Below, piece after piece: positions 1 to 64,000 of a stretch of 64,000 bases of DNA (position 1 is its first letter; each line of letters starts with the position of its first letter). Position numbers and translations under genes: made by a program. The DNA comes from Archangium sp. (GTDB taxonomy: Bacteria > Myxococcota > Myxococcia > Myxococcales > Myxococcaceae). The notes beneath the pieces are model-generated. The model searched no databases, was not told the DNA's origin, and saw only the letters and a list, made by a program, of their open reading frames with translations. Location of the stretch: contig JAUXRX010000004.1 of assembly GCA_030681645.1 (NCBI GenBank), positions 124,001 to 188,000 of the forward strand, given 5' to 3'.

Positions 1-231
1 CCCGCCGAGGGGCTGGCGAACCCTGATCCGGTGACGAAGCCGGCCATCTGGGCCGACGCCGAGGCCGGGGTGCGCTACGGCTACGGCGCCCGCCAGCACT
101 ACGGCGCAGACGCGAAGTGGAACGACGCGCTCGAGGTGAAGCTGTCCACCGAGTGGGACGAGAACAAGAGCGCCAAGCCCTTCGTGACGGTGCGCCACTT
201 CGTTCGCCACGGCTGGAACGCGAAGTCCTGA
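1..231 (+). CDS. Unidentified protein, C-terminal part (5' end outside window)
   Basis: The frame is open from base 1 to a TGA at 229-231, so this is the C-terminal 76 residues of a gene that begins upstream. The only in-window start candidate is a GTG at 31, which probably is not the true start because the frame stays open before it. The visible sequence is hydrophilic and rich in Trp, Tyr and charged residues (WADAEAGVRYGYGARQHYG), without membrane segments or cysteines. The next gene starts two bases after the stop, which suggests co-transcription with the membrane protein at 234. I do not recognise the family. Confidence 0.6.
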   Translation, partial: PAEGLANPDPVTKPAIWADAEAGVRYGYGARQHYGADAKWNDALEVKLSTEWDENKSAKPFVTVRHFVRHGWNAKS

Positions 232-233
232 TC

Positions 234-749
234 ATGGACCAGCCCCGGTTGGTCGCAGACGAGGCCCGGCGTGAAGCGCACCACGACGCGGTGAAGTCCC
301 AGGTCGATCGCGACGTGAACGCGAAGATCGCCGAGCGCGTCGAGCACACCACCAGCGCCGAGGCCCAGGAGATGGACAAGGTCGCCGGCCACTTCCGCGG
401 CAAGGCCATCGACGAGGTCGCAGGCAAGGACCTCGAGGTGCGGCGCGCCCGCGGGCTCGCGCGGGTGAGCCAGGTCGTCGACTACCTGTTCTTCGTGCTC
501 TACGGCCTGCTCGGCGTGCGGCTCGTGCTCACGTTGATCGCCGCGAACGGCGGCAACGGCTTCGTCCGCTTCATTCGCGCGGTGACCAGCCCGTTCTATT
601 CGATGTTCAGCGGCATCGTGGCCAGCCCCTCGGCGGGAGGCTTCACCCTGGCCCTCCCCATCGTCATCGCGCTCGCCTGCTATGGCCTGCTCCACTTCGG
701 TATCAGGTCACTGCTGCGGCTGATCGCTCACAGGAAGACCGTCATCTGA
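234..749 (+). CDS. YggT-like integral membrane protein, 171 aa
   Basis: The ATG at 234 lies two bases after the upstream stop; an in-frame upstream start at 117 would run through the preceding gene and is unlikely. The first ~75 residues are hydrophilic, charged and probably cytoplasmic. Two membrane blocks follow: about residues 83-102 (VVDYLFFVLYGLLGVRLVLT) and about 139-160 (LALPIVIALACYGLLHFGIR), separated by a segment with RFIRAVTSPFYSMF. The pattern of hydrophobic helix, VTSPFY-type loop and second helix matches one YggT (PF02325) unit, a family linked to membrane and osmotic homeostasis but of unclear biochemical role. The long N-terminal extension is unusual for YggT. The family call is from pattern only. 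Confidence 0.6.
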   Translation: MDQPRLVADEARREAHHDAVKSQVDRDVNAKIAERVEHTTSAEAQEMDKVAGHFRGKAIDEVAGKDLEVRRARGLARVSQVVDYLFFVLYGLLGVRLVLTLIAANGGNGFVRFIRAVTSPFYSMFSGIVASPSAGGFTLALPIVIALACYGLLHFGIRSLLRLIAHRKTVI

Positions 750-802
750 GTTGTTTCGCGTTTCTGTAAGCGGAATTTTCACGGCGGCGCTGACGCGTGA
801 TT

Positions 803-827
803 GTTGGAGTGACGACACTCCAGCAAC
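803..827. promoter_or_regulatory. Inverted repeat in the leader of the cell-wall hydrolase gene
   Basis: TGGAGTG and CACTCCA flank a four-base ACGA centre, and GTT/AAC can extend the stem with one bulged G. It lies 15 bases upstream of the start at 843 and just before the GGAG ribosome-binding site. It could be an operator or a leader hairpin that limits translation. Confidence 0.45.
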
Positions 828-842
828 CACCTCGGAGCCTCC

Positions 843-3569
843 ATGACCACACGCACCCCTGCTACCCGCCGCACCACCAGCACCACCGCCGCCGCGAAGC
901 CCGCGACCCGCCCGCCGGCCCCGGCCCCGGCGACGACCCCCAGGGCCGTGACGAAGACCGTCAAGAAGGACGAGTTCTCCACCGGCCGGGCGCGGGCGCT
1001 GCGCGCGAAGGCCCTCGGCGCGGTCACCGGGCCCACCGCTTCGGGCGCCCCGCGGCTCGAGCCGGTGCACTCCTTCGACACCGCCACCTATCTCTCCATC
1101 GTCGGCAACCCGCCGCAGCACCGCATCACGCAGCAGCAGGTCGACACGCTCCGCCAGCAGGGCATGAAGCACGGCGTCATCGGCATGCCCAACCCGAAGT
1201 CACCGACCTTCGCCGTCGAGACCGCCGCGCTCGCGCAGGAGCTCAAGCTCCTCAACGCCAACGGCATCCGCACCGACACCTATTCCTACCTGAAGTGGAC
1301 CAAGAACGGCGTGGCCCGCACCGACGCCGACGTGCGCGACCAGCTGTTCAAGTCGCTCGACACGCTCAAGGGCCAGCCGGTGAAGACCTTCTGGCTCGAC
1401 GTCGAGTTCGACCCGAAGCTGAACCCGCCCGCGGGCGTGGAGAACCACCAGCGCATCCTCGACACGGCCTACAAGGCGTTCAACGACTGGAAGACCGCCA
1501 ACCCCGACTCGAAGCTCGAGTTCGGCATCTACTCGGGGTCCGGCATGTGGGACCACATGTCGAAGGGGCCGAACGATCCGTTCAACACGAAGTACGCCGA
1601 CCTCGGCGTGCCGCTGTGGGAAGCGCGCTATTCCGCGGACTACGCCCCGGCCGACATCGCCAACGGGCTGGCCGACATGCAGTCGCACCTGCCCGGCTTC
1701 GGCGGCTGGTCGGTCGCCGAGGGCAACGTGCGCGGCTGGCAGTACCGCGCGGGTGAGCACGACGGGTACCTGCCCGCCTTCACCCACGGCCTCGATCGCA
1801 ACGTCTGGCTCCAGGACGCGAACGAGCCGGCGCCGCCGATCACCGCCATCCCCAGCGGCTTCCGCGCGGATCTCCCCATCGCGAACCCCGCGCTCTACGC
1901 GTTGATCAAGCAGGACCAGGGCAAGCCGGTCGACCAACGGAAGTTCAAGACGCTGCAGGACCTGATCAACGCCAACGGCAAGAACGGCGTGACCTTCAAG
2001 AACCTCGGCGTGAACGAGAACGCCTGCTACCAGAACCGCTGGGAAGACCCGTGGAAGCTGGTGCACGGGCTCCCGCTGGGCACTGATCAGTTCTCCACGC
2101 AGCCGCTCCCGCCGGCGCCGGTGACGCCCACGCCCGTTCCGGTGACGCCCACGCCCGTCCCGGTGACCCCTGTTCCCGTCCCGGTGACCCCCGTTCCCGT
2201 GACGCCCACGCCGGTGGCCGGTTCGCCGCTCGACCTGCTCAACCTCAAGCGCGGGGCCACCGACCCGACGAAGGTCCAGCAGCTGCAGGACACGCTCATG
2301 TCGCTGGGCTACCTCGCCGACATCAAGAGCAACGCCGGCTACGGCAAGGCGTTCGGCCCGGTCACCGAGACCGCGCTCAAGGCGTTCCAGAAGGCGCAGC
2401 AGCTCACCCAGACCGGCGTGGTGGATCGCGCCACCGTGGCCGCGCTCGCCACCGCCACGCACACGTCGCTGGGCTTCGACACCACGAGCCCCTTCGCCGC
2501 CGCCTTCGGGCTCACGCGCGGCGCCAACGCCACGGGAGATCGCCCCGGCCTCAAGGCCCTGCAGGACGCGTTGATCAGCGGGGGCTACGTGCCCGCGTCG
2601 ATGAAGACGCAGGCCGGCTACGGGACGAACTTCGGGCCGCTCACCGCGGCGGGGCTCACGGCCTTCCAGGCCGAGAACGGGCTCAACCCGAGCGGCGTGG
2701 TCGACGCGGCGACCATCACCGCGCTGGGCAACCCCCGGGCGCGGCCTGCGGGCTTCGCGGCGGGGCTGGCGGTGACGCACCGCGCGCAGCTCGGCCTGCC
2801 GAAGGGCCCTGCGTACACCGCGGCCGACGGCTCGCTGCGCCAGGACTTCGATCGCGGCAGCGTGTGGGTGACGGCAGAGAACGTGCTGCACGCCGAAGCG
2901 CAGACGAACGCGGGGATGCAGGAGCTGATGCCGCCGCGCAAGCTCGGCACCGCGCAGAGCCTCGAGGAAGCGCGCGCCTCGTTCCTCACCCAGTGGGGGC
3001 CCAGCCTCTACAACGACCCGCCCACGGGCAGCGACGTGCCGTACGGCTACTACGACTGCGGCCCCACCTCGGCGCTGATGGCGCTCGCGGCGCTGGGCAT
3101 CACCTCTCGCCCGGGCGCGGCCGAAGCGGCGGGCGCCATCGACCACATGCGAGACCAGATCCTCGGCTACGACAGCAACAAGTCGCTGGGCCTGGGGTTG
3201 CTGCCGGCGGTGAAGGGCACGGTGGGCTACGGGCTCGTCGCCGCGGGCGCGCAGGTGACGGGGCTGCACAACACGCTCACCGATCTCGACGCGGCGCTGG
3301 CGCGCGGCAACCCGGTGATCATCGGCAGCGGCACCACCTGGGCCGCGTGGGGCCAGGCCGAGAGGACCGCGGGCAACTACCTCAACGGCGGCAACCCGTC
3401 GGGCCACTTCGTCACGGTGCTGGGGCGCTCGGCCAACGGCAACTACCTCATCGGCGATCCGCTGGTGAAGGGCGGGCCCATCGAGGTGACGGCGGCGCAG
3501 GTGCAGACCGCGCTCAACGGGGCCTTCAACTCGGCCAACGCGCTGGCCGAGGTCTCCCGCCCGGAATGA
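843..3569 (+). CDS. Multidomain cell-wall hydrolase: GH25-like, two peptidoglycan-binding domains, C39-like peptidase (908 aa)
   Basis: The ATG at 843 follows a GGAG site. Residues ~1-45 are a Thr/Ala/Pro-rich basic tail with no recognisable signal peptide. Residues ~75-335 resemble GH25/DUF1906-type lysozyme-like domains (opening SFDTATYLSIVG, then TFWLDVEFDP with acidic residues suited to catalysis). Residues ~426-460 are a Pro/Thr/Val linker. Two PG_binding_1-like domains follow (~463-533 and ~555-630, each with GYGxxFGPxTxxxLxAFQ). The C-terminal ~725-905 looks like a papain-fold C39-type peptidase: YDCGPTSALMAL places the nucleophile at C739, GHFVTVLG the His at 855, and IGDPL an Asp at 872. 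The expected role is binding and cleaving peptidoglycan, with a cysteine-protease or amidase activity added, perhaps in predation. Only two cysteines are present. The export route is not evident. Confidence 0.8.
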   Translation: MTTRTPATRRTTSTTAAAKPATRPPAPAPATTPRAVTKTVKKDEFSTGRARALRAKALGAVTGPTASGAPRLEPVHSFDTATYLSIVGNPPQHRITQQQVDTLRQQGMKHGVIGMPNPKSPTFAVETAALAQELKLLNANGIRTDTYSYLKWTKNGVARTDADVRDQLFKSLDTLKGQPVKTFWLDVEFDPKLNPPAGVENHQRILDTAYKAFNDWKTANPDSKLEFGIYSGSGMWDHMSKGPNDPFNTKYADLGVPLWEARYSADYAPADIANGLADMQSHLPGFGGWSVAEGNVRGWQYRAGEHDGYLPAFTHGLDRNVWLQDANEPAPPITAIPSGFRADLPIANPALYALIKQDQGKPVDQRKFKTLQDLINANGKNGVTFKNLGVNENACYQNRWEDPWKLVHGLPLGTDQFSTQPLPPAPVTPTPVPVTPTPVPVTPVPVPVTPVPVTPTPVAGSPLDLLNLKRGATDPTKVQQLQDTLMSLGYLADIKSNAGYGKAFGPVTETALKAFQKAQQLTQTGVVDRATVAALATATHTSLGFDTTSPFAAAFGLTRGANATGDRPGLKALQDALISGGYVPASMKTQAGYGTNFGPLTAAGLTAFQAENGLNPSGVVDAATITALGNPRARPAGFAAGLAVTHRAQLGLPKGPAYTAADGSLRQDFDRGSVWVTAENVLHAEAQTNAGMQELMPPRKLGTAQSLEEARASFLTQWGPSLYNDPPTGSDVPYGYYDCGPTSALMALAALGITSRPGAAEAAGAIDHMRDQILGYDSNKSLGLGLLPAVKGTVGYGLVAAGAQVTGLHNTLTDLDAALARGNPVIIGSGTTWAAWGQAERTAGNYLNGGNPSGHFVTVLGRSANGNYLIGDPLVKGGPIEVTAAQVQTALNGAFNSANALAEVSRPE
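2118..2213 (+). repeat. 21-bp tandem repeat encoding a Pro-Val-Thr-Pro linker
   Basis: About four and a half imperfect copies of a 21-bp unit beginning CCGGTGACGCCC encode heptads of the form PVTPTPV. They form the flexible linker between the GH25-like domain and the first peptidoglycan-binding domain. Copy number in such repeats commonly varies between strains. Confidence 0.8.
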
Positions 3570-3608
3570 CCGAACCCCCGCCCGCGGGCGAGGCTCTCAG
3601 TCAGCGCC

Positions 3609-4430
3609 ATGAGCTTCGTCACGGACGTCGGTGAGCAGGACTTCGAGCAGCAGGTGCTGGCGCGCTCGCGCACGGTGCCCGTGGTGGTCGACTTCTGGGC
3701 GGCCTGGTGCGCGCCCTGCCGCATGCTGGGCCCGACGCTGGAGCGCGAGGTGAACGCGCTCGGCGGCCGGGTCGAGCTGGCGAAGGTCGACGTGGACCAG
3801 GCGCAGGCGCTCTCCGGGCGCTTCGGCGTGCAGGGCATTCCCGCGGTGATGGCCTTCCGCGACGGGCAGGTGGTGGCCGACTTCGTGGGCGCGAAAGACG
3901 CCGCCTTCGTGCGCCGCTGGCTCGCCTCGCTCGCGCCCTCGGCGTCGGGCCAGGCGCTCGCGGCCGCGAAAGACGAGCCTGGGCTGCGCGCGCTGCTGGG
4001 AGATGCCGAGGTCGGCCACAAGGCGGCGCTGCGCCTGGCCGAGCTGCTCCTGTCCACCGGGAAGGCGGCCGAGGCGCTGGCGGTGCTCGAGCGGCTGCCC
4101 GCGGGCAGCGCGGAGGCCGAGGCGGGCGAGGCCCTGAAGCGGTTGGCCGGCTTCGCGGTCGACGCCGAGCAGTTCGGCGGGGAAGCCCGCGCCCGGGAAG
4201 TGCTCGCGCGCCAGCCCGACGACCGCGACGCGCAGTGGGCGCTCGGCTGCGCCCTGGCGGCCCGCGGTGAGGCCGGCCCCGCGCTGGAATCGTTCCTCTC
4301 GCTCGTCACCGCCAGCCGCAAGTACCGCGACGACGGCGCGCGCAAGGCGATGGTCGCGCTCTTCGAGCGGCTCGGCCCGCAGCACGAGCTGACCCGCGAG
4401 TTCAGGCGCCGCTTGCAGAACGTGCTCTGA
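3609..4430 (+). CDS. ybbN: YbbN/CnoX-like thioredoxin-TPR protein, 273 aa
   Basis: Residues 1-110 form a thioredoxin fold with the active site WCAPC (C34 and C37) and the cis-proline segment GIPAVMAF. Residues ~115-273 are helical, with TPR-like repeats (AALRLAELLLSTGKAAEAL; LGCALAARGEAGPALESFL). This order and length match the YbbN/CnoX co-chaperedoxin family, which binds unfolding client proteins and protects cysteines from over-oxidation. The C-x-x-C pair is intact, unlike E. coli YbbN, so redox activity is expected. There is no signal peptide, so it should be cytoplasmic. It starts 39 bases after the hydrolase gene and ends before a repeat-rich gap. Confidence 0.85.
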   Translation: MSFVTDVGEQDFEQQVLARSRTVPVVVDFWAAWCAPCRMLGPTLEREVNALGGRVELAKVDVDQAQALSGRFGVQGIPAVMAFRDGQVVADFVGAKDAAFVRRWLASLAPSASGQALAAAKDEPGLRALLGDAEVGHKAALRLAELLLSTGKAAEALAVLERLPAGSAEAEAGEALKRLAGFAVDAEQFGGEARAREVLARQPDDRDAQWALGCALAARGEAGPALESFLSLVTASRKYRDDGARKAMVALFERLGPQHELTREFRRRLQNVL

Positions 4431-4462
4431 GCGGCTTCGCGGTCAAGAGACGGAACCCGGAC

Positions 4463-4585
4463 CGTTCATCCCGAGCGGGTCGATCGAAATAACGATCGAG
4501 GCCCGTCACCGTTCACCCCGAGCGGAGTCGAGGGGCGACTTCCTGCGAGCCTGGCGCCAATCCCTCGACTCCGCTCGGGCTGAAC
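4463..4585. repeat. Family B palindromic repeat, three arms forming a long hairpin
   Basis: GTTCACCCCGAGCGGAGTCG at 4511-4530, continuing AGGGG to 4535, is matched by its near-perfect inverted copy at 4562-4585 (CCCTCGACTCCGCTCGGG, then CTGAAC). The spacer is 26 bases. A degenerate direct copy (GTTCATCCCGAGCGGGTCGA) lies at 4463-4482. Related single arms occur at 7138-7164, inside a gene, and at 19336-19362. The rest of the 4431-4666 gap shows no gene. The hairpin could end transcription of the thioredoxin gene, although no T-run follows. Confidence 0.8.
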
Positions 4586-4666
4586 GGAGCTATTTCCGGC
4601 GACCCTCTCGGGGGTGAACGCTTGGCAGCCTGCGGCGGGCATGCGCTAGCGTTACCGCTTCACGGC

Positions 4667-6235
4667 ATGGCCGACCCCTCCGCCTCGGACATCATCTCTG
4701 CGCTGGCCGACGATCTCCCCGTCGGCATCTGGGTCGCGCGCGCTCCAGGCGGCGAGTTCGTCTACGCCAACCGCATGTTCGCCGCGCTCATGGGCACGGA
4801 CGGCATCGCCGAAGCAGCCGTGGGCGGGTACGCGGAGCCGTACGGCATCTTCACCCGCGATGGCCAGCCGTACCCCGAGCACCGCATGCCCTTCGTGCGC
4901 GCGCTCGAGGAGAAGAAGGTGGTGGTGGTCGACGACCTCACCATTCACCGGCCTGACCGCACCCGCCTCGACGTGCGCGCCTTCGCCCGGCCCGTCGCCG
5001 ACGGGGCCGGGACCATCACCCACGTGGTGATCGCCTTCTTCGACATCAGCCGCGAGGTCGAGCTCGCCCGCGAGCGGGCCCTGAGCCAACAGCGCGAGCA
5101 GCGCACCCAGCGCCTCGAGGCGATCGGCACGCTCGCCGGCGGCGTGGCGCACGACTTCAACAACCTCATCTTCGGGATCAAGCTCGTGGCCAGCGAGCTC
5201 GCGCTGAGCGCCAGCGACGGGCGCGTGAAGAGCGACCTCGAGCTGATCGACAACATCACCGAGCGCGCCGCCACGCTCACCCGCTCGCTCCTCGGCTTCG
5301 CGCGGCTGGGCAAGCACCGCGCCGCGCCCGTCGCGCTCGAGGACGTCATCGCGGGCATGCGCGAGCTGCTCGAGCGCACGCTGGCCGGCGTCCGCCTCGA
5401 CTTCTCCTTCGGCGCCGAGGCGCGCGGCGTGGTGGTGGGAGACCAGGCCCAGCTCGAGCAGGTGGTGATGAACCTCGTGGTCAACGCGCGCGACGCGGTG
5501 GGCGGCAGCGGGCGCGTCAGGGTGTCGACCCGCACCGTCCCGCTCGACGCGCCTCCCCCGCTGGCCACCGGCGCCTTCACCCGGGGGACGGCGGTGGTGT
5601 TCGAGGTCGCCGACGACGGGCCGGGCATCGCGGCCCCCGAGCGCGACCGGGTCTTCGAGCCCTACTTCACCACCAAGACGAGGGGACCGGATCGCGGCAC
5701 GGGGCTCGGGCTCGCCACGGTGCTGGGCATCGTCGAGGCGCACGGGGGCTCCATCGAGATCGGCGGCGGCCTCGACGGGCGCGGCACCACCATGCGGGTG
5801 TACCTGCCCGCGGGCGCGCCGGTGACCGCCGCGCCCGCCCCGGTGAAGAGCGGCTCGCCCGCGAAGGGTCACGGCACCCTCCTGGTCGTCGACGATGATC
5901 AGATCGTCCGCAAGGCGTTGGTCAGCGCTCTCCGCAAGCTCGGCTACGAGGTGATCGAGGCCGCGAGCGGTGCGCAGGCGCTCGAGCACTACCGCGAGCG
6001 CGGCGCGCAGATCAGCGCGGTGGTGCTCGACATGATCATGCCGGGCCTGAGCGGCCGGGCCACCTACCTGGCGTTGCGCGAGCTCGCGCCCGGAGTGAAG
6101 GTGCTGCTGATGTCGGGCTACACCATGAACGAAGAGGTGCAGGCCATTCTCGACCTGGGCGTGCGCAGCTTCCTGTCCAAGCCGTACTCGATGGAAGCGC
6201 TCGCGCACGAGCTCGAGCTGCTCTGCGCGGGCTGA
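4667..6235 (+). CDS. Soluble hybrid histidine kinase: PAS, HisKA, HATPase, REC (522 aa)
   Basis: I prefer the ATG at 4667 to an in-frame TTG at 4622, because MADPSASDIISAL leads directly into a PAS domain (~residues 10-125: GIWVARAPGGEFVYANRMF). A HisKA segment has the phosphoacceptor H162 in GVAHDFNNLIFG, the HDFNN type of two-component kinase. The ATPase domain has an N-box (NLVVNARDAV), DDGPGIA and GTGLGLATVLG. After a linker, a C-terminal receiver domain (~400-520) has acceptor D455 in VVLDMIMPG and ends with the conserved SKPYS lysine. No membrane segment is present, so it should sense a cytoplasmic signal through PAS. No partner response regulator is adjacent. Its last 200 bases overlap the convergent PPIase gene. 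Confidence 0.9.
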   Translation: MADPSASDIISALADDLPVGIWVARAPGGEFVYANRMFAALMGTDGIAEAAVGGYAEPYGIFTRDGQPYPEHRMPFVRALEEKKVVVVDDLTIHRPDRTRLDVRAFARPVADGAGTITHVVIAFFDISREVELARERALSQQREQRTQRLEAIGTLAGGVAHDFNNLIFGIKLVASELALSASDGRVKSDLELIDNITERAATLTRSLLGFARLGKHRAAPVALEDVIAGMRELLERTLAGVRLDFSFGAEARGVVVGDQAQLEQVVMNLVVNARDAVGGSGRVRVSTRTVPLDAPPPLATGAFTRGTAVVFEVADDGPGIAAPERDRVFEPYFTTKTRGPDRGTGLGLATVLGIVEAHGGSIEIGGGLDGRGTTMRVYLPAGAPVTAAPAPVKSGSPAKGHGTLLVVDDDQIVRKALVSALRKLGYEVIEAASGAQALEHYRERGAQISAVVLDMIMPGLSGRATYLALRELAPGVKVLLMSGYTMNEEVQAILDLGVRSFLSKPYSMEALAHELELLCAG

Positions 6236-7235
6236 GCAGGCGCCTCGGCGCTTGCCGTGCTGCCTGGGTCCCTGCGTTCTCGAGGACCTCGATGTCGGCG
6301 GTCCTTTCCCGTTCCTCGAGCCAGGCCTCCACCGCTTCGCGCTGCTTCCCGGGCAACAGTCGCCGCTCGATCTCGAGCCTCGCCTCGGCCAGGGTCCTCG
6401 CCATGAGTGGGCGCCGCCCCTGCAAGCCCACCAGGAGGACCTCGTCGGCCGCTCTGTGCAGGGGGCCCGCCACCGAGCCGACCTCGAGCGCGCCAGCGGC
6501 CTCCCGGAGCAGGGGCGAGAGGGTGGCCAGCGCCACCCAACCCGTGTCTCCCCCCGAGGCAGCGCGCTGCCCCACTGAGCGCTCCCGGGCCAGGCGGCTG
6601 AAGCTCGCGCCCTGCCCGAGGTCCGCCAGGAGCTCGTTGGCCTCGCGCTCCGACCTGAGCAGGATGAGCCTGAGGCGCACCTCGTCGCCGATCTGAAGGT
6701 CTTTGCGGTGCGCCACGAAGTACGCCCGGGCCTCGTCTTCAGTGACACGAACGTCGGCGACGAGCGCAGCCCAGACCCGCGTCGTCAGAACCTGGGCCTG
6801 CAACAGCGCTCGCAGTGACTCATCGTCCAGACTCCGCGAGCGCATCCAGGACGCGAGGTCCGAAAGGCTGGGGAAGCGGCGACGCAGGTCCTGGAGGGCC
6901 GCGTCGTGCGCCTGCTCGCTGACCTCGAGGTTGCGCCGTCGCGCCTCCTGCAGCAGGAGTCGCCGGTGAATCAGCTCGCGCACCGCCAGGCGTTCCACCG
7001 CGCGCGCACTCCGCTCGCCGGCGCCCAGCCGCTGCTCGAGCGCCCGGCGCACGGGCTCGTCGGCGAGCAACCGCGCGAGCTCCACCCGAGTCACCGGCTC
7101 GCCGTTCACCCTCGCCACGAGGGTTTGATCAGGCTTCCCCCTCGACTCCGCTCGGAGTGAACGGTAGCGAGCGCCCCCAGCCAGGCCGCCGAGGCCCAGG
7201 AGCAGCACGAGCGATACCGCGGCGCGCGAGACCAT
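6036..7235 (-). CDS. Parvulin-type peptidyl-prolyl isomerase (SurA/PpiC-like), 399 aa as read
   Basis: A signal peptide (MVSRAAVSLVLLLGLGGLAG) is followed by a SurA_N-like chaperone region (VARVNGEPVTRVELARLL; residues ~39-170) and a parvulin domain (~185-275, with SFSRLARERS and GGDTGWV). The role is folding of exported and outer-membrane proteins in the periplasm. Residues ~23-34 (RYRSLRAESRGK) are encoded by a family B repeat placed between the signal peptide and the chaperone region. Homology-like sequence stops near residue 320; residues 321-399 are low-complexity Arg/Ala/Pro-rich, and those from ~334 on are antisense to the kinase receiver domain. The natural stop may have been lost, giving a 200-base convergent overlap. 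The domain call is firm; the C-terminal end is doubtful. Confidence 0.8.
   Translation of the reverse strand: MVSRAAVSLVLLLGLGGLAGGARYRSLRAESRGKPDQTLVARVNGEPVTRVELARLLADEPVRRALEQRLGAGERSARAVERLAVRELIHRRLLLQEARRRNLEVSEQAHDAALQDLRRRFPSLSDLASWMRSRSLDDESLRALLQAQVLTTRVWAALVADVRVTEDEARAYFVAHRKDLQIGDEVRLRLILLRSEREANELLADLGQGASFSRLARERSVGQRAASGGDTGWVALATLSPLLREAAGALEVGSVAGPLHRAADEVLLVGLQGRRPLMARTLAEARLEIERRLLPGKQREAVEAWLEERERTADIEVLENAGTQAARQAPRRLLSPRRAARARARALPSSTAWTGSCARPGREWPAPLRSWCSPTSAAPSLRARARATPGRWPGRSGPA
7138..7164. repeat. Family B repeat arm inside the PPIase coding region
   Basis: CCCCTCGACTCCGCTCGGAG, continuing TGAACGG, is the same arm as at 4511-4535 and 4562-4585. It reads in frame on the minus strand and contributes about nine residues (core SLRAESRG) immediately after the signal peptide. 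No stop codon is introduced in that frame. Confidence 0.8.
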
Positions 7236-7251
7236 GTTTCTGCTCCCCGCC

Positions 7252-10200
7252 CTACGGGGTGATCACTCTGCAGAAGTGGCTCACCGGGCCGGCAGACTGG
7301 CTGCAGGTGTACCCGGGCCGTCCGGGGGGAATGGTCGTCACCCCGAGGAAACCAGGCAGCGGGGTGGCGCGGCCACCCGCGCCGACAGCGGGGACCTGGC
7401 GGAAGCACGGTGTGGTGGGGGTGGAGCCGGGCCCGGGCACGGGGCAGGGCGTACCGGAGAGTGAGACGAGGGTCGGCGCGCCGTTGGGCGCCGTGCCACG
7501 ACCTGCGACGTTCTCCGGGGCGGCTCCGTCGATGGGGACGAAGATCTCCGGGTGGTCGAAGGGCGCCTGCTCGTACTTCACCCGGCGATCGGTGAGGGCG
7601 ATGAGGAACTTCACGATGGAGTTCTTCGCGTCTTCGAGGGCCGCTTCCCGGCTCGCGAACGCCGGCTCGGGCGTGATCGGGTGATCCATGTCGGGGTACC
7701 GGTCATACAGGTACGCCGTGTCGGGCAACCCGTCCGCGAAGGTGCCGACGAGGGTGAAGGGCGGCTGAACGCTGAAGACGTGGTTCAGCGGTGCCAGGAG
7801 GTCTGCGCCCGTGGTCCGTCCGAAGCCGAAGGCGTGCTCGTCGACGGCGACCACCTGCGGGTCTCGATTCTGGGCGTTCGACACGGGGAAATCGCCGCCC
7901 CGCATGTAGAAGTCCACCACCTGGCGGAGGGTGAGGTAGCTCCCCGTGTGGAAGTACGGACCGGTCAGCTCCACGTTGCGAAGCGGCGGCGCCTTGAACG
8001 CTCCGTCCCTCAGCACGCGATTCGGGACAGGCCAGGTGCCCTGCGCAGGGAACGCGTGATTGCCCGCGACGCCCGACTGGTTCTGTGGGCAGGACCTGGC
8101 AGGGCTGGCGGGATCCGACGTCGGGGGGCCCCAGCCGAAGTTGGGAGGGCCCAGCCCGAACTGGGCCGGGTCGTAGAGGGCGCAGTGGAAGTCGGCCCCG
8201 AAGAGGATCTCCGGGAACTCGATGCCCGGCCCGCCATTGGGCGGCGTGATGGTGTTGGGCACCATGCCTGCCATCTCGTCGATCTGCGGGTGCAGCTCGC
8301 CCGCCGGCAGGCTGTGCACCCAGAAGCGCAGGTACATCGGCATCTGCGGCTCGAGCGGATCTCTCTCGTACCCGGGGTTGATGGACTGGAGCGTGTGCGT
8401 GGTGTTCGGGTACACGGCGCCGCCTCCGGTCTCTTCGAAGCTCGCTCCGAGGTCGAACGGGTCGAACCCGGGCATCACGCAGGAATCGAGTGGACCATCG
8501 CAGGGCTCGAAGTCCTGGCCGGCGATGTTCTTGAGGACCAGGGCTGACAGCGAGAGCGGCCAGCCGAAGACGTCGTCGCCGCCGCGGCCGAGGTCTTCGA
8601 AGACCGGGCGCAGGCCCACGTTGTAGATGCCCTGGTCTCCGAAGGCGAAGTGGCCGGGTTGCGAGACGACGCGGTCGTCCCAGGGTGTCGCCGGGTCATC
8701 CAGGGTGGCGAAGTTGCGGGGCTCGACCTCCACGGCGTCCTGGGCCATGCCCTCTCCGACCTCCTCCGCGAGGATGAACCCGGGCACGCTCCTGGACGAA
8801 CCAGACGGCTCGGGCGACGGAAGAACACTCAGGCCGGCGAAGGGTCCGCTCGTCTCGGGGGGGAACGTGGGCGGCGTGGTCGGATCGACGACCGCCGGAG
8901 GCGTCGGGTACTCGAACTCGGCGTCGTTCTTCAGCAGGCCGTGCGAGATGTTGATGCTGTGGTCGGTCTGCTCGGGGCCGAGGTGACAGAGCATGCACTT
9001 GGCGCTCCGATTGAATGGGTTGGACCCCACGCGGATCTCCTGGCCCAGGCTGTTGGTGACGAGCGGGTTCCTGTTCCTGCCGGAGACGGGGTCGACCGCG
9101 TCCTCGGGCCTGAGCCCCGCCGTCAGGTTCGCGCCGGAGAACAGGTCGAACCCGAACAGCTCGTCCGGCCCCACCCCGGGGACGAGCGTGACGGCGCCCG
9201 CGGAGGTGCCATTGAGCCGCCCGTCGTCCAGCAGGTCGGTGATGAGCGTGGGGAAGAGGACTGCTTGATCACCAGGCTCGCCGACCGCGTACCCCGCGTT
9301 CGGGTTGGTGTCGAAGAGCACGTCGACCGGCGTGTCATCGGGGATGGTGAGCTCTTCGTACGTCTGAACCGCCAGCGCGAAGAAGAGGCTGAAGTTCGCT
9401 TCCATCTGGGTGAACTGGTTCCTGTTGATGGGGTTCGCCTTGCCGTTCGCGACGGTCAGACAGTACGAGTCGAAGGGGTCGGCACACGGAGCGCCGTTGA
9501 GGTGGCGGTTGTTCCGGTTCCAGTACTCCCGCGCGAAGGCGAGCCGGACCAGGTCGGAATACGAGATGCACAGGCCCGGCTTCCCCACCACGGTCGGCCG
9601 GCCCAGCTCTTCGCAGATGGAGCCACCCTGGTTGGAGAAGGGACCGAGCACGCTGTCGTCGGTCGCCACGAGCTGGTTGGCGAGCGGCACGACCGCGTTC
9701 TGACGGCTCGTGCCCGCCTGCTGCGGCGCGCCGGTGCCCTGTTGCTGGATGGCGCCGTCGTCACCCTGGAGCAGCTTCTTGCCGATCTTCGCCCAGTTGC
9801 GGCCCAGGAAAGACATCTCGAAGTCGCTGAGCGGAGGCCCGAGCGCCTGCGACGCCAGGCTCGAGAACTTGACCCGAACCGGCTGCGCGGCCAGCTCGGG
9901 ATCGAAGTCGTCAGAATCAGGCTCGAGCAGCTCGGGGCGGAGGTGGCCCATGGTCGCGCCGCCGAAGGCGCCCGGGCCTCTGGTGGCCAAACCGGGGTTG
10001 ATGAAGATGTGAGCGGTCGGGTCCGCCGCGCCGAACACGCTGCCGCCGTTGAAGACGAAGCGTGCACGCCCATCCCAGAAATTGTCGAAGTTGAAGGCGG
10101 CGCCGTGGAACGTGGGCGTGTTGCGAGGCTCGATCCGCCGCACGCCAGTCATGAGCTCCACCGGGTCGGAGTCTGGCTGACTGCCGAGGTCCGGCCGCAG

Positions 10201-11451
10201 CGCCCTCACCCCGTGCACCGGCCTGCGGATGAAGCTCTCGAAGCCGATCTGCGGGATGTTGACGAAGTTCTTGAACCGGCTGACGCCCATGGAGGACATG
10301 ACGTCGTCCGCGTCGCTCACCACGATGGACGGATCCGTCCCATCACCCACTGCATCGGGGTTGATGCGCTTGTGAAAAGGGAAGTCAGTGGCGACGACTT
10401 CGACGTTCGTGGTCGCTGAGCCCGCGACCGAGCTCACCTCGAGATCGCCGTCAGGCAGGGGCAGCTGGGTGGTGTTGGGGTTGAGCTGATTCCGGGTCCT
10501 GGTGTCGACGCCGGCGGCGAAGTGGCAGGTGCCGCACGACTGGACCCCGTCACTGCCGACCTGCATGTCCCAGAAGAGCGCCTTGCCGAGCACCTCCGCC
10601 GCCGGCCTGCCGATGAACTGCCGCAGCGCCCCCACGCTGTTGGGAACGCCCACCAGGTCGTCGTCGTCCCGCAGGAAGTCCGCCTCGTTGACGGGCGCTT
10701 CGAACTCCGCGACGGGCTCGCCTGCTTCGTCGACGAGCTGCCCGTCGACGTACGCCGAGACGGCGACGACGGTGCCATCGGGGGGAACCTGCCCATTCGC
10801 GGTCGGGTTGAAGACGACCAGGCTGCCTTCCGGCTTCCCGGTGCAGAACGCGGCGGGCACGTCGGCCGCCTGGTAGGCGCCGTCGTCGGGGCACGCCACC
10901 AGGTGGCCAATGACGGTCCTCAGCGCGATCGGCGTATTGAAGGCGTCGCAGCTGAGCGACCCGGGATCGAGGCAGGACTCGTCGGTGCTGAAGAGCGGGC
11001 CTGGCTGATCCCAGCTGACCTCGCCATCGGAGGTGCGCAGTCGCAACGGCTGGCCGGTGAGGAAGTTGTAGGCCGGCGAGTAGATGTTGATCGGTGGCAG
11101 CGGCGTCGCGGTGAAGCTGGGGCGCCGCTCGATGGTGGCCCTGCAGAAGTAGCTCTCGTTTTCGAAGGGGGTGCCAGGGTCGTCGGCCGGGCAGTCCACC
11201 GCCCCGGGTTCTTCGAGGAGCTCGAGCAGCTCCTTCCACAGCAGGGCCTGCTTGAGCGAGCCCGCCGGGCTCAGCTCGATCTCGACCTCGACGGGGAGCT
11301 CCATGGGTGTCTCAGGCGTCTGGGAGACGTCGCCCATGGCCGCCTCGCGCCTGGTGCCGACGCCTGGCCCGGTGGCTCCATCGTTTCCCCCGCAAGCCAT
11401 GCCCCCCAGGACCCCAGCCAGCAAAGCCACGACTCCGTGTTTCGCGCTCAT
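7252..11451 (-). CDS. Very large di-haem cytochrome c peroxidase/MauG-type lipoprotein, 1399 aa
   Basis: The N-terminus MSAKHGVVALLAGVLGGMAC looks like a lipoprotein signal with the lipidated Cys at 20, followed by a Gly/Asp tether. Two CxxCH haem c motifs are visible: CGTCH at residues 306-310 and CMLCH at 819-823. The C-terminal part has signatures of the CcP/MauG superfamily, such as APPLRNVELTGPYFHTGSYL and VVDFYMRGGDFP. Normal CcpA/MauG proteins are 300-400 residues, so this is three to four times longer; the two haems are over 500 residues apart, with large unassigned regions between. It probably acts on peroxide or oxidises a partner at the cell surface or in the periplasm. It is divergent from a CusRS-like two-component system, with a cus/cop-box-like site in the shared spacer, which suggests metal-responsive control. 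Confidence 0.85.
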   Translation of the reverse strand: MSAKHGVVALLAGVLGGMACGGNDGATGPGVGTRREAAMGDVSQTPETPMELPVEVEIELSPAGSLKQALLWKELLELLEEPGAVDCPADDPGTPFENESYFCRATIERRPSFTATPLPPINIYSPAYNFLTGQPLRLRTSDGEVSWDQPGPLFSTDESCLDPGSLSCDAFNTPIALRTVIGHLVACPDDGAYQAADVPAAFCTGKPEGSLVVFNPTANGQVPPDGTVVAVSAYVDGQLVDEAGEPVAEFEAPVNEADFLRDDDDLVGVPNSVGALRQFIGRPAAEVLGKALFWDMQVGSDGVQSCGTCHFAAGVDTRTRNQLNPNTTQLPLPDGDLEVSSVAGSATTNVEVVATDFPFHKRINPDAVGDGTDPSIVVSDADDVMSSMGVSRFKNFVNIPQIGFESFIRRPVHGVRALRPDLGSQPDSDPVELMTGVRRIEPRNTPTFHGAAFNFDNFWDGRARFVFNGGSVFGAADPTAHIFINPGLATRGPGAFGGATMGHLRPELLEPDSDDFDPELAAQPVRVKFSSLASQALGPPLSDFEMSFLGRNWAKIGKKLLQGDDGAIQQQGTGAPQQAGTSRQNAVVPLANQLVATDDSVLGPFSNQGGSICEELGRPTVVGKPGLCISYSDLVRLAFAREYWNRNNRHLNGAPCADPFDSYCLTVANGKANPINRNQFTQMEANFSLFFALAVQTYEELTIPDDTPVDVLFDTNPNAGYAVGEPGDQAVLFPTLITDLLDDGRLNGTSAGAVTLVPGVGPDELFGFDLFSGANLTAGLRPEDAVDPVSGRNRNPLVTNSLGQEIRVGSNPFNRSAKCMLCHLGPEQTDHSINISHGLLKNDAEFEYPTPPAVVDPTTPPTFPPETSGPFAGLSVLPSPEPSGSSRSVPGFILAEEVGEGMAQDAVEVEPRNFATLDDPATPWDDRVVSQPGHFAFGDQGIYNVGLRPVFEDLGRGGDDVFGWPLSLSALVLKNIAGQDFEPCDGPLDSCVMPGFDPFDLGASFEETGGGAVYPNTTHTLQSINPGYERDPLEPQMPMYLRFWVHSLPAGELHPQIDEMAGMVPNTITPPNGGPGIEFPEILFGADFHCALYDPAQFGLGPPNFGWGPPTSDPASPARSCPQNQSGVAGNHAFPAQGTWPVPNRVLRDGAFKAPPLRNVELTGPYFHTGSYLTLRQVVDFYMRGGDFPVSNAQNRDPQVVAVDEHAFGFGRTTGADLLAPLNHVFSVQPPFTLVGTFADGLPDTAYLYDRYPDMDHPITPEPAFASREAALEDAKNSIVKFLIALTDRRVKYEQAPFDHPEIFVPIDGAAPENVAGRGTAPNGAPTLVSLSGTPCPVPGPGSTPTTPCFRQVPAVGAGGRATPLPGFLGVTTIPPGRPGYTCSQSAGPVSHFCRVITP

Positions 11452-11523
11452 GATTCCCCTCCGCTGTTCCTTCCAGTTCGCCGCAATGCTGCACGGGCGG
11501 TGGGCACCGGCTCATGATGTCTG

Positions 11524-11541
11524 GATTACAGTTTTGTCATT
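11524..11541. promoter_or_regulatory. Candidate CusR/CopR box
   Basis: GATTACAG-TT-TTGTCATT is an imperfect palindrome. Its right half matches the half-site TTGTCATT of the E. coli cus box, and ATTACA in the left half matches the pseudomonad/Cupriavidus cop-box half. It sits 73 bases before the peroxidase start and 107 before the regulator start. It is in one of the few AT-rich patches of the 11452-11647 spacer, which is where a CusR-type regulator would bind. Confidence 0.6.
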
Positions 11542-11647
11542 TCCACCCAGCGCGGTTCGCCTCCCCGGAACCGCGGCCCCGCCCACAGGATCCTGGGGAT
11601 GGCGGGGGGTACGCGCGCCGTTAGGTACGCTTTGGGGGGGCGAATTC

Positions 11648-12319
11648 ATGAAGGTCTTCGTCGTGGAGGATGAACTCAAGACGGCCTCATTCTTGAGGGC
11701 CGGACTGGGCGAGAGCGGCTTCACCGTCGACGTGGCGGCCGATGGGGTGGAGGCCTGCCGCCGCGCGGCCAGTGGCTCCTGGGACTGCATCATCCTCGAC
11801 GTCATGCTGCCGCGTCGCGACGGCTGGGCCGTGCTCAGCGAGATCCGCGCGAACGGCGTACAGACCCCCGTGTTGATGCTGACCGCGTGCGACGGCGTGG
11901 ATGAGCGGGTCAAGGGGCTCGAGCTGGGCGCAGACGACTACCTGGTCAAGCCGTTCTCGTTCTCAGAGCTGCTGGCCCGGGTGCGCACCCTGCTGCGCCG
12001 CGGGCGCCCGCTGCCGACCTCGCTGCGCATCGCTGATCTCCAGATCGACTTCGGCAGCCAGCGCGTCTCCCGGCGCGGGGCGCGGCTCGACCTCACCGCC
12101 AGGGAATTCTCGCTGCTCTCGCTGCTGGCGCGACACACCGGAGAGGTGCTCTCACGCGCTCTCATCGCCGACCAGGTATGGGGCATGAACTTCGAGAGCG
12201 GCACCAACGTGGTCGACGTGGCGATTCACCGGCTGCGCGCGAAGGTCGACGACTGGGAACCGCCACTCATCCACTGCTGGCGGGGGCGGGGCTATGTGCT
12301 CGAGCAGCGTTCGCCCTGA
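11648..12319 (+). CDS. cusR: CusR/CopR-type (OmpR family) response regulator, 223 aa
   Basis: The ATG at 11648 follows a G-run ribosome-binding site. The receiver domain (1-120) has the acidic pocket E7/D8, phosphoacceptor D51 in IILDVMLP, and the conserved lysine in YLVKPFSFSELLARVRTLLRR. The winged helix spans ~128-220. The segments VWGMNFESGTNVVDVAIHRL and WRGRGYVLE are hallmarks of the heavy-metal regulator subgroup (CusR, CopR, PcoR). It should bind direct or inverted half-sites such as the one at 11524-11541 and activate metal-defence genes. The kinase gene overlaps its last 26 bases. The inducing metal cannot be read from the sequence; copper or silver is the usual one for this subgroup. 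Confidence 0.9.
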   Translation: MKVFVVEDELKTASFLRAGLGESGFTVDVAADGVEACRRAASGSWDCIILDVMLPRRDGWAVLSEIRANGVQTPVLMLTACDGVDERVKGLELGADDYLVKPFSFSELLARVRTLLRRGRPLPTSLRIADLQIDFGSQRVSRRGARLDLTAREFSLLSLLARHTGEVLSRALIADQVWGMNFESGTNVVDVAIHRLRAKVDDWEPPLIHCWRGRGYVLEQRSP

Positions 12320-13712
12320 GGCCCCCGCGCGGAAAGGACCCTCGTCGATCTCCTTTCGCGTGGGGCTGCTGTGCGCCGTGGCCACCGCGACGCTCTTCTC
12401 GGCCGCGCTGGGCCTGCTCACCCTGCACTTCGAAGAGACCCTCGAGGACGCGAGCCAGAACTTCCTGACCGTGAAGCTCGACGAGCTGGCGGCGACCATC
12501 GACGCCCACGGAGACGACCCCCGCTTCCTCGTGCACGAGGTGCACCTCGAAGCGGACGTCTACCGGAACAACCCCAGCCACGTCTTCTACTCGCGCGTGC
12601 TCGACGACCGGGACACGGTCTTGATCGAAGCCCCCGGGATGGCCGCCATCGCCGCACGCGAGCTGTTCCCCCGGCCCGCAGGCACGCGCCGGCACGCCAC
12701 GCCCGACGGCCGCAGCTGGCTGCTGGCGACGCGCCTGGCACCGGCGGGCGCAGCGGGGCCGCGGGTGCTGCAAGGGGCCATCGACGTCACCGACGGAGTT
12801 CGTCTCGCGAACACGCACCGCCGTGACGCGCTGCTCGCCCTGGCCTCGTTGACGCTGCTGGCCGGGGCGCTCGGGGTGCTGGTCGCCCGGCACGCGCTCA
12901 GGCCCCTGCGTGAAGTGGTGGAGGCGATGGAGCGGCTCGAGCTGGGGAAGACGCAGCCGCGCCTCGGCAGCTGGCCGTGGCCGCGCGAGCTGCAGGCGAT
13001 GGCCCGGGCGTTCGACACGATGCGCGATCGCATCGACGGCTCGTTCGCGCGGCTCTCCGAGCTGTCCACCGACCTCGCACACGAGCTCCGCACGCCGCTG
13101 ACGAACCTGGTCGGCGAGGCAGAGGTCGTGCTCTCTCGCGACCGCTCCTCGCAGGAATACCGCCGGGTGCTCGAGTCGAGCCTGGAGGAGCTCGGCCGGC
13201 TCCGGCGGATGATCAACGAGATGCTCTTCCTGGCCCGGGCGGAGCAACCCCAGTCGCACCTCGCCCGCGCCTCGCTCGACGCCAGGCACGAGATCGACCT
13301 GGTGGCGCAGTTCTTCCACCCGCTGGTGGAAGAGCACGAGGTCTCGCTCACCACCTCGGGTGCCGCGAAGCTCGACGCCGACCCCCTGCTGCTCAGGCGC
13401 GCCGTGACCAACCTGCTCGCCAACGCGCTCGCGCACACGCCCCCGGGCGGTCACATCACGGTGTCCGTGGAGACGCGCGGCGACGAGGTGGTGCTCAGAA
13501 TCGACGACACGGGCGAGGGCATCCCCCCCGAGCGGCTCGAAGCGCTCTTCACCGCGAGGAACCGTGGGCGCGGCCTGGCCATCGTCAAGTCCATCATCAG
13601 CCTGCACCAGGGCTCGCTCAGCGTGGAGAGCGTGCCCGGCCAGGGCACGCACATCTCGCTCAAGCTCCCCGTGCACGCCCCGCGGGCGACGGTCCGGAGG
13701 ACGACGAGCTGA
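12294..13712 (+). CDS. cusS: CusS-type membrane sensor histidine kinase, 472 aa
   Basis: The ATG at 12294 overlaps the regulator gene, implying coupled translation. TM1 (~21-43) and TM2 (~179-200) bracket a ~135-residue periplasmic sensor. A HAMP linker follows (ARHALRPLREVVEAMERLEL), then HisKA with H263 in LAHELRTPL, then the ATPase domain with NLLANALAHTPPGG, DDTGEGIPPERL and RGRGLAIVKSII. Architecture and length fit the heavy-metal sensor kinase family (CusS/PcoS/IrlB). The periplasmic domain contains several His residues but no obvious Cys or Met cluster, so the ligand is open. It pairs with the regulator at 11648. Confidence 0.88.
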   Translation: MCSSSVRPEAPARKGPSSISFRVGLLCAVATATLFSAALGLLTLHFEETLEDASQNFLTVKLDELAATIDAHGDDPRFLVHEVHLEADVYRNNPSHVFYSRVLDDRDTVLIEAPGMAAIAARELFPRPAGTRRHATPDGRSWLLATRLAPAGAAGPRVLQGAIDVTDGVRLANTHRRDALLALASLTLLAGALGVLVARHALRPLREVVEAMERLELGKTQPRLGSWPWPRELQAMARAFDTMRDRIDGSFARLSELSTDLAHELRTPLTNLVGEAEVVLSRDRSSQEYRRVLESSLEELGRLRRMINEMLFLARAEQPQSHLARASLDARHEIDLVAQFFHPLVEEHEVSLTTSGAAKLDADPLLLRRAVTNLLANALAHTPPGGHITVSVETRGDEVVLRIDDTGEGIPPERLEALFTARNRGRGLAIVKSIISLHQGSLSVESVPGQGTHISLKLPVHAPRATVRRTTS

Positions 13713-13933
13713 GACGCTCGTGGTGGCAGCCGACCTGGAACGATTACGTCCTGGTCACGCGACGCAGAGGCTCTTCCCGGAGCGGTCGCGAATTCCTTTC
13801 GCGCCGTTCGGTGCGTGGGGCCCGCGCAAGACGCGCGTTTCTCCCTGCGAGTGGGTACGCGGCGCGGCTTTCGGCGGCCCAAGTAGGCGCGCGCCCGAAG
13901 CCACCACACACGCCAATTCTGCGCGCGCCGCTC

Positions 13934-13949
13934 TGGCACCGGACTGGCA
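13934..13949 (+). promoter_or_regulatory. Candidate sigma-54 (-24/-12) promoter
   Basis: TGGCAC-N5-TGGCA has the GG and GC dinucleotides at the spacing required by the sigma-54 consensus TGGCACG-N4-TTGCW; one base differs in the -12 box and one just after the -24 box. It is 60 bases before the transglycosylase start, in a 297-base gap (13713-14009) that otherwise shows no gene. Myxobacteria use sigma-54 heavily, but a single match in GC-rich DNA can be chance. Confidence 0.4.
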
Positions 13950-14009
13950 GAAGGGCCGGGCAGCCGCACCGCCGTCGTCACCCGACCCGCCGCTCGACAG
14001 GAGTGCGCC

Positions 14010-14777
14010 ATGCAACCAGGACACACGCTCAATCTGGTCGGACCCTTCGAGCTGCACTCGTTTCCCCGCGAAGCGAAGACCGGAGGTCCAGGGCGGCTGC
14101 TCGTCATCAGCCTCGCGCTCAACGGCGGGCTCGCGCTCGGCGCAGGCGCGGCCGCGCTGTCGTTGCACGCGCAGCTCGAGGACCTCTCGCATCACACCCA
14201 GCAGTACGCGAAGGCGACCGACCGCTATGCGCAGGGGTTGACCACGCTGGGCAACGAGTCGCGCGCCCTCGCCGACGGGCTCGTCGACGTGCGCACCGCG
14301 GTGGCGAGCCACTCGAGAGAAGAGGCGCTCTTCCTCAAGTTGTTGATCCTCCGGCCGACCCTCAACCACGCGCTGGCGCGGCGCATCGCGGCGTCGGTGC
14401 AGCGCGAGTGCCTGCTCGCCGGGCAGGACCCCAACCTGGTGCTGGCCATCATGTCGGTCGAGTCGGACTTCAACCCGCGCGCCGTCTCGCCGGTAGGCGC
14501 GCTGGGCCTGATGCAGGTGATGCCCTTCTGGAAGAAGGTGCTCGAGGTGGATGACCTGAGCCACCCCGAGACGTCCATTCACGCGGGCGTGCAGATCCTC
14601 CTGCACTACCAGCAGCTCTACGACGACGTCGGCCTCACCCTCGCCGCGTACAACCGCGGCCCGACCGCGGTGAACGAAGCGCTGGCGAACGGGGAGAACC
14701 CCGCCAACGGCTACTCGGCCAAGGTGCTCGCGCTGTGGCAGCGCCTCACCGACATCGACGTGTCGACGCAGCGTTGA
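14010..14777 (+). CDS. Membrane-anchored lytic transglycosylase (SLT domain), 255 aa
   Basis: An AGGAG site precedes the ATG. The N-terminus is cytoplasmic, one membrane helix spans ~29-50 (LLVISLALNGGLALGAGAAAL), and a helical stalk follows. Residues ~130-245 form an SLT (GH23) domain: catalytic E151 in MSVESDFNP, then SPVGALGLMQVMP, and LAAYNRGPTAV near the C-terminus. It cleaves the MurNAc-GlcNAc bond of peptidoglycan in the periplasm, leaving 1,6-anhydroMurNAc. It may be under the sigma-54-like promoter at 13934. It ends directly against the convergent lipoprotein gene, with no base between the two stop codons. Confidence 0.9.
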   Translation: MQPGHTLNLVGPFELHSFPREAKTGGPGRLLVISLALNGGLALGAGAAALSLHAQLEDLSHHTQQYAKATDRYAQGLTTLGNESRALADGLVDVRTAVASHSREEALFLKLLILRPTLNHALARRIAASVQRECLLAGQDPNLVLAIMSVESDFNPRAVSPVGALGLMQVMPFWKKVLEVDDLSHPETSIHAGVQILLHYQQLYDDVGLTLAAYNRGPTAVNEALANGENPANGYSAKVLALWQRLTDIDVSTQR

Positions 14778-15491
14778 TCAGCGCGTGTTGCCGCGGATCG
14801 AGTCGACGAGGTTGCGCATCCACTTCTCGTACTCGTCGTTGCGGCCGGCCGCGTCGAAGCTCAGCTCCTGGCTGTCGAGGTAGGCGATGCTGGCCTGGGC
14901 GGTGTCGTACGAGATGCGCACGCGCACCATGCCCCTGCGGTGGTTGAGGCGGGCGACCAGCGAGTCACCCTGCTCGCTCTCCATCACCCAGCTGTGCTGC
15001 GAGAGCGCGCGCTGCAGCGCCACCTTCACGGCCTCGGGCTTCTGCTTCGCCTCGAACACCGCCATGGTGGGCGCGGGGGTCACGGCGGGGGGCGGGGGGG
15101 CCGCGGCGACGGCGGGCTTGAGCGCCTCGCGAATGCTCGCCTCGAGGTTGCCGACCCACTTCTCGTAGTTGCGGCCGGCGCCCTCGGCGAGCAGGCCCTT
15201 GATGGTGACGCGATCGCCTGCGTAGACCAGGTCGACGCGCACAGTGGCGCCCTTGTGCGAGAGGCGCGCGACGATGTCGCCCGCGTTCTCGGCCTCGGCG
15301 ACCCAGCCGCGCGTCTGCATCGCGGCGATGATGGCCGCGCGCACCGCCGCGGGCTCGTGCTGCTCGGGCAACAGCAACACGCGGGGCTCGGCGTTCGACA
15401 GGTCGACGTCGGGGACGGCCTTCTTGCCGCAACCCGCACCGACCAACACCACCGCGACCACCGCACCGACTCTGGCAAGACGTCCGAACAT
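14778..15491 (-). CDS. Lipoprotein with two tandem homologous domains, 237 aa
   Basis: The lipobox is VGAGC (MFGRLARVGAVVAVVLVGAGC), with lipidation expected at Cys 21. Two copies of a ~90-residue unit follow, at ~38-125 and ~145-235, joined by an Ala/Pro linker. Each unit has the order VRxAIxxAMxxxxWVxExExxD, then LVARLxHxxxxVRVxIxY, then a closing YEKWxxNLxxSIR. This indicates an internal duplication. I do not recognise the family. The fold is probably alpha-beta and periplasmic. It is convergent with the transglycosylase gene and has its own promoter side at 15492-15643, shared with the divergent gene at 15644. Confidence 0.8.
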   Translation of the reverse strand: MFGRLARVGAVVAVVLVGAGCGKKAVPDVDLSNAEPRVLLLPEQHEPAAVRAAIIAAMQTRGWVAEAENAGDIVARLSHKGATVRVDLVYAGDRVTIKGLLAEGAGRNYEKWVGNLEASIREALKPAVAAAPPPPAVTPAPTMAVFEAKQKPEAVKVALQRALSQHSWVMESEQGDSLVARLNHRRGMVRVRISYDTAQASIAYLDSQELSFDAAGRNDEYEKWMRNLVDSIRGNTR

Positions 15492-15643
15492 GTGAACTCC
15501 GGGAAGAGGTTTGAGAGCGCGCCTCTAGCGCGTGCGCAGCCCTTCCACCACGGCGGAGTGCGCAGGTGTGCATCAGGCTTCACGGGCGGCCGGCGCAACC
15601 GCGGGCAACCGCAGGTGGCACGCACCCTGAAGAGAGGGGCTGC

Positions 15644-16297
15644 ATGCTCACATTGCTCCTGGCCCTCGCCGTGTCGCAGGCCACCGTCACCGATGAAGCT
15701 TTGCCTCCACCGCCGCCCGTGGAGGAGCCGGCGCGGGTGGAGGTCTCGACGCCCCCGATGTTGAGCGCGCCCGGCCCGGCACCGCAGCCGGGTGTACCCT
15801 ACAAGCCGTCGCGCTCGGCGACCCTGCTCGAACCACAGCCGCAGGTCTCGGCTGGCGCGCTGGTGGGGCGGGTGGGCATGGCGCTGGCGATCGGCTTCGC
15901 GGGGCGGCTCACCGCCGAGTTCGTGGCGTTGGGCTTCGTGTACCTGGGGCTGAGTGCGGGTGGCTCGTTCGGCCTCGTGGCGATCATCGTGGGAGGACTC
16001 TTGTCGATCGGCATCACCTTCGTGGCCGTCGCGCTGGGCTCGGCGTTGTTCGGCAACGACTTCGGGCGCGACTTCCAGGAAGCGATGCCGGTCGCGGCGA
16101 TCGCCGTGGGCTCGGCGGTGTTGATCGGCTTCGTGCTCACGCTCCTGTTCATTCCCCCGCTGCTCGCCGTGGGCGTCCCGTTGATCATCGCGGCCGTCGC
16201 CACGCCGCTCATCGTGCAGGTGCGCAAGCCGTCGCCGTCAGAGGTGACGATGAAGGACGCCGTGCCCATGCGCGGGGTGACGGCGTTGGCGTTCTGA
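15644..16297 (+). CDS. Membrane protein with Pro-rich N-terminal region, 217 aa, unknown function
   Basis: The ATG at 15644 follows GAGAGGGG; upstream in-frame sequence back to 15566 lacks such a site. A short hydrophobic N-terminus (MLTLLLALAVSQA) looks like a signal peptide. A Pro/Val/Glu-rich segment (~20-65) comes next, then four hydrophobic stretches between ~70 and 185 (including LVAIIVGGLLSIGITFVAVA and VLIGFVLTLLFIPPLL). The C-terminal ~25 residues are polar. It is probably an inner-membrane protein with a periplasmic Pro-rich arm. No family is recognised. It is divergent from the duplicated-domain lipoprotein. Confidence 0.7.
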   Translation: MLTLLLALAVSQATVTDEALPPPPPVEEPARVEVSTPPMLSAPGPAPQPGVPYKPSRSATLLEPQPQVSAGALVGRVGMALAIGFAGRLTAEFVALGFVYLGLSAGGSFGLVAIIVGGLLSIGITFVAVALGSALFGNDFGRDFQEAMPVAAIAVGSAVLIGFVLTLLFIPPLLAVGVPLIIAAVATPLIVQVRKPSPSEVTMKDAVPMRGVTALAF

Positions 16298-16887
16298 GCA
16301 GTTGCAGAAGCAGCCTGGGGAAGGCGGTCAGAACGGTTCTTCGGCCGTTGCCCGACTCGCACAGGCCCTCCGCTCGAGCGATTGGTTCGGCGGTCTCGTT
16401 CACTTCTCGATTCCGGCGCACGACCTGAAGGAGGGCCGTCTCGACCGAGCGAGGGCCGTCTGGAACGACTGGGACTCCTAGCCGCCCCAACGCCGGGGGC
16501 GAAGCTCGAGCGCGGACGTCGAAGAGTCCTCCCGAGCGCCTCCCTCCCCGAAAGCTCGCAGACAAAACCTGGGCTGGGTCCGGGTTCCTCTCTCGCGTCC
16601 GTACACCGGGTGTACGACCCCGTCATCCCGGTGTACGCCCTCGGAAGGAGACGCCCGCCGGGTCCATCACGTCCAGCGCGAAGCCGACGCAGCGAATTCG
16701 CCACTCTCGGGTCCTTGCCCGTGGCTGAGAGGCCTGCGCGAGTCGAGCAGGGAGCAAGACCTCCCCCACCGTCCCCTCAGGGCTGTGCCTTTCAGAACGC
16801 GACGGCGAGCTTTCCCGATGCCCACCAGCGCGAGCACCGCGGTGGCATGGCTGCAGTATCGCGCGCATTGAGTAGCATCGGGCCACG
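16298..16887. other. 590-bp stretch without a convincing gene
   Basis: Open frames exist on both strands, but none has a plausible start with a ribosome-binding site or protein-like composition. The stretch holds a palindrome at 16601-16615 with a matching half-site at 16630-16636. I see no tRNA cloverleaf and no clear terminator. It could hold an unrecognised small RNA or the promoter region of the lipoprotein gene at 16888. Confidence 0.5.
16601..16615. promoter_or_regulatory. Operator-like palindrome GTACACC-G-GGTGTAC
   Basis: Two perfect 7-base arms flank one central base. A further half-site, GGTGTAC, occurs at 16630-16636, with 29 bases between the starts of the first arm and this copy. 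The site is about 270 bases before the lipoprotein start at 16888. No regulator gene is adjacent. Confidence 0.4.
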
Positions 16888-18081
16888 GTGCGTCGCCTGC
16901 TCATCCTCAGCGTGTCGCTCGCTCTCGGCTGCGGGCCCCAGCGGCGCGACCCGTGCAGCCCCAGCGCGACGAGCGCAGTCGCCCCGCCCGTCATCGTCGC
17001 GCTGGTCGGCGAGGAGATCGACGTCGAGCTGCTGCTGGCGCCCGCGGTGTTCTGCCCCCAGGGGAACCCCGTCGCGACCGAGGTGGTCACCGAGGTGCTC
17101 GACGGGGCGAACCGGCCGGTGCCGCACGTGCACAGCCCGCCCACCTCGAGCAACACGGCCGGCTATTCCACGCACATCACCTTCACGCCCGCCACCGCGG
17201 GGGTGCACTACCTCACCGCCCGCTACGAGCCGGCGCTCGGCATCACGCAGCGGCAGATTCAGGTCGCGCTCGAGCGCAGCGGCGAGGTGCCGTGGCTGCG
17301 CACCACGCTGGGCCCGGTGTGCGACGAGGTGCTGCCCCTGCGCGACGCCGTGCTCTGCCGGCGGGGCACGCAGGTCAGCTTCGTGCGCGACGGCGGCGCG
17401 GCCTCGACCGAGACCATCAGCGCCATGGCGACGGCCGGCGACACCGCCTGGCTGTGGACCAGCGCGCGCCTGTCCCGACTGGTCGACGTCGACGGCGGCT
17501 TCGAGCGCACCGACGTGGCGCTGGCCGTCACCGGCGGGGCCGTCGGGGTGACGCCGGACACGTGGGTGCAGGGCACGAACGCCGAGTTCGTCGAGCTGCG
17601 CGCGCTCGATGGCGGGCTGACGGAGCAGCGCTGGACCATCGACGCCGGCTTCGCGCCCATCACCGGTCCGGGGCTGAGCCTGGCGGGCGAGGTGGTGGGC
17701 TGGGTGGCGCCGACGAAGGTGTGCGCAGGCGCACCCAGCGTGCCCGTGCGCTGTATCGACAGCCCCCTGCAGCCGCTCGCCGCCGAGGGCAGCGCCATCT
17801 GGTTGCGCGGCGCCGAGAGCGGGGTGGTCGCGCTCGCGCGCGTGTCACGCGATGGCGGAGAGCCGCTGGTGCTCTTCGTGCCCGCGCAGAGCTCGTCGCT
17901 CATGGACGCGCGGCAGAGCCGGCCGGTGTTCTCGTGGAACGGGCGCGTGGTCGCCGTGCGCGCCGACGACCTCTCGCTCGAGGCCTGGCGCGCGCCGGCC
18001 CCGGCCTCACGGCAGACGGTGACCGGGTCCTTCGTGGTGTTTCAGCTGACCTCGGGCGAGACGGTCATCTTCAAGCGGTGA
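16888..18081 (+). CDS. Secreted lipoprotein of unknown function, 397 aa
   Basis: A GTG start gives MRRLLILSVSLALGC, a short lipoprotein signal with Cys 15. The mature part is rich in beta-type sequence and has about seven Cys. An early segment (~40-125: EVVTEVLDGANRPVPHVHS ... HYLTARYEPALGITQRQIQV) resembles an Ig-like domain. The later part contains short recurring WLW/WTxxR-type strands and VDVDGGFERT, like a degenerate beta-propeller. Such poorly conserved propeller lipoproteins are common in Myxococcota. No enzyme motif is visible. It ends just before a family A repeat that separates it from the convergent transporter gene. Confidence 0.75.
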   Translation: MRRLLILSVSLALGCGPQRRDPCSPSATSAVAPPVIVALVGEEIDVELLLAPAVFCPQGNPVATEVVTEVLDGANRPVPHVHSPPTSSNTAGYSTHITFTPATAGVHYLTARYEPALGITQRQIQVALERSGEVPWLRTTLGPVCDEVLPLRDAVLCRRGTQVSFVRDGGAASTETISAMATAGDTAWLWTSARLSRLVDVDGGFERTDVALAVTGGAVGVTPDTWVQGTNAEFVELRALDGGLTEQRWTIDAGFAPITGPGLSLAGEVVGWVAPTKVCAGAPSVPVRCIDSPLQPLAAEGSAIWLRGAESGVVALARVSRDGGEPLVLFVPAQSSSLMDARQSRPVFSWNGRVVAVRADDLSLEAWRAPAPASRQTVTGSFVVFQLTSGETVIFKR

Positions 18082-18095
18082 CCTGCAGCACCTGC

Positions 18096-18145
18096 GCCCC
18101 TCACCCGGCCTGCGGCCGACCTCTCCCCGCTTTCGCAGGGAGAGG
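18096..18145. repeat. Family A palindromic repeat, long form
   Basis: The order is GCCCCTCACCC, then GGCC-tgc-GGCC, then ACCTCTCCCCGC-ttt-GCAGGGAGAGGT. The main stem is CCTCTCCC/GGGAGAGG. It fills the gap between two convergent genes (stops at 18081 and 18148) and could work as a two-way terminator. It is nearly identical to the copy at 60989-61038. Confidence 0.85.
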
Positions 18146-18147
18146 TT

Positions 18148-18849
18148 TCAGTCGGGCTCGGCGTCGGGCGGCAACGGCTCGAGGCCCAGCACCCGCTGCA
18201 CCAGCGCGTGGCCCGCGTAGATCAACGGCGTGAGCAGCACCGCGATGAGCACCTTGCCCACCCACGAGGTGATGATCAGGTTGGTGAGCCTGGGCAGGTC
18301 GAGGTTGCCGCTCCACACCAGGCTCTGAATCACGATGGTGTCGATCAGCTGCGAGATGACGGTGCTCCCCGTCGCGCGCACCCAGAGCAGCTTCCCCTTC
18401 GTGAATGACTTGAGGCGGTGGAACACGGCGATGTCGATCAACTGCGCCACCACGTACGCCGTCATCGAGGCGACCAGGATGCGGCGGCCGCTCGCGAACA
18501 CCGCGTCGAAGGTGCTGGGCGTCAGGCCGGTCCACCCCGGCTGCAGGGTGTCGGGGTGCCAGGGCATGGCCACCGCCACCGTCACCACCACCAGCGTGAA
18601 CACCGCCATGCCGAAGCCGACCCACGTGACCGTGCGCGCGGCCCGCTTGCCGTAGAACTCGTTGAGCAGGTCGGTGAGCAGGAAGGTGATGGGGAAGGGA
18701 ATGAACCCCACCGAGAGGTAGTGCAGCTGCCCGAAAAGGGGCACGCCCATCAGCTTGCCGCCGATGAGGTCGCCCACCACCAGGGAGGTGACGAAGACCG
18801 CGGTCAGCGAGAGGAAGAGCTTCGCGCGCGTGTCGAGCGTGGCGACCAT
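18148..18849 (-). CDS. yhhQ: Queuosine precursor transporter (YhhQ/VUT family), 233 aa
   Basis: Hydrophobic throughout, with about six membrane helices: residues ~10-30 (LSLTAVFVTSLVVGDLIGGK), ~45-62, ~75-95, ~120-142, ~160-185 and ~190-215. The PF02592 hallmarks are present: FPITFLLTDLLNEFYGKR and a later ISQLIDTIVI stretch. The family imports queuosine precursors (preQ0, preQ1) for tRNA modification. No queuosine synthesis gene is nearby, so salvage cannot be confirmed from context. The gene stands alone between the family A repeat and the small gene at 18896. Confidence 0.88.
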   Translation of the reverse strand: MVATLDTRAKLFLSLTAVFVTSLVVGDLIGGKLMGVPLFGQLHYLSVGFIPFPITFLLTDLLNEFYGKRAARTVTWVGFGMAVFTLVVVTVAVAMPWHPDTLQPGWTGLTPSTFDAVFASGRRILVASMTAYVVAQLIDIAVFHRLKSFTKGKLLWVRATGSTVISQLIDTIVIQSLVWSGNLDLPRLTNLIITSWVGKVLIAVLLTPLIYAGHALVQRVLGLEPLPPDAEPD

Positions 18850-18895
18850 GAAGGCGTGCTCAGTAGCCGCCGGGCGGCACCCGCGCCAGTGGCGC

Positions 18896-19264
18896 TCAGC
18901 CCGGCCAGCCGGCGAAGAGCACCGCGCTCGGAACGCCCCGCGCCCACGCGGTGACGGCGACCGCCTCGCCCTTGCCCAGCTTCGTGAGGAACGACTCGAT
19001 GCCCCCTTCGATGGCGCGCTTGTTGGGCGCCTTCGAGCCGAAGTGCTCGTGCAGCTCGGCCCCGGTGAGCACCCAGCAGCTGCCCGCCTTCGCCTTCTCG
19101 GTCAGGGCGTAGACGTCGAGCACGCTGTTGGTGGACGCCTTGCCGGCTGCCTTGCGGAACTCGGCGATGGACGCGTCACCCGCGGCCAGCTTCTGCGCGT
19201 CATCCAGCGTCTGCTTGATGGTGCCATTCCACTTCGTCCAACCGCTCCAGCTCTGCGCTTTCAT
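18896..19264 (-). CDS. Small soluble protein of unknown function, 122 aa
   Basis: The start (ATG at 19264 on the minus strand) is fixed by a strong GAGGAG site six bases upstream. The sequence MKAQSWSGWTKWNGTIKQTL... is helical and Trp-rich at its N-terminus. Later segments include SCWVLTGAELHEHFGSKAPN and VAVTAWARGVPSAVLFAGWP. There is no signal peptide, membrane helix or known motif. It sits 46 bases upstream of the transporter gene on the same strand and may share its transcript. I do not recognise the family. Confidence 0.75.
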   Translation of the reverse strand: MKAQSWSGWTKWNGTIKQTLDDAQKLAAGDASIAEFRKAAGKASTNSVLDVYALTEKAKAGSCWVLTGAELHEHFGSKAPNKRAIEGGIESFLTKLGKGEAVAVTAWARGVPSAVLFAGWPG

Positions 19265-19335
19265 GTGTACTCCTCGGGCCGGAGCGTAGCGCCAGTCGGC
19301 TCTGCCACACGGGGAAGATGCACTCGGCCCCACCG

Positions 19336-19362
19336 ATCACCCCGAGCCGAGTCGAGGGGCGA
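19336..19362. repeat. Family B repeat, single arm
   Basis: ATCACCCCGAGCCGAGTCGA, continuing GGGGCGA, matches the arm at 4511-4535 with one substitution in the core. It lies directly downstream of the DUF1016 stop codon. Confidence 0.75.
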
Positions 19363-19364
19363 GG

Positions 19365-20465
19365 TCACGCCTTGCCGTGCTCCAGCACCCGCTCGGCGTC
19401 ATCGCGGTCTCGCGTGAGGCGCTCGCGGAGCTCGTCCTCGCTGGGCAGGCACTGCTGGTAGCGCGCGGTGAGGATCTGCTCGTTGCCCTCCGGCAGCGTG
19501 ATGCGCACCACCATCGCCTCGTTCTTCTCGGAGCAGAGGACGATGCCGATGGTCTTCGCCTCGCCGTCGAGCCGCTGAAAACGATCGAAGAAGTTCACGT
19601 ACATCTGCATCTGCCCCAGGTCCTGGTGCGTGAGCTTGCCGAGCTTCAAGTCCACCAGGACGAAGGCGCGGAGGATGCGGTTGTAGAAGACGAGGTCGAC
19701 GTAGAAGTGATCTCCTTCGAGCGTGACGCGCTTCTGCCGGCCCACGAAGCAGAAGCCCTTGCCCAGCTCGAGGAGGAAGTCCTCGAGGCGATCGATGATC
19801 ACCTGCTCCAGGTCCCGCTCGTGCGTGGAGCGGGGTTCACTGAGCTCGAGGAACTCGAGGACGAACGGATCCTTGATGACGTGGTGCGGTTGCGAGACCT
19901 CCTGCCCCTCGGCCGCGAGCCTCGCCGAGTCACCCTTGAGCGCGAGCCGCTCGAAGAGCATGGCCGCGATCTGCCGCTCGAGCTGGCGCACCGACCAGCT
20001 CTCCCGGGCGGCTTCGATCTCGTAGAAGGCGCGTGCTTCCGGTTTGCTCAGCCGCATCAACGCGCAGTAGTGCGCCCACCCGAGCGCCGGGTGAAATCGG
20101 GCGGCGGGAGATTCGATACACACTGTCGATCGAATGTTCTCCCGTGAATCCAGTAGCTTGGCCGCCTGAGAAGTTCCCTCAGGGAAGGCGAGGAAGAACT
20201 GCCGCATGCGCCGCAGGTTGGCGACTCCCAGCCCGCGAGCGCCGGTCAGCCGCAGCCGCGACGCCAGGCGGTCCATGACCAGGGCGCCGTAGTCCGCCCG
20301 TTCGCGCCCGAGCTGTTCGACCTCGACGATCTCCCGGCCGATGCGCCAATACGCATTGACCATCTCGGTGTTGACGCTGCGTGCGACACGCCCGCGCGAG
20401 TCACTGAGGATGTCAGTGAGGCGCTGGTAGAGCCGCTCCTCTTTGGGGTCCGCGAGTTCGTTCAT
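19365..20465 (-). CDS. yhcG: DUF1016 (YhcG-like) PD-(D/E)XK nuclease-domain protein, 366 aa
   Basis: The N-terminal half (~5-165) matches DUF1016_N: VNTEMVNAYWRIGREIVEVEQ, then YGALVMDRLASRLR and FHPALGWAHYCALMRLSKP. The C-terminal half (~190-345) is a PD-(D/E)XK fold with the metal-binding core DHFYVDLVFYNRILRAFVLV followed by DLKLGKL. Known members are of uncertain role; some occur next to restriction or mobile genes, and a DNA-repair or defence nuclease activity is assumed. Here there is no restriction-modification, toxin or mobile gene beside it, and full length is present. Base composition does not differ obviously from the neighbours. A family B repeat abuts its 3' end. Confidence 0.9.
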   Translation of the reverse strand: MNELADPKEERLYQRLTDILSDSRGRVARSVNTEMVNAYWRIGREIVEVEQLGRERADYGALVMDRLASRLRLTGARGLGVANLRRMRQFFLAFPEGTSQAAKLLDSRENIRSTVCIESPAARFHPALGWAHYCALMRLSKPEARAFYEIEAARESWSVRQLERQIAAMLFERLALKGDSARLAAEGQEVSQPHHVIKDPFVLEFLELSEPRSTHERDLEQVIIDRLEDFLLELGKGFCFVGRQKRVTLEGDHFYVDLVFYNRILRAFVLVDLKLGKLTHQDLGQMQMYVNFFDRFQRLDGEAKTIGIVLCSEKNEAMVVRITLPEGNEQILTARYQQCLPSEDELRERLTRDRDDAERVLEHGKA

Positions 20466-20496
20466 GAACCCGGCTTGTACCGGGAGGCACTGACAC

Positions 20497-21456
20497 TCAG
20501 CCGCCGAGGTCGGCCATGCTGAACTGACCGCGCGGCAACGCGAGCGACGGGTGGTGGCTCTGCTTCGCCGCGACGTTCCGCTTCATCAGCGCGCCCAGCA
20601 TCGCGTCGCTCGCGCCCTCGCGCAGCAGCCCAATCAACGGCGCTCCTTCTGGCTCGTAGAGGCACCCACGCAGCCGCCCATCTGCGCTCAACCGCAGCCG
20701 CGCGCAGTCCGCACAGAAGGGCGCGGTGTCCGACGCAATGAGACCGAACACCGTGCCATCGGCCGCGCGGAACAGGCACGCGGGATCCGCGGCGCTCTTC
20801 CGCCCCAGCTGCGTCGCGCCCAGCCGCGACACCACCTCGGCGCCGGAAAAGAAGTGCGCGCGGGTGAACTCGCTCGCGCTGCCGGTGTTCATCAGCTCGA
20901 TGAAGCGCACCTCGATGTCCGCGCGGCGGCTCCACGCGAGAAAATCGGGGAGCTCGTCGTCGTTGAGCCCGCGCTGCACCACCACGTTCAGCTTCGTCGC
21001 GAACCCGAGCTCCCTGGCGCGCACGACGCTCGCCAGCACCGCGCGCACGTCACCCTCCCCCATGAGGCGGCGGTAGCGCTCGGGCTGGAGCGAATCGACG
21101 TGCACCGTCACCGCGCCCAGCCCGGGCGGAGGCGCGTCGAGCAACGCCTCGAGCCGCTGACCATTCGTGGTGAGCGCCAGCGTCGCCCCGGGAAGCGCGC
21201 CGTGAAACGCGGCGACCACCTCGCGGAAGTCGGGCCGCAGCAGCGGCTCTCCACCCGTGAAGCGCACCTTCTTCACCCCCAGCGACCCGAACAACCGCGC
21301 CAGGCGAGCATACTCAGTGGGTTGGACCCGCTTGGCCGCTCCGGTGGGTGCGCGCACGAGCCCGGGCCGGCAGTAACCGCAGTCGTATTGGCACTGCTCT
21401 CCCACGTTCACCCGCAGGGTGAAGGAGCCATTCCGGCTGAGGGGCGCGGTATTCAC
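20497..21456 (-). CDS. moaA: GTP 3',8-cyclase MoaA, 319 aa
   Basis: A radical-SAM enzyme: the first cluster ligands are C22, C26 and C29 in CQYDCGYC (C-x3-C-x2-C), then VRFTGGEPLLRPDF for SAM binding. The C-terminal second cluster is supplied by FCADCARLRLSADGRLRGC. The protein ends in Gly-Gly (SMADLGG), the tail MoaA needs for activity. It converts GTP to 3',8-cH2GTP, the first step of molybdopterin synthesis. Length is normal. No other moa or moe gene is in the window. It is divergent from the hybrid kinase at 21559, with a 102-base spacer. Confidence 0.95.
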   Translation of the reverse strand: MNTAPLSRNGSFTLRVNVGEQCQYDCGYCRPGLVRAPTGAAKRVQPTEYARLARLFGSLGVKKVRFTGGEPLLRPDFREVVAAFHGALPGATLALTTNGQRLEALLDAPPPGLGAVTVHVDSLQPERYRRLMGEGDVRAVLASVVRARELGFATKLNVVVQRGLNDDELPDFLAWSRRADIEVRFIELMNTGSASEFTRAHFFSGAEVVSRLGATQLGRKSAADPACLFRAADGTVFGLIASDTAPFCADCARLRLSADGRLRGCLYEPEGAPLIGLLREGASDAMLGALMKRNVAAKQSHHPSLALPRGQFSMADLGG

Positions 21457-21558
21457 GGCGGTCGTCCACTCAGAGCCAATGGCAGGCCCGGGAGGTTCTG
21501 CGCCGCCCCGGCCGGATGTTGCGCTTCCAGCTTCGCGACGTCAGAGTTCGGCCCTCTG

Positions 21559-24500
21559 ATGTCGAAGCCCGTGAAGCCGAAGCGCGTGCGCCGCTGGTCG
21601 CTGCAGAGGTACCTGCTGGCGATCGTGGCCCTGATGGTCCTCACGCAGGTCATCTCGGTGGGGCTGATCGTCCGGGCTGGCCTGGGGATCGCCGAAGAGA
21701 GCGCGTCCGAGGGGACCAGGGCGGCGGCCACCGCGGCCGCGAAGAACGTCGAGCTCACCTTCGACTTCGCGCGGCAGCTCGTGGTGGCGGGTTCCAAGCG
21801 CCCGGGGCTCATCCAGTTCCTGGAAGCGGGGGATGAGGCGCCCGTGCAGGAAGTGCTCGACGTCATTCTTCGCGACACGCCCTACTACTCGACCGTCTAC
21901 GCGCTCTCCCCCGAGCTCTCTCCGGTGCGGGGCGCGCCGCGGGCCCCCGTCCCGGCCGGATACCAGCAGCACCTGGCGGCGTTCCGACAGGCCCTCGCCG
22001 GGCGTGAGCCCTTCGTGTCCCCGGTGGTCGCCTCGAGCCTGACCGGAGAGCCGGTGGTGATCGTGGCCGCAGCGGCGGTGGGCCCCCATGGCGTGGTGGG
22101 GCTGCTGGTCGGCGAGATTTCCCTGCGCAAGGTGGCGCGGGACGTGCTCAGCCTCCGCTACGGAGAAGCCGGGTTCGCGCAGCTGGTGACGCAGGAGGGC
22201 CAGGTGCTGTCCGGCGACAGCCTGGCTCACGGCACCGTGGCCCCGCTGCTCCAACGCCACTTCGAGAACGACGGCCCGAACGCGCGGATGCCCTTCCGGT
22301 CGGACCGGGGCGAGCCCATGGTCGCCTCGTGGGTCCGCATCGATCCCTGGGGCTGGCGGGTGGTCGTGGTCGAGCCCGAGACGCAGGCGGAATCGAAGGT
22401 CCACACCCTGAAGGTGCGCACCCTGGGGCTCGCCGCGGTGGGCCTGCTGCTGGTGCTGGGCGCCGGGTTCCTCCTGCTGCGCGAGGTGGGCGCCCCGCTG
22501 CGCCGCGCGACCCTCGTGGCGAGCCGCATCTCGGGCGGAGAGCTCGATCAACGAATGCCCGACAGCCCCATCGAGGAGCTCTCGGTGCTCAGCCAGGCCT
22601 TCAACGAGATGACCCACCGGCTGGGAGGGCTGCTCGACGAGGTGCGGGGGCAGAACCGCGACCTCGAGGAGCGGGTCGCCCAGCGAACCCGGGAGTTCGC
22701 CGAGGCCCGGAACGCCGCGGAGACCGCCAGCCGGGCCAAGGGTGAGTTCCTCGCCAACCTGAGCCACGAGGTCCGCACGCCGCTCAACGGCGTGCTCGGC
22801 ATGTGCGAGCTGCTGCTCGAGAGCGACCTCACCGCAGAGCAGCGCGACTCGGTGCAGACGCTGACCACCTCTGCCGAGGTGCTCCTGGGCATCATCGACG
22901 ATCTCCTCGACGTGTCGAAGGCGGAAGCCGGCAAGCTGGAGCTCGAAGCCATCGAGTTCGACGCGGGCCGCGTCGTCGAGGAGGTCGCGGCCTTCCTCGC
23001 TCCCCAGGCCTTCAAGAAGGGCCTCGAGGTGCTGGTGGACGCAGACCGCAGGCTCGGTCAGCCACTCAAGGGAGACCCGAACCGGCTCCGCCAGGTGCTG
23101 CTCAACCTGGTGGGCAACGCCGTGAAGTTCACCGACCGCGGCACCGTGTCGATCACCGCGGTCCTCGAGGACGGGGAAGACGAGGCCCACGCGGCGCTTC
23201 GCTTCGAGGTCGCCGACACCGGCGTCGGCATCGCCCCCGGGGCCGAGAAGAAGTTGTTCACCAGCTTCACGCAGGTCGACGCGTCCACCACGCGCCGCTT
23301 CGGCGGCACGGGCCTGGGCCTGGCCATCTCTGCGCGGCTGGTCGAGCTGATGGGGGGGCGCATCGGCGTGGACAGCGCGCCGGGAATGGGCAGCCGCTTC
23401 TGGTTCCGGGTGCGCTTCGAGCGGCTGCCAGGGCGGCCCCCGAGCGTCTTCGGCGCCCGGGTGCTCGCCGGAAGGAGGGCGCTCTGCGTCGACGGCCACG
23501 CGGGGAGCCGCCGCGTGATCGAGAAGCTCCTCGCAGACGAGGGGTTGACCACGGCCCTGGCCGCCGACGCCAGCGCCGCCCTGGAGCTCGCGCGCACTGC
23601 TTCGTCCGAGGGCCTGCCGTTCGACATCGCTGTCGTCGATGCCGGGTTCTTCGACGCGGATGAGAGCCTGCTGACCCGGCTCAGGGCCCTCCCCGGCCTG
23701 GCGCAGCTGCCCCTGGTCGTGCTCGCAGGCCGGAGCGGCGCCGGGTTCGCCCAGCGGACCTCGGTCCCGCTGGTCGTGGTGCTCTCCAAGCCCGTGCGCC
23801 GCGCGACGCTGCGCTTCTCACTCCTGCGAGCGCTCCTGCCGGAGCCCACCCCCGACGAGGCGCTGCCGCCCCCCCACGAGCCGGTCGACCCGTCCTCCGC
23901 CGGGGCGCGGCGGGTGCTGGTCGTGGAAGACGATTCCGTCAGCCGCAAGGTGGTGGTGACCTGCCTCACCTCGCTCGGCTACCTGGTGGACACGGCCACC
24001 GACGGCCGGGAAGCAGTGCGGAAGGCGGACCGCGGCGGCTATGACGGCATCTTGATGGACTGTCACATGCCGGAGATGGACGGGTTCGAGGCCACCAGGT
24101 GCATTCGCCGGCTCGAGGAAGGGCGGGGCCGGCGGGTGCCCATCATCGCCCTCACCGCGCGGGTGCTCACGCACCACCGCGACGAGGTGCTCTCGGCGGG
24201 AATGGACGACTACCTGACCAAGCCGGTGTCGAGGGCGAGCCTCCGCGAGACGCTCGGGGCGCTCTTCAGCCCGCTGAAGCAGGCGCCGGCGACCCCGCGA
24301 GAGCCCCCCCTCTCTCAATGCGAGCTCGATCCTGAGGCGCTCGAGGAGCTCCGCTTCATGGCTCCCCGGGGAGTGCCCCTCGTCACCCAGACGGCGGAGG
24401 AGCTGCTCGGTGCGCTGCCGTTGCGTCTCTCTGCCATCGAGGCCGCCTGCAGCAGGGGCGACGCGTCAGCCCTCTGCCTTCAAGCGCATTCCCTCAAGGC

Positions 24501-24684
24501 CGCCGTGGCCTGCATGGGAGCCCGTCGTGCCGCCAGCCTCTGCGCGCAGCTCGAGGGCCTGGGCGAGGTGGGCCGGGCGCGAGACGGGCGCGAGCTGATG
24601 GGCGCCCTCCAGCTCGAAGCGCGGGCCCTGGTGAGCGCGCTCGAGCAGCTCATCGAGCGCGAGAAGAGCAGGGCCAGCGCATGA
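21559..24684 (+). CDS. Membrane hybrid histidine kinase: sensor, HAMP, HisKA, HATPase, two REC, HPt (1041 aa)
   Basis: I choose the ATG at 21559; the frame is open further upstream but only as antisense of moaA. TM1 (~18-40) and TM2 (~288-308) enclose a ~245-residue periplasmic domain of probable Cache type. A HAMP and coiled coil follow, then HisKA with H403 in NLSHEVRTPLNG, and the ATPase domain with NLVGNAVKFTD, ADTGVGIAPG and FGGTGLGLAI. The first receiver (~645-765) is degenerate; the second (~780-905) is complete, with D834 in ILMDCHMPEMDG. A C-terminal HPt carries H977 in QAHSLKAAVA. This is the BarA/ArcB-like phosphorelay layout. It overlaps the next regulator by ATGA and opens the chemosensory region. 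Confidence 0.92.
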   Translation: MSKPVKPKRVRRWSLQRYLLAIVALMVLTQVISVGLIVRAGLGIAEESASEGTRAAATAAAKNVELTFDFARQLVVAGSKRPGLIQFLEAGDEAPVQEVLDVILRDTPYYSTVYALSPELSPVRGAPRAPVPAGYQQHLAAFRQALAGREPFVSPVVASSLTGEPVVIVAAAAVGPHGVVGLLVGEISLRKVARDVLSLRYGEAGFAQLVTQEGQVLSGDSLAHGTVAPLLQRHFENDGPNARMPFRSDRGEPMVASWVRIDPWGWRVVVVEPETQAESKVHTLKVRTLGLAAVGLLLVLGAGFLLLREVGAPLRRATLVASRISGGELDQRMPDSPIEELSVLSQAFNEMTHRLGGLLDEVRGQNRDLEERVAQRTREFAEARNAAETASRAKGEFLANLSHEVRTPLNGVLGMCELLLESDLTAEQRDSVQTLTTSAEVLLGIIDDLLDVSKAEAGKLELEAIEFDAGRVVEEVAAFLAPQAFKKGLEVLVDADRRLGQPLKGDPNRLRQVLLNLVGNAVKFTDRGTVSITAVLEDGEDEAHAALRFEVADTGVGIAPGAEKKLFTSFTQVDASTTRRFGGTGLGLAISARLVELMGGRIGVDSAPGMGSRFWFRVRFERLPGRPPSVFGARVLAGRRALCVDGHAGSRRVIEKLLADEGLTTALAADASAALELARTASSEGLPFDIAVVDAGFFDADESLLTRLRALPGLAQLPLVVLAGRSGAGFAQRTSVPLVVVLSKPVRRATLRFSLLRALLPEPTPDEALPPPHEPVDPSSAGARRVLVVEDDSVSRKVVVTCLTSLGYLVDTATDGREAVRKADRGGYDGILMDCHMPEMDGFEATRCIRRLEEGRGRRVPIIALTARVLTHHRDEVLSAGMDDYLTKPVSRASLRETLGALFSPLKQAPATPREPPLSQCELDPEALEELRFMAPRGVPLVTQTAEELLGALPLRLSAIEAACSRGDASALCLQAHSLKAAVACMGARRAASLCAQLEGLGEVGRARDGRELMGALQLEARALVSALEQLIEREKSRASA

Positions 24685-25373
24685 GCGCCTTGCCTCCCCT
24701 GCCGGCGCGGGTGCTCATCGTCGACGACGACGGGGGCCAGCGTTCCCGCGTGCGCGGCTTCCTGGGCCAGTACTCCATCGAGGTGGCCGAGGCCGCGAGC
24801 GGCGAGGAGGCCCTGGCGATGCTGGCCCGGGCGAGCTTCGAAGCGGTGTTGCTCGACGTGGTGATGCCCGGCATGGACGGGGTCGAGGTGATGCGCCGCA
24901 TCCGCGCGATGAGCGACGTCCCCATTCTCATGCTCTCGGCCAGAGACTCGGAAGCAGACCAGGTGGTCGGCCTCGAGCTGGGCGCCGACGACTACATCGT
25001 CAAGCCCTTCCGCGCGCGCGAGCTGTTGGCCCGGCTGCGCGCGGTGTTGCGCCGCAGCGGGGTGAAGCAGCCCGAGCCGGCGCCGCCGCCCGGCCGGGGC
25101 GTCGAGATCGACTGTGGGGCCCGGCTCGCCCGGTTGGATGGGCGGACCCTCGAGCTGAGTGGAATCGAGTTCGATCTCCTGTCCGCCTTCGTCCGGAACA
25201 AGGGGCTGGTGCTCCCGCGCGAGCGGCTCCTGGCCGAGGCGGGTCGAACCCAGACCACGGTCACCGAGCGAACGGTGGACGTGCACGTGTCGCGGCTGCG
25301 CAAGAAGCTCGAAGACGATCCCCCGCGGCTGATCAAGACCGTGCACGGCATCGGCTACGTCTTCGCCGGGTGA
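24681..25373 (+). CDS. OmpR-family response regulator, 230 aa
   Basis: It overlaps the kinase gene by four bases (ATGA), so the two are a likely pair. The receiver domain spans residues ~9-125 with D15-D17 acidic pocket and acceptor D59 in VLLDVVMPGMDG, and ends with DDYIVKPFRARELLARLRAV. The winged helix (~140-228) has LSGIEFDLLSAFVRNKG, TVDVHVSRLRKKLED and the typical end VHGIGYVFAG. It should act as a DNA-binding output of the phosphorelay; the gene at 25483 and the following array are the nearest candidates for control, because a 109-base spacer separates them. Confidence 0.92.
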   Translation: MSALPPLPARVLIVDDDGGQRSRVRGFLGQYSIEVAEAASGEEALAMLARASFEAVLLDVVMPGMDGVEVMRRIRAMSDVPILMLSARDSEADQVVGLELGADDYIVKPFRARELLARLRAVLRRSGVKQPEPAPPPGRGVEIDCGARLARLDGRTLELSGIEFDLLSAFVRNKGLVLPRERLLAEAGRTQTTVTERTVDVHVSRLRKKLEDDPPRLIKTVHGIGYVFAG

Positions 25374-25482
25374 AGTACCGCCCCCGCGTCACATCAATTC
25401 ACGACTCGTAACAAGTGTGCATGCGCTGCGGCGCTACCGTTCTCCCGGTCGACGCACCGCCGCGTCGCCAGGAGGAGCACCC

Positions 25483-26613
25483 ATGGTGAAGGTGAAGATG
25501 CCGATGCGGTACAGCGCCCTGACCCTCGTCGTCGCGGGGGCGATGAACGCCCTCGCGGCACCGCCCATCACCGGACAGCCGGTGGTGGACAGCCCGACGA
25601 AGGTGTTGGTCTTCCCCATCGAGCGGGGCGCCAAGACACCCTCGCTCACCGAGCCGACGGCGAACTTCCTCAACGACCTCCACACCGAGATCGCCGACTG
25701 CGAGATGTCGTTCACGACCGCCGGCAACTACCACATGGCGCTCAAGGACCTCTGGCCCCTCTACCTGGCGAGGTTCCCCGCTGAAGCCCCCCTGCGCAAC
25801 TGGATGTACAGCACCAGCCCCCCCATCGTCCGTCAGCAGATCACCAACGGCGTGGTGCAGTTCGGGAACGCAGACATGAAGTGCCGGCCCCAGGCGGCCG
25901 CCGCGCCCATCGGCGTGATGAACAACCTGAGCGCCGCCAACCTCAGCGAGGGGGCCCCCATCGCCGTCCTCAAGAACCGCGGCAACGTCATCCTGGTGAA
26001 GAAGGGCAACCCGAAGGGCATCCGTTCCATCTGGGACCTGGGGCGCCCTGGAGTCCAGGTGGTGACGCCCAACCCCACCTCCGAGCCGGGCTCGTTCTCC
26101 AACTACAGCAACACCATCTACAACGTGGCCGCGAACGACCCCGCGCCGCCCTTCGGCGCCACGGCCGATGGCCTGTTCAACTCGATCTTCAACGTGGCCC
26201 CCAACACCTGCGCTGCCTCGCACCACGACGACGAGGACGGCGACGACCACGACGATCACTGCGGGAAGAAGAAGTACGAGAACGAGGCGAAGTGGCTGAT
26301 CGGCACCACCATCCACCACCGCGAAGTCCCCTGGTCCATCGCCTATGGCCACGGCGACGCGTCGGTCATCTTCTACCACCTGGCGCTGCACGCCATGCGC
26401 ACCTTCCCGGACCAGTTCGAGATCGTTCCGCTCGGTGGCACCGTCGAGGCTCCGCAGCCGCTCCCCGGCAACCAGGTCGAGACGACGTACCTCGTGAGGC
26501 TCAAGGGCCCCTTCTCGGCGCGACAGCTCGACGCCACCGAGAAGCTCATCGAGGCGTACCAGTCGCCTGAGTTCACCACGATCCTGCAGAGCCACGGCCT
26601 CACCCGCCCCTAG
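25483..26613 (+). CDS. Periplasmic substrate-binding protein, sulfate-type signature with a Cys-closed Asp/His loop (376 aa)
   Basis: A GGAGGAG site fixes the ATG at 25483. The signal peptide is MVKVKMPMRYSALTLVVAGA, cleaved near ALAAPP. The segment NVILVKKGNPKGIRSIWDLG, then RPGVQVVTPNPTSEPGSFSNY, resembles the KGNPKGI...PGVxVITPNPKTSG signature of sulfate/thiosulfate-binding proteins (Sbp, CysP), so an oxyanion ligand is likely. Unusual is residues 243-260, where two cysteines enclose a run of His, Asp and Glu (HHDDEDGDDHDDH), a probable metal-binding loop. No ABC permease or ATPase gene is near, and a porin and chemoreceptors follow, so the protein may deliver the ligand to a receptor rather than a transporter. 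Confidence 0.75.
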   Translation: MVKVKMPMRYSALTLVVAGAMNALAAPPITGQPVVDSPTKVLVFPIERGAKTPSLTEPTANFLNDLHTEIADCEMSFTTAGNYHMALKDLWPLYLARFPAEAPLRNWMYSTSPPIVRQQITNGVVQFGNADMKCRPQAAAAPIGVMNNLSAANLSEGAPIAVLKNRGNVILVKKGNPKGIRSIWDLGRPGVQVVTPNPTSEPGSFSNYSNTIYNVAANDPAPPFGATADGLFNSIFNVAPNTCAASHHDDEDGDDHDDHCGKKKYENEAKWLIGTTIHHREVPWSIAYGHGDASVIFYHLALHAMRTFPDQFEIVPLGGTVEAPQPLPGNQVETTYLVRLKGPFSARQLDATEKLIEAYQSPEFTTILQSHGLTRP

Positions 26614-26697
26614 CCGGCTCCGCAGCCCCAGCGCCCGCCCACCACCGTCCACCACCGCCGCCCCCGTACCGCTTCGCGTCGCCGAAGGAGCACCCGT

Positions 26698-27867
26698 TTG
26701 TCTCGAGCACTGTTCGTGGTGATGAGTCTGTGGGCGGCGGTCGCTGGGGCGCAGGCGACGGGAGCAGCAGAAGGGGGTCCGCCTGCCCCTCGCCCGGCAG
26801 AAGAGAAGCCGGTCGAGAAGGCCGCCCCCTTCAAGCTCCCCGAGTGGCTCACCCGCTTCAAGGTCTGGGGCTGGGCGAACGTCTACGCCTTCCCCTACTT
26901 CGAGCGAAACTACCCGGACCCGAACAAGAACCTCTTTCGCATCCGCTTCGCGCGGCTGGTCGTCGACTTCTCGCCCCACGACGACTTCACGGCGCGCCTC
27001 CACCTGGCAGGTGAGCAGGCCAGCTCGGCCCTGTTCTTCGACTACTTCGTCACCTGGAAGCGCTTCGACTTCGCCAACGTCACGGTAGGGCAGCAGAAGA
27101 TCATGCTGGGGGCGTCCATCTCGCAGCCGGGCTTCGAGCTCACCATGCTCGACCGCCCGAAGTTCGTCACCCAGTTCACCAAGCAGAACTTCCGCGACAT
27201 CGGCCTGACCGTCCACACCGGGCGCGGTCCCACGCCGCGCGTCTTCGAGTACTCGGTGGGCCTGTACAACGGCACCGGGCGCGTGCCCTTCGCCGCCAAC
27301 GTCCCCAACCGCGGCGACAGCGACCTGTTGCTGGCGGCCCGAGCCGTGGTCAACCCGGCGCCGCTGTTTCTGGGCAAGCAGGCCCGCCTCGCGCTGGGCG
27401 TCACCGGCGCGGTGGAATCGACCGGCGTCTCGCCAGACGCCACCACCGCGCGGAACAACCTGGGCATGGCGCTGGTCCCCTGGGCAACCGCGCGCACGAC
27501 CTACCTGCTGGGCGCCGACCTCAACGTCAGCGGCCTGGGGGGGCTGTGGCTGCTGGGCGAGGTGATGTTCGTTCAGTCCGAAGCGCGGCCGGCCGGCACC
27601 TCGCGGCGGATGCTGGGGTGGTACGTCGAGCTCGGCTACACCCTGCCGGTCTTCGACGGGCTGTTGCAGCCGGTGGCCCGCTTCGAGTGGGCCGACCCGG
27701 ACACCTCGTCCGTCGCCAACGAAGAAGTGGTCGGCTCGGCGGGCCTCAACGTGCGGCCCTTCACCTGGCTGCTGGTGTCCGCGTTCTACAGCCGGGACGC
27801 CCTCATCACCCCCACCGGCGTGCCGATGACCAACCGGGTCGAGCTCCGCCTGCAGGCGAGGTACTGA
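26698..27867 (+). CDS. Outer-membrane porin, phosphate-selective O/P type, 389 aa
   Basis: The start is a TTG at 26698, supported by GAAGGAG seven bases before it and by the resulting signal peptide ([20 protein letters not shown]). After a Pro/Glu linker, the rest is amphipathic beta-strand sequence ([50 protein letters not shown]) ending in aromatic Tyr, as usual for beta-barrels. The pattern fits the OprO/OprP superfamily (PF07396), anion-selective or of broad use. Placed between a binding protein and chemoreceptors, it probably admits the sensed ligand. It overlaps the next gene by one base (TGATG). Confidence 0.75.
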
Positions 27868-29054
27868 TGGTCGCCCCGCCCCTGAAGCCAGGAACCCTCG
27901 ACGCCTCCGGCGGTCCGTCGCTGCTCCTGGTGATCCCCGCCGTGAGCCTGCTCATGGTCGCCAGCGTCTGCGGTGCGGCCGTCGCCGCTGCCAGCCACGA
28001 CCCGGCCGTGCGCCAGGACGTGTTGACCTGGAGCGCCGTCGCCGCGGTGGTCGCAGCGCTGGTGGGCTCGTTCGTGCTGCTCCGGGGGGTGCGCTCTCCG
28101 CTGCGCCAGCTGGCCCTCGCCGTGGGGCGTGGCGAGCCTCCGCCGCGCGGGGGGCTGGCCGAGCTCGATGCCCTGGCCCAGGCCAGCGCCGCGCTCTTCG
28201 CGCAGATCGCCGAGCTGGAAGAGGCGATTCGCGAGCCGACGCGCGTGCTCGACCAGTCGATCGCGGGGCTCACCGAGAGCTCGGAAGAGCAGACGAGGAC
28301 CATCACCCGCCAGGCGGCGGCGCTGCAGGAGACCCAGGTCACGGTGCAGGAGATCAAGCAGACCTCGCTGCTCGCGGCGCAGAAGGCCGAGGCGGTGCTC
28401 AAGGTCACCGAGCGGGCGGACCAGCTGGGCAAGGCAGGCGACGCGGCGATCGAGGACACCCTGCAGAGCCTGGTGGCGATGCGGTCGGAGGCCGGCACCA
28501 TCGCCACGAAGATCAACGAGCTCGCCGAGCGCGCCAAGCAGATCGAGGGCATCACCCAGACCGTCAAGGACCTCGCTGATCAGTCGAACATGCTGGCCCT
28601 CAACGCGGCCATCGAGGCCGTCCGCTCGGGAGAGCAGGGCAAAGGTTTCGGCGTGGTCGCCCGGGAGATCCGCTCGCTGGCCGACCAGTCCATCGAGGCG
28701 ACCCGGCAGGTGCGCGAGATCCTCGAAGACATCACCGGGGCCATCGCCAGCACCGTCAGCATCACCCACGCAGGGGCCGAGCGGATGGAATCGGGGCTCA
28801 CCCGCATGCGGGCCACGGGAGAGACGGTGCGCGAGCTCTCGGCCATCGTGCGCGACAACTCGGCGGCGGCCCGGCAGATCGCCGCGGCGGTGAGCCAGCA
28901 GAACGTGGGCATCAGCCAGATCTTCACCGCGGTGGGCGACCTGTCCCAGATGATGGAAGAGACGGTTCGTCGTCTCGACTCGACCAACGCGTCGGTCAGC
29001 ACCATTCGCGACGTGTCGGCGCGCATGTCGCAAGCCGAGCGGGGCCGGCGATGA
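27867..29054 (+). CDS. Methyl-accepting chemoreceptor without a periplasmic sensor domain, 395 aa
   Basis: Two membrane helices (~18-42 and ~54-72) are joined by an ~11-residue loop, too short for a ligand-binding domain. The cytoplasmic part is the usual long coiled coil, with a canonical signalling tip [20 protein letters not shown] then [15 protein letters not shown], which should bind CheA and CheW. Gln/Glu-rich segments on both sides are possible methylation sites for CheR and CheB. It must sense through the membrane, the cytoplasm or a partner such as the neighbouring receptor. It starts inside the porin stop codon and ends overlapping the next receptor (ATGA). Confidence 0.9.
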
Positions 29055-30604
29055 AGGGCCTGCGCTGGTCGCTCCGCCTCAAGTTCGCGGTGGCCCTCGT
29101 CTCGGTCACCACCCTGGCGACCATCGTCTTCACCCTGCAGACCCGCTCGTCGCTCACCGGCTTCGCCGAGGCCAGCCTGCGCCTGCGCGCCGACGAGCTG
29201 ATCGGCTTCCTCGAGGTGGCCGCCACCAGCTCGTTGCTCGCGCAGGACCTGGGGTCCGTCAACGACCTGGTCTCGGGGCTGGCCACCAAGTCCGACGTGG
29301 ATCTCGTCGCCATCGCCAATGAGACCGGCGTCATCGTGGCCAGCTCGACCCCGGACAAGCTCGGCCAGCAGATCGGCGACCTCGTGCCCGCGGTGAGCAG
29401 CGAGCTGCGGCGCCGCGAGCTGGCCATCGCCGGTTCGTCGCAGCCCATCGGCACGGTCCACGTCGAGCTCAACCGCCGCGCGCTCCTCGAGGCCGAGGCG
29501 CAGCTGACCCGGACGATGCTGCTGTTCGGCCTGCTGGTGGTGGGGCTGAGCATCGTGGTGTCGGTGCTGCTGTCGCGGCAGATGACCTTCGGGCTCCTGG
29601 GCGTGGTCCGCTCGGCCCAGGCCATCGCCACCGGCGATCTGACCACCGCGACGCCCGGTGGGAGCAATGACGAGACGGGTGACCTCTCGGTGTCCTTCGA
29701 GGCGATGCGCGAAGCGCTGATTCGGCTGGTGGGCCGCTCCCGCGAGGGGGTCGGCTCCATCCGGGTCGCGATGCGGGTGTCGACCGAGCTGGCCGCCGCG
29801 AACCGCCAGGTCACCGACCAGGTGACCAGCTCGACCCAGCGCACGGTGGCGGGAATTCAACAGCTGACCACCGGCACCGAGCGCACCCGCGAGCGCGCCG
29901 AGATGATGGTCACCCTCTCCCAGGCTTCCGAGACGGCCGTCACCCAGGGCCTCGCCGCGGCCGACTCGTCCATCCAGCAGATGGAGCAGCTCGTCTCGCA
30001 GATCGCCGGCCTCTCGGCCCAGACCCAGCAGGTCGCCGACGCCATGCGCCGGGTGGAGCGCGTCAACGCCACGGTGAGCGAGCTGGCGCGGCAGGCCCAC
30101 CTCGTCTCGGTGAACGCGCGCCTCGAAGCGACCCGCGCCGCGGAATCGGGGCGGACCTTCTCGGAAGTCGCCGGGCAGATGCGGTCGCTCGCCGACAATT
30201 CGCGCGACGGCGCCCGCCGGGTGCAGGAGCTGCTGGGCGAGATCCAGCGCACCTTCGGCGAGGTGGTGCAGACGGTGAACGCGGCGCAGCGCCGGGCCGG
30301 TGAGGCCGGGGCGGTGGCCGCCGACGCCCGCCGCACCCTGAACAACATGGGCGGGGCGCTCAAGGAGTTCGCCGAGGCCGCGCGCGCCATCGCCACCGCG
30401 GCCCAGGAGCAGCAGGCCGGCACCGCCGACCTCGCCCGCTCGTCGTCGGAGATCCGCCAGGCCATCGAACAGCTGGTCAAGGCCTTCCAGGAGATGGCCG
30501 GGGCGGTGGTGCAGGTCGACGCCTTCTCGGCAGACCTGTCCGAGCTGGTGGGCAGCTACCGCGTGCCGGCCCCGGTCGTCGAAAGCAGGGCGAGCGGTCG
30601 ATGA
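29051..30604 (+). CDS. Chemoreceptor with periplasmic sensor, HAMP and a non-canonical signalling tip, 517 aa
   Basis: TM1 (~11-30) and TM2 (~158-178) enclose a ~125-residue periplasmic domain ([20 protein letters not shown], then [19 protein letters not shown]), probably a single Cache-like fold. HAMP follows, then the receptor coiled coil. The hairpin tip reads [20 protein letters not shown], where canonical receptors have [16 protein letters not shown]-x-G-x-G; several CheA/CheW-contact positions differ. It may dock differently or act only as a partner of the tip-competent receptor at 27867. It is coupled by ATGA to the receptor before it and ends at the PhnD-like gene. Confidence 0.88.
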
Positions 30605-30633
30605 CGGCCAGCTCGAAAGAACAGGAGCCGAAC

Positions 30634-31515
30634 ATGGGTTTGCGACGAGTCGTGGGTCTGACGTGCCTGCTGTTTTCGCTGGGGGCCCTGCCCGCGGCCG
30701 CCGAGGAATACAGCGTGGCGATCGTTCCCCAGATGGCCCCGGCGAAGCTCGCCCAGGCGTGGATGCCCTTCCTCGAGCGGGTCTCGAAGGAGTCCGGGGT
30801 GAAGCTCAAGTTCGTCACCGCGCCTTCCATCATCGACTTCGAGACGCGGCTCCTGGCCAGCGGCAAAGCCGACTTCGCCTGGTCGAACCCGCTGGACTAC
30901 GTGCTCGCGGCCGAGAAGCACGGGTACGTCGCCATCGCGCGCGAAGCGCAGAACGAGCTCAAGGGCATCGTGGTGGTCAAGGCCGCGGGCCCCCTGAAGA
31001 CCCTCACCGATCTCCGCGGCAAGGCGGTGGTGGTGCCGAAGGGCGGCTTCGCGGCCGACACCCTGGTCCAGGTCGAGCTGGCGCGGGCCGGGCTGGCGGG
31101 CGCGGTCGAGGTGCGCGTGGCGAACACGCACGACAGCGCGTACCTCATGGTGCTCTCGGGGCAGGTCGACGCGGCGGGCGGGGTGCTGCGCACCTTCAAG
31201 GAACTCAGCCCTGCGACCCAGGCGGGCCTGCGGGTGCTGCACAACACCCAGGCCATCACCCCTCACCCCTTCTCCGCCCACCCGCGCGTGCCGGCAGACG
31301 TGGTGAAGCGCGTGCGCGAAGCCATTCTCCGCGTCGGCGCGGAGCCCGCCAACCGCGAGCTCCTGGTGGCCCTCAAGTTCCCCAGCGGCTTCGCGGCCGC
31401 CGAAGACGCCGACTACCAGGACGCGCGGCAGATTCGCGCCAGCCTCGCCGTCGGCGACACGAAGGCCACGCCCCAGGTGCCCGCCCCGAAGGCGGCGCCG
31501 GTTCCCTCGAAGTAG
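30634..31515 (+). CDS. PhnD-like periplasmic phosphate/phosphonate-type binding protein, 293 aa
   Basis: I choose the ATG at 30634, which has CAGGAG seven bases upstream and opens a clean signal peptide (MGLRRVVGLTCLLFSLGALPAAA). An ATG at 30601 overlaps the receptor stop but would add an unneeded hydrophilic tail. The mature part matches PF12974: YSVAIVPQMAPAKLAQAWMP, FAWSNPLDYVLAAEKHGYV, then LRGKAVVVPKGGFAADTLVQ and DAAGGVLRTFKEL. Members bind phosphonate, phosphite or related anions. No phn or ptx transporter genes are present. Its place between a receptor and cheY suggests it presents the ligand to the receptor at 29051. The last ~25 residues are an Ala/Pro/Lys tail. Confidence 0.85.
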   Translation: MGLRRVVGLTCLLFSLGALPAAAEEYSVAIVPQMAPAKLAQAWMPFLERVSKESGVKLKFVTAPSIIDFETRLLASGKADFAWSNPLDYVLAAEKHGYVAIAREAQNELKGIVVVKAAGPLKTLTDLRGKAVVVPKGGFAADTLVQVELARAGLAGAVEVRVANTHDSAYLMVLSGQVDAAGGVLRTFKELSPATQAGLRVLHNTQAITPHPFSAHPRVPADVVKRVREAILRVGAEPANRELLVALKFPSGFAAAEDADYQDARQIRASLAVGDTKATPQVPAPKAAPVPSK

Positions 31516-31537
31516 TTCGGCGCAGCCCAGGAAAGCC

Positions 31538-31903
31538 ATGACCCCCACCGTCCTGCTCATCGACGACAGCCCCTCGATTCGTTCGGTGCTGCGCGTCTAC
31601 CTGATGAACCGGCTCTTCGATTTCGTCGAGGCTTCCGACGGCATGGAAGGGCTGGCGGCCCTGGCGAATCGATCGTTTGCCCTGGTCATCGCCGACGTGC
31701 GCATGCCCAAGCTCGACGGCATCGGCTTCGTGCGCACCATTCGCGCGTCGCCGGCGCCCTTTCGCCAGGTGCCGGTGGTGCTGTTGAGCAGCGCCCGCGA
31801 CCTCGAGGCCGAGGGCCTGAGCGCGGGGGCCACCGCCTTCGTGCACAAGCCCATCGGCCGCGAGGAGCTGTGCCAGATCGTCGATCGGCTGGTGCCCCCG
31901 TGA
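31538..31903 (+). CDS. cheY: Single-domain response regulator (CheY-like), 121 aa
   Basis: A stand-alone receiver: acidic pocket D9-D10, phosphoacceptor D53 in VIADVRMPKLDG, the Ser of VVLLSSARDLE, and the conserved lysine in AFVHKPIGREEL. Length is normal for CheY. As the cluster has no flagellar genes, its output is not a flagellar motor by context; it may feed an unlinked motility system or act as a phosphate sink for CheA. It follows the PhnD-like gene by 22 bases and overlaps the next gene by GTGA. Confidence 0.9.
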   Translation: MTPTVLLIDDSPSIRSVLRVYLMNRLFDFVEASDGMEGLAALANRSFALVIADVRMPKLDGIGFVRTIRASPAPFRQVPVVLLSSARDLEAEGLSAGATAFVHKPIGREELCQIVDRLVPP

Positions 31904-32751
31904 GCGGACCGCGGGTGCTGGTGGTCGACGACAGCGAGGCCGTGCTCGCCTACGCCCGCGCGGCGCTCTCGGGCGCCTACACCGTCGAGACCGCGTCGGA
32001 CGGCGTCGAAGCGCTCGAACGGCTGGCCCAGGCGGTGCCGGCGGTGGTGTTGCTCGACCTGTCGATGCCGCGCATGGGCGGCGACGAGGTGGTGGCGCGC
32101 ATGCGAGCCGACCGCCGGTGGCGCGAGGTGCCCATCATCATCATCTCGTCGGAAGCGGACCGGGCGCGGAAGCTGATCGGTTTGGGCGAAACGAGCTACC
32201 TGCCCAAACCCCTCGACCCGGTGTCGCTCGCGCCCAGGCTGGAAGCGGTGCTGGCCCAGGCGGAGCGGCGGCGGGCGGCAAGCGGGCTCGCGGTGCTCGC
32301 CTTTCAGATCGGCGACACCCGGGCGGCCCTGCCGTTGGACGGCGTCCTGTTGGTGACGCACCAGCCTGCGACGAAGCGGGTGGTCTCGCGCGGCCTCACC
32401 AGCGACCTCTTCGAGCTCCAGGGACGGCTGGTGCTCGTGGTCGACCTCGCGCGGGCGCTGAGGGTCGCGCACCAGCGAAGTGCCGTCGACCGGGCGATGA
32501 TCGTGGTCCGGCACGAGGACCTGCTGGTGGGCCTGAGCGCCGACCGGGTGGAAGACCCCGTCGAGGTGGCTGCCGAGGCCCTGGTGCGCCGCGACCAGCT
32601 CGTGGGGAAAGACCCGCTGCTGTTGCACCGGACGGTGCTGGCGCTGGTGCGCGAGCCCACCGGGGCCCTGGCGGTGCTCGACCCCGCCGCGCTCCTCAAC
32701 AACCGCCTGACGCACCGACTGCGCTCGACGCTGGCCGGGGTCAGCGCATGA
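31900..32751 (+). CDS. REC-CheW fusion (CheV-like with reversed domain order), 283 aa
   Basis: The GTG at 31900 overlaps the cheY stop (GTGA). Residues 1-120 are a receiver with acceptor D53 in VVLLDLSMPRMGG and the late lysine in SYLPKPLDPVSL. Residues ~128-275 are a CheW-like SH3-type domain (LAVLAFQIGDTRAALPLDGV; LFELQGRLVLVVDLARAL; MIVVRHEDLLVGLSADRVED). CheV proteins have CheW first and REC second; here the order is inverted. A role as a phosphorylation-tuned adaptor between receptors and CheA is likely. It overlaps cheR by four bases. Confidence 0.88.
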   Translation: MSGPRVLVVDDSEAVLAYARAALSGAYTVETASDGVEALERLAQAVPAVVLLDLSMPRMGGDEVVARMRADRRWREVPIIIISSEADRARKLIGLGETSYLPKPLDPVSLAPRLEAVLAQAERRRAASGLAVLAFQIGDTRAALPLDGVLLVTHQPATKRVVSRGLTSDLFELQGRLVLVVDLARALRVAHQRSAVDRAMIVVRHEDLLVGLSADRVEDPVEVAAEALVRRDQLVGKDPLLLHRTVLALVREPTGALAVLDPAALLNNRLTHRLRSTLAGVSA

Positions 32752-33908
32752 GCGAGCGGCTCTTCACGCCCCCCTCGCGCCGCGAGCTGGCCGCGCAGGC
32801 CTGCGCCCTGGCCGGGGTGCGCGAGGAGGTGGCGCACCTCAACCTGCGCCACCTGCTGGGTTCGGCCAGGCCGGCTTCCCCTCCGCGTGACCCGACCCTG
32901 CAGCAGGTGCTGGAAGAAGTGACCACGGGAGAGACCTTCTTCTTCCGCCAGTCGGCCCACTTTCACTTCCTCACCCCGCTGCTGCTCGAGTTCGCGCGCC
33001 ACGGGCACGTGCGGGCCTGGAGCGCCGGCTGTTCCACCGGCGAAGAGGCCCACTCGCTGGCCGCGTGGGCGTCTGCGCTGGTCGGCGACCACGCCTCGGT
33101 CGAGGTGCTGGGCACCGACATCGTCGAGAGCCGGCTGTCGATCGCCAGCGCCGGGGTCTACGGCCCGTGGTCGATGCGCAACCACGAGAGCTGCCCCTTC
33201 TCGGTGGTCGAGCGCGACGGCGCCGGGTACCGGGTGCTCCCGGCCGTGCGCCGCCTGACCCGCTTCCTCGTGCACAACCTGCTCGAGCCGCGGCCCCGGG
33301 AAGCCGGCACCTTCGACTTCATCTTCTGCCGAAACGTCCTCATCTACCTCACGCCCGCGGCGGCCACGCACGCGGTGAAGAACCTGCTGAGCGCCCTCAA
33401 GCCCAGGGGCGTGCTCGTCTTCGCCCCCGTCGACCTGGTGGGGCCGCCGGAACAGCTCACCCCGCTCGGGCCACCCGAGCTCAGTTGCTACATGCGGGCC
33501 AGCGAAGCCGCGCCGGCGACGCTGGCGATTCGGCAGCCGCCCGCGCACGCGAAGGCCGCCCCCTCCGCGGCGCCGGTGATGCAACGCACCTCGGTGCTCG
33601 CGCGCGTCATCGAGCGGCACGCCGAGGCGGTGAGCGTGGCCGAGGCCGGGCGGTCCCGCGGCGCGCTGCGCCTGCTCGATGAGCTGAGTGGCGAAGCAGC
33701 CGGCTACGTGCCGGCGCTGCTCGAGCGCGCCCTGCTGAGGTTGCGCCTGGGTGAGAATGGAACGGCCCGGGAACTGGCGGGCGGGGTGCTCGCGCGGCTC
33801 GAGCACCTGGACGCCGACGCCCGGGTCGACGGCCCGGTGCCGCTCAGCGCGGCCTACTACCGGGCGGCGGCCCTGGCGTTGCTCGAGCGCGCGGGGCCGA
33901 AGCGATGA
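32748..33908 (+). CDS. cheR: Chemoreceptor methyltransferase CheR with TPR-like C-terminal extension, 386 aa
   Basis: The N-terminal helical part is short. The SAM-dependent methyltransferase domain (~55-255) has TGETFFFRQSAHFHFL, the SAM-binding SAGCSTGEEAHSLA at ~92-105, VLGTDIVESRL and FIFCRNVLIYL. The C-terminal ~270-386 is helical, with paired repeats (GALRLLDELSGEAAGYVPAL; ALLRLRLGENGTARELAGGV) typical of CheR-TPR fusions, where the extension mediates docking. It methylates glutamates on the two receptors encoded upstream. ATGA overlaps couple it to the genes on both sides. Confidence 0.92.
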   Translation: MSERLFTPPSRRELAAQACALAGVREEVAHLNLRHLLGSARPASPPRDPTLQQVLEEVTTGETFFFRQSAHFHFLTPLLLEFARHGHVRAWSAGCSTGEEAHSLAAWASALVGDHASVEVLGTDIVESRLSIASAGVYGPWSMRNHESCPFSVVERDGAGYRVLPAVRRLTRFLVHNLLEPRPREAGTFDFIFCRNVLIYLTPAAATHAVKNLLSALKPRGVLVFAPVDLVGPPEQLTPLGPPELSCYMRASEAAPATLAIRQPPAHAKAAPSAAPVMQRTSVLARVIERHAEAVSVAEAGRSRGALRLLDELSGEAAGYVPALLERALLRLRLGENGTARELAGGVLARLEHLDADARVDGPVPLSAAYYRAAALALLERAGPKR

Positions 33909-34411
33909 CTTCGCACGACCAGAAGCTGCTCGAACTGCGCGCCGAGCGGCTGCGCAGCGCGCCGGCAGATCGCGCCACCGACGCCTTCTCCACCTGGGTG
34001 GCCGAGTTCAAGCTGGGAGGCGCCTCGTGGGCCGTTCCTCTCGAGGTGCTGCGGGCCGCGGTGAGCATCAGGGCGGTGAGCAGCGTTCCCCTGGCGCCCC
34101 CACCCATCATCGGCATCGTGCGCTACCAGGGCCGGTTGCTCTGCGCGTACAGCCTGGCCGCGCTGCTGGGGGTCAAGCAGTGGGCGAGAGACCCTTCCAT
34201 CATTCTCATCGTCGAGACCGGGGGGCGGCTCGTCGCCGTGGACTGCGAGGAAGCGCCGCGGGCCCTGCCCCTGCCCACCCGCGCGGTCGACGCGGCCAGC
34301 TCTCGTGGAGACGGTTCGCGCCGCGAGGTGATCGCCGAGGGCCGGGCGCCGGTGACCCTCCTCGAGCTCGAGCTGCTCATCCCCCGCGGAAGTCAGAGCC
34401 ATGGCCCGTAA
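33905..34411 (+). CDS. cheW: Adaptor protein CheW, 168 aa
   Basis: A single CheW domain (~28-165): WVAEFKLGGASWAVPLEVLR, then PPPIIGIVRYQGRLLCAYSL and IILIVETGGRLVAVDCEEAP, followed by a beta-strand end. A ~25-residue charged N-terminal tail precedes it. It links receptor tips to CheA. It overlaps cheR by four bases and cheA by eleven. Confidence 0.9.
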   Translation: MTSHDQKLLELRAERLRSAPADRATDAFSTWVAEFKLGGASWAVPLEVLRAAVSIRAVSSVPLAPPPIIGIVRYQGRLLCAYSLAALLGVKQWARDPSIILIVETGGRLVAVDCEEAPRALPLPTRAVDAASSRGDGSRREVIAEGRAPVTLLELELLIPRGSQSHGP

Positions 34412-36464
34412 CCCTCTGCTCACCCAGGTGCTCATCGACTACGTCGACGAGGCCGACGCCCTCCTCGCCCAGGCCTCCCGGTGCCTCCTCGCCCTGGAGC
34501 GGGGTGGAGAGCCACCGGGGCCGCTGCACGACGAGCTCTCCCGGGCGCTGCACACCCTCAAGGGCACCTGCGGCACCCTGCAGCTCCCCGAGCTCGCGTC
34601 ACTCGCGCACGGCCTCGAGGAGTACCTCGAGCCGTCGAAGCAGGCCGGCGCCCAGCTGCCCCACGAAGTGGCCGACCTGGTGTTGCGCGCCTTCGACGCG
34701 TTCGGGCGAGAGGTGCGGGTGCAGGCGAGCTCCGAGCGGCCGGTGAACCCGGAGGTGGAGCGGCTGATCGCCCACGTCACCGCCCTCTGTGCCGGGCAGA
34801 CACCCCCACCCGCGGTGGAGGCCGGGCCGTCCGAGCCGGTCGACGACGAAGCGCGGGCGCTGTCCTGGCGGGTGACCGAGAACAGCATGCGCTCGCTGCA
34901 GCGAGACATCGAGGGGCTGCGCGAGCTCCGCCTTCGCCTGGCCAGTCACCGCGCCGAGCTCGAGAGCGCCGCCGCCGAGGTGCCCTCGCTGGGGGGGCGG
35001 CTGCGCAAGGTCGGCCGGAGCCTGGAAGGCGACGCGGCTGACGCGGGGGGCCTGGTGGAGTCCCTGGAGGCCGAGGTGCGCTCCATCTGCACGGTGGCGA
35101 TGGGCGTGGTGCTCGAGCCGCTCCAGCGGCTGGTCCGCGATCTCTGCCGCAGCCTCGGCAAAGAGGCGCGGCTCTCCACCATCAGCGGCGGCATCTCGAT
35201 CGATCGCGTCATCGTCGAGGCGCTGCGCGGGCCGCTGGTGCACCTGGTGCGCAACGCGGTGGACCACGGCCTCGAGGCGCCCGACCAGCGCAAGGCCGCG
35301 GGCAAGCACGTCGAGGGGGCGCTGGTGGTGCGGGTGGAACAGCAGGGGAACTGGCTGTTCATCGAGGTCTCTGACGACGGCCGGGGGCTCGAGGTGGAGC
35401 CCATTCGCCGCGCCGCCGAGGCGCGCGGGCTCGAGCCGAAGGCGACCCTCGACGCGATGAGCGAGCGCGACGTGATGCAGCTCATCTTCCGCCCGGGCCT
35501 GTCCACGCGCGCCGAGGCGACCGAGGTGTCGGGGCGGGGCGTAGGCCTCGACGTGGTGATGAAGCAGGTGCGCGAGCTGGGCGGCTCTGTCGAGGTGCAC
35601 AGCACGCCGGGCCGGGGCGCCCGCTTTCTGCTGGCGATCCCCACGGAGCTCGGCGCTTCGTCGCTGCTGGTGGTGCGCTGCGGCGACGCGCGGGTGGGCC
35701 TGCCCAGCCACGTGGTGGAACGCGCGCTCTACCTGGAAGAAGGCGCGCTCCGCCGCACCCCGGGCGGGGCCCGCCTCGAGCACGCGGGGGCGCTCATTCC
35801 CCTCCTCGACCTGGGGGCGCTGCTGGGCCTGCACGCGCCCCTGCTCAGCCTCGAGGACGTGACGGTGTTGATCCTCTCGCACCGGGGCGAACGCGCGGCC
35901 GTGGCGGTCGACGAGGTGCTGGGCGATTGGGAGCTGGTGACCCGGCCGCTCCCCGTCGAGCTTCGCGGACTGGGCGCGTTCCAGGGTGCGGCCGCCCTGG
36001 CTCACGGAGAACAACTGGTGGTGCTCCGCCCGGAGTGGCTGTTCGATCCCCGGCAGGAAGCGGGGAGCGCCCCCGCGGCGCACACAGAGCGGCGGGTGCT
36101 GGTGGTGGACGACTCGGTGGGCGCGCGCATGATGCACCGCACCATCCTGGAGGCCGGGGGCTTCACGGTGAACGTCGTGGCCAGCGCGACGAGCGCGCAG
36201 CGGCTGCTGCGCACGGCCCGCTACGACGCGATCGTCTGCGACGTGATGATGGAGGGCATGGACGGCGTGGCCTTCACCGACTGGGTGCGAACCCAGGACC
36301 GCCTGCGCGCGGTGCCCGTGCTGTTGGTGTCGGCGCAGAGCGACGCGGCCAGTCGCCAGCGCGGGCTCGAGCGCGGCGCGGCGGCGTTCCTGAGCAAGCA
36401 GGACTGCGCGAGCGGCAAGCTGCTGGCCGAGCTCACCACGGTGCTGGCACAGAGGGCGCGATGA
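34401..36464 (+). CDS. cheA: Chemosensory kinase CheA with C-terminal receiver (CheA-REC), 687 aa
   Basis: The HPt domain (1-105) carries H51 in RALHTLKGTCGTLQL. A helical linker and P3-like dimerisation region run to ~255. The ATPase domain has LVHLVRNAVDHGLEAPDQRK, VSDDGRGLE and VSGRGVGLDVVMKQVRELGG. A CheW-like P5 domain (~420-540) follows, and a receiver (~565-685) with acceptor D614 in AIVCDVMMEGMDG closes the protein. Fused receivers occur in CheA proteins of non-flagellar (alternative cellular function) systems such as those of myxobacteria. The P2 CheY-binding domain seems absent. Phosphate can go from H51 to its own REC, CheY, REC-CheW or CheB. Confidence 0.93.
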   Translation: MARNPLLTQVLIDYVDEADALLAQASRCLLALERGGEPPGPLHDELSRALHTLKGTCGTLQLPELASLAHGLEEYLEPSKQAGAQLPHEVADLVLRAFDAFGREVRVQASSERPVNPEVERLIAHVTALCAGQTPPPAVEAGPSEPVDDEARALSWRVTENSMRSLQRDIEGLRELRLRLASHRAELESAAAEVPSLGGRLRKVGRSLEGDAADAGGLVESLEAEVRSICTVAMGVVLEPLQRLVRDLCRSLGKEARLSTISGGISIDRVIVEALRGPLVHLVRNAVDHGLEAPDQRKAAGKHVEGALVVRVEQQGNWLFIEVSDDGRGLEVEPIRRAAEARGLEPKATLDAMSERDVMQLIFRPGLSTRAEATEVSGRGVGLDVVMKQVRELGGSVEVHSTPGRGARFLLAIPTELGASSLLVVRCGDARVGLPSHVVERALYLEEGALRRTPGGARLEHAGALIPLLDLGALLGLHAPLLSLEDVTVLILSHRGERAAVAVDEVLGDWELVTRPLPVELRGLGAFQGAAALAHGEQLVVLRPEWLFDPRQEAGSAPAAHTERRVLVVDDSVGARMMHRTILEAGGFTVNVVASATSAQRLLRTARYDAIVCDVMMEGMDGVAFTDWVRTQDRLRAVPVLLVSAQSDAASRQRGLERGAAAFLSKQDCASGKLLAELTTVLAQRAR

Positions 36465-37495
36465 GCAGCCCCATTCGGGTGCTGGTGGCCGACGACTCGC
36501 CGGCACAGCGGCGGCTCGTCTGCGCGCTGCTGGAGCGCGCGCCCGGGCTCGAGGTCATCGCCGAGGCCCGGGACGGCCTGGAGGCAGTGGAGAAGGTGGT
36601 TCGCCTGCGCCCAGACGTCGTCACGATGGACGTGCAGATGCCGGGGCTCAATGGGCTCGACGCGACCGCGACGATCATGAGCCGGGCGCCGTCGCGCATC
36701 ATCATCATCTGCGCCGTGAGCGAGGTCTCACAGGTCGCGCTCTCCTTTCAGGCGATGAACGCGGGCGCGCTCGAGCTGATCGCCAAGCCGGACGGAACGG
36801 AGGACGTGGGCCGGTGGGGTGCGCGGGTGGTCGACGCCATTCGCCTGATGTCCGAGGTGCCGGTGGTGGGTCGCCGTCGGCCCGACAGCCCCGCGCTTCC
36901 GGCCACCCCGTCGTTCGCGCACCGCGCCGAGGTGGTGGGCCTGGCGGCCTCGACCGGCGGGCCGCCGGCGCTGGCGCGGATTCTCGGCGCACTCCCTTGC
37001 GACTTTGCGCCCATCCTGGTGGCCCAGCACATCGCCCCCGGCTTCACGCCCGGCCTGACTCGATGGCTGCAGTCGGTCGTTCCGCTGCGCATCGTGCAGG
37101 CGGTGACGGGCGCGGTACCGCAGCCGGGAACCGTCACCTTCGCGCCTGACGGGTGCGACCTCGAGGTCGACCTGCAGGGCACGGTGCGCTTCCGCCGGGC
37201 AACCGGGACCGTGTGGCCTTCGGGTGACCGGCTGCTCTCTTCCCTGGCGGCCTCCTTCGGACCCCGCGCAGCGGGCGTGGTGCTGACCGGAATGGGGGAA
37301 GACGGCGCGCAGGGCCTGCTCGCGCTGCGGCGGAGGGGAGGGGCGACCTTCGCGCAGGACGCCGAGTCCAGCGTCGTGTACGGAATGCCTCGCGCGGCGT
37401 GGCAACTGGAGGCCGCCTCAGCGCAGCTCCCGCTCGAGCAGATCGCTCCCATGCTCATACGGGTGTGGCAGGGCCGAGGCTACCGACCGCTCTGA
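36461..37495 (+). CDS. cheB: Chemoreceptor methylesterase/deamidase CheB, 344 aa
   Basis: The ATG overlaps the cheA stop (ATGA). The receiver domain (1-125) has acceptor D57 in VTMDVQMPGLNGL. The esterase domain (~155-340) has the Ser-His-Asp triad: S164 in AASTGGPPAL, H190 in AQHIAPGF and D281 in GMGEDGAQG. It removes methyl groups from the receptors and deamidates Gln, opposing CheR. It is the last gene of the cluster; the convergent peptidase gene follows after eight bases. No cheC, cheD or cheZ is present. Confidence 0.93.
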   Translation: MSSPIRVLVADDSPAQRRLVCALLERAPGLEVIAEARDGLEAVEKVVRLRPDVVTMDVQMPGLNGLDATATIMSRAPSRIIIICAVSEVSQVALSFQAMNAGALELIAKPDGTEDVGRWGARVVDAIRLMSEVPVVGRRRPDSPALPATPSFAHRAEVVGLAASTGGPPALARILGALPCDFAPILVAQHIAPGFTPGLTRWLQSVVPLRIVQAVTGAVPQPGTVTFAPDGCDLEVDLQGTVRFRRATGTVWPSGDRLLSSLAASFGPRAAGVVLTGMGEDGAQGLLALRRRGGATFAQDAESSVVYGMPRAAWQLEAASAQLPLEQIAPMLIRVWQGRGYRPL

Positions 37496-37503
37496 GCCGC
37501 GAG

Positions 37504-38607
37504 CTACTTCGGCGGCTTGATGTCCGCGTGGAAGTGGTTCTTGTGCACCTCACCCCCATCGAAGACCTTGAAGGCCCACGGCTGCGCTTCGGTCCTGGCG
37601 CGCGCGAGGAGCACCGGGTCGCTGAAGAGCACCCGCTCGACGCGGGGGTTGGCGGCGATGGCGCTGAGCATGGCCCAGGCCGCCTCGCGGTCGTAGTCGG
37701 TGCGGCGCACGTCGGAGCCCGAGGTGCCGTCCTTGCGCGGCAGGCGCAGGTCGAGGTCGAGGCCGTTCTCGTGCGTGTCGTGATCGCGGTTGTCGCCGCC
37801 GTGGCTCTCGGACACGTCGTTCAAGCTGATCAACGCCCGGCCCGGGTTGGCCGCGAGGTAGTCGCGCGCGTACGCCGAAGAGAACTCCTCGATGGCCAGC
37901 CGCGTCTCGGCCGAGCCGTGGCTGAAGCCGTCGGTGTCGTGGTTGACGAAGCCGGGGCCGCTGGCAGGCATCTTTTCCCAGCGGGGCGGGTTCTCGCTCG
38001 AGAGCGCGCGGTCGACGGCGTCGTTGGGCGTGAGGAGGCCCGGCTCCTCTTTGGTGTACTCGCCACCCCTGAGCATGGCCGCGTACGTCTTGAGCGCGGT
38101 CTCGCTCTTGCGACCCCACTGCCCGTCGACGCCGAGGTCGAAGCCCACGTCCTTGAGGCGCTGCTGCACCAGGCGCACGTCGGCGCTGCGATTCTGTCCG
38201 CCGGCGCCCACGGAGCCCGTGAGGGGAAAGCGCGCCCGCGCGGCCGCATCGATCGCGGCCAGAGGTGCTGGTGCGCGCGGTGAGGGCTGAAAGCCGCTCT
38301 CGAAGGCGTCGAACGCGTGGTCGACCCTGGTGGTGGAGGGGGCAGTCCACCCCCGGGGCTTCACCGTCAGGACCTCGGCCGGGCCACCGCCTTCCAGGCC
38401 CTTGAGCAGGTCGTAGAGCGCGCGCAGCTCGCGGGGCCCTTCGAGCATGCCGTCGTGATCAGCGAGGTCGAGCTTGTCGAGGTCTTCCAGCTTGAAGCCG
38501 GCGGCCTCGAGCTTCGCGCGGAAGGCCGGGTCGTTCTTCGCGGCGGTGAGGTCGAGGCGCTGGGCGCGCCGGGTCTCGATGAACTCGCTTCGATTGATCC
38601 GTGGCAT
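37504..38607 (-). CDS. LAS-type (M74/M15-like) metallopeptidase with a peptidoglycan-binding domain, 367 aa
   Basis: I choose the ATG at 38607; further upstream, the in-frame sequence is antisense of the next gene. Residues ~130-215 contain a PG_binding-like segment (DVRLVQQRLKDVGFDLGVDG, QWGRKSETALKTYAAML). The C-terminal part carries the LAS metal motifs: H279-x6-D286 in THENGLDLD and H358-x-H360 in HKNHFHADI. This matches penicillin-insensitive murein endopeptidases (MepA) and relatives that cut cross-links in peptidoglycan. There is no signal peptide or cysteine, unlike MepA, so the export route is unclear. The N-terminal ~60 residues are charged and helical. The style is like the hydrolase at 843. 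Confidence 0.75.
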   Translation of the reverse strand: MPRINRSEFIETRRAQRLDLTAAKNDPAFRAKLEAAGFKLEDLDKLDLADHDGMLEGPRELRALYDLLKGLEGGGPAEVLTVKPRGWTAPSTTRVDHAFDAFESGFQPSPRAPAPLAAIDAAARARFPLTGSVGAGGQNRSADVRLVQQRLKDVGFDLGVDGQWGRKSETALKTYAAMLRGGEYTKEEPGLLTPNDAVDRALSSENPPRWEKMPASGPGFVNHDTDGFSHGSAETRLAIEEFSSAYARDYLAANPGRALISLNDVSESHGGDNRDHDTHENGLDLDLRLPRKDGTSGSDVRRTDYDREAAWAMLSAIAANPRVERVLFSDPVLLARARTEAQPWAFKVFDGGEVHKNHFHADIKPPK

Positions 38608-38697
38608 CGCGGCTCGCAGTGTACTCCCGATCTGAGGATGGCGAGACCTCAGCTGAGAGCGCCCCTTTTTCGATCGTGTCGAGTACATCCACTTCCC

Positions 38698-39699
38698 ATG
38701 ACGGAACTCGCTAAGACACGCCCTCCGAGACCGTTCGCGCGAGTCGTCTTCGGTTTGCTCGCCGCGACGACTGCGTCGTGTCCTGCCCCTCCAGCGACGC
38801 CTGATGCCGGAGTCGTCTTCTGCAACACGAGCAACTGCCAGGGGTGCTGCCAGCCTGACGAGACCTGTGTCGCAGACGGAGCCAGCAATTCCTTCGCGTG
38901 CGGTGTCCGCGCGAGGACGTGCGTGAATTGCAACGCTGCTCTCGTGCCCATCCCGTGCGCAAACGGCGTGTGCGCCGGAGCGACCGGCGGTGGCGCTGCC
39001 ACGGGTGGCGGAACCGGAGGCGGGCCGTCTGGAGGAGGCGGTCCAACCGCTGGGGGCGGCTCTGGGCAGCAGTGCAGATGCAGCGGGGGCTGCTGTGCTG
39101 GACCTTTCGAAGGGATTTGTGTGGTTGGGACTTTCGACAACGCCTGCGGTCGCACAGGAGCAAGCTGTGTGAACTGCCAGGCTGCGTCGGCGGTTTGCGG
39201 GCCCAACGGAACATGCGTCGCGCCCGATGCCGGTTGTGCGGGCTGCGTGGACGATGCCGGGGCGTGCGTTCCCCCGGCCACGAGCTGGGGCTCCGGAGCG
39301 CAATGTGGACTCGGAGGGAGTGTGTGCACCGAGTGCTCGGTGGGTCAGACCTGTTCAGGCGGCTTCTGCCGGCTCCCCATTTCGCTCAACAATGGCCGCG
39401 TTCGACTGGTGTTGGGTGACGGCGGCACCAACGGCCGCCTCGAGGTCTTCGCCGACGGAGGCTGGGGCCAGGTCTGCGATGATCGCTTCGATCTCGACGA
39501 TCACGGCCCCAGGGTGGTGTGCCGCGAGCTCGGCTTTGCCAGTGGCTCGCAGAGTGATGCGACAGGTCCCGACGACGTCTTCCTGATCGACGAAGTGGTG
39601 TGCGCCGGCAACGAGGCGACGCTGATCGATTGCGCACACAACCCGCTGGGCGACGAAGACTGCAACGCGGCCGACGCGGTGTTCATCAGCTGCCAGTAG
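38698..39699 (+). CDS. Cys-rich lipoprotein with a C-terminal scavenger-receptor (SRCR) domain, 333 aa
   Basis: The ATG at 38698 opens a lipoprotein signal (RVVFGLLAATTASC, Cys 28). Residues ~40-95 and ~125-230 are Cys-rich modules (CNTSNCQGCCQPDETC; CRCSGGCCAGPFEGIC; CGLGGSVCTECSVGQTC) separated by a Gly-rich linker. Residues ~232-333 are an SRCR domain: VRLVLGDGGTNGRLEVFADG, GWGQVCDDRFDLDDHGPRVV, CRELGF, then six cysteines in all, as in group A SRCR domains. SRCR domains bind proteins or glycans and are mainly known from animals. Here the protein is predicted to be lipid-anchored outside the cytoplasm, perhaps for recognition of prey or kin. No operon partner is evident. Confidence 0.85.
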   Translation: MTELAKTRPPRPFARVVFGLLAATTASCPAPPATPDAGVVFCNTSNCQGCCQPDETCVADGASNSFACGVRARTCVNCNAALVPIPCANGVCAGATGGGAATGGGTGGGPSGGGGPTAGGGSGQQCRCSGGCCAGPFEGICVVGTFDNACGRTGASCVNCQAASAVCGPNGTCVAPDAGCAGCVDDAGACVPPATSWGSGAQCGLGGSVCTECSVGQTCSGGFCRLPISLNNGRVRLVLGDGGTNGRLEVFADGGWGQVCDDRFDLDDHGPRVVCRELGFASGSQSDATGPDDVFLIDEVVCAGNEATLIDCAHNPLGDEDCNAADAVFISCQ

Positions 39700-39842
39700 C
39701 AATCGGGCCGGGCACCGGGCGGTTCGGCTTCGTCGAAGTGCAGCAGTCGGGGCTGGCGGACGAGGGCGCACTCCGCTGGACGCGAGCGAGGCACGCGCTT
39801 CATCCTCATGGGGGCGCAACGCAATCGTTTGACGTACGGTGC

Positions 39843-42476
39843 GTGCTGCGGCGGGGCGGCGAGTTGATTCATTCTCTTTCGGGGTTTCGGGCGTTGGTGG
39901 CGGTTCTCTCGATCGCAGGCACGCCTGCGCTCGCGGACGAGCCCGAGCCTCCCACGCTGATTCAGCCCTCGCCCGCGGCCTGGCCCGACGACGCGGGAGT
40001 CGGAGGAGACGTCGAGCTGTTCCTGACGCTGGACGCGACCGGCAAGGTCACCGCGATCGAGGTGCAGTCTTCGCCCGGCGAGCCCTTCACTGCTGCTGCC
40101 GTCACCGCAGCGAAGGGCCTCGTCTTCGACCCGGTCATCCAGGACGGCGGCGCGGTCGGCCTGGTGCTCGCCTATCGCTATCGCTTCGAGCCGCCGTCAC
40201 CACCGCCCCAGGACGCAGGACCGGGCACCGCTCGCCTCGCGGGCAGGGTGATGACCAAAGGCACCCGCGACGTCATCGCGCTGGCGCAAGTCACGCTCGC
40301 CGATGGCGGTCAGCCGAGCGCCGAGACCGACGCCGACGGCCGCTTCACCCTGGAGGTCCCTGCGGGAGCGCTTCAGGTGGAGGTCACCGCTTCGGGCCAC
40401 ACGAAGCGCGTGTTCAAGGAGAAGCTCTCCGGAGGTCAACGGCTCGAGGTCCTCTACCGGCTCGAGCCGACCTTCGTGCGCCCGTACGAGACCGTGGTGC
40501 GCGGGCAGAGCGACCGCGCCGAACTGTCTCGCGTCACCCTCACCGGGCCCGAGCTGCACGAAGCCGCCGGCACCGGGGGGCAGCCGCTGCGCGTGGTGAT
40601 GCTGCTCCCCGGGGTGGTGACGCCGGCTTCTGGATTGAGTTACCCGGTGGTGCGCGGTTCGCTGCCCGCGGCCACGGGCTTCTACCTGGACGGGGTGCGC
40701 ATACCGCAGCTGTACCACCTGATGGCCGCCAGCTCGGTGGTGCACGCGGACCTCATCGACCGCATCGACTTCTTTCCGTCGAACGCGCCCTCGCGGTACG
40801 GGCGCATCACCGGCGGAGTCGTCGCAGCGCAGGTGGCGAAGCCCCGCGACGACCGGCTCCACGCCACCATCGCGGTCGACCTGCTGCAGTCCAACGCGCT
40901 GGTCGAGCTGCCCATCGCCTCGACGGGCACCAGCATCTCGCTGGCCGGCAGCGTCAACTACGCGGGCTGGTTGTTGGGCGCGCTCGCCGCGGCGAACGTC
41001 TTCGACGGCGTCAGACCCGTCTTCGAGTCGTACGACTACCAGGCGCGGGTCGAGCAGAAGGTCGGCCGCGGGAACATTCGATTGCTGGCGTTCGGCTCGA
41101 GCGATCTCGCCGGCGCGCGCGACGAAAGAGGGGAAGGCGGCGGCGTCACCGTTCTCGGCACGTCGCGCTTTCACCGCATCGACCTGCGCGGGCAATACCC
41201 CATCGGTCCCGGCGTCCTCGAGGCGGGGAGCTGGATCGGCTGGGAGACGATGGGAATGACCCTGGGTGTCAGCGGCACGGACAGCTCGTTCAAGCTCGAC
41301 CGCTTCCTCTGGACAGGGCGGATCAGCTACCGGGTGGAGCTGGGCGAGCACGTGCAGCTGAAGGCGGGCTTCGACTTCGAGCGCCAGGTGTCTGACGTGG
41401 AGAACACCGCGGGCATCGGCACCGGAGACATCCTCAAGCAACCCAGGACGATGGGCGTGTTCACCGGGTCGTTCGTCGAAGCAGCGTTCTTCTCGAAGCA
41501 GTGGACGGTGGTGGCCGGAGCGCGGGTCGACACCTGGCACCTGCCTCCCGACCTCACCCTGGTCTCCGTGGATCCACGCCTCGAGGTGCGCTTCAAGCCG
41601 CTCGACGCGCTCACGCTGCGGGCCAGCGCCGGCCTCGCGCACCAGGCACCGATGCTGCTCATCTCGTTGCCGATCTCGGACACCGCCGCGCTCAGGTCAG
41701 GACTGCAGGAGGTCGGTCAGTTCAGTCTCGGCGCGGTGGGGACGTTGCCCGGGTTCGGGCTCGAGATCTCAGGCGAGGCTTTCTACAACCACCTCTTCCA
41801 GGCCCGGGAGCGGAGCTTGATCGAGTTCCTGGCGGGTCAGTCGTCGCTCGACGATCGGTACCTCGGAAATCGCTGGGGACGCGCGTATGGGCTCGAGGTG
41901 ATGCTGCGGCTGCCGCAACAGAGCCGGCTCTTCGGCTGGCTCTCGTACACCCTGATGCGGAGTGAGCGCATGCGGCGGTTCGCGCTCTTCACGCCGGACC
42001 AGACCGTGGTGGAAGACACCACGGCGATGCTGCCCTTCGCGTTCGACCAGACGCACACGCTCAACCTGACGCTCGGCTACGTCTTACCGAAGGGCTTCCG
42101 GCTGAGCGCGTCCGTCCACTTCAACACCGGGCGGCCTGAGTCGGGGGAGTTCAGCTCCCGCACGTCGCGCATCGTGAGTGACCCTGTCACCGGCGCACAG
42201 CAATGGGCCGAAGTGCCGCTCAACCAGGTCGATCGGCTGCCGGCCTACGCGCGACTCGACTTACGCGCATCGAAGACCATCACCTTCAGCACCTTCAGCG
42301 CAGAGCTGTACCTCGACATCCTCAACACGCTCGGCATTCCGGAAGTGTATGGCTATCGATATCAAGCCGGCTCTTTCTTCTCACCGAGCGGCTCCCTTTC
42401 ATCGACGCACGTCGTCAAAGAGGCGCTCAGCCTCCCCATCGTGCTCCCGACCCTCGGCGTGAAGGTGGTGTACTGA
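39843..42476 (+). CDS. TonB-dependent receptor with N-terminal TonB-C-like and carboxypeptidase-regulatory-like domains, ~877 aa
   Basis: The start is GTG 39843 or TTG 39864; both give a signal peptide ending ...GTPALADE. Residues ~45-115 resemble the TonB C-terminal domain (DVELFLTLDATGKVTAIEVQ, then AVTAAKGLVFDPVIQDG). Residues ~120-205 resemble CarboxypepD_reg (RLAGRVMTKGTRDVIALAQV, TDADGRFTLEVPAG). A plug (LRVVMLLPGVVTPASG, GFYLDGVRIPQLYHL) and a 22-strand-type barrel follow, ending in Tyr (GVKVVY). It should take up or signal a large ligand with TonB energy. Carrying its own TonB-like domain is a known but odd feature of myxobacterial receptors. The partner lipoprotein gene overlaps the stop by one base. 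Confidence 0.88.
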   Translation: MLRRGGELIHSLSGFRALVAVLSIAGTPALADEPEPPTLIQPSPAAWPDDAGVGGDVELFLTLDATGKVTAIEVQSSPGEPFTAAAVTAAKGLVFDPVIQDGGAVGLVLAYRYRFEPPSPPPQDAGPGTARLAGRVMTKGTRDVIALAQVTLADGGQPSAETDADGRFTLEVPAGALQVEVTASGHTKRVFKEKLSGGQRLEVLYRLEPTFVRPYETVVRGQSDRAELSRVTLTGPELHEAAGTGGQPLRVVMLLPGVVTPASGLSYPVVRGSLPAATGFYLDGVRIPQLYHLMAASSVVHADLIDRIDFFPSNAPSRYGRITGGVVAAQVAKPRDDRLHATIAVDLLQSNALVELPIASTGTSISLAGSVNYAGWLLGALAAANVFDGVRPVFESYDYQARVEQKVGRGNIRLLAFGSSDLAGARDERGEGGGVTVLGTSRFHRIDLRGQYPIGPGVLEAGSWIGWETMGMTLGVSGTDSSFKLDRFLWTGRISYRVELGEHVQLKAGFDFERQVSDVENTAGIGTGDILKQPRTMGVFTGSFVEAAFFSKQWTVVAGARVDTWHLPPDLTLVSVDPRLEVRFKPLDALTLRASAGLAHQAPMLLISLPISDTAALRSGLQEVGQFSLGAVGTLPGFGLEISGEAFYNHLFQARERSLIEFLAGQSSLDDRYLGNRWGRAYGLEVMLRLPQQSRLFGWLSYTLMRSERMRRFALFTPDQTVVEDTTAMLPFAFDQTHTLNLTLGYVLPKGFRLSASVHFNTGRPESGEFSSRTSRIVSDPVTGAQQWAEVPLNQVDRLPAYARLDLRASKTITFSTFSAELYLDILNTLGIPEVYGYRYQAGSFFSPSGSLSSTHVVKEALSLPIVLPTLGVKVVY

Positions 42477-43633
42477 TGTGGCGCTGCGCGGTGCTCTCGT
42501 TGGCGTGCACCGGGTGCTTCAACCCGGACGACATCCTTGCAGCGCACGGCAGGGTCGCGTCAGTCGATCCGGTCGAAGGGCAGGTGGTGCGCCTGCTGCG
42601 ATACGTCAACAATCAACCGGACACCTTCCCGGGCGAGGAGTGGTGTTCCCTGGCCACACCCTTGAAAGAGACGCGCGCCGACGCCGAAGGCAAATTCGGC
42701 TACGAGGTGTTTCGGGTGGAGACGCGAAGTGCCCTCTGCTTCCGGATCGACGCCAGCTTCCCCTCGGGAAGCGTCGCCTGGTCTGACTTCACCTTCTACG
42801 GCCCCGAGACCCAGTTGGCGCCGCTGCTCGATTGGCGAGCCGCGCCCTGGCTCGATGCAGGCGTGCTGCACTTCGACCCGCCGGTTCCCTGGCCAGATGA
42901 TCTGCCGCCACTCGTGATGGGCAACCGCACGTACGTCGGAATTCAGCTCACGCACCGCGAGCAACTGGTCACGACCGACGGCGGAATTGCGTGGCAGGCG
43001 GACGATCGTCTTCAGGTGCCCGACGCGAGCGTCTTCCCGTACGAGTACGCGCGCGAGCCCCTGGTGATGGACGCGCTCCGCCTGGAGGACTTCGAGGGAA
43101 CGCTGAGCTTGAGCGCCTGGCTCTACGATCCTGATCAGGAAGTGGCGCTCGTCTCCTCGGGAACGAGTCCGACCCGAATGAGGGCGGGGGAGCGATTGGC
43201 GCTTCGAGGAACTCGCGTGCCGCTGAGCCGCGGTCTCCCGTGCCCCGAGCTGGGCACGCCGTGTCCACTGACTGATCGTGAGCTCACCACGGTGGACGCT
43301 GGGCTGATCAACGAGGTGGCGTTGAACCTGCTCACGCCCTCGATGGTCTCGGCCATCGTGATTCGGGGTGCCTCCATCGGAGATGGACTGATCCGCATCG
43401 TGCTCGCGACCGAAGACGGAGGGGTCGCAGCTGAACTGGAACACACGGTGCCCTATTCGGGCTTCGGGCCTTCCCCGGGCGGGGAAAGCTTTCGACTTCC
43501 CGACGGTGGGTACGCTCAGCTCAGGCTGGCGTACGTGGTCCTCCCCGTGGACGCGGGGACGCCGAGCTCCCGGGTCATTCTGCAGTTCCCTGCGGGGCTC
43601 GCGCGAATCCAGGAGGTCTCGCTCTTCGAGTGA
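42476..43633 (+). CDS. Lipoprotein partner of the TonB-dependent receptor, 385 aa
   Basis: The ATG lies in the receptor stop codon (TGATG), so the two are translated together. The signal MWRCAVLSLACTGC has a likely lipidated Cys at 14. The mature part is beta-rich: an early segment (~22-110, with TRADAEGKFGYEVFRVETRS) resembles a carboxypeptidase-regulatory-like fold, and the C-terminal ~270-385 looks like a jelly-roll. No enzyme motif is visible. By analogy with SusD-type or other surface lipoproteins paired with TonB receptors, it may bind substrate at the outer face; no SusD-like sequence is seen, so this is context only. Confidence 0.78.
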   Translation: MWRCAVLSLACTGCFNPDDILAAHGRVASVDPVEGQVVRLLRYVNNQPDTFPGEEWCSLATPLKETRADAEGKFGYEVFRVETRSALCFRIDASFPSGSVAWSDFTFYGPETQLAPLLDWRAAPWLDAGVLHFDPPVPWPDDLPPLVMGNRTYVGIQLTHREQLVTTDGGIAWQADDRLQVPDASVFPYEYAREPLVMDALRLEDFEGTLSLSAWLYDPDQEVALVSSGTSPTRMRAGERLALRGTRVPLSRGLPCPELGTPCPLTDRELTTVDAGLINEVALNLLTPSMVSAIVIRGASIGDGLIRIVLATEDGGVAAELEHTVPYSGFGPSPGGESFRLPDGGYAQLRLAYVVLPVDAGTPSSRVILQFPAGLARIQEVSLFE

Positions 43634-43749
43634 ATCACCCGTGACCGGTGAGTTTCCGGCCGGCACCACAGCTCTCTTCCAGGTGAACTCGAGCACCATT
43701 CGAGACGATATGGTGTGCACCTGAGTGACAGGTCGGGTGTCGTCGTGAC

Positions 43750-46296
43750 GTGCGACTCCTCCTGATCAGCCTCGCCCTCGCGCTCGCCCTCGTGTCCGCC
43801 GGATGCGGCTGCAGCACGAACATCGTGAAGGTCGAGCCCGCGCGGTTGGTCGCGAACCCCGACGCGGTCCTCTTCCCCGGCACGTATGTGGGCGAAACAC
43901 GGACCGCGGTCGTCGGGATATCCAACCAGGGCGGAGAAACCGCCGAGCTCGACGTCTTCATCGACGCTCCGTTCACCACCTCGACGAGCGCTCTCAGGCT
44001 GGTCCGCGGCGATTCGCAGAACGTCTCGATTGTCTTTTCTCCGGGCGCCCCGCAGCACTTCGCCGCCGTGCTGCACGTGGGAACGCTCGCCATTCCCGTC
44101 CAGGGCACCGGCCTCGAAGTTCCGCAGTGCACCGCGTCAACCACGTGCCGCGACGTGCGCTTCGACACCTCACTCGCGAGGTGCGTCGAGACGACCTCGC
44201 CCGACGACACCGCCTGCGAGACGAGCTGCGTCACCGGCTCCTGCCACGACGGCACCTGCCTCGGCGCGCTCAAGTTCTGCGACGACTCCAACGCATGCAC
44301 GCTCGACGCGTGCGGAGAAGCGAGCGGCTGCTCACACCGCGACCTGACGTGTCCGCAGCCGACCGCCGCGTGTGAGGTGCCGACCTGCGACGCGCAGACG
44401 GGCTGCGGCACCACCACCGCGCCCGACGGCACGCTGTGCGGAGTCGACGACTGTTTCGCCACCACCGTCGACGTGTGCATCAGCGGCCAGTGCGTCGCGC
44501 GCACGCGCCCCCTCACCGGCCGCTGCGCCAACCGCTGGGTGCCCACCACCGTGCCCGCGCGGTGGACCCCGCACCTCGCCTACGACCAGGCCCGCCAGCG
44601 CGTGGTGCTCTTCGGCGGCCACAGCACCAGCAACACCTCGCTCAACGACACCTGGGAATGGGACGGCCGCGGGTGGACGCAACTCCTCCCCTCCCACTCA
44701 CCCGAAGGCCGCGAGAGCGCAGCCATGGCGTACGACCCGCGCCGTCAGCGCACGGTGCTCTTCGGCGGCTGGTCGACGCAGCGCCGCGTCGCGCTCGACG
44801 ACACCTGGGAATGGGACGGCCGCACGTGGACGCAGGCGGTGACGCAAACCGCTCCCCTGGCGCGCGCGGGCGCGGCGATGTCGTTCGACTCGGCGCGGCA
44901 GGTGATTCTGCTCTTCGGCGGCGGCGGCCATCCCGCCAACGACGAGACGTGGTCGTGGGACGGCACGCGCTGGCAACTGCTGCGGCCGGCGAGCTCGCCA
45001 CCACCCCGCACGGGGCACACGCAGGCCTACGACTCCGCGCGGCAGCGCATCGTGCTCTTCGGCGGGCGCAGCGTGAACAACACCGACCTCAACGACACGT
45101 GGGAATGGGACGGCGCGACGTGGCTGCTGCGCTCGCCCGTGCATTCTCCTCCCGCGCGCAGCAGCGCGAGCATGATCTTCGACCCGCGCAACGGCGTCGT
45201 GGTGCTGCACGGCGGGCACAGCGGCCCGCTCGGCAGTTCGTTCGGAGACACCTGGCTGTGGGACGGCCTCGATTGGACGCCCGGGCAGGGGTCGACCACG
45301 CGTGAAGCCGCCGCCATGGCGTTCGACGTTGGAGCAGAGCGCGTGGTGCTCTTCGGCGGCTACCGCTCAGCGGGTCCGTTCTTCAGCGACACGATGTTGT
45401 GGGACGGCGCAGCGTGGGCGCAGGTCGCTCCACCGGTGGCGCCAGGCGAACGCACGCAGTCCACCGCGATGGTCGGCACCCCGCAGCAGCTCGTGCTCTT
45501 CGGAGGCATTCAGTACAACGGCGGGCCGAACAACGACCACTGGACCTGGGACTCGACGCGCACCTGGACCAGGCGTGCACCCATGGCTGCACCGAGTCGA
45601 CGCGGCGGCCACACGCTCGCGTGGGACTCGGTGCGTCAACGCGTCGTGCTCTTCGGTGGCGACACCACCGACAGCAGCAACAACAACGCGAACCGCATTC
45701 TCAACGAGACCTGGGAATGGGACGGCAACACGTGGGCGCAGCGCTTCCCCACGACGGCACCCGAGAAGCGCACCGCGCAGGCGATGGCCTTCGACTCGGC
45801 GCGCAACGTGACGGTGCTCTACGGCGGCTTCGCGTTCGACGACGGCGCGTTCCTGCGCGAGACGTGGACGTGGGACGGCACGAACTGGACGCAGCGATCG
45901 AGCGCCGCGACGCCTCCCTGCTATGGGCCGATGGCGTTCGATGCGTCGCGCCAGCGCGCGGTGTTCTTCAGCGCGTATTGCAACAACGGCGTGTTCTCGA
46001 ACGAGACGTGGGAATGGGACGGCGCGGCGTGGTCGCGCAAGACGCCGCCGACTTCTCCGCCGGGCGCGACCGGGTACGCGATGGCGTACGACCCGAGTCG
46101 CCAGCGCGTGGTGCTGAGCGGCGGAGTGGACCGCAACTTCGTCTCGCTCGAGCTGACGTGGGAATGGGACGGCACCAGCTGGCTCGAGCGGCACCCGACC
46201 GTTGCTCCGACGGGCTCTGGCGTGAGCGCGTACCTACCGACGATGCAGAAGGTGGTGTTCTTCGACGGCACGACGCAGTGGGTGTTTCTGCCGTAG
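43750..46296 (+). CDS. Kelch-like beta-propeller lipoprotein with ASH-like and Cys-rich domains, 848 aa
   Basis: A GTG start gives [19 protein letters not shown], a lipoprotein signal (Cys 19). Residues ~28-118 form an Ig-like ASH/HYDIN-type domain ([20 protein letters not shown]). Residues ~120-265 are Cys-rich ([17 protein letters not shown]). From ~270 to the end about eleven Kelch-like units of ~50 residues recur, each with the pattern [15 protein letters not shown] ... [13 protein letters not shown]. They would form one or two propellers, a binding platform exposed outside the cell. The codon pattern of the repeats is so regular that recombination between units is likely. The protein is of a class that is common in Myxococcota with no known ligand. 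Confidence 0.85.
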
Positions 46297-46376
46297 GGCT
46301 CGTACGTGAGCGCGCTCTTTCGCGGGCTGCAACTGACTTCCTTGCACGTGGCGGCCGCTTCGCGTGTCGTCGTCGC

Positions 46377-47927
46377 ATGCGAACGCTCCTGCTGACCGCT
46401 GCCGTCCTCTTGCTCTCTGCGTGCCCCGCGCCACAGGCAGAACCCGGGCCCAGGGGCGACATCGGACCGCAGGGGCCGGCGGGTGCCCAGGGTGACCCGG
46501 GCGCGAAGGGCGACCCCGGTGCGGTGGGGCCGAAGGGCGACCCGGGCGCGGTGGGGCCGCAGGGCGATCCGGGCGCCGCCGGTCCGCAGGGGTTGCAGGG
46601 CCCCGCCGGGACCGTGCTCGTCGTCGATGGGGGCGTGGTGACCGGCCCGCCGGGGAGCTCGGTGATGGTGACGGCCATCGCCCCGGGCGGCGCGACGTGC
46701 CCGACGGGTGGCCTGCGCGTGACGCAGCTGTCGGACGGCGGCATCTCGAACGTGTGCAACGGCGCGGTGGGGCCGCAGGGCACCGCGGGTCCACAGGGGG
46801 CGATGGGAGCGACCGGCGCCCCGGGGCCCTCCCCGACGGCGGCGACCCTGCCCTCGCTGAGTCCTCAGTGTGCCGCGGGCGGGGTGCTGATCAGCTTCCC
46901 CGATGGTGGCGCGATCCCCCTCTGCAACGGCGCGCAGGGGCTGCAAGGCGTGACGGGGCCCGCTGGCGCAGCAGGTCCCGCAGGTCCGCAGGGGGCGACG
47001 GGTGGAGCCGGTCCGGTGGGGCCCGCAGGTCCAGCCGGGGCCACCGGCGCAACGGGTCCCGCGGGTTCGCAAGGGGCAACGGGCGGACTCGGTCCGGTGG
47101 GGCCCGCGGGGCCGACCGGCGCGACGGGCGCGGGGGGCCCTGCGGGGCCGACCGGGCCGATGGGGCCTCCCGGCGCGGTGCTCTACGTCGACGGTGGGGT
47201 GATCGTCGTCAGCGGCAGCACGCCCATCACCTTCGCGGGCTTCACCACGGCGACGTACAACGGCAACCTCGGCGGCCAGGTCGGAGCGAACCAGAAGTGC
47301 CAGGCCGAGTTCTCGGGCTCGTATTTCTGCACGCTCGGCGAATACGACAGCACCACCCCGCAGGCCGGTCCCGGCGGCGTCGGGGCGTGGATCGACAACG
47401 ATCGCAAGCCGACCGGCGCGAGAGAGACCACCTCGTGCGTGTTGGGCCTGGGCGGCACGTGGCACTCCGTGTCTTCGAGCAGCTTCGGCGCGAACCTCAG
47501 CCCGGTGGGCAGCTACTATTCGTCGCTCAGCTGCTCGAACGCGAAGCCCCTCGCGTGCTGTCGCGGAGGCTCGACGCGCGTCGTCTTCCGCGGGTTCACC
47601 GCGGCGACCTTCAACGGCAACCTCGGCGGGCAGGCCGGCGCGAACCAGAAGTGCCAGACCGAATACCCGGGCTCGTCCTTCTGCACGCTGGGTGACTTCG
47701 ATTCGACCAACGGCGTCTCGGCGCCCGGCGGGGTCGGCGCGTGGATCGACAACGACCGCAAGACGACCGGTGCGCGCGAGACCACCTCGTGTGTGGCAGG
47801 CCCGGGCGGCACCTGGAGCTCGACTTCGAGCAGCAGCTTCGGCGCGAACCTGAGCCCGGCAGCCAGCTACTACTCGTCGTCGAGCTGCTCGAACATGAAG
47901 CCGCTCGCGTGTTGCCAGACGCTCTGA
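46377..47927 (+). CDS. Collagen-like lipoprotein with tandem DUF1554-like domains, 516 aa
   Basis: The signal is [16 protein letters not shown], lipidated at Cys 16. Gly-X-Y tracts cover ~24-77, ~128-150 and ~185-265 (for example [19 protein letters not shown]), interrupted by two short non-collagen segments with Cys. The C-terminus holds two tandem ~115-residue domains (~284-399 and ~401-516), each with FTxATxNGNLGGQxGANQKC, a central [10 protein letters not shown], and SCSNxKPLACC at the end. These resemble DUF1554-type domains of leptospiral and other surface proteins. The tracts could trimerise into a stalk that displays the domains at the surface. Fully in-frame, with no sign of decay. 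Confidence 0.85.
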
Positions 47928-47934
47928 GCGTGCA

Positions 47935-50900
47935 TCAGCGGATGGCGAGGTCGATGGCGTAATCGCCCTTGGCGCCCGTCGGTGGCTCCCAGCCCTTGTT
48001 CCTGAGGTCGTTGTCGCGCAGCACCTTCTGCACTTCCTGCCCGCGCGCAATGGAGAGGTCCTGCTGTGCCTTCTTCACCATCGACCAGACCTCGTTGGCG
48101 ACGCCCAGGTCATCCACCAGCGCAGCGTGGCCGGTGTACGACTGGCCCACGTTCGACCCCGCGAAGGGCTCGAAGTCGAGCGTGCGCAGCAGGTTGGGCG
48201 AGAGGGGAATCTCGCTCTTCTGGGTGGCCGCGTACTGCGCGACCTCGGTGAGGAAGTCGTTGAGCTCCTTCTCCCCCAGCGAGCCCTGCTTGCGGTACCA
48301 GGTCTCGAGGGCGAGGCGGTCGCTCACGTTGAGCGCCGGGTCCTTCTGCGCGGCGAAGCCGGCCAGCACGCGAATCGACTTCTCCTGCTGCTCGAGCGGC
48401 TCGAAGGCCTGCCGCACGTCCACGGGGGAGCCCTGCTGCTTCGCGAACGTGGCCACGTCGTCGAGCATCGCCTGGCGCTGCAAGGGCGCGAGCGCGGCCT
48501 GCGCGGTGAACCACTTCTCGAAGCCCGCCGCGTCGCCCGCGGTGACGCCGGGGGTGTTCTTCGACAGCGCGTAGTCCATCAGGATGCCGGCGGCCGCGCC
48601 GTTGACCGCGTACTGCGCCTTGCGGATGGCGGCGGTGTAGCCCTCCTCGGCCTCGAGCTCGATCTGGATGTCGTTCGACACCATCGCGCCCGTCATCTTC
48701 GTGGCGTCGAGTGGCCTGCGGCTGACCCGGTCGGCGAAGGGCAGGTCCTGCCCCGTCTTCGCGTCGTAGAACTCGGTGTAGTCCATCGAGCCGATGATGA
48801 AGTTCCACGAGTGCGCGTCGATGCCCAGCGCCGCCTGCCGGTAGTCGTTGAACCACACGGCCTGCGCCCAGGCGCCGGCGCCCTCGACCTGGCGATGCAG
48901 CACCTCGGCGTGCGCGGTGACCAGGCTCTTGCGCAGGTCACCCGTCACCTTCGCCTTGTCCGCCGCCCCCGAGAGCGCAGGGCTGTTCTTCGTGGCGAGG
49001 AACGCGCCGAGCTCGGTGGTGAAGGCGTCCTTGTTCGGACCAGCGAGCTGCGTGTCGAACTCCTTCAAGAAGGAATCGAAGGTCTGCTTCTTCACCAGGG
49101 CGCCGCTCACCTTCACGGGCGAGGCGAACGAGGCCTCGTTCATCGCCTGCAGCTGGTTGAGGCCCAGGCCCATCGACTGGAGGAGGTTGGTCTTCTCCTT
49201 GCCGTCGGCCATGTCGATGACCTTCTTCGCGTACGCCACGTAGCTGGCCGCGTTGCCCGCGGTGACGCCGCTGCCAGACGTGCTCTCGGCCCGGCTCATG
49301 AAGCTGGCCACGGCCGCCTTGCCGCGAATGAAGTCGCGCACGTCGCTGGCGCTGCCCGCGTCACGCACGGTGCGGTCTTCGGTGCCGCCGATCTTCCGCT
49401 GCAGCTGGTCGATGTTCTCGGCGAACACGTCGTACTGCCCGCGCAGGGCGTCGACGACCGCGCGCTGCAGCCGCGCGTCCTGCTTGTTCGAGATGGGCTG
49501 GCCGGGCCAGAGGCGATCGATGAGCGCCTTGTCCACGGTGAGCGAGGGGTCGAGCTTCTTGAGGCCCTCGGCCGCGGCGGTGACGACGGCGCTGCGATCG
49601 GTGAGCGCGGTGGCCTGCGCGAGCAGCTCGGTCTTCGAGGGCAGCTCGCCGTTGGCGGCCCAGTCGGGCGCGGCGGTGATCAACGCAGCGAGCTCGGCGA
49701 TCTTCGGCTCGCCGCCCTGCTTGAAGCCGTCGAGCAGCGCGCTCTGATCAGTCTCGTTCAAGTGGAAGCGGCCGCGGATCTGCCGGGCCACGGCGCCGGG
49801 CTCCATCGCCAGCACGCCGGTCTCGCCGCCCACGTTGTCGGTGATGCCCTTCTGCACCGCCACCCGGTACATCGACGCCGCGGCGGGAGCGACGCTGTCA
49901 GCGGCGTACGAGCCCCACGCCGCGCCCAGCTTGCCGGTGGTGGCGGAGTTGGTGAGGGTGTCGAAGATCTCCTGCGTGGCGCTGTCGGTGCGGCTGTCGA
50001 TCTTCCGGGCGTGCTTGGTGCCGTCGCCGTCGATGGCGGTGCCTTCCTTCATGCCGATCAACACGCGCGTACCGCTGATCGGATCCTTGTCCGAGCCGTA
50101 GCGAATGCGGGTGCGGTACATCAGGTCGGCCTTCTGCAGGTCCTTCGTGAGCCTGCCGGTGGCGAGGTCCTTCTTCGCCATGAAGCTGTCGAAGAAGAAG
50201 TCGCGCCCGACGGCGACGCGGGGCTGGCCGTTGTTCGGGTTCACCTCGTAGCTGCGGTCATCGAGCGTGAAGGACACGTACGGGTTCGCGCGGCGCAGCG
50301 AGTGCGAGTCGCTGTCCCACGCCATCTCGTCGAGCGGCGCGCGCCCCAGGGTGAGGCCCGCGGCGGCCTTCGGGCGCTGCAGGTCGTTGAGCGAGTTGGC
50401 CGCGAGCGCGACCGTCTCTTCCTTGGTGAGCCCGGTGATGACGCGGGTGTCTTCGACCTCTTCTCCGTCGCGGCCGTAGGCCACCGACGCACCCTTGAGG
50501 GACTCGGTGCTCATGTGCGGAATCTTCGAGAGGTCGAGGGGCGCGGGCGGCGCGGTGCGCTGCAGCGTCACACCGTCGATGCTCATCGTCGCCTCGGCCT
50601 TCGTGCGCGCGGCCTTGCCGAAGTCGGTGGTGGACATCGAGGCGTAGTTCGAGCGCCGCCCGTCATCGAGGCCGAGCGCCTTGCCCAGGTTGCTGCCCTT
50701 CGAGAAATCGAAGGAGTCGCCCACGGCGGCCTGCACGTCGCCCTTCACCACGTCGTCGATGGCCTGGGTGAGGTCGGTCAGGTACGCCCGCAGCGGCGCG
50801 TTGGCGGCGGTGGCCTGCGCGCGGAGCTCGCGCATCGCGGCCTGCAGGGTGGCGGCGTCCTTCACCACCTTCGCGTTCGGTCCATCACCGACCTTGAGCG

Positions 50901-51015
50901 AGACGCCCCTCGCCTGGAGCTCGTTGCCGACCGCCTCGAGCCACTTCGACTGATCAGGCTGGTTGTACAGCTCCGCCCGGAACTGGATGCCGCGCTTCAC
51001 GGTGATGGTGGACAT
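47935..51015 (-). CDS. Large cysteine-free helical protein, 1026 aa, unknown function
   Basis: The start ATG at 51015 gives MSTITVKRGIQFRAELYNQP; the frame is also open to 51087, but that would run into the divergent gene. The protein has no cysteine, no signal peptide and no membrane helix. Most of it is Ala-rich helical sequence with acidic and amide residues. A beta-rich part at ~230-345 includes ANPYVSFTLDDRSYEVNPNN, VGRDFFFDSFMAKKDL and YRTRIRYGSDKDPISGTRVL. I see no catalytic motif. Absence of Cys in over a thousand residues is typical of exported or surface proteins, yet no classical export signal is present. It stands alone, convergent with the collagen-like gene (seven bases between stops). 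Confidence 0.75.
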   Translation of the reverse strand: MSTITVKRGIQFRAELYNQPDQSKWLEAVGNELQARGVSLKVGDGPNAKVVKDAATLQAAMRELRAQATAANAPLRAYLTDLTQAIDDVVKGDVQAAVGDSFDFSKGSNLGKALGLDDGRRSNYASMSTTDFGKAARTKAEATMSIDGVTLQRTAPPAPLDLSKIPHMSTESLKGASVAYGRDGEEVEDTRVITGLTKEETVALAANSLNDLQRPKAAAGLTLGRAPLDEMAWDSDSHSLRRANPYVSFTLDDRSYEVNPNNGQPRVAVGRDFFFDSFMAKKDLATGRLTKDLQKADLMYRTRIRYGSDKDPISGTRVLIGMKEGTAIDGDGTKHARKIDSRTDSATQEIFDTLTNSATTGKLGAAWGSYAADSVAPAAASMYRVAVQKGITDNVGGETGVLAMEPGAVARQIRGRFHLNETDQSALLDGFKQGGEPKIAELAALITAAPDWAANGELPSKTELLAQATALTDRSAVVTAAAEGLKKLDPSLTVDKALIDRLWPGQPISNKQDARLQRAVVDALRGQYDVFAENIDQLQRKIGGTEDRTVRDAGSASDVRDFIRGKAAVASFMSRAESTSGSGVTAGNAASYVAYAKKVIDMADGKEKTNLLQSMGLGLNQLQAMNEASFASPVKVSGALVKKQTFDSFLKEFDTQLAGPNKDAFTTELGAFLATKNSPALSGAADKAKVTGDLRKSLVTAHAEVLHRQVEGAGAWAQAVWFNDYRQAALGIDAHSWNFIIGSMDYTEFYDAKTGQDLPFADRVSRRPLDATKMTGAMVSNDIQIELEAEEGYTAAIRKAQYAVNGAAAGILMDYALSKNTPGVTAGDAAGFEKWFTAQAALAPLQRQAMLDDVATFAKQQGSPVDVRQAFEPLEQQEKSIRVLAGFAAQKDPALNVSDRLALETWYRKQGSLGEKELNDFLTEVAQYAATQKSEIPLSPNLLRTLDFEPFAGSNVGQSYTGHAALVDDLGVANEVWSMVKKAQQDLSIARGQEVQKVLRDNDLRNKGWEPPTGAKGDYAIDLAIR

Positions 51016-51086
51016 GGGGGCGGTTCTTGTCACGAGCGCCGGGGCGGGGTCGAGGGGTTCGCTTCGGATGGTATAGAGGTGTCTCA

Positions 51087-53066
51087 ATGCTGCGACTCCT
51101 CCTTCCCGCGCTGCTGCTCTTCGCCTGCCCCGCCGTGAAGCCCGCGGTGAATGACGCGGGCACCGGCGGTGGTGGAGGCGGCGCGGTCACCGGCGGTGGC
51201 GCCGGGGGCGGGAGCGCCGGAGGTGGCGGGGGCTCCGTCGATGCGGGCACCGATGCGGGCGTGCAGTCCGTCTGCGGAGACGCGCGGGTGACGGGCCTCG
51301 AGAGCTGCGACGACGGCTTCCTGGTGCCGGGTGACGGCTGCTCCATCGGGTGCGCGGTGGAGCTGGGCTGGTATTGCCAACTCCCTCCGCCGGGCCAGCC
51401 GAGCGTCTGTGTACCGAACTGTGGAGACGGCCGGCTGGTGGCGAACGAGCCCTGCGACGACGGCAACGTGCGCAACAACGACGGCTGCTCCAGCACCTGC
51501 GTGGTCGAAGCGGGCTTCACCTGCCTGGGTACGCCGAGCCGCTGCACGGTGAGCTGCGGAGACGGCATCGTCGGAGGGCTCGAGACCTGCGACGACGGCA
51601 ACCAGATCGGCGCGGACGGCTGCTCGGTGACCTGCGCGCAGGAGCCGGGCTTCACCTGCCTGGGCATGCCCAACGTGTGCCGGCCCACCTGTGGCGACGG
51701 CCTGCTGGTGACGGGAGAGGTCTGCGACGACGGCTTCATGGACGCGTGCGGCGCGTGCAACTCGAACTGCACCGCGGTGGGCGCGGGCAGCTCGTGCGGT
51801 GACGGCACGCGGTGCCCGCAGACCGAGCAGTGCGACGACAACAACCAGACGTCGAACGACGGCTGCAGCAGCACCTGCACCCTGGAGGCGGATGCGGGCA
51901 CGACGCCGGACTCGGGTGTGGATGCGGGCACGCCGGTGGATGCGGGCTCGACTCCGGACGCGGGGGGAGCGACCGACGCGGGCATGCCGGTGAATGACGG
52001 CGGCGTGGGCGCCTTCACGTACCAGCGCATCACCAACGTCACCTTCGTCGACGACCTCACGCGGGTGAGCTGGCACCCGAGCGGGCGGTTTGCGCTGGTG
52101 CTGGGCACCGGGGGCAAGGTGATCAGATACGACGCCACCACGCGCGCGCTGAGCCTGGTGCAGAACCTGGGCACGACGGTGGCCGATCTCGACGTGACGG
52201 CCGACGGGACTTCGTTCGTCATCGCGGGCGTGCAGTCGGCGGTCTCGCACCTGTGGCGCATCGACGTCGGCGCAGGTGACGTGCTCGCGGCCGCGGTGGA
52301 TCTGGGCACGCTGCAGGGAACGGTGAGCGCGGTCTCGGTGGAGCCGGGCACCTCGCGCTTCGCGGCCGTCTCGCGCGGCAACCCGAGCATCAACTCCCTC
52401 ACCCTCTGGTCGCCTGCCGCGGGGTTGAGCGCGCCGAAGGGCTACAACGCCAGCGGCGGGGCGATGACGTTGATGTGGGGCTCACCGGCGCTCTATGGCG
52501 GCAGCGCGAACGTGCTCACCGGCGACGGCGTCAACGGCGCCGACAGCAAGACGTGGGTCGAGGCGTCGAACGTGTTCGTGGGCAACGCGTGGTCGGGCGG
52601 CTTCGGCAATCCGGGTGGCGGGGCGTGGCAGCCGGGTGGGGGCTGGGGCGCGTTCTGCGGGTGGAGCTCGAACAAGCTCTACGTGTTCGACGGGGCGTGG
52701 ACGTTGATCACCCTGCCCGGCAACACCGGCATCAGCCCGCAGTCGCTCGCGTTCCGGGCCGACGGCCGGCGGGGGCTGGTGGTGGGGCGGCCGGTGGGGA
52801 ACCCGCTCAACGGCACGGTCATCGAGTACCGCGCGAGCGGTGCGGGCACGCTCACCGCGGCAGAGCTGACGGACGTGTCGATTCCCGGGTTCAACCTCAC
52901 GCCCTGGTTCGGCACGAGCAACGAGTACCTGATGGACGTGGCGTGGCGGCCGGGCACCTGTGACGAGGGGTTGATCGTCGGCATGGACAACGGCACGTCG
53001 CTCTCGCCGACGTTCGGCCTGGCGATTCGCTTCTACGACTCGTCGCAGCCTGCCTGCACCCCGTAG
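51087..53066 (+). CDS. Lipoprotein with five DUF4215 Cys-rich repeats and a C-terminal propeller-like region, 659 aa
   Basis: The signal MLRLLLPALLLFAC places the lipidated Cys at 14; a Gly-rich tether with DAG motifs follows. Residues ~62-290 hold five DUF4215 (myxobacterial cysteine-rich) repeats, each with CGDGxxxxxExCDDGNxxxxDGC, a Cys pair, and usually GFTC. A second Asp-Ala-Gly linker (~290-330: GVDAGTPVDAGSTPDAGG) leads to a beta-rich part (~335-659) that has propeller-like strands (RVSWHPSGRFALVLGTGGKV; DVTADGTSFVIAGVQ; FRADGRRGLVVGRPVG). The role is probably surface binding. It is one of the clearest taxonomic markers in the window. Confidence 0.88.
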   Translation: MLRLLLPALLLFACPAVKPAVNDAGTGGGGGGAVTGGGAGGGSAGGGGGSVDAGTDAGVQSVCGDARVTGLESCDDGFLVPGDGCSIGCAVELGWYCQLPPPGQPSVCVPNCGDGRLVANEPCDDGNVRNNDGCSSTCVVEAGFTCLGTPSRCTVSCGDGIVGGLETCDDGNQIGADGCSVTCAQEPGFTCLGMPNVCRPTCGDGLLVTGEVCDDGFMDACGACNSNCTAVGAGSSCGDGTRCPQTEQCDDNNQTSNDGCSSTCTLEADAGTTPDSGVDAGTPVDAGSTPDAGGATDAGMPVNDGGVGAFTYQRITNVTFVDDLTRVSWHPSGRFALVLGTGGKVIRYDATTRALSLVQNLGTTVADLDVTADGTSFVIAGVQSAVSHLWRIDVGAGDVLAAAVDLGTLQGTVSAVSVEPGTSRFAAVSRGNPSINSLTLWSPAAGLSAPKGYNASGGAMTLMWGSPALYGGSANVLTGDGVNGADSKTWVEASNVFVGNAWSGGFGNPGGGAWQPGGGWGAFCGWSSNKLYVFDGAWTLITLPGNTGISPQSLAFRADGRRGLVVGRPVGNPLNGTVIEYRASGAGTLTAAELTDVSIPGFNLTPWFGTSNEYLMDVAWRPGTCDEGLIVGMDNGTSLSPTFGLAIRFYDSSQPACTP

Positions 53067-53119
53067 CTCGGGGGCAAACAAACCTTGCGCGGCGGTGCGG
53101 CGGGGCCCACGGTGTCTTC

Positions 53120-53503
53120 GTGGCCATCGAGCTATCAGAGCTGAAGACGAAGTCAGGGCACCCCGTCCTCCGCGCGAACTTCGTGAAGGAAGTGACGGTC
53201 GCCGACGCCGAGGGGTACCACGCGAAGCTCGTCCCCGGCGCGAAGTACGACGGCTGGGGTCACCTGGTGGTGGGCAACATCACCGGCGTGTCGAGCGAGG
53301 TGAGGAAGGTGCTGTCGAGCCAGAAGACCGACGCGCGCAACCCGGTGCCGGTGGCGCTGATCCTCACCTCGGCGCTCGCGCGCATGGCGGCGGCGCTGAC
53401 GATGCGGCTGACGGACAACAGCAACTCCGACTCGTTCAAGAGCGAGGAAGAGGGGCTCGCCTGGCTCGATGGGCGAATGGCCGAGTTCCTCCGCAAGCGC
53501 TGA
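53120..53503 (+). CDS. Small SpoIIAA/STAS-like protein, 127 aa
   Basis: A GTG start at 53120 gives MAIELSELKTKSGHPVLRAN; no strong ribosome-binding site is seen. The order of strands and helices (VLRANFVKEVTVADAEGYHA; GHLVVGNITGVSSEV; VALILTSALARMAAALTMRL; FKSEEEGLAWLDGRMAEF) resembles SpoIIAA-like/STAS domains, with the closing EEExLAWL helix. These are regulatory or lipid-binding domains. The family call is tentative. The gene ends eight bases before a family A repeat. Confidence 0.65.
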   Translation: MAIELSELKTKSGHPVLRANFVKEVTVADAEGYHAKLVPGAKYDGWGHLVVGNITGVSSEVRKVLSSQKTDARNPVPVALILTSALARMAAALTMRLTDNSNSDSFKSEEEGLAWLDGRMAEFLRKR

Positions 53504-53510
53504 CTCGATA

Positions 53511-53553
53511 TCTCCCTCTCCCTGCGCAGCGGGGAGAGGGCGGGGTGAGGGGC
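53511..53553. repeat. Family A palindromic repeat, short form, intergenic
   Basis: TCTCCCTCTCCCTGCGCAGC, then GGGGAGAGGGCGGGGTGAGG, then GGC. The stem is CCCTCTCCC/GGGGAGAGGG. All 43 bases are identical to the copy inside the DUF4105 gene at 57691-57733. It fills the gap between convergent genes, so it may end transcription from both sides. Confidence 0.9.
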
Positions 53554-53569
53554 GAACGCAGGCACCAGG

Positions 53570-54889
53570 TCAGGGGGAACAGGCCCGCACCCGACTGACG
53601 CGCAGCATGCGCCCCGCCCCCTCAGCCCAGCCCACATCACCCGACGGCCACCGGGTGAAGTCATCGCGATCCGCGACGCCGACGGGCGCGGTGATCGGCC
53701 CCTCGACGACCACGCCCGCGGGGCTGAGCACGGCGAGCTTCGAGGCTGAGCCCTCGCGCCACGACGCCAGCAACCCGCCTGCTCCGTAACGCGCGAGGTG
53801 CGGCGCAGACTCATCGCCAGCGGCCGAGGTGAGCCACACCACCGGGCTCTTCCGCTGCTGCGCGTCGATGGCGATGAAGCCGACGTCGCGCGAGGCGCGG
53901 CCTTCCTTCGTGGAGAAGGTGAACCCGAAGCCCCCTCCTCCGAGTGAGGCGAGGCCACCGAGTTCACCGGGTGACGAGCCCGCACAGTTGCCGCCCGGCT
54001 CGTCCTGGAGCACGTCGGAGTCGTTGAGCATCACCGCCTTCGCCCGGTAACAATCCGACAGGCACACCGGCGCGATGGAGGCGCCGTCCCACGCGAGGCG
54101 CACGTCGAGCGAGTGGCTGCAACCCCACGCCCAGCCCGCGGGGCCACCGGTCGGCTGACCCGTCGTGGCGTCGAGGCTGATCAGCAGGTCACCCTGGTGC
54201 TTGCCCATCGCGCCCCAGTGCTTCGTGTGCCCGAAGTACGCCACGTAGACGGTGCCGGTGAAGAGCAGCCTTCCCTCGTGGCCCCAGCTGTCGACCCAGC
54301 GCGCGCCTTCGACCTCCGAGGGCTGATCATTCACGACGGCGGTCTCGAACAACGCCGTGCCGTCGGCGCGCAGCTTCACCAGGAACATGCCGGTGCCCCG
54401 CACCACCAGCAGCGCCGCCGTGCCGTCGTCATGCGCGACGAAGCCGCGCACGCTCTCTCCTGCGATGATCACGTCGGGTCCCGCGCGCTGCAGGGACGCG
54501 GAGAGCGGCGTCACGTGCACCTGGCCTCCGCCGCTCCACGCCGCGCGGGCGGTGCCGTCGGCGAGCCCCACGAGGTGCACGGGCCGGTTGTTCGACCACC
54601 CGTAACTCGACCCCACGTCGACCGAGGCCGGCCCGACGTCGATGGTGGCGCTGATCAGCCGCGTGTCGAGCGCGCCACACGCCGGAGGGGGCCCCGCATC
54701 GAAGCCCGCGTCGATGACCGGGGGCGTCCCCGCGTCGACCACGCCAGAGTCCTGCGCGACGGACACGCCCGCGTCGACCGCAGCGCCGCCGTCAACCGTG
54801 ACCGCCGCGGGCGCAACCTCTGGAGGGCCCACCATGTCCGCGGTGCCGACGCAGGAACACACGAGCAGCAGGCTCCAGCGGAGGGACAT
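53570..54889 (-). CDS. Secreted lipoprotein with DAG-rich tether and beta-propeller-like body, 439 aa
   Basis: The signal is MSLRWSLLLVCSC, with lipidation at Cys 11 or 13. An Ala/Val/Asp-Ala-Gly tether (~20-65: VTVDGGAAVDAGVSVAQDSG) leads to the body. The body (~70-439) is beta-rich with propeller-like strands (HLVGLADGTARAAWSGGG; GFVAHDDGTAALLVVRGTG; LAWDGASIAPVCLSDC; GLASLGGGGFGFTFSTKEG). No enzyme motif is recognised. It is convergent with the STAS-like gene across the family A repeat, and divergent from the VOC gene at 55054. Confidence 0.8.
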   Translation of the reverse strand: MSLRWSLLLVCSCVGTADMVGPPEVAPAAVTVDGGAAVDAGVSVAQDSGVVDAGTPPVIDAGFDAGPPPACGALDTRLISATIDVGPASVDVGSSYGWSNNRPVHLVGLADGTARAAWSGGGQVHVTPLSASLQRAGPDVIIAGESVRGFVAHDDGTAALLVVRGTGMFLVKLRADGTALFETAVVNDQPSEVEGARWVDSWGHEGRLLFTGTVYVAYFGHTKHWGAMGKHQGDLLISLDATTGQPTGGPAGWAWGCSHSLDVRLAWDGASIAPVCLSDCYRAKAVMLNDSDVLQDEPGGNCAGSSPGELGGLASLGGGGFGFTFSTKEGRASRDVGFIAIDAQQRKSPVVWLTSAAGDESAPHLARYGAGGLLASWREGSASKLAVLSPAGVVVEGPITAPVGVADRDDFTRWPSGDVGWAEGAGRMLRVSRVRACSP

Positions 54890-55015
54890 GCAGGGGTGTC
54901 GTCCCCTCGCGCGCGGGGTTGTCCACTTCTTCCCTTCCGAGCGGCGGGGTGTGCACCGCAGTGATCACCGCAGGCCCGGACGTTTCCCCGATGAGTTTGA
55001 GCGTCGACGACGGTC

Positions 55016-55037
55016 GAGAGGTTGCTGACCACCTCTC
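55016..55037. promoter_or_regulatory. Inverted repeat in the leader of the VOC gene
   Basis: GAGAGG and CCTCTC flank a ten-base centre, ending 16 bases before the ATG at 55054 and just before the GGAG site. It could be an operator or a leader hairpin that affects ribosome access. Confidence 0.35.
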
Positions 55038-55053
55038 ACGCCGGAGCACCACC

Positions 55054-55419
55054 ATGGGTAACGCCTTCGTCCACATCGAGCTGAACACCGACGACCTCAA
55101 GGGCTCGAAGAAGTTCTACACGAAGCTCTTCAAGTGGAAGCTCGGCGAGATGCCCGGGCCGTACACCACCATCAACACCGGCCCGAAGGCGACGGGCGGC
55201 GGCATGCAGGTGAAGCCCATGCCCGAGGCCCCCACCGCGTGGCTGCCCTACGTCGAGGTGGCCGACGTGAAGAAGACCATCGCGCAGGCGAAGAAGCTCG
55301 GCGCGTCCATCGCGCTCGAGTACCAGCCCATTCCCGGCATGGGGGCGATCGGCATCTTCATCGACCCTGCGGGCGCAGCGCTGGGCGTCTGGGCCCCGGC
55401 GAAGAAGACCAGGCGCTGA
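55054..55419 (+). CDS. VOC-superfamily (glyoxalase-like) protein, 121 aa
   Basis: The ATG at 55054 follows GGAG. The protein has the paired beta-alpha-beta-beta-beta pattern of the vicinal-oxygen-chelate fold: FVHIELNTDDLKGSKKFYTK, LFKWKLGEMPGPY, then LPYVEVADVKKTIAQAKKLG and IGIFIDPAGAALGVWAP. The possible metal ligands are H7 and residues in the second half. Such single-unit proteins act as lyases, isomerases, dioxygenases or resistance proteins; the substrate is not evident. No signal peptide. It is followed after 25 bases by a secreted Cys-rich protein that is probably unrelated in function. Confidence 0.85.
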   Translation: MGNAFVHIELNTDDLKGSKKFYTKLFKWKLGEMPGPYTTINTGPKATGGGMQVKPMPEAPTAWLPYVEVADVKKTIAQAKKLGASIALEYQPIPGMGAIGIFIDPAGAALGVWAPAKKTRR

Positions 55420-55444
55420 GGCCCGGCGTGTATGCTCGGGGCGG

Positions 55445-56299
55445 ATGACGCGCCGCTGGAGCCCTCTCATCGCGCTGCTCGTGCTCGGCGTCGCGTCCCC
55501 CGCCCCCGCGTGGGACGTGTTCTTCCGCGTCTCATCCGAGACCACCGTGCGGGTGACCTCGGAGACGACCAGCGAGGCGAGCAGCGACGCGAGCAGCGCC
55601 AGCACCCGCGCCGGCAACAGGGAACGCAGGGAACGCCGGGCCCAGGCAAAGAATCGGGGCGCCGGCATGGAGTGTACCGCCGATGACGAATGCGCCGGCT
55701 GGTGCCGCGAGGGTGTGTGCGCCGACCCTGCGCCGCCCGCGCAGCTGCCTCCGACCGCGCCGCCGGCGGCGTTCTATTGCGTGGACGATTCGTCGTGCGC
55801 GCCCGGCTTCGCCTGCCGCGATCGCCAATGCGTGCAGGCTGGTCCGCAGCCCGTGCCCGTGCCGGGCTGCTCGACGGACGCCCACTGTTACCAGGGCCAG
55901 CGCTGCATCGACGGGCAGTGCATCAACCCACCACCACAGCCGGGCTGCTCGACGGACGCGCACTGTTACCAGGGCCAGAGCTGCATCAACGGGCAGTGCA
56001 TCAGCCCGCCGCCGCCGCCCCCGCCCGGGGCCTCGCTCTGGCGCCGCGGCTCCGAGTTCTTCCTGCGCGACCGCACCGTGCAGCTGCGCCAGGACCTCGC
56101 GCTCGGAGAAGGCCCGGTCATCGCCACCCTCGCCGAGCTGCACGGCGTGTCGACCCACGTGCTCGGCCGCGCGATGCGCGCGCGTCGGGCTGAGCTGGTC
56201 GCGATCATGGGCGACGGCAAGGACCCGGCCTGGACGCGCCGGTTCCTGGTCGAAGTCGAGGCGATGTGCGAGCAGCAGGCGAAGCTCTCGGCCCGGTGA
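55445..56299 (+). CDS. Secreted Cys-rich repeat protein with a DUF3015-like C-terminus, 284 aa
   Basis: A signal peptide (MTRRWSPLIALLVLGVASPA, cleaved near APA-W) is followed by a Ser/Thr-rich segment and a basic region. Residues ~75-195 hold four Cys-rich repeats, the last two nearly identical (CSTDAHCYQGQRCIDGQC; CSTDAHCYQGQSCINGQC), joined by poly-Pro linkers. The C-terminal ~205-280 (FFLRDRTVQLRQDLALGEGP, VIATLAELHGVSTHV) resembles DUF3015 proteins, though weakly. The near-identical repeats suggest recent duplication. It ends in a GTGA overlap with the DUF4105 gene, so the two may work in the envelope together. Confidence 0.75.
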   Translation: MTRRWSPLIALLVLGVASPAPAWDVFFRVSSETTVRVTSETTSEASSDASSASTRAGNRERRERRAQAKNRGAGMECTADDECAGWCREGVCADPAPPAQLPPTAPPAAFYCVDDSSCAPGFACRDRQCVQAGPQPVPVPGCSTDAHCYQGQRCIDGQCINPPPQPGCSTDAHCYQGQSCINGQCISPPPPPPPGASLWRRGSEFFLRDRTVQLRQDLALGEGPVIATLAELHGVSTHVLGRAMRARRAELVAIMGDGKDPAWTRRFLVEVEAMCEQQAKLSAR

Positions 56300-58854
56300 G
56301 CTGGGCGGATGATGCGGGGCCCGCTCCCCGACCCGCTCCCCCGCGGGGAGAGGGAGCATCGGTCGTCCTCGGCATCCTGTTGATCTCCTCCGTGGCCTCT
56401 GCGTCCTCTCTGGCCGAGCGGGGCGTGCAGGTGCGGCCTTCACCTGCAGTCACCGACGAGCTGCTGGAAGATCTCGCCGCCGGCCTCGACGCACTTCCCC
56501 CCGCCGCGCGGCTCACCCCGCTCGAGGTCGAGCTCCACGACGAAGCGACGCCGCTCGGCCTGGGCGACGCCACGCACCCTGCCCTCACCCATGGCAGCGC
56601 GCGCCTGCACCTGTACGCGTACCGCGAGGACGACGACACGAGGGCGGCGGCGCGGCTCGGTTCGCTCTCGGCTGATCAGCGCCGCAGGCTCTGGCGACGC
56701 CGCGCGGTGGTGCACGCGCTCATTCGCCGCTGGGACGAGCGCCTGCGCTGGAGCAGCCGCGCCGGCTGGACGTCCCTCGCCGGCTGGGACGGCGACGTGC
56801 CGCTGCTGGTCTACCCCTGGGCCTTCAGCCGCCGCGCCGGGATGAAGTCGGCCGCGCTCGACCTCGCCACGTTCGCCGAAGAGCTGCTCGTGCCCGCCGA
56901 GTCGATGGTGCAGGACGCCGTGCCGCTCGACGATCGCCTCCGCTGCCGTGAGCCCTCGAAGGCCCGCTTCCTCGACGAGCGGCTCGCGGCGATCGATCCC
57001 TCATGGAAGCCCGCGCGCGCCGAGTGTCCCCGCTTCGAAGGGTGGGCTGATCTCGAGCACCTGCCGAAGTTCGAGGTCATCTACGCCAGCCCCTCCTCGT
57101 CCTCTGCGCAGGCGGTCTTCGGTCACCTGCTCCTGCGGCTGGTGCGCGAGGACGACGAGGGCCCTGCGTCGGTGCAGGTGATGCAACTCGCCGCGCTCAT
57201 CTCGCCGCTCGAGCCCGCCACCTCGTACATCCTGCGCGGGGTGGGCGGCGGCTTTCGCGGGGTGTTCTCGATCGCGCGGTTGTCTGACGTGCAGCAGGAA
57301 GCGCTGGGGCTCGAGCAGCGCATGCTCCACCGCTTCGCGCTCGAGCTGACGGTCGAGCAGCGGCGCCGGCTGCTCGAGCGCATGTGGGAACTCGAGCGCG
57401 TCGGGTACATCGACTACCGGTTCTTCCAGGCGAACTGCGCCACCATGTTGCGCTTCCTGCTCACGCCGGCGCTGGGTGAGCAGGCGGCTGGACCGCCGCT
57501 GACGCCGTGGGAGACGCCCACGCAGGTGCTCGACGGCCTCGCGGGGGTGCTCGGCGCGGTGGAGACCGACGAGGCGAGCGGCACGGTGGCGAGCAAGGCG
57601 AGAACGGTGGTCCGGAGCCTCGTCCCAGGAGAGCTGCGCGACGAGCTCGAAGGTGGGCCGGCACGGCGGAGAGCTGCCTACCGTTGCCTGTCTCCCTCTC
57701 CCTGCGCAGCGGGGAGAGGGCGGGGTGAGGGGCCGACCTCCCTCACCACCGAAGCGCGAGCGCGTGTCCTCCTCGCGTCGCTGCGCCTCGAGCGGTTCGC
57801 GCTCGATCAGGCGACGGCCGCGCGCATCAAGGCCGAGCGGGCCACCGTGCTCCCCGGCTGGACTGGTCCCACCACCGACGAGCTCGTCGCCGCCCGCCAG
57901 CGCCGCTACGAACATGAAACGAGCGCGCGACGCCGCGCCCAGGTGGAGCTCGCAGCGATCCTCGCGCTCGACGAGCTGCTCCGCGCCGCCCCGCGCAGGC
58001 CGTTCGACGCCGGTGAACGCGCGGCGCTCGAGACAGAGCAGGAAGCGCGCGAGACGTTCGAAGCGGTGGCGGACGCCGTGGCGAGCCTCCCCGAAGACGC
58101 GCTCGCCCGGGCGCGCGCCGAAGAGCTCGAGGCCTCGCGCGTGTTCCAGGCCGAGACGAACCGGCGCGCGGTGCCCGAGGGCGGCCACGGTCACGGCTCG
58201 CTCGGGGTCGGAGTCCTCCTCACCGGCACGCCCGTGCTCCGCCTCCGCGCGGCGGCGCTCGTCGAGCAGTTGGGTGATCAACGCCAGCGCGGCTTCGGTT
58301 CCCGCAGCGCGTGGCGGGCGCTGGACGCCTCGGTCGAGCTGGAGGCCGCGAGCCAGCCCGTGCACCGCGCCGGCTTCACCGTGGCCCACGCGCGCGGAGT
58401 GAGCGACACGGGGTGGGGCTGGGGCGCGGGCCTCGACTACGCGTTCGAGCGGCGCGCGCACGAGGTCGCCGCGGCGGGCGAGCGGCTCTGGGCGGTCGCG
58501 GGGGATCAACGCTTCACGAACTTCCTGATGCTGAACCTGGGCGTTCGCCTCGGCGTGCGGGTGGATCAACTGGTGAACGCCGTCGCGTATCCACGCGCGG
58601 GGCTGGCCTTCCGGCTCCAGCTGCCCGGCTCCTTCGGGAACGCGGTGCGCTTCGAGGGCGCGTACCTGCCGCGGCTCCTCGCGGGAAACGGTGCGTTCGG
58701 CTTCGAGCACGGGGCGGTGGCGGCGGTGCAGGTGCACCTGCGGCTCGGGGTGGCCGGTGGCGTGGCGCTCACTGCCCGCGCGGACGTACAGGCGGAGTGG
58801 CGGCCCACCAGCGGGCTCTCCGGCGTCGCGGCGCTCGGCGTCGAGCTCGACTGA
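56296..58854 (+). CDS. DUF4105 (Lnb N-terminal periplasmic) protein carrying two family A repeats, 852 aa
   Basis: I take the GTG at 56296, which overlaps the previous stop (GTGA); no start with a ribosome-binding site lies nearer the hydrophobic signal-like segment (~22-38: VVLGILLISSVASASS). The DUF4105 domain (~240-440) has VIYASPSSSSAQAVFGHLLL (H277) and the catalytic-type Cys 381 in FFQANCATMLRFLL, in an NlpC/P60-like arrangement. The C-terminal ~610-852 is beta-barrel-like (GSLGVGVLLTGTPVLRLRAA; LNLGVRLGVRVDQLVNAVAY). Residues ~8-21 and ~466-480 derive from family A repeats. The first copy sits ahead of the signal segment and gives an odd N-terminus; the second lies in a linker. Confidence 0.8.
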   Translation: MSWADDAGPAPRPAPPRGEGASVVLGILLISSVASASSLAERGVQVRPSPAVTDELLEDLAAGLDALPPAARLTPLEVELHDEATPLGLGDATHPALTHGSARLHLYAYREDDDTRAAARLGSLSADQRRRLWRRRAVVHALIRRWDERLRWSSRAGWTSLAGWDGDVPLLVYPWAFSRRAGMKSAALDLATFAEELLVPAESMVQDAVPLDDRLRCREPSKARFLDERLAAIDPSWKPARAECPRFEGWADLEHLPKFEVIYASPSSSSAQAVFGHLLLRLVREDDEGPASVQVMQLAALISPLEPATSYILRGVGGGFRGVFSIARLSDVQQEALGLEQRMLHRFALELTVEQRRRLLERMWELERVGYIDYRFFQANCATMLRFLLTPALGEQAAGPPLTPWETPTQVLDGLAGVLGAVETDEASGTVASKARTVVRSLVPGELRDELEGGPARRRAAYRCLSPSPCAAGRGRGEGPTSLTTEARARVLLASLRLERFALDQATAARIKAERATVLPGWTGPTTDELVAARQRRYEHETSARRRAQVELAAILALDELLRAAPRRPFDAGERAALETEQEARETFEAVADAVASLPEDALARARAEELEASRVFQAETNRRAVPEGGHGHGSLGVGVLLTGTPVLRLRAAALVEQLGDQRQRGFGSRSAWRALDASVELEAASQPVHRAGFTVAHARGVSDTGWGWGAGLDYAFERRAHEVAAAGERLWAVAGDQRFTNFLMLNLGVRLGVRVDQLVNAVAYPRAGLAFRLQLPGSFGNAVRFEGAYLPRLLAGNGAFGFEHGAVAAVQVHLRLGVAGGVALTARADVQAEWRPTSGLSGVAALGVELD
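56318..56357. repeat. Family A repeat copy at the 5' end of the DUF4105 gene
   Basis: GGCCCGCTCCCCGACCCGCT, then CCCCCGCGGGGAGAGGGAGC, a diverged short form with the stem CTCCCCCGCGGGGAG. It is read as PAPRPAPPRGEGAS between the GTG start and the signal-like helix. Either the gene start was rebuilt by the insertion or the true start lies elsewhere. Confidence 0.7.
57691..57733. repeat. Family A repeat copy inside the DUF4105 gene, in frame
   Basis: The 43 bases are identical to the intergenic copy at 53511-53553, while flanking bases differ. It is read as LSPSPCAAGRGRGEG without a stop codon. It sits between the DUF4105 domain and the C-terminal barrel-like part. Confidence 0.9.
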
Positions 58855-58862
58855 ACCCCGCA

Positions 58863-58973
58863 ACCTCTCCCTGCGACGCGGGGAGAGGTCGGCCGCAGGC
58901 CCGGTGAGGGGCTCGGCTGCGTGCAATTCTGCCCCTCACCCCGACCCTCTCCCCGCTTCGCAGGGAGAGGGAG
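58863..58973. repeat. Two family A copies in opposite orientation
   Basis: A long-form copy (58863-58912: ACCTCTCCCTGCGACGCGGG then GAGAGGTCGGCCGCAGGCCC) and an inverted short-form copy (58931-58973: GCCCCTCACCCCGACCCTCT then CCCCGCTTCGCAGGGAGAGG) fill most of the gap between the DUF4105 gene and the ferritin-like gene. Together they can form one very long imperfect hairpin. Confidence 0.85.
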
Positions 58974-58989
58974 CTGGTAGGTTCACGCG

Positions 58990-59634
58990 GTGGCCCGGCT
59001 GCTCCTCGCTCGCTTGATGCGACCCCTGCGCTGGCGAAGCGCCCGCTCGACGTCCCGCATGCTGCTGGCCTTCGCGCGCGCCGAGCGCTCGAGCTTCTAC
59101 GACATGATGGAAGCCGCAAACGCCACCGCCGAGCTCCCGCGCAAGGCGCAATACGTCGCGCACGCGGTCGACGAAGCGCGGCACGCGAAGATGTTCACGC
59201 TGCGCGCGCTCGAGCTCGACCCGTCGCGGGCCGCCGACCCTGCCCTCTTTCACTCCGACTTCGAGCACCTCTTCACCCGCCTCGGCGAAGCGCGCTTCAT
59301 GGCCTTCGTGCACCTGGGCGAGCGCCGCGGCCGGGCGCAGATGCAGCTCTTCCGCGACGAGCTCCAGCAGCTCGAGGGCACGCCCCGCGCCGATCCGAAG
59401 ACCCGCGCGCTGCTCGACGCGGTGATGCGCGACGAGACCCAGCATGAGCGCTACTCGCTGGCGCTGACGAAGACGCTGGGCGGCTCACTCGCCGGCGCCC
59501 GCGCGTGGGAGCTGAAGCGCGGCTGGCTGCGGGCCGGCGCGGCGGTGAGCGGCTTCGTCTTCACCGTGCTCATGTCGGCGCTCTACCTGCTCCTCTTTCC
59601 CCTCGCGCTGCTCGAGAAGTCCCGCCGCGCGTGA
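58990..59634 (+). CDS. Membrane-anchored ferritin-like protein, 214 aa
   Basis: A GTG at 58990 starts shortly after the repeat pair. The helical body has two E-x-x-H motifs, E62/H65 in DEARHAKMF and E149/H152 in DETQHERYS, plus further Glu residues in FARAERSSFYDMM and HLGERRGRAQ, as expected for a di-iron four-helix bundle of the ferritin-like superfamily. A single membrane helix near the C-terminus (~180-205: AVSGFVFTVLMSALYLLLFP) anchors it, as in membrane ferritins or AOX/Coq7-like oxidases. The reaction, iron storage or di-iron oxidation, is open. The stop overlaps the phosphatase start (TGATG). Confidence 0.75.
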   Translation: MARLLLARLMRPLRWRSARSTSRMLLAFARAERSSFYDMMEAANATAELPRKAQYVAHAVDEARHAKMFTLRALELDPSRAADPALFHSDFEHLFTRLGEARFMAFVHLGERRGRAQMQLFRDELQQLEGTPRADPKTRALLDAVMRDETQHERYSLALTKTLGGSLAGARAWELKRGWLRAGAAVSGFVFTVLMSALYLLLFPLALLEKSRRA

Positions 59635-60302
59635 TGGCCCGCGGGTTCTTCCTCGGTGCGGGGGTGCTGTACCTGGTGCTCGGTCTGCGCCTGGGTCCGT
59701 CTGGCGCGGCGATGAGCTGGCTCGGACTCTCGCTCTTCCTCATCGGCGTCGCCTACGTCCGGGGCAGCGCCCGGGGCATGGGCAAACGGCGCGACGGCTC
59801 CTTTCATCTGCTCGCGCTGCTGGTGCACGCGCCGTTTCTGCTGGCGGCCTGGCTGGCGTGGCAGCTCCGGCGCCGCCGCGGTGAGCCGGCGTGGAACGAG
59901 GTCGCCCCCGGCATCTTCGTGGGCCGCATGGCGACCTCGAGCGAGCTGCCTCCCGGCGCCCCGTGGGTGATCGACCTCACCTGCGAGCTCGTGCCTCCTC
60001 GGGCAGTGCGCGGAGACCGCTATCGGTGCCTGCCGACCCTCGACGGCACCGCGCCAGAGCATGAGCCCTTCTGGGCGCTGGTGGCCGAGCTGGCGGCGCT
60101 CGACGCCCCCCTGTTCATCCACTGCGCCGCGGGACACGGGCGATCCGCGACCCTGGCTGCGGCGGTCATCGTCGAGCGCGGACACGCGGCTGACGTCGAC
60201 GCAGCAGAGACCCTGATGAAGCGTCAGCGGCCGCACGTGGCGCTCGGGAGGGCGCAGCGGGCGTTGGTGATGAGTGGGCAGAGGAGTAAACCGCCCTCAT
60301 GA
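59634..60302 (+). CDS. Membrane-bound dual-specificity-type phosphatase, 222 aa
   Basis: Two or three N-terminal membrane helices (~5-20, ~27-43 and ~58-78: LLALLVHAPFLLAAWLAWQL) precede a cytoplasmic domain. The cysteine phosphatase loop is HCAAGHGRSA (C164, R170), the H-C-x5-R-S/T signature. An upstream TxDGTAPEH-like loop could give the general acid. It may dephosphorylate a protein, lipid or phosphoinositide head group. It overlaps the ferritin-like gene by one base and the rhodanese-thioredoxin gene by four, so the three form one translation unit. Confidence 0.85.
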   Translation: MARGFFLGAGVLYLVLGLRLGPSGAAMSWLGLSLFLIGVAYVRGSARGMGKRRDGSFHLLALLVHAPFLLAAWLAWQLRRRRGEPAWNEVAPGIFVGRMATSSELPPGAPWVIDLTCELVPPRAVRGDRYRCLPTLDGTAPEHEPFWALVAELAALDAPLFIHCAAGHGRSATLAAAVIVERGHAADVDAAETLMKRQRPHVALGRAQRALVMSGQRSKPPS

Positions 60303-60976
60303 CTCGCTCGCTCATCGTCTTCGTCTCGCTGCTCGCTGGTCTCTCGCTCGCGGGGAACCTCCCGCCCGCCCAATTCAAGAGCGAGCTCGAGGCGCAGCAC
60401 GGCCTGGTGCTCGACGTGCGGACGCCGGGTGAAGTGGCCCGGGGCAAGCTCGCCGGCGCGAGCGTGATCGACTTCAGCGCGCCGAAGTTCGAGCAGAAGG
60501 TGTCGCTCATCGCCCGGGACAAGCCGGTGTTCGTCTACTGCGCGAGCGGCAACCGCAGCGGCCAGGCGGCCGCGTTGATGGCGCAGCTCGGGTTCACGAA
60601 GGTCTACAACCTCTCCGGAGGGATCGGCGCGTGGAAGGCAAGCGGATTCCCGGTGGAGAGCAGCGGCGCGGCGCCCGCGGCGTCCGGGCAAGGGCTCACG
60701 CCCGAGGCGTTCGACGCGTTGATCAAGAAGGAGAAGCGCCTGCTCGTCGACTTCCAGACGCCCTGGTGCACCCCCTGCCAGAAGATGGTGCCCGTGGTCG
60801 ACGCGCTCAAGAGCATCAAGGTGCTCAAGGTGGATCTCGATCAGAGCGAGGCCCTGGGCACGCGCGAGCAGGTGCAGGGCGTGCCGGTGTTCGTGCTCTA
60901 CGTCGACGGCAAGGAGCGCGGGCGCCTCTTCGGTGAGCAGACGCGCGAGGCGCTCGAGGCGCTGGCGAAGAAGTAG
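60299..60976 (+). CDS. Exported rhodanese-thioredoxin fusion, 225 aa
   Basis: A signal peptide (MTRSLIVFVSLLAGLSLAGN) precedes a rhodanese domain (~22-115) with the active loop CASGNRSG (C81), as in periplasmic PspE-like sulfurtransferases. Residues ~130-225 form a thioredoxin fold with WCTPC (C157, C160) and the cis-Pro segment GVPVFVLYV. The fusion could transfer sulfane sulfur from the rhodanese Cys to the dithiol, or reduce the rhodanese. It is the last gene of the trio and is followed by a family A repeat. Confidence 0.88.
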   Translation: MTRSLIVFVSLLAGLSLAGNLPPAQFKSELEAQHGLVLDVRTPGEVARGKLAGASVIDFSAPKFEQKVSLIARDKPVFVYCASGNRSGQAAALMAQLGFTKVYNLSGGIGAWKASGFPVESSGAAPAASGQGLTPEAFDALIKKEKRLLVDFQTPWCTPCQKMVPVVDALKSIKVLKVDLDQSEALGTREQVQGVPVFVLYVDGKERGRLFGEQTREALEALAKK

Positions 60977-60988
60977 CTCGCGAAGTGA

Positions 60989-61038
60989 GCCCCTCACCCG
61001 GCCTTCGGCCGACCTCTCCCCGCTTCGCAGGGAGAGGT
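60989..61038. repeat. Family A palindromic repeat, long form
   Basis: GCCCCTCACCCGGCCTTCGG, then CCGACCTCTCCCCGCTTCGC, then AGGGAGAGGT, almost identical to 18096-18145. It separates the rhodanese-thioredoxin gene from the carbamoyltransferase gene and ends 18 bases before its start. Confidence 0.85.
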
Positions 61039-61056
61039 GTCTATGCTGCGCGCGCG

Positions 61057-62751
61057 ATGGCGGCGGTGCTCGGAATCAGCGCGAACTACCACGACGCGGC
61101 CGCGGCGCTCGTCATCGACGGCCAGCTCGTCGCCGCCATGCAGGAAGAGCGCTTCACCCGCATCAAGAACGACGCCTCGCTCCCCCTCGCCGCCGCGCGC
61201 GCCTGCCTGGCCTACGCGAAGCTCGACGCTGCCGCCCTCGACGAGGTGGTCTTCTACGAGAACCCGTACGCCAAGCTCGAGCGGGTCCTCCTCTCCACGC
61301 TGCGCACCTTTCCCCGCGCGCTGCGCCAGTTCCCCCGCGCGCTGGCCTCGCAGCTGGGCAGCAAGCTCTGGGTGCTCGACGCGCTCTCTTCCCAGCTCGG
61401 CGTCTCACGCGACCGCGTCACGCATCGCGAGCACCACGCGTCACACGCCGCGAGCGCGTTCTTCGCCAGCCCCTTTCAGCGCGCCGCGGTGATGACGGTC
61501 GACGCCGTCGGGGAAGAGACGAGCACCGGCCTCTGGCTGGGCGACGGCCACACCCTCACCTGCAAGGCGCGCATCGACTTCCCGCATTCCCTGGGGCTGC
61601 TCTACTCCGCGCTCACCGCGTACCTGGGCTTCGAGGTGAACGAGGGCGAGTACAAGGTGATGGGGCTGGCTGCGTTCGGCAAGCCGCGCTTCCGCGCCGA
61701 GTTCGAGAAGCTGATCAGCCTCACCGCCGACGGCTTCGAGCTGGGCCTCGCCTACTTCGCCTCGCACACCAACACCGAGGTGGGCTTCTCCCCGAAGCTC
61801 GAGGCGCTGCTCGGGCCGCGGCGGCTCCCGGGCACGCCGTGGCTCCTCGATGGGAATGCCGACGACGCGCGCGCGGCCGACGTGGCGGCGACGCTGCAGG
61901 CCGTGCTCGAAGAGGCGCTGCTGCGGCTCGCGGCGCGGGCGAAGTCACTGACCGGCGCCGACGCGCTCTGCCTCGCCGGCGGCGTCGCGCTCAACGCGGT
62001 GGCGAACGGCCGGCTCTTCCGGGAAGCGGGTTTCAGCGAGCTCTTCGTGCAGCCGGCAGCGGGTGACGCAGGCGGCGCGCTCGGCGCGGCGTTGCTGGCT
62101 GCGTCCGAGCGGGGGGAGCGGCGCGGCACCTTCACGCACGCGGCGTGGGGCACCCCGGTGAGCGGCGACGTGGCCCACGGCCTGGCCACCGCACTCGGCT
62201 TGACGGCGACCCGGGTCGAGTCGCCCGTGGACGCCGCCGCGGAGGTGTTGCTGAAGGGTGAAGTGCTCGCCTTCGTGCAGGGCCGCTTCGAGTGGGGCCC
62301 GCGCGCGCTCGGACAGCGGAGCATCCTCTCGCTCCCCGCCCCGCTCGCGGTGAAGGAGCGGCTCAACAAGGTGATCAAACGCCGCGAGCCGTTCCGTCCG
62401 TTCGCGCCGATGGTGCTGGAGGAAGCGGCGAGCACGTACTTCGGCCCCTTCGCGCCGCAGCTCGCGCCCTTCATGACCACGGTGGCCGAGGTGCGGCCCA
62501 CCGCGCGCGCGAGCCTGGAAGCGGTGACGCACGTCGACGGCACGGCCCGGCTGCAGACGGTGAAGCCCGACGCGCTCGCCGGCACCCTGCTCGCCCGCGT
62601 CGCAAAGGAGACCGGCGTGCCCGTGCTGCTCAACACCTCGCTCAACGGCCAGGGCGAGCCCATCGTCGCCACCGAGGCCGATGCGCTGGCCTTCTTCCTC
62701 GCCCATCCCATCGACGCCTTACTCATCGATAACGTCTTGATTTGTCGTTAA
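61057..62751 (+). CDS. NodU/TobZ-type carbamoyltransferase, 564 aa
   Basis: The ATG at 61057 begins MAAVLGISANYHDAAAALV, the actin-like YrdC-free N-terminal fold of carbamoyltransferases. The metal-binding motif is H126-H127-x2-H130 in REHHASHAASAFF. Other hallmarks are VDAVGEETSTGLW, GYLGFEVNEGEYKVMGLAAF-like sequence, LCLAGGVALNAVANGRL, and the C-terminal domain FEWGPRALGQRSIL, REPFRPFAPMVL and NTSLNGQGEPIV. The family uses carbamoyl phosphate and ATP to carbamoylate sugars of antibiotics, Nod factors or surface glycans. No glycosyltransferase or biosynthesis cluster is next to it here, so the acceptor is unknown. A TAA ends it at the AT-rich promoter region. Confidence 0.92.
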   Translation: MAAVLGISANYHDAAAALVIDGQLVAAMQEERFTRIKNDASLPLAAARACLAYAKLDAAALDEVVFYENPYAKLERVLLSTLRTFPRALRQFPRALASQLGSKLWVLDALSSQLGVSRDRVTHREHHASHAASAFFASPFQRAAVMTVDAVGEETSTGLWLGDGHTLTCKARIDFPHSLGLLYSALTAYLGFEVNEGEYKVMGLAAFGKPRFRAEFEKLISLTADGFELGLAYFASHTNTEVGFSPKLEALLGPRRLPGTPWLLDGNADDARAADVAATLQAVLEEALLRLAARAKSLTGADALCLAGGVALNAVANGRLFREAGFSELFVQPAAGDAGGALGAALLAASERGERRGTFTHAAWGTPVSGDVAHGLATALGLTATRVESPVDAAAEVLLKGEVLAFVQGRFEWGPRALGQRSILSLPAPLAVKERLNKVIKRREPFRPFAPMVLEEAASTYFGPFAPQLAPFMTTVAEVRPTARASLEAVTHVDGTARLQTVKPDALAGTLLARVAKETGVPVLLNTSLNGQGEPIVATEADALAFFLAHPIDALLIDNVLICR

Positions 62752-62763
62752 ACTCAATCTCCG

Positions 62764-62793
62764 ACTTGATTTTATCAAGTTCATGGCCATATT
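62764..62793 (+). promoter_or_regulatory. AT-rich promoter with an operator-like palindrome before the DUF2089 gene
   Basis: ACTTGAT-TTT-ATCAAGT (62764-62780) is a perfect 7-base inverted repeat. TTGATT (62766-62771) and CATATT (62788-62793), 16 bases apart, could be -35 and -10 boxes, so the palindrome covers the -35. The ~60 bases are markedly AT-rich against their surroundings. With this promoter the RNA would start around 62800, giving a very short or no leader before the ATG at 62804. Confidence 0.55.
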
Positions 62794-62803
62794 TTGGTCA
62801 TCG

Positions 62804-63181
62804 ATGACGCGAACACTCCCTACCCGCTGTCCGCTGTGTTCGGGCCGGGTCCACGTCGAGCGGTTGAAGTGCGAGAGCTGTGAGAGCGCGGTGGAGGGCC
62901 GGTTCGGCCTCGACTGGCCGGGAGCGCTCTCGCCCGAGCAGTCGGCGTTCGTGAAGGTCTTCCTCATCTGCCGGGGGAAGATCAAAGACGTCGAGCAGGC
63001 GCTGGGCATCTCGTACCCGACGGTGGTTTCGCGGCTGGACGACGTGGTGGCGGCTCTCGGCGGGCCGGACACCGCGCGCGTTTCGACGCCTGAGGCAAAG
63101 CCGCTCGACGTGCTCGAGCAGCTGTCCAAGGGCGACATCGATGTGGACGAAGCAGAACGCCGCTTGCGCAAGAAGCGCTGA
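62804..63181 (+). CDS. DUF2089-family regulator, 125 aa
   Basis: I prefer the ATG at 62804 (MTRTLPTRCPLCSGRVHVER), because family members begin at the zinc ribbon and because an upstream in-frame ATG at 62783 lies between the putative promoter boxes. Two Cys pairs (CPLC and CESC) form the ribbon. Residues ~40-90 hold a helix-turn-helix-like part (FVKVFLICRGKIKDVEQALG then ISYPTVVSRLDDVVAALGG). The C-terminal tail LEQLSKGDIDVDEAERRLRK is the SHOCT-like end of the family. It may bind the palindrome at 62764 and regulate itself. The downstream gene begins ten bases later. Confidence 0.85.
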   Translation: MTRTLPTRCPLCSGRVHVERLKCESCESAVEGRFGLDWPGALSPEQSAFVKVFLICRGKIKDVEQALGISYPTVVSRLDDVVAALGGPDTARVSTPEAKPLDVLEQLSKGDIDVDEAERRLRKKR

Positions 63182-63191
63182 AGGAGTCGTC

Positions 63192-64000
63192 ATGGCCTCG
63201 AAGATCCAATCGATCCCCCTGGAGTTGAGTGAACGCCCGATGCTCGACGTGCACGTCACGGCCGAGCGCATTCGGGTCATCCCGGTCGAAGCGGGCGGCG
63301 TGCCGCGGCTCGAGGTCGAAGGCGGGCGGGGCGACGTGCCGCCGGTCGAGCTCAAGCGCGTGGGTGATCAGCTGATCATCGCCTCGAGCAGCGACCCCGC
63401 GGCGTGGCCGTGGCCGGGGGCGGGCATGGTGCGGAAGCTGACGCTGGTGGTGCCCGAGCACGTGCGCGCGCGCATTCGGCAGGACTTCGGGCAGCTCTTC
63501 GTGGAGCGCCTCGCGGGGTGCGACCTCGAGCTGTCGGCGAGCGCGGGCACCATCTCGCTCGAAGACGTGAAGGGCCGGCTCAAGATCGCGGTCGACTCGG
63601 GCACGGTGTCAGGCGAGCGGCTCGGGGGGACGTTCGACGTGGTGAGCCAGGCGGGCTCGGTGAAGCTGAGCATCGACTCGCTCGACCCCGGCGAGCACCG
63701 CGTGCGCACGGCGATGGGGAGCGTGAAGTTGCTGCTCGCGCCGTCGGTGGTGGTGAAGATGGAAGCGCACACCACGCTCGGCAGCACCCGCGTCAGTCAC
63801 CCCAACACGCCCGACGCCGAGGCGCGCCTGCTGCTCTCGGCGGAGCTCGGGTCGATCAAGGTGAAGACCGGTGGAGCGGTGGAAGACCCGCGGCACGGCG
63901 ACGGACCGGACTGGCGCCGCTTCTGGCGCGACGTGGCGGGCAAGGCGCTGGCGGTGGCGTTCGATGACGAAGCCGGACCGCGCGTGGTGGCCGTGCCTCC
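63192..64000 (+). CDS. DUF4097-like beta-helical protein, N-terminal 269 residues (runs past the window end)
   Basis: AAGGAG overlaps the previous stop codon and fixes the ATG at 63192; the frame is open to base 64000. After ~45 residues, strand repeats of the DUF4097/adhesin type appear: LELSASAGTISLEDVKGRLK, IAVDSGTVSGERLGGTFDVV, SQAGSVKLSIDSL, then AMGSVKLLLAP and AELGSIKVKTGG. There is no signal peptide or transmembrane segment in the visible part. DUF2089 regulators are often encoded next to DUF4097-like proteins, so the two are probably one unit, perhaps in an envelope response. The C-terminus is not seen. Confidence 0.8.
   Translation, partial: MASKIQSIPLELSERPMLDVHVTAERIRVIPVEAGGVPRLEVEGGRGDVPPVELKRVGDQLIIASSSDPAAWPWPGAGMVRKLTLVVPEHVRARIRQDFGQLFVERLAGCDLELSASAGTISLEDVKGRLKIAVDSGTVSGERLGGTFDVVSQAGSVKLSIDSLDPGEHRVRTAMGSVKLLLAPSVVVKMEAHTTLGSTRVSHPNTPDAEARLLLSAELGSIKVKTGGAVEDPRHGDGPDWRRFWRDVAGKALAVAFDDEAGPRVVAVP

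Follow-up and report, generated by a model that had tools for sequence, protein, structure and literature searches.

The PIT/TMECO repeats, which follow the pattern CCCTCNCCCN3-6GGGNGAGGGN3GGGNGAGGG, number 3610 in 262 proteobacterial genomes (Holder et al. 2015, PMC4666352, where Hoyne and Maher are cited for earlier PIT elements). As a single strand, TMECO forms a triplex in vitro, a structure without in vivo support; its 23 copies in E. coli K-12 are always intergenic, and there are no mobility genes near TMECO (PMC4666352). In Enterobacter sp. 638, the repeat CCCTCTCCCXX(X)GGGAGAGGG occurs 100 times and its loops measure 2-3 nt (PMC2869309). The GTAG and CGTC REPs are short hairpins that form inverted dimers and are biased toward convergent and unidirectional gaps; they provide stop codons to neighboring genes and can lie in frame in conserved enzymes (Di Nocera 2013, PMC3733652). 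The same study describes REPs in Xanthomonas recB whose positions nearly coincide in two species, identifies RPE-4 and RPE-6 as CGTC REPs and notes the mobilizer of the CGTC type as unknown. Finally, the enterobacterial RU-1, RU-2 and RU-3 are MITE-like units of 103-168 bp found inside genes (Delihas 2007, PMC2759123). In-gene palindromic repeats are already known, then, as RPEs, GTAG/CGTC REPs and RU units. The present study concerns a 43-bp palindromic sequence lying in frame in a gene of Archangium sp., within a stretch of 64,000 nucleotides (the window; C44:124001-188000 of G000, a genome of 10.24 Mb in 66 contigs). Very probably, this sequence is one of hundreds of REP-like, non-autonomous hairpin repeats of the PIT/TMECO kind (pyrimidine-purine-purine, Y-R-R), inserted in a linker of an Lnb_N protein and tolerated there.

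Structure of the element and its relation to PIT/TMECO repeats

The in-gene sequence, TCTCCCTCTCCCTGCGCAGCGGGGAGAGGGCGGGGTGAGGGGC, is identical at 43/43 bases to an intergenic copy in the same window, and the flanks of the two are unlike (Table 1). This match, reported in the initial annotation, was confirmed base for base, and the related copies that it placed at 18096, 56318, 58863, 58931 and 60989 are real, the one at 56318 being degenerate. All copies around the Lnb_N gene other than the one inside it are intergenic. Hairpins were located at 18120, 58864, 58946 and 61013, with a degenerate one near 56324; the pattern GGGGAGAGGGCGGGGTGAGGGG matched twice in the window and never in 100 shuffles, and Rfam returned no match at E 0.1 over 52500-62000.

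Table 1. Copies of the repeat and the host gene (positions within the window)
Feature	Position	Strand	Remarks
Intergenic variant copy	18096..18146	-	genes 16888-18081 and 18148-18849 on either side
Identical intergenic copy	53511..53553	+	convergent gap, genes 53120-53503(+) / 53570-54889(-)
Degenerate copy	56318..56356	-	upstream of likely Lnb_N gene start
Lnb_N (PF13387, formerly DUF4105) periplasmic-domain protein, then beta-barrel-like C-terminal part	56392..58854	+	Pfam 1.1e-22, gene call
In-gene, in-frame 43-bp copy	57691..57733	+	Y tract CCCTCTCCC, loop, R tract GGGGAGAGGG, second R tract GGGGTGAGGGG; codes SPSPCAAGRGRGEG
Variant copy with extra small hairpin ahead of GTGAGGGGC end	58860..58914	+	first half of inverted pair just past Lnb_N gene stop
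Inverted second half of the same pair	58931..58973	-	pair makes one long hairpin
Intergenic variant copy	60987..61038	-	94% complementary to 58863-58914

Alignment of 89 tagged copies defined a discrete unit, some 41-43 bp long, with sharp edges, CTC immediately preceding CCTCTCCC on the left and GGC following GAGG on the right (in general, G(G/C)C after GAGG); outside these edges, information drops to near background. Each unit consists of a pyrimidine tract, a loop, a purine tract, a 2-3-nt spacer and a second purine tract. In the computed folding of the single-stranded DNA, the pyrimidine tract pairs with the first purine tract, and the pair at 58860-58975 collapses into one long hairpin (z -8.3). 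Five of the six reading frames of the 43-mer are open, the sixth being halted by the TGA in GGTGAGG.

The initial annotation took the core of this element to lack a described myxobacterial equivalent and called in-gene elements best known from Rickettsia. The core, however, has been described: it is the PIT/TMECO triplex-motif hairpin (PMC4666352; also PMC2869309). In-gene REPs, moreover, have been found in bacteria other than Rickettsia (PMC3733652). The Y9-loop-R9-loop-R9 order and the stems are the same as in PIT/TMECO; the folding computed here was that of the hairpin; the commonest copy shares GGGAGAGGGCCGGGGTGAGGG with the E. coli type B repeat; and both families combine patchy copy number among close relatives with inverted pairs and an absence of mobility genes nearby. 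The differences lie in loop 1 (usually about 9 nt here versus 3-6), in loop 2 (2 nt in the 43-mer versus 3) and in the occurrence here of some copies in frame in genes. Under the strict loop lengths (N3-6, N3) the 43-mer, with loops of 9 and 2, falls outside the pattern and is therefore a PIT/TMECO relative rather than a strict member; 15 other copies in 2.06 Mb do conform, as does CCTCTCCCCCGCGGGGGAGAGGGTCGGGGAGAGG, the common subtype of the related genome G003, and extending loop 1 to 12 nt brings the count in 2.06 Mb to 84. Myxobacteria are absent from the main text of PMC4666352, and our search of the open-access literature found no report that places the motif in myxobacteria or, in frame, inside genes.

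The remaining systems resemble the element in part. The Enterobacter sp. 638 repeats have the same stem and often lie 3' of genes, often in groups of 2-3 copies; in-gene copies are not reported in the part of that paper available (PMC2869309). With the GTAG/CGTC REPs the element shares hairpins, inverted dimers, an intergenic 3' bias, the supply of stop codons and in-frame copies in enzymes, but it lacks the GTAG/CGTC end tag and no REPtron was found. The likeness to RPEs considered here is one of behavior, namely palindromic repeats in frame in unrelated conserved proteins and absent from orthologues, with the difference that about 4% of copies lie deep in genes here. The RU units, too, are small and mobile and occur in annotated genes with their frames open, but they are longer than 43 bp.

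Copy number and placement in the genome

Genome-wide, the pattern CCTCTCCCN{3,14}GGGAGAGG detected 581 perfect hairpins and its backwards-read control none, bearing out the description of the element as dispersed and palindromic. The exact 43-mer is present at least six times, and a 20-mer from the right half of the element has 38 exact copies. Because of this multiplicity, the perfect match between the two copies in the window, originally taken as a sign of recent spread or gene conversion, by itself says nothing about exchange between them; no evidence of direct conversion between the two was obtained.

Placement was assessed in 2.06 Mb of sequence (20% of the genome, window included), in which genes were called with a home-made caller using a self-trained fifth-order coding model (coding density 91%). 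A relaxed Y-R-R pattern with stems CCCTCNCCC / GGGNGAGGG / GGGNGAGGG occurs 94 times in this sample, and not at all in the reversed control. The sample contains 137 hairpins, 119 of them intergenic, two on gene edges and 16 within called genes, where about 125 of the 137 would be expected by chance (P ~1e-109). The element favors the space downstream of genes: it occupies 26 of 101 convergent gaps and 46 of 425 unidirectional gaps, versus nine of 218 divergent ones. REPs have been reported to be placed in the same way (PMC3733652). Eleven close pairs were recorded; ten are spaced 78-96 bp, and nine of these ten were classed as inverted, their second purine tracts pointing inward.

Eleven of the 16 in-gene copies lie within 60 nt of the gene end, and the other five are deep, with coding signal on both sides. 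The hosts of the latter are the Lnb_N protein, EpmA, MenD, a BchE-type radical SAM protein and a spermidine-synthase-like protein; at least four of the five copies are oriented as the host gene. Extrapolating from the sampled sequence, some 25 deep in-gene copies might be expected in the whole genome. Elements also overlap the last codons at the 3' ends of genes (for example G000 C1:255712, C54:40485, C58:346771 and C58:381861), and several provide the stop codon, the C-terminal residues becoming PLPA..GRGPG* or similar.

In-gene copies and their orthologues

The open reading frame of the Lnb_N gene can extend upstream to 56266 (56266-58854), with the likely start at 56392; the gene upstream of it contains, at 55861-56016, two tandem units of 78 bp that are 90% alike and encode a Cys-rich repeat (CSTDAHCYQGQ.CI.GQCI). 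In the linker between the conserved RRAAYR and RARVLLASLR, the G000 protein has CLSPSPCAAGRGRGEGPTSLTTEA (24 residues) versus ALEVELSPGDEPW (13 residues) in G005. Orthologues from G005, G010 and other genomes do without the element residues, which confirms by alignment to homologues that these are an insertion. The element had been described as adding about 15 residues without breaking the frame: it does lie in frame, but 43 is not a multiple of three, and when set against the nearest orthologue that lacks the element, the protein has gained 11 residues net and had 13 of its own replaced. The G003 protein carries its own element, LSPSPPRGRGSGRG, in the same linker and lacks about 28 upstream residues.

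One could envision instead a native low-complexity Ser/Pro/Gly/Arg linker that came to look like the repeat by chance or convergence, since the linker varies among orthologues and the peptides are of low complexity. This explanation is barely credible given that the element matches an intergenic copy at 43/43 bases and has at least four further exact copies, that the coding score falls over it between flanks that both score as coding, and that sister species have distinct hairpin subtypes with intact stems. In the AlphaFold2 model of the protein (820 residues, 14-row alignment, mean pLDDT 83.6), element residues 434-447 form a coil that links helices 423-433 and 453-484, and the only positions in the whole model with pLDDT below 50, residues 439-441 and 443-447, fall within the element peptide. 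The element adds a short, probably floppy loop to each of its five hosts, and it is probably because such a loop is exposed and disordered that the Lnb_N protein tolerates its insertion.

The four other deep copies, found in 20% of the genome, make the earlier comparison with RPEs apt. In EpmA (TIGR00462 match), the interval concerned spans 30 codons in G005 and G002, 34 in G000, 35 in G004 and 39 in G003. The elements of G000, G003 and G004 are complete and share orientation and phase, and their loops differ. EpmA lacks the element residues in G005, G002 and G001, as well as in the E. coli-type structure 3g1z; the element-free sequence of G005, AAVERTVAPSLGLF, resembles those of outgroups and looks ancestral. 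MenD (TIGR00173) has elements at one place in G000, G003 and G005, and a degenerate one in G004, in the same linker, orientation and phase with loops that differ between sisters; the element is absent from G002 and other genera. The BchE-type protein has about 16 extra residues in G000 only (absent in 6/6 homologues), and the spermidine-synthase-like membrane protein about ten extra residues in G000 only (absent in G002-G005). Since homologues lack these residues, all five deep copies are, as judged from the alignments, insertions or insertion-replacements in linkers and not native residues. At the BchE-type and EpmA sites, where the relatives available are highly diverged, host bases were replaced and there is no evident target-site duplication of the MITE kind. 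Another element appears to lie in frame in a Lys/Ala-rich gene stretch of G002 (C26, L378:1480-1560); G000 is without it, but some hundreds of bases upstream it has sequence that resembles a degenerate element.

The conservation of stems at shared sites where loops differ, together with the orientation of the deep copies, might suggest that the element is retained in genes for a function, either at the RNA level, where a hairpin might pace translation or stabilize mRNA, or as a useful peptide. We regard this as decidedly unlikely: very few copies are in genes, the peptide is predicted to be disordered, orthologues do without the element, and the MenD element is degenerate in G004.

Descent and mobilization of the repeat

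Hairpin counts in the genomes of the genus are 581, 534, 451, 287, 36 and 1. In the wider family, two large genera (g23 and g26) have 0-4 copies and genus g8 has 323-661. A hairpin and tag scan of genome contigs gave, among the matches listed, Alpha-, Beta-, Gamma- and Deltaproteobacteria, Nitrospirae, Verrucomicrobia, Chloroflexi, Planctomycetes, Omnitrophota and others. Each genome has its own prevalent subtypes: short-loop forms dominate G003, TCGGGG and GCCCCTGCGGG loops G002, and TGCGNAGCG loops G000. With 36 hairpins, G005 stands apart from four other genus members (287-581) and yet has kept the MenD element; this lineage may have lost elements or had a much lower activity.

Comparison of synteny with sister genomes at selected loci revealed at least three intergenic sites common to G000 and G003 or G004, one of them with the same rare loop. 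Vertical inheritance is therefore real, and the sites shared by sister species show that several insertions are old. We lean, with some reserve, toward a refinement of the tolerated-insertion reading in which each site received one insertion in some ancestor within the genus, so that shared in-gene copies are old, and was then altered in place by point changes or by conversion from other copies. The common intergenic sites argue for it, as does the shared linker and orientation of the EpmA (G000, G003, G004), MenD and Lnb_N (G000, G003) elements, in the first two also the phase. Against it, the element-free EpmA of G005 would call for two insertions under a G003+G005 clade, the grouping that a four-protein species tree favors, though not significantly (AU 0.72, 0.37, 0.26), and the left element boundaries differ between species at the shared in-gene sites. 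Orthologous sites carry the common subtype of each genome: EpmA and Lnb_N of G003 have its common short-loop form, and both in G000 have long-loop forms of the common class there. A RAYT-independent process that repeatedly delivers or exchanges hairpins at the same protein linkers, by recurrent insertion or concerted evolution of coding repeats, would produce this distribution; such a process is, in our judgment, rather unlikely.

The REPIN-like inverted pairs, the intergenic bias and the hairpin shape would be expected if, as has been suggested for GTAG REPs, a REP-associated tyrosine transposase (RAYT) copied the hairpin in single-stranded form, and G000 does have one IS200-like/RAYT gene close to NCBIfam REP_Tyr_transpos (78 bits, cut-off 80). 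This gene lies at a contig edge (L009:1-900; G000 C48:1-900) and adjoins, on its downstream side, two AGCAGCCTGTCCCC(A/C)TTTCC repeats, which belong to a different family; in the sequence present there, no 43-bp element was found near it. No hairpin occurred near Y1_Tnp genes at any of 30 loci examined, and Y1_Tnp had no match in six genomes with 167-534 copies (G002, G003, G004, G008, G013 and G017), draft assemblies that may miss genes. Nor do the element ends carry the tags of mobilized REPs: GTAG/CTAC was present within 10 nt in 4/89 copies upstream and 2/89 downstream, and CGTC in 3/89 and 2/89. Mobilization by a RAYT thus seems unlikely, and these searches point away from a RAYT as the copying machinery of the genus.

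An autonomous parent element with left and right arms far apart was also sought; only a few orphan arms came to light, and the loops of 88-92 nt proved to contain a different dispersed repeat. This second repeat, of about 79 nt (GGAGCGAAGCCGGTCCAGCGGAACGCTGG...GGCGAAGCGACC), is exemplified at L189:6051-6135 (G000 C1:166051-166135) and has about 33 more matches in 2.06 Mb. Five of its six closest copies lie directly behind a CTCCCTCTCCCCC arm, nested in the loop of a hairpin of the 43-mer family; Rfam gave no match at E 1 around the nested copy.

We infer that the element spreads as a selfish single-strand hairpin, that most coding insertions are purged, and that those in disordered linkers probably persist as neutral or near-neutral passengers, tolerated because five of the six element frames are open. 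It counts against this view that the searches yielded no mobilizer and that no target-site duplication was evident among the diverged relatives compared, the insertions replacing some host bases. PIT/TMECO repeats are widespread in bacteria and, in E. coli K-12, were described as lying strictly between genes; a coding, genus-wide version of the family looks new. As orthologues of conserved enzymes exist side by side without the element, with it and with different loops, insertion, tolerance and turnover are directly testable. The finding also implies that repeat-derived peptides enter annotated proteins, where alignments may take them for conserved residues.
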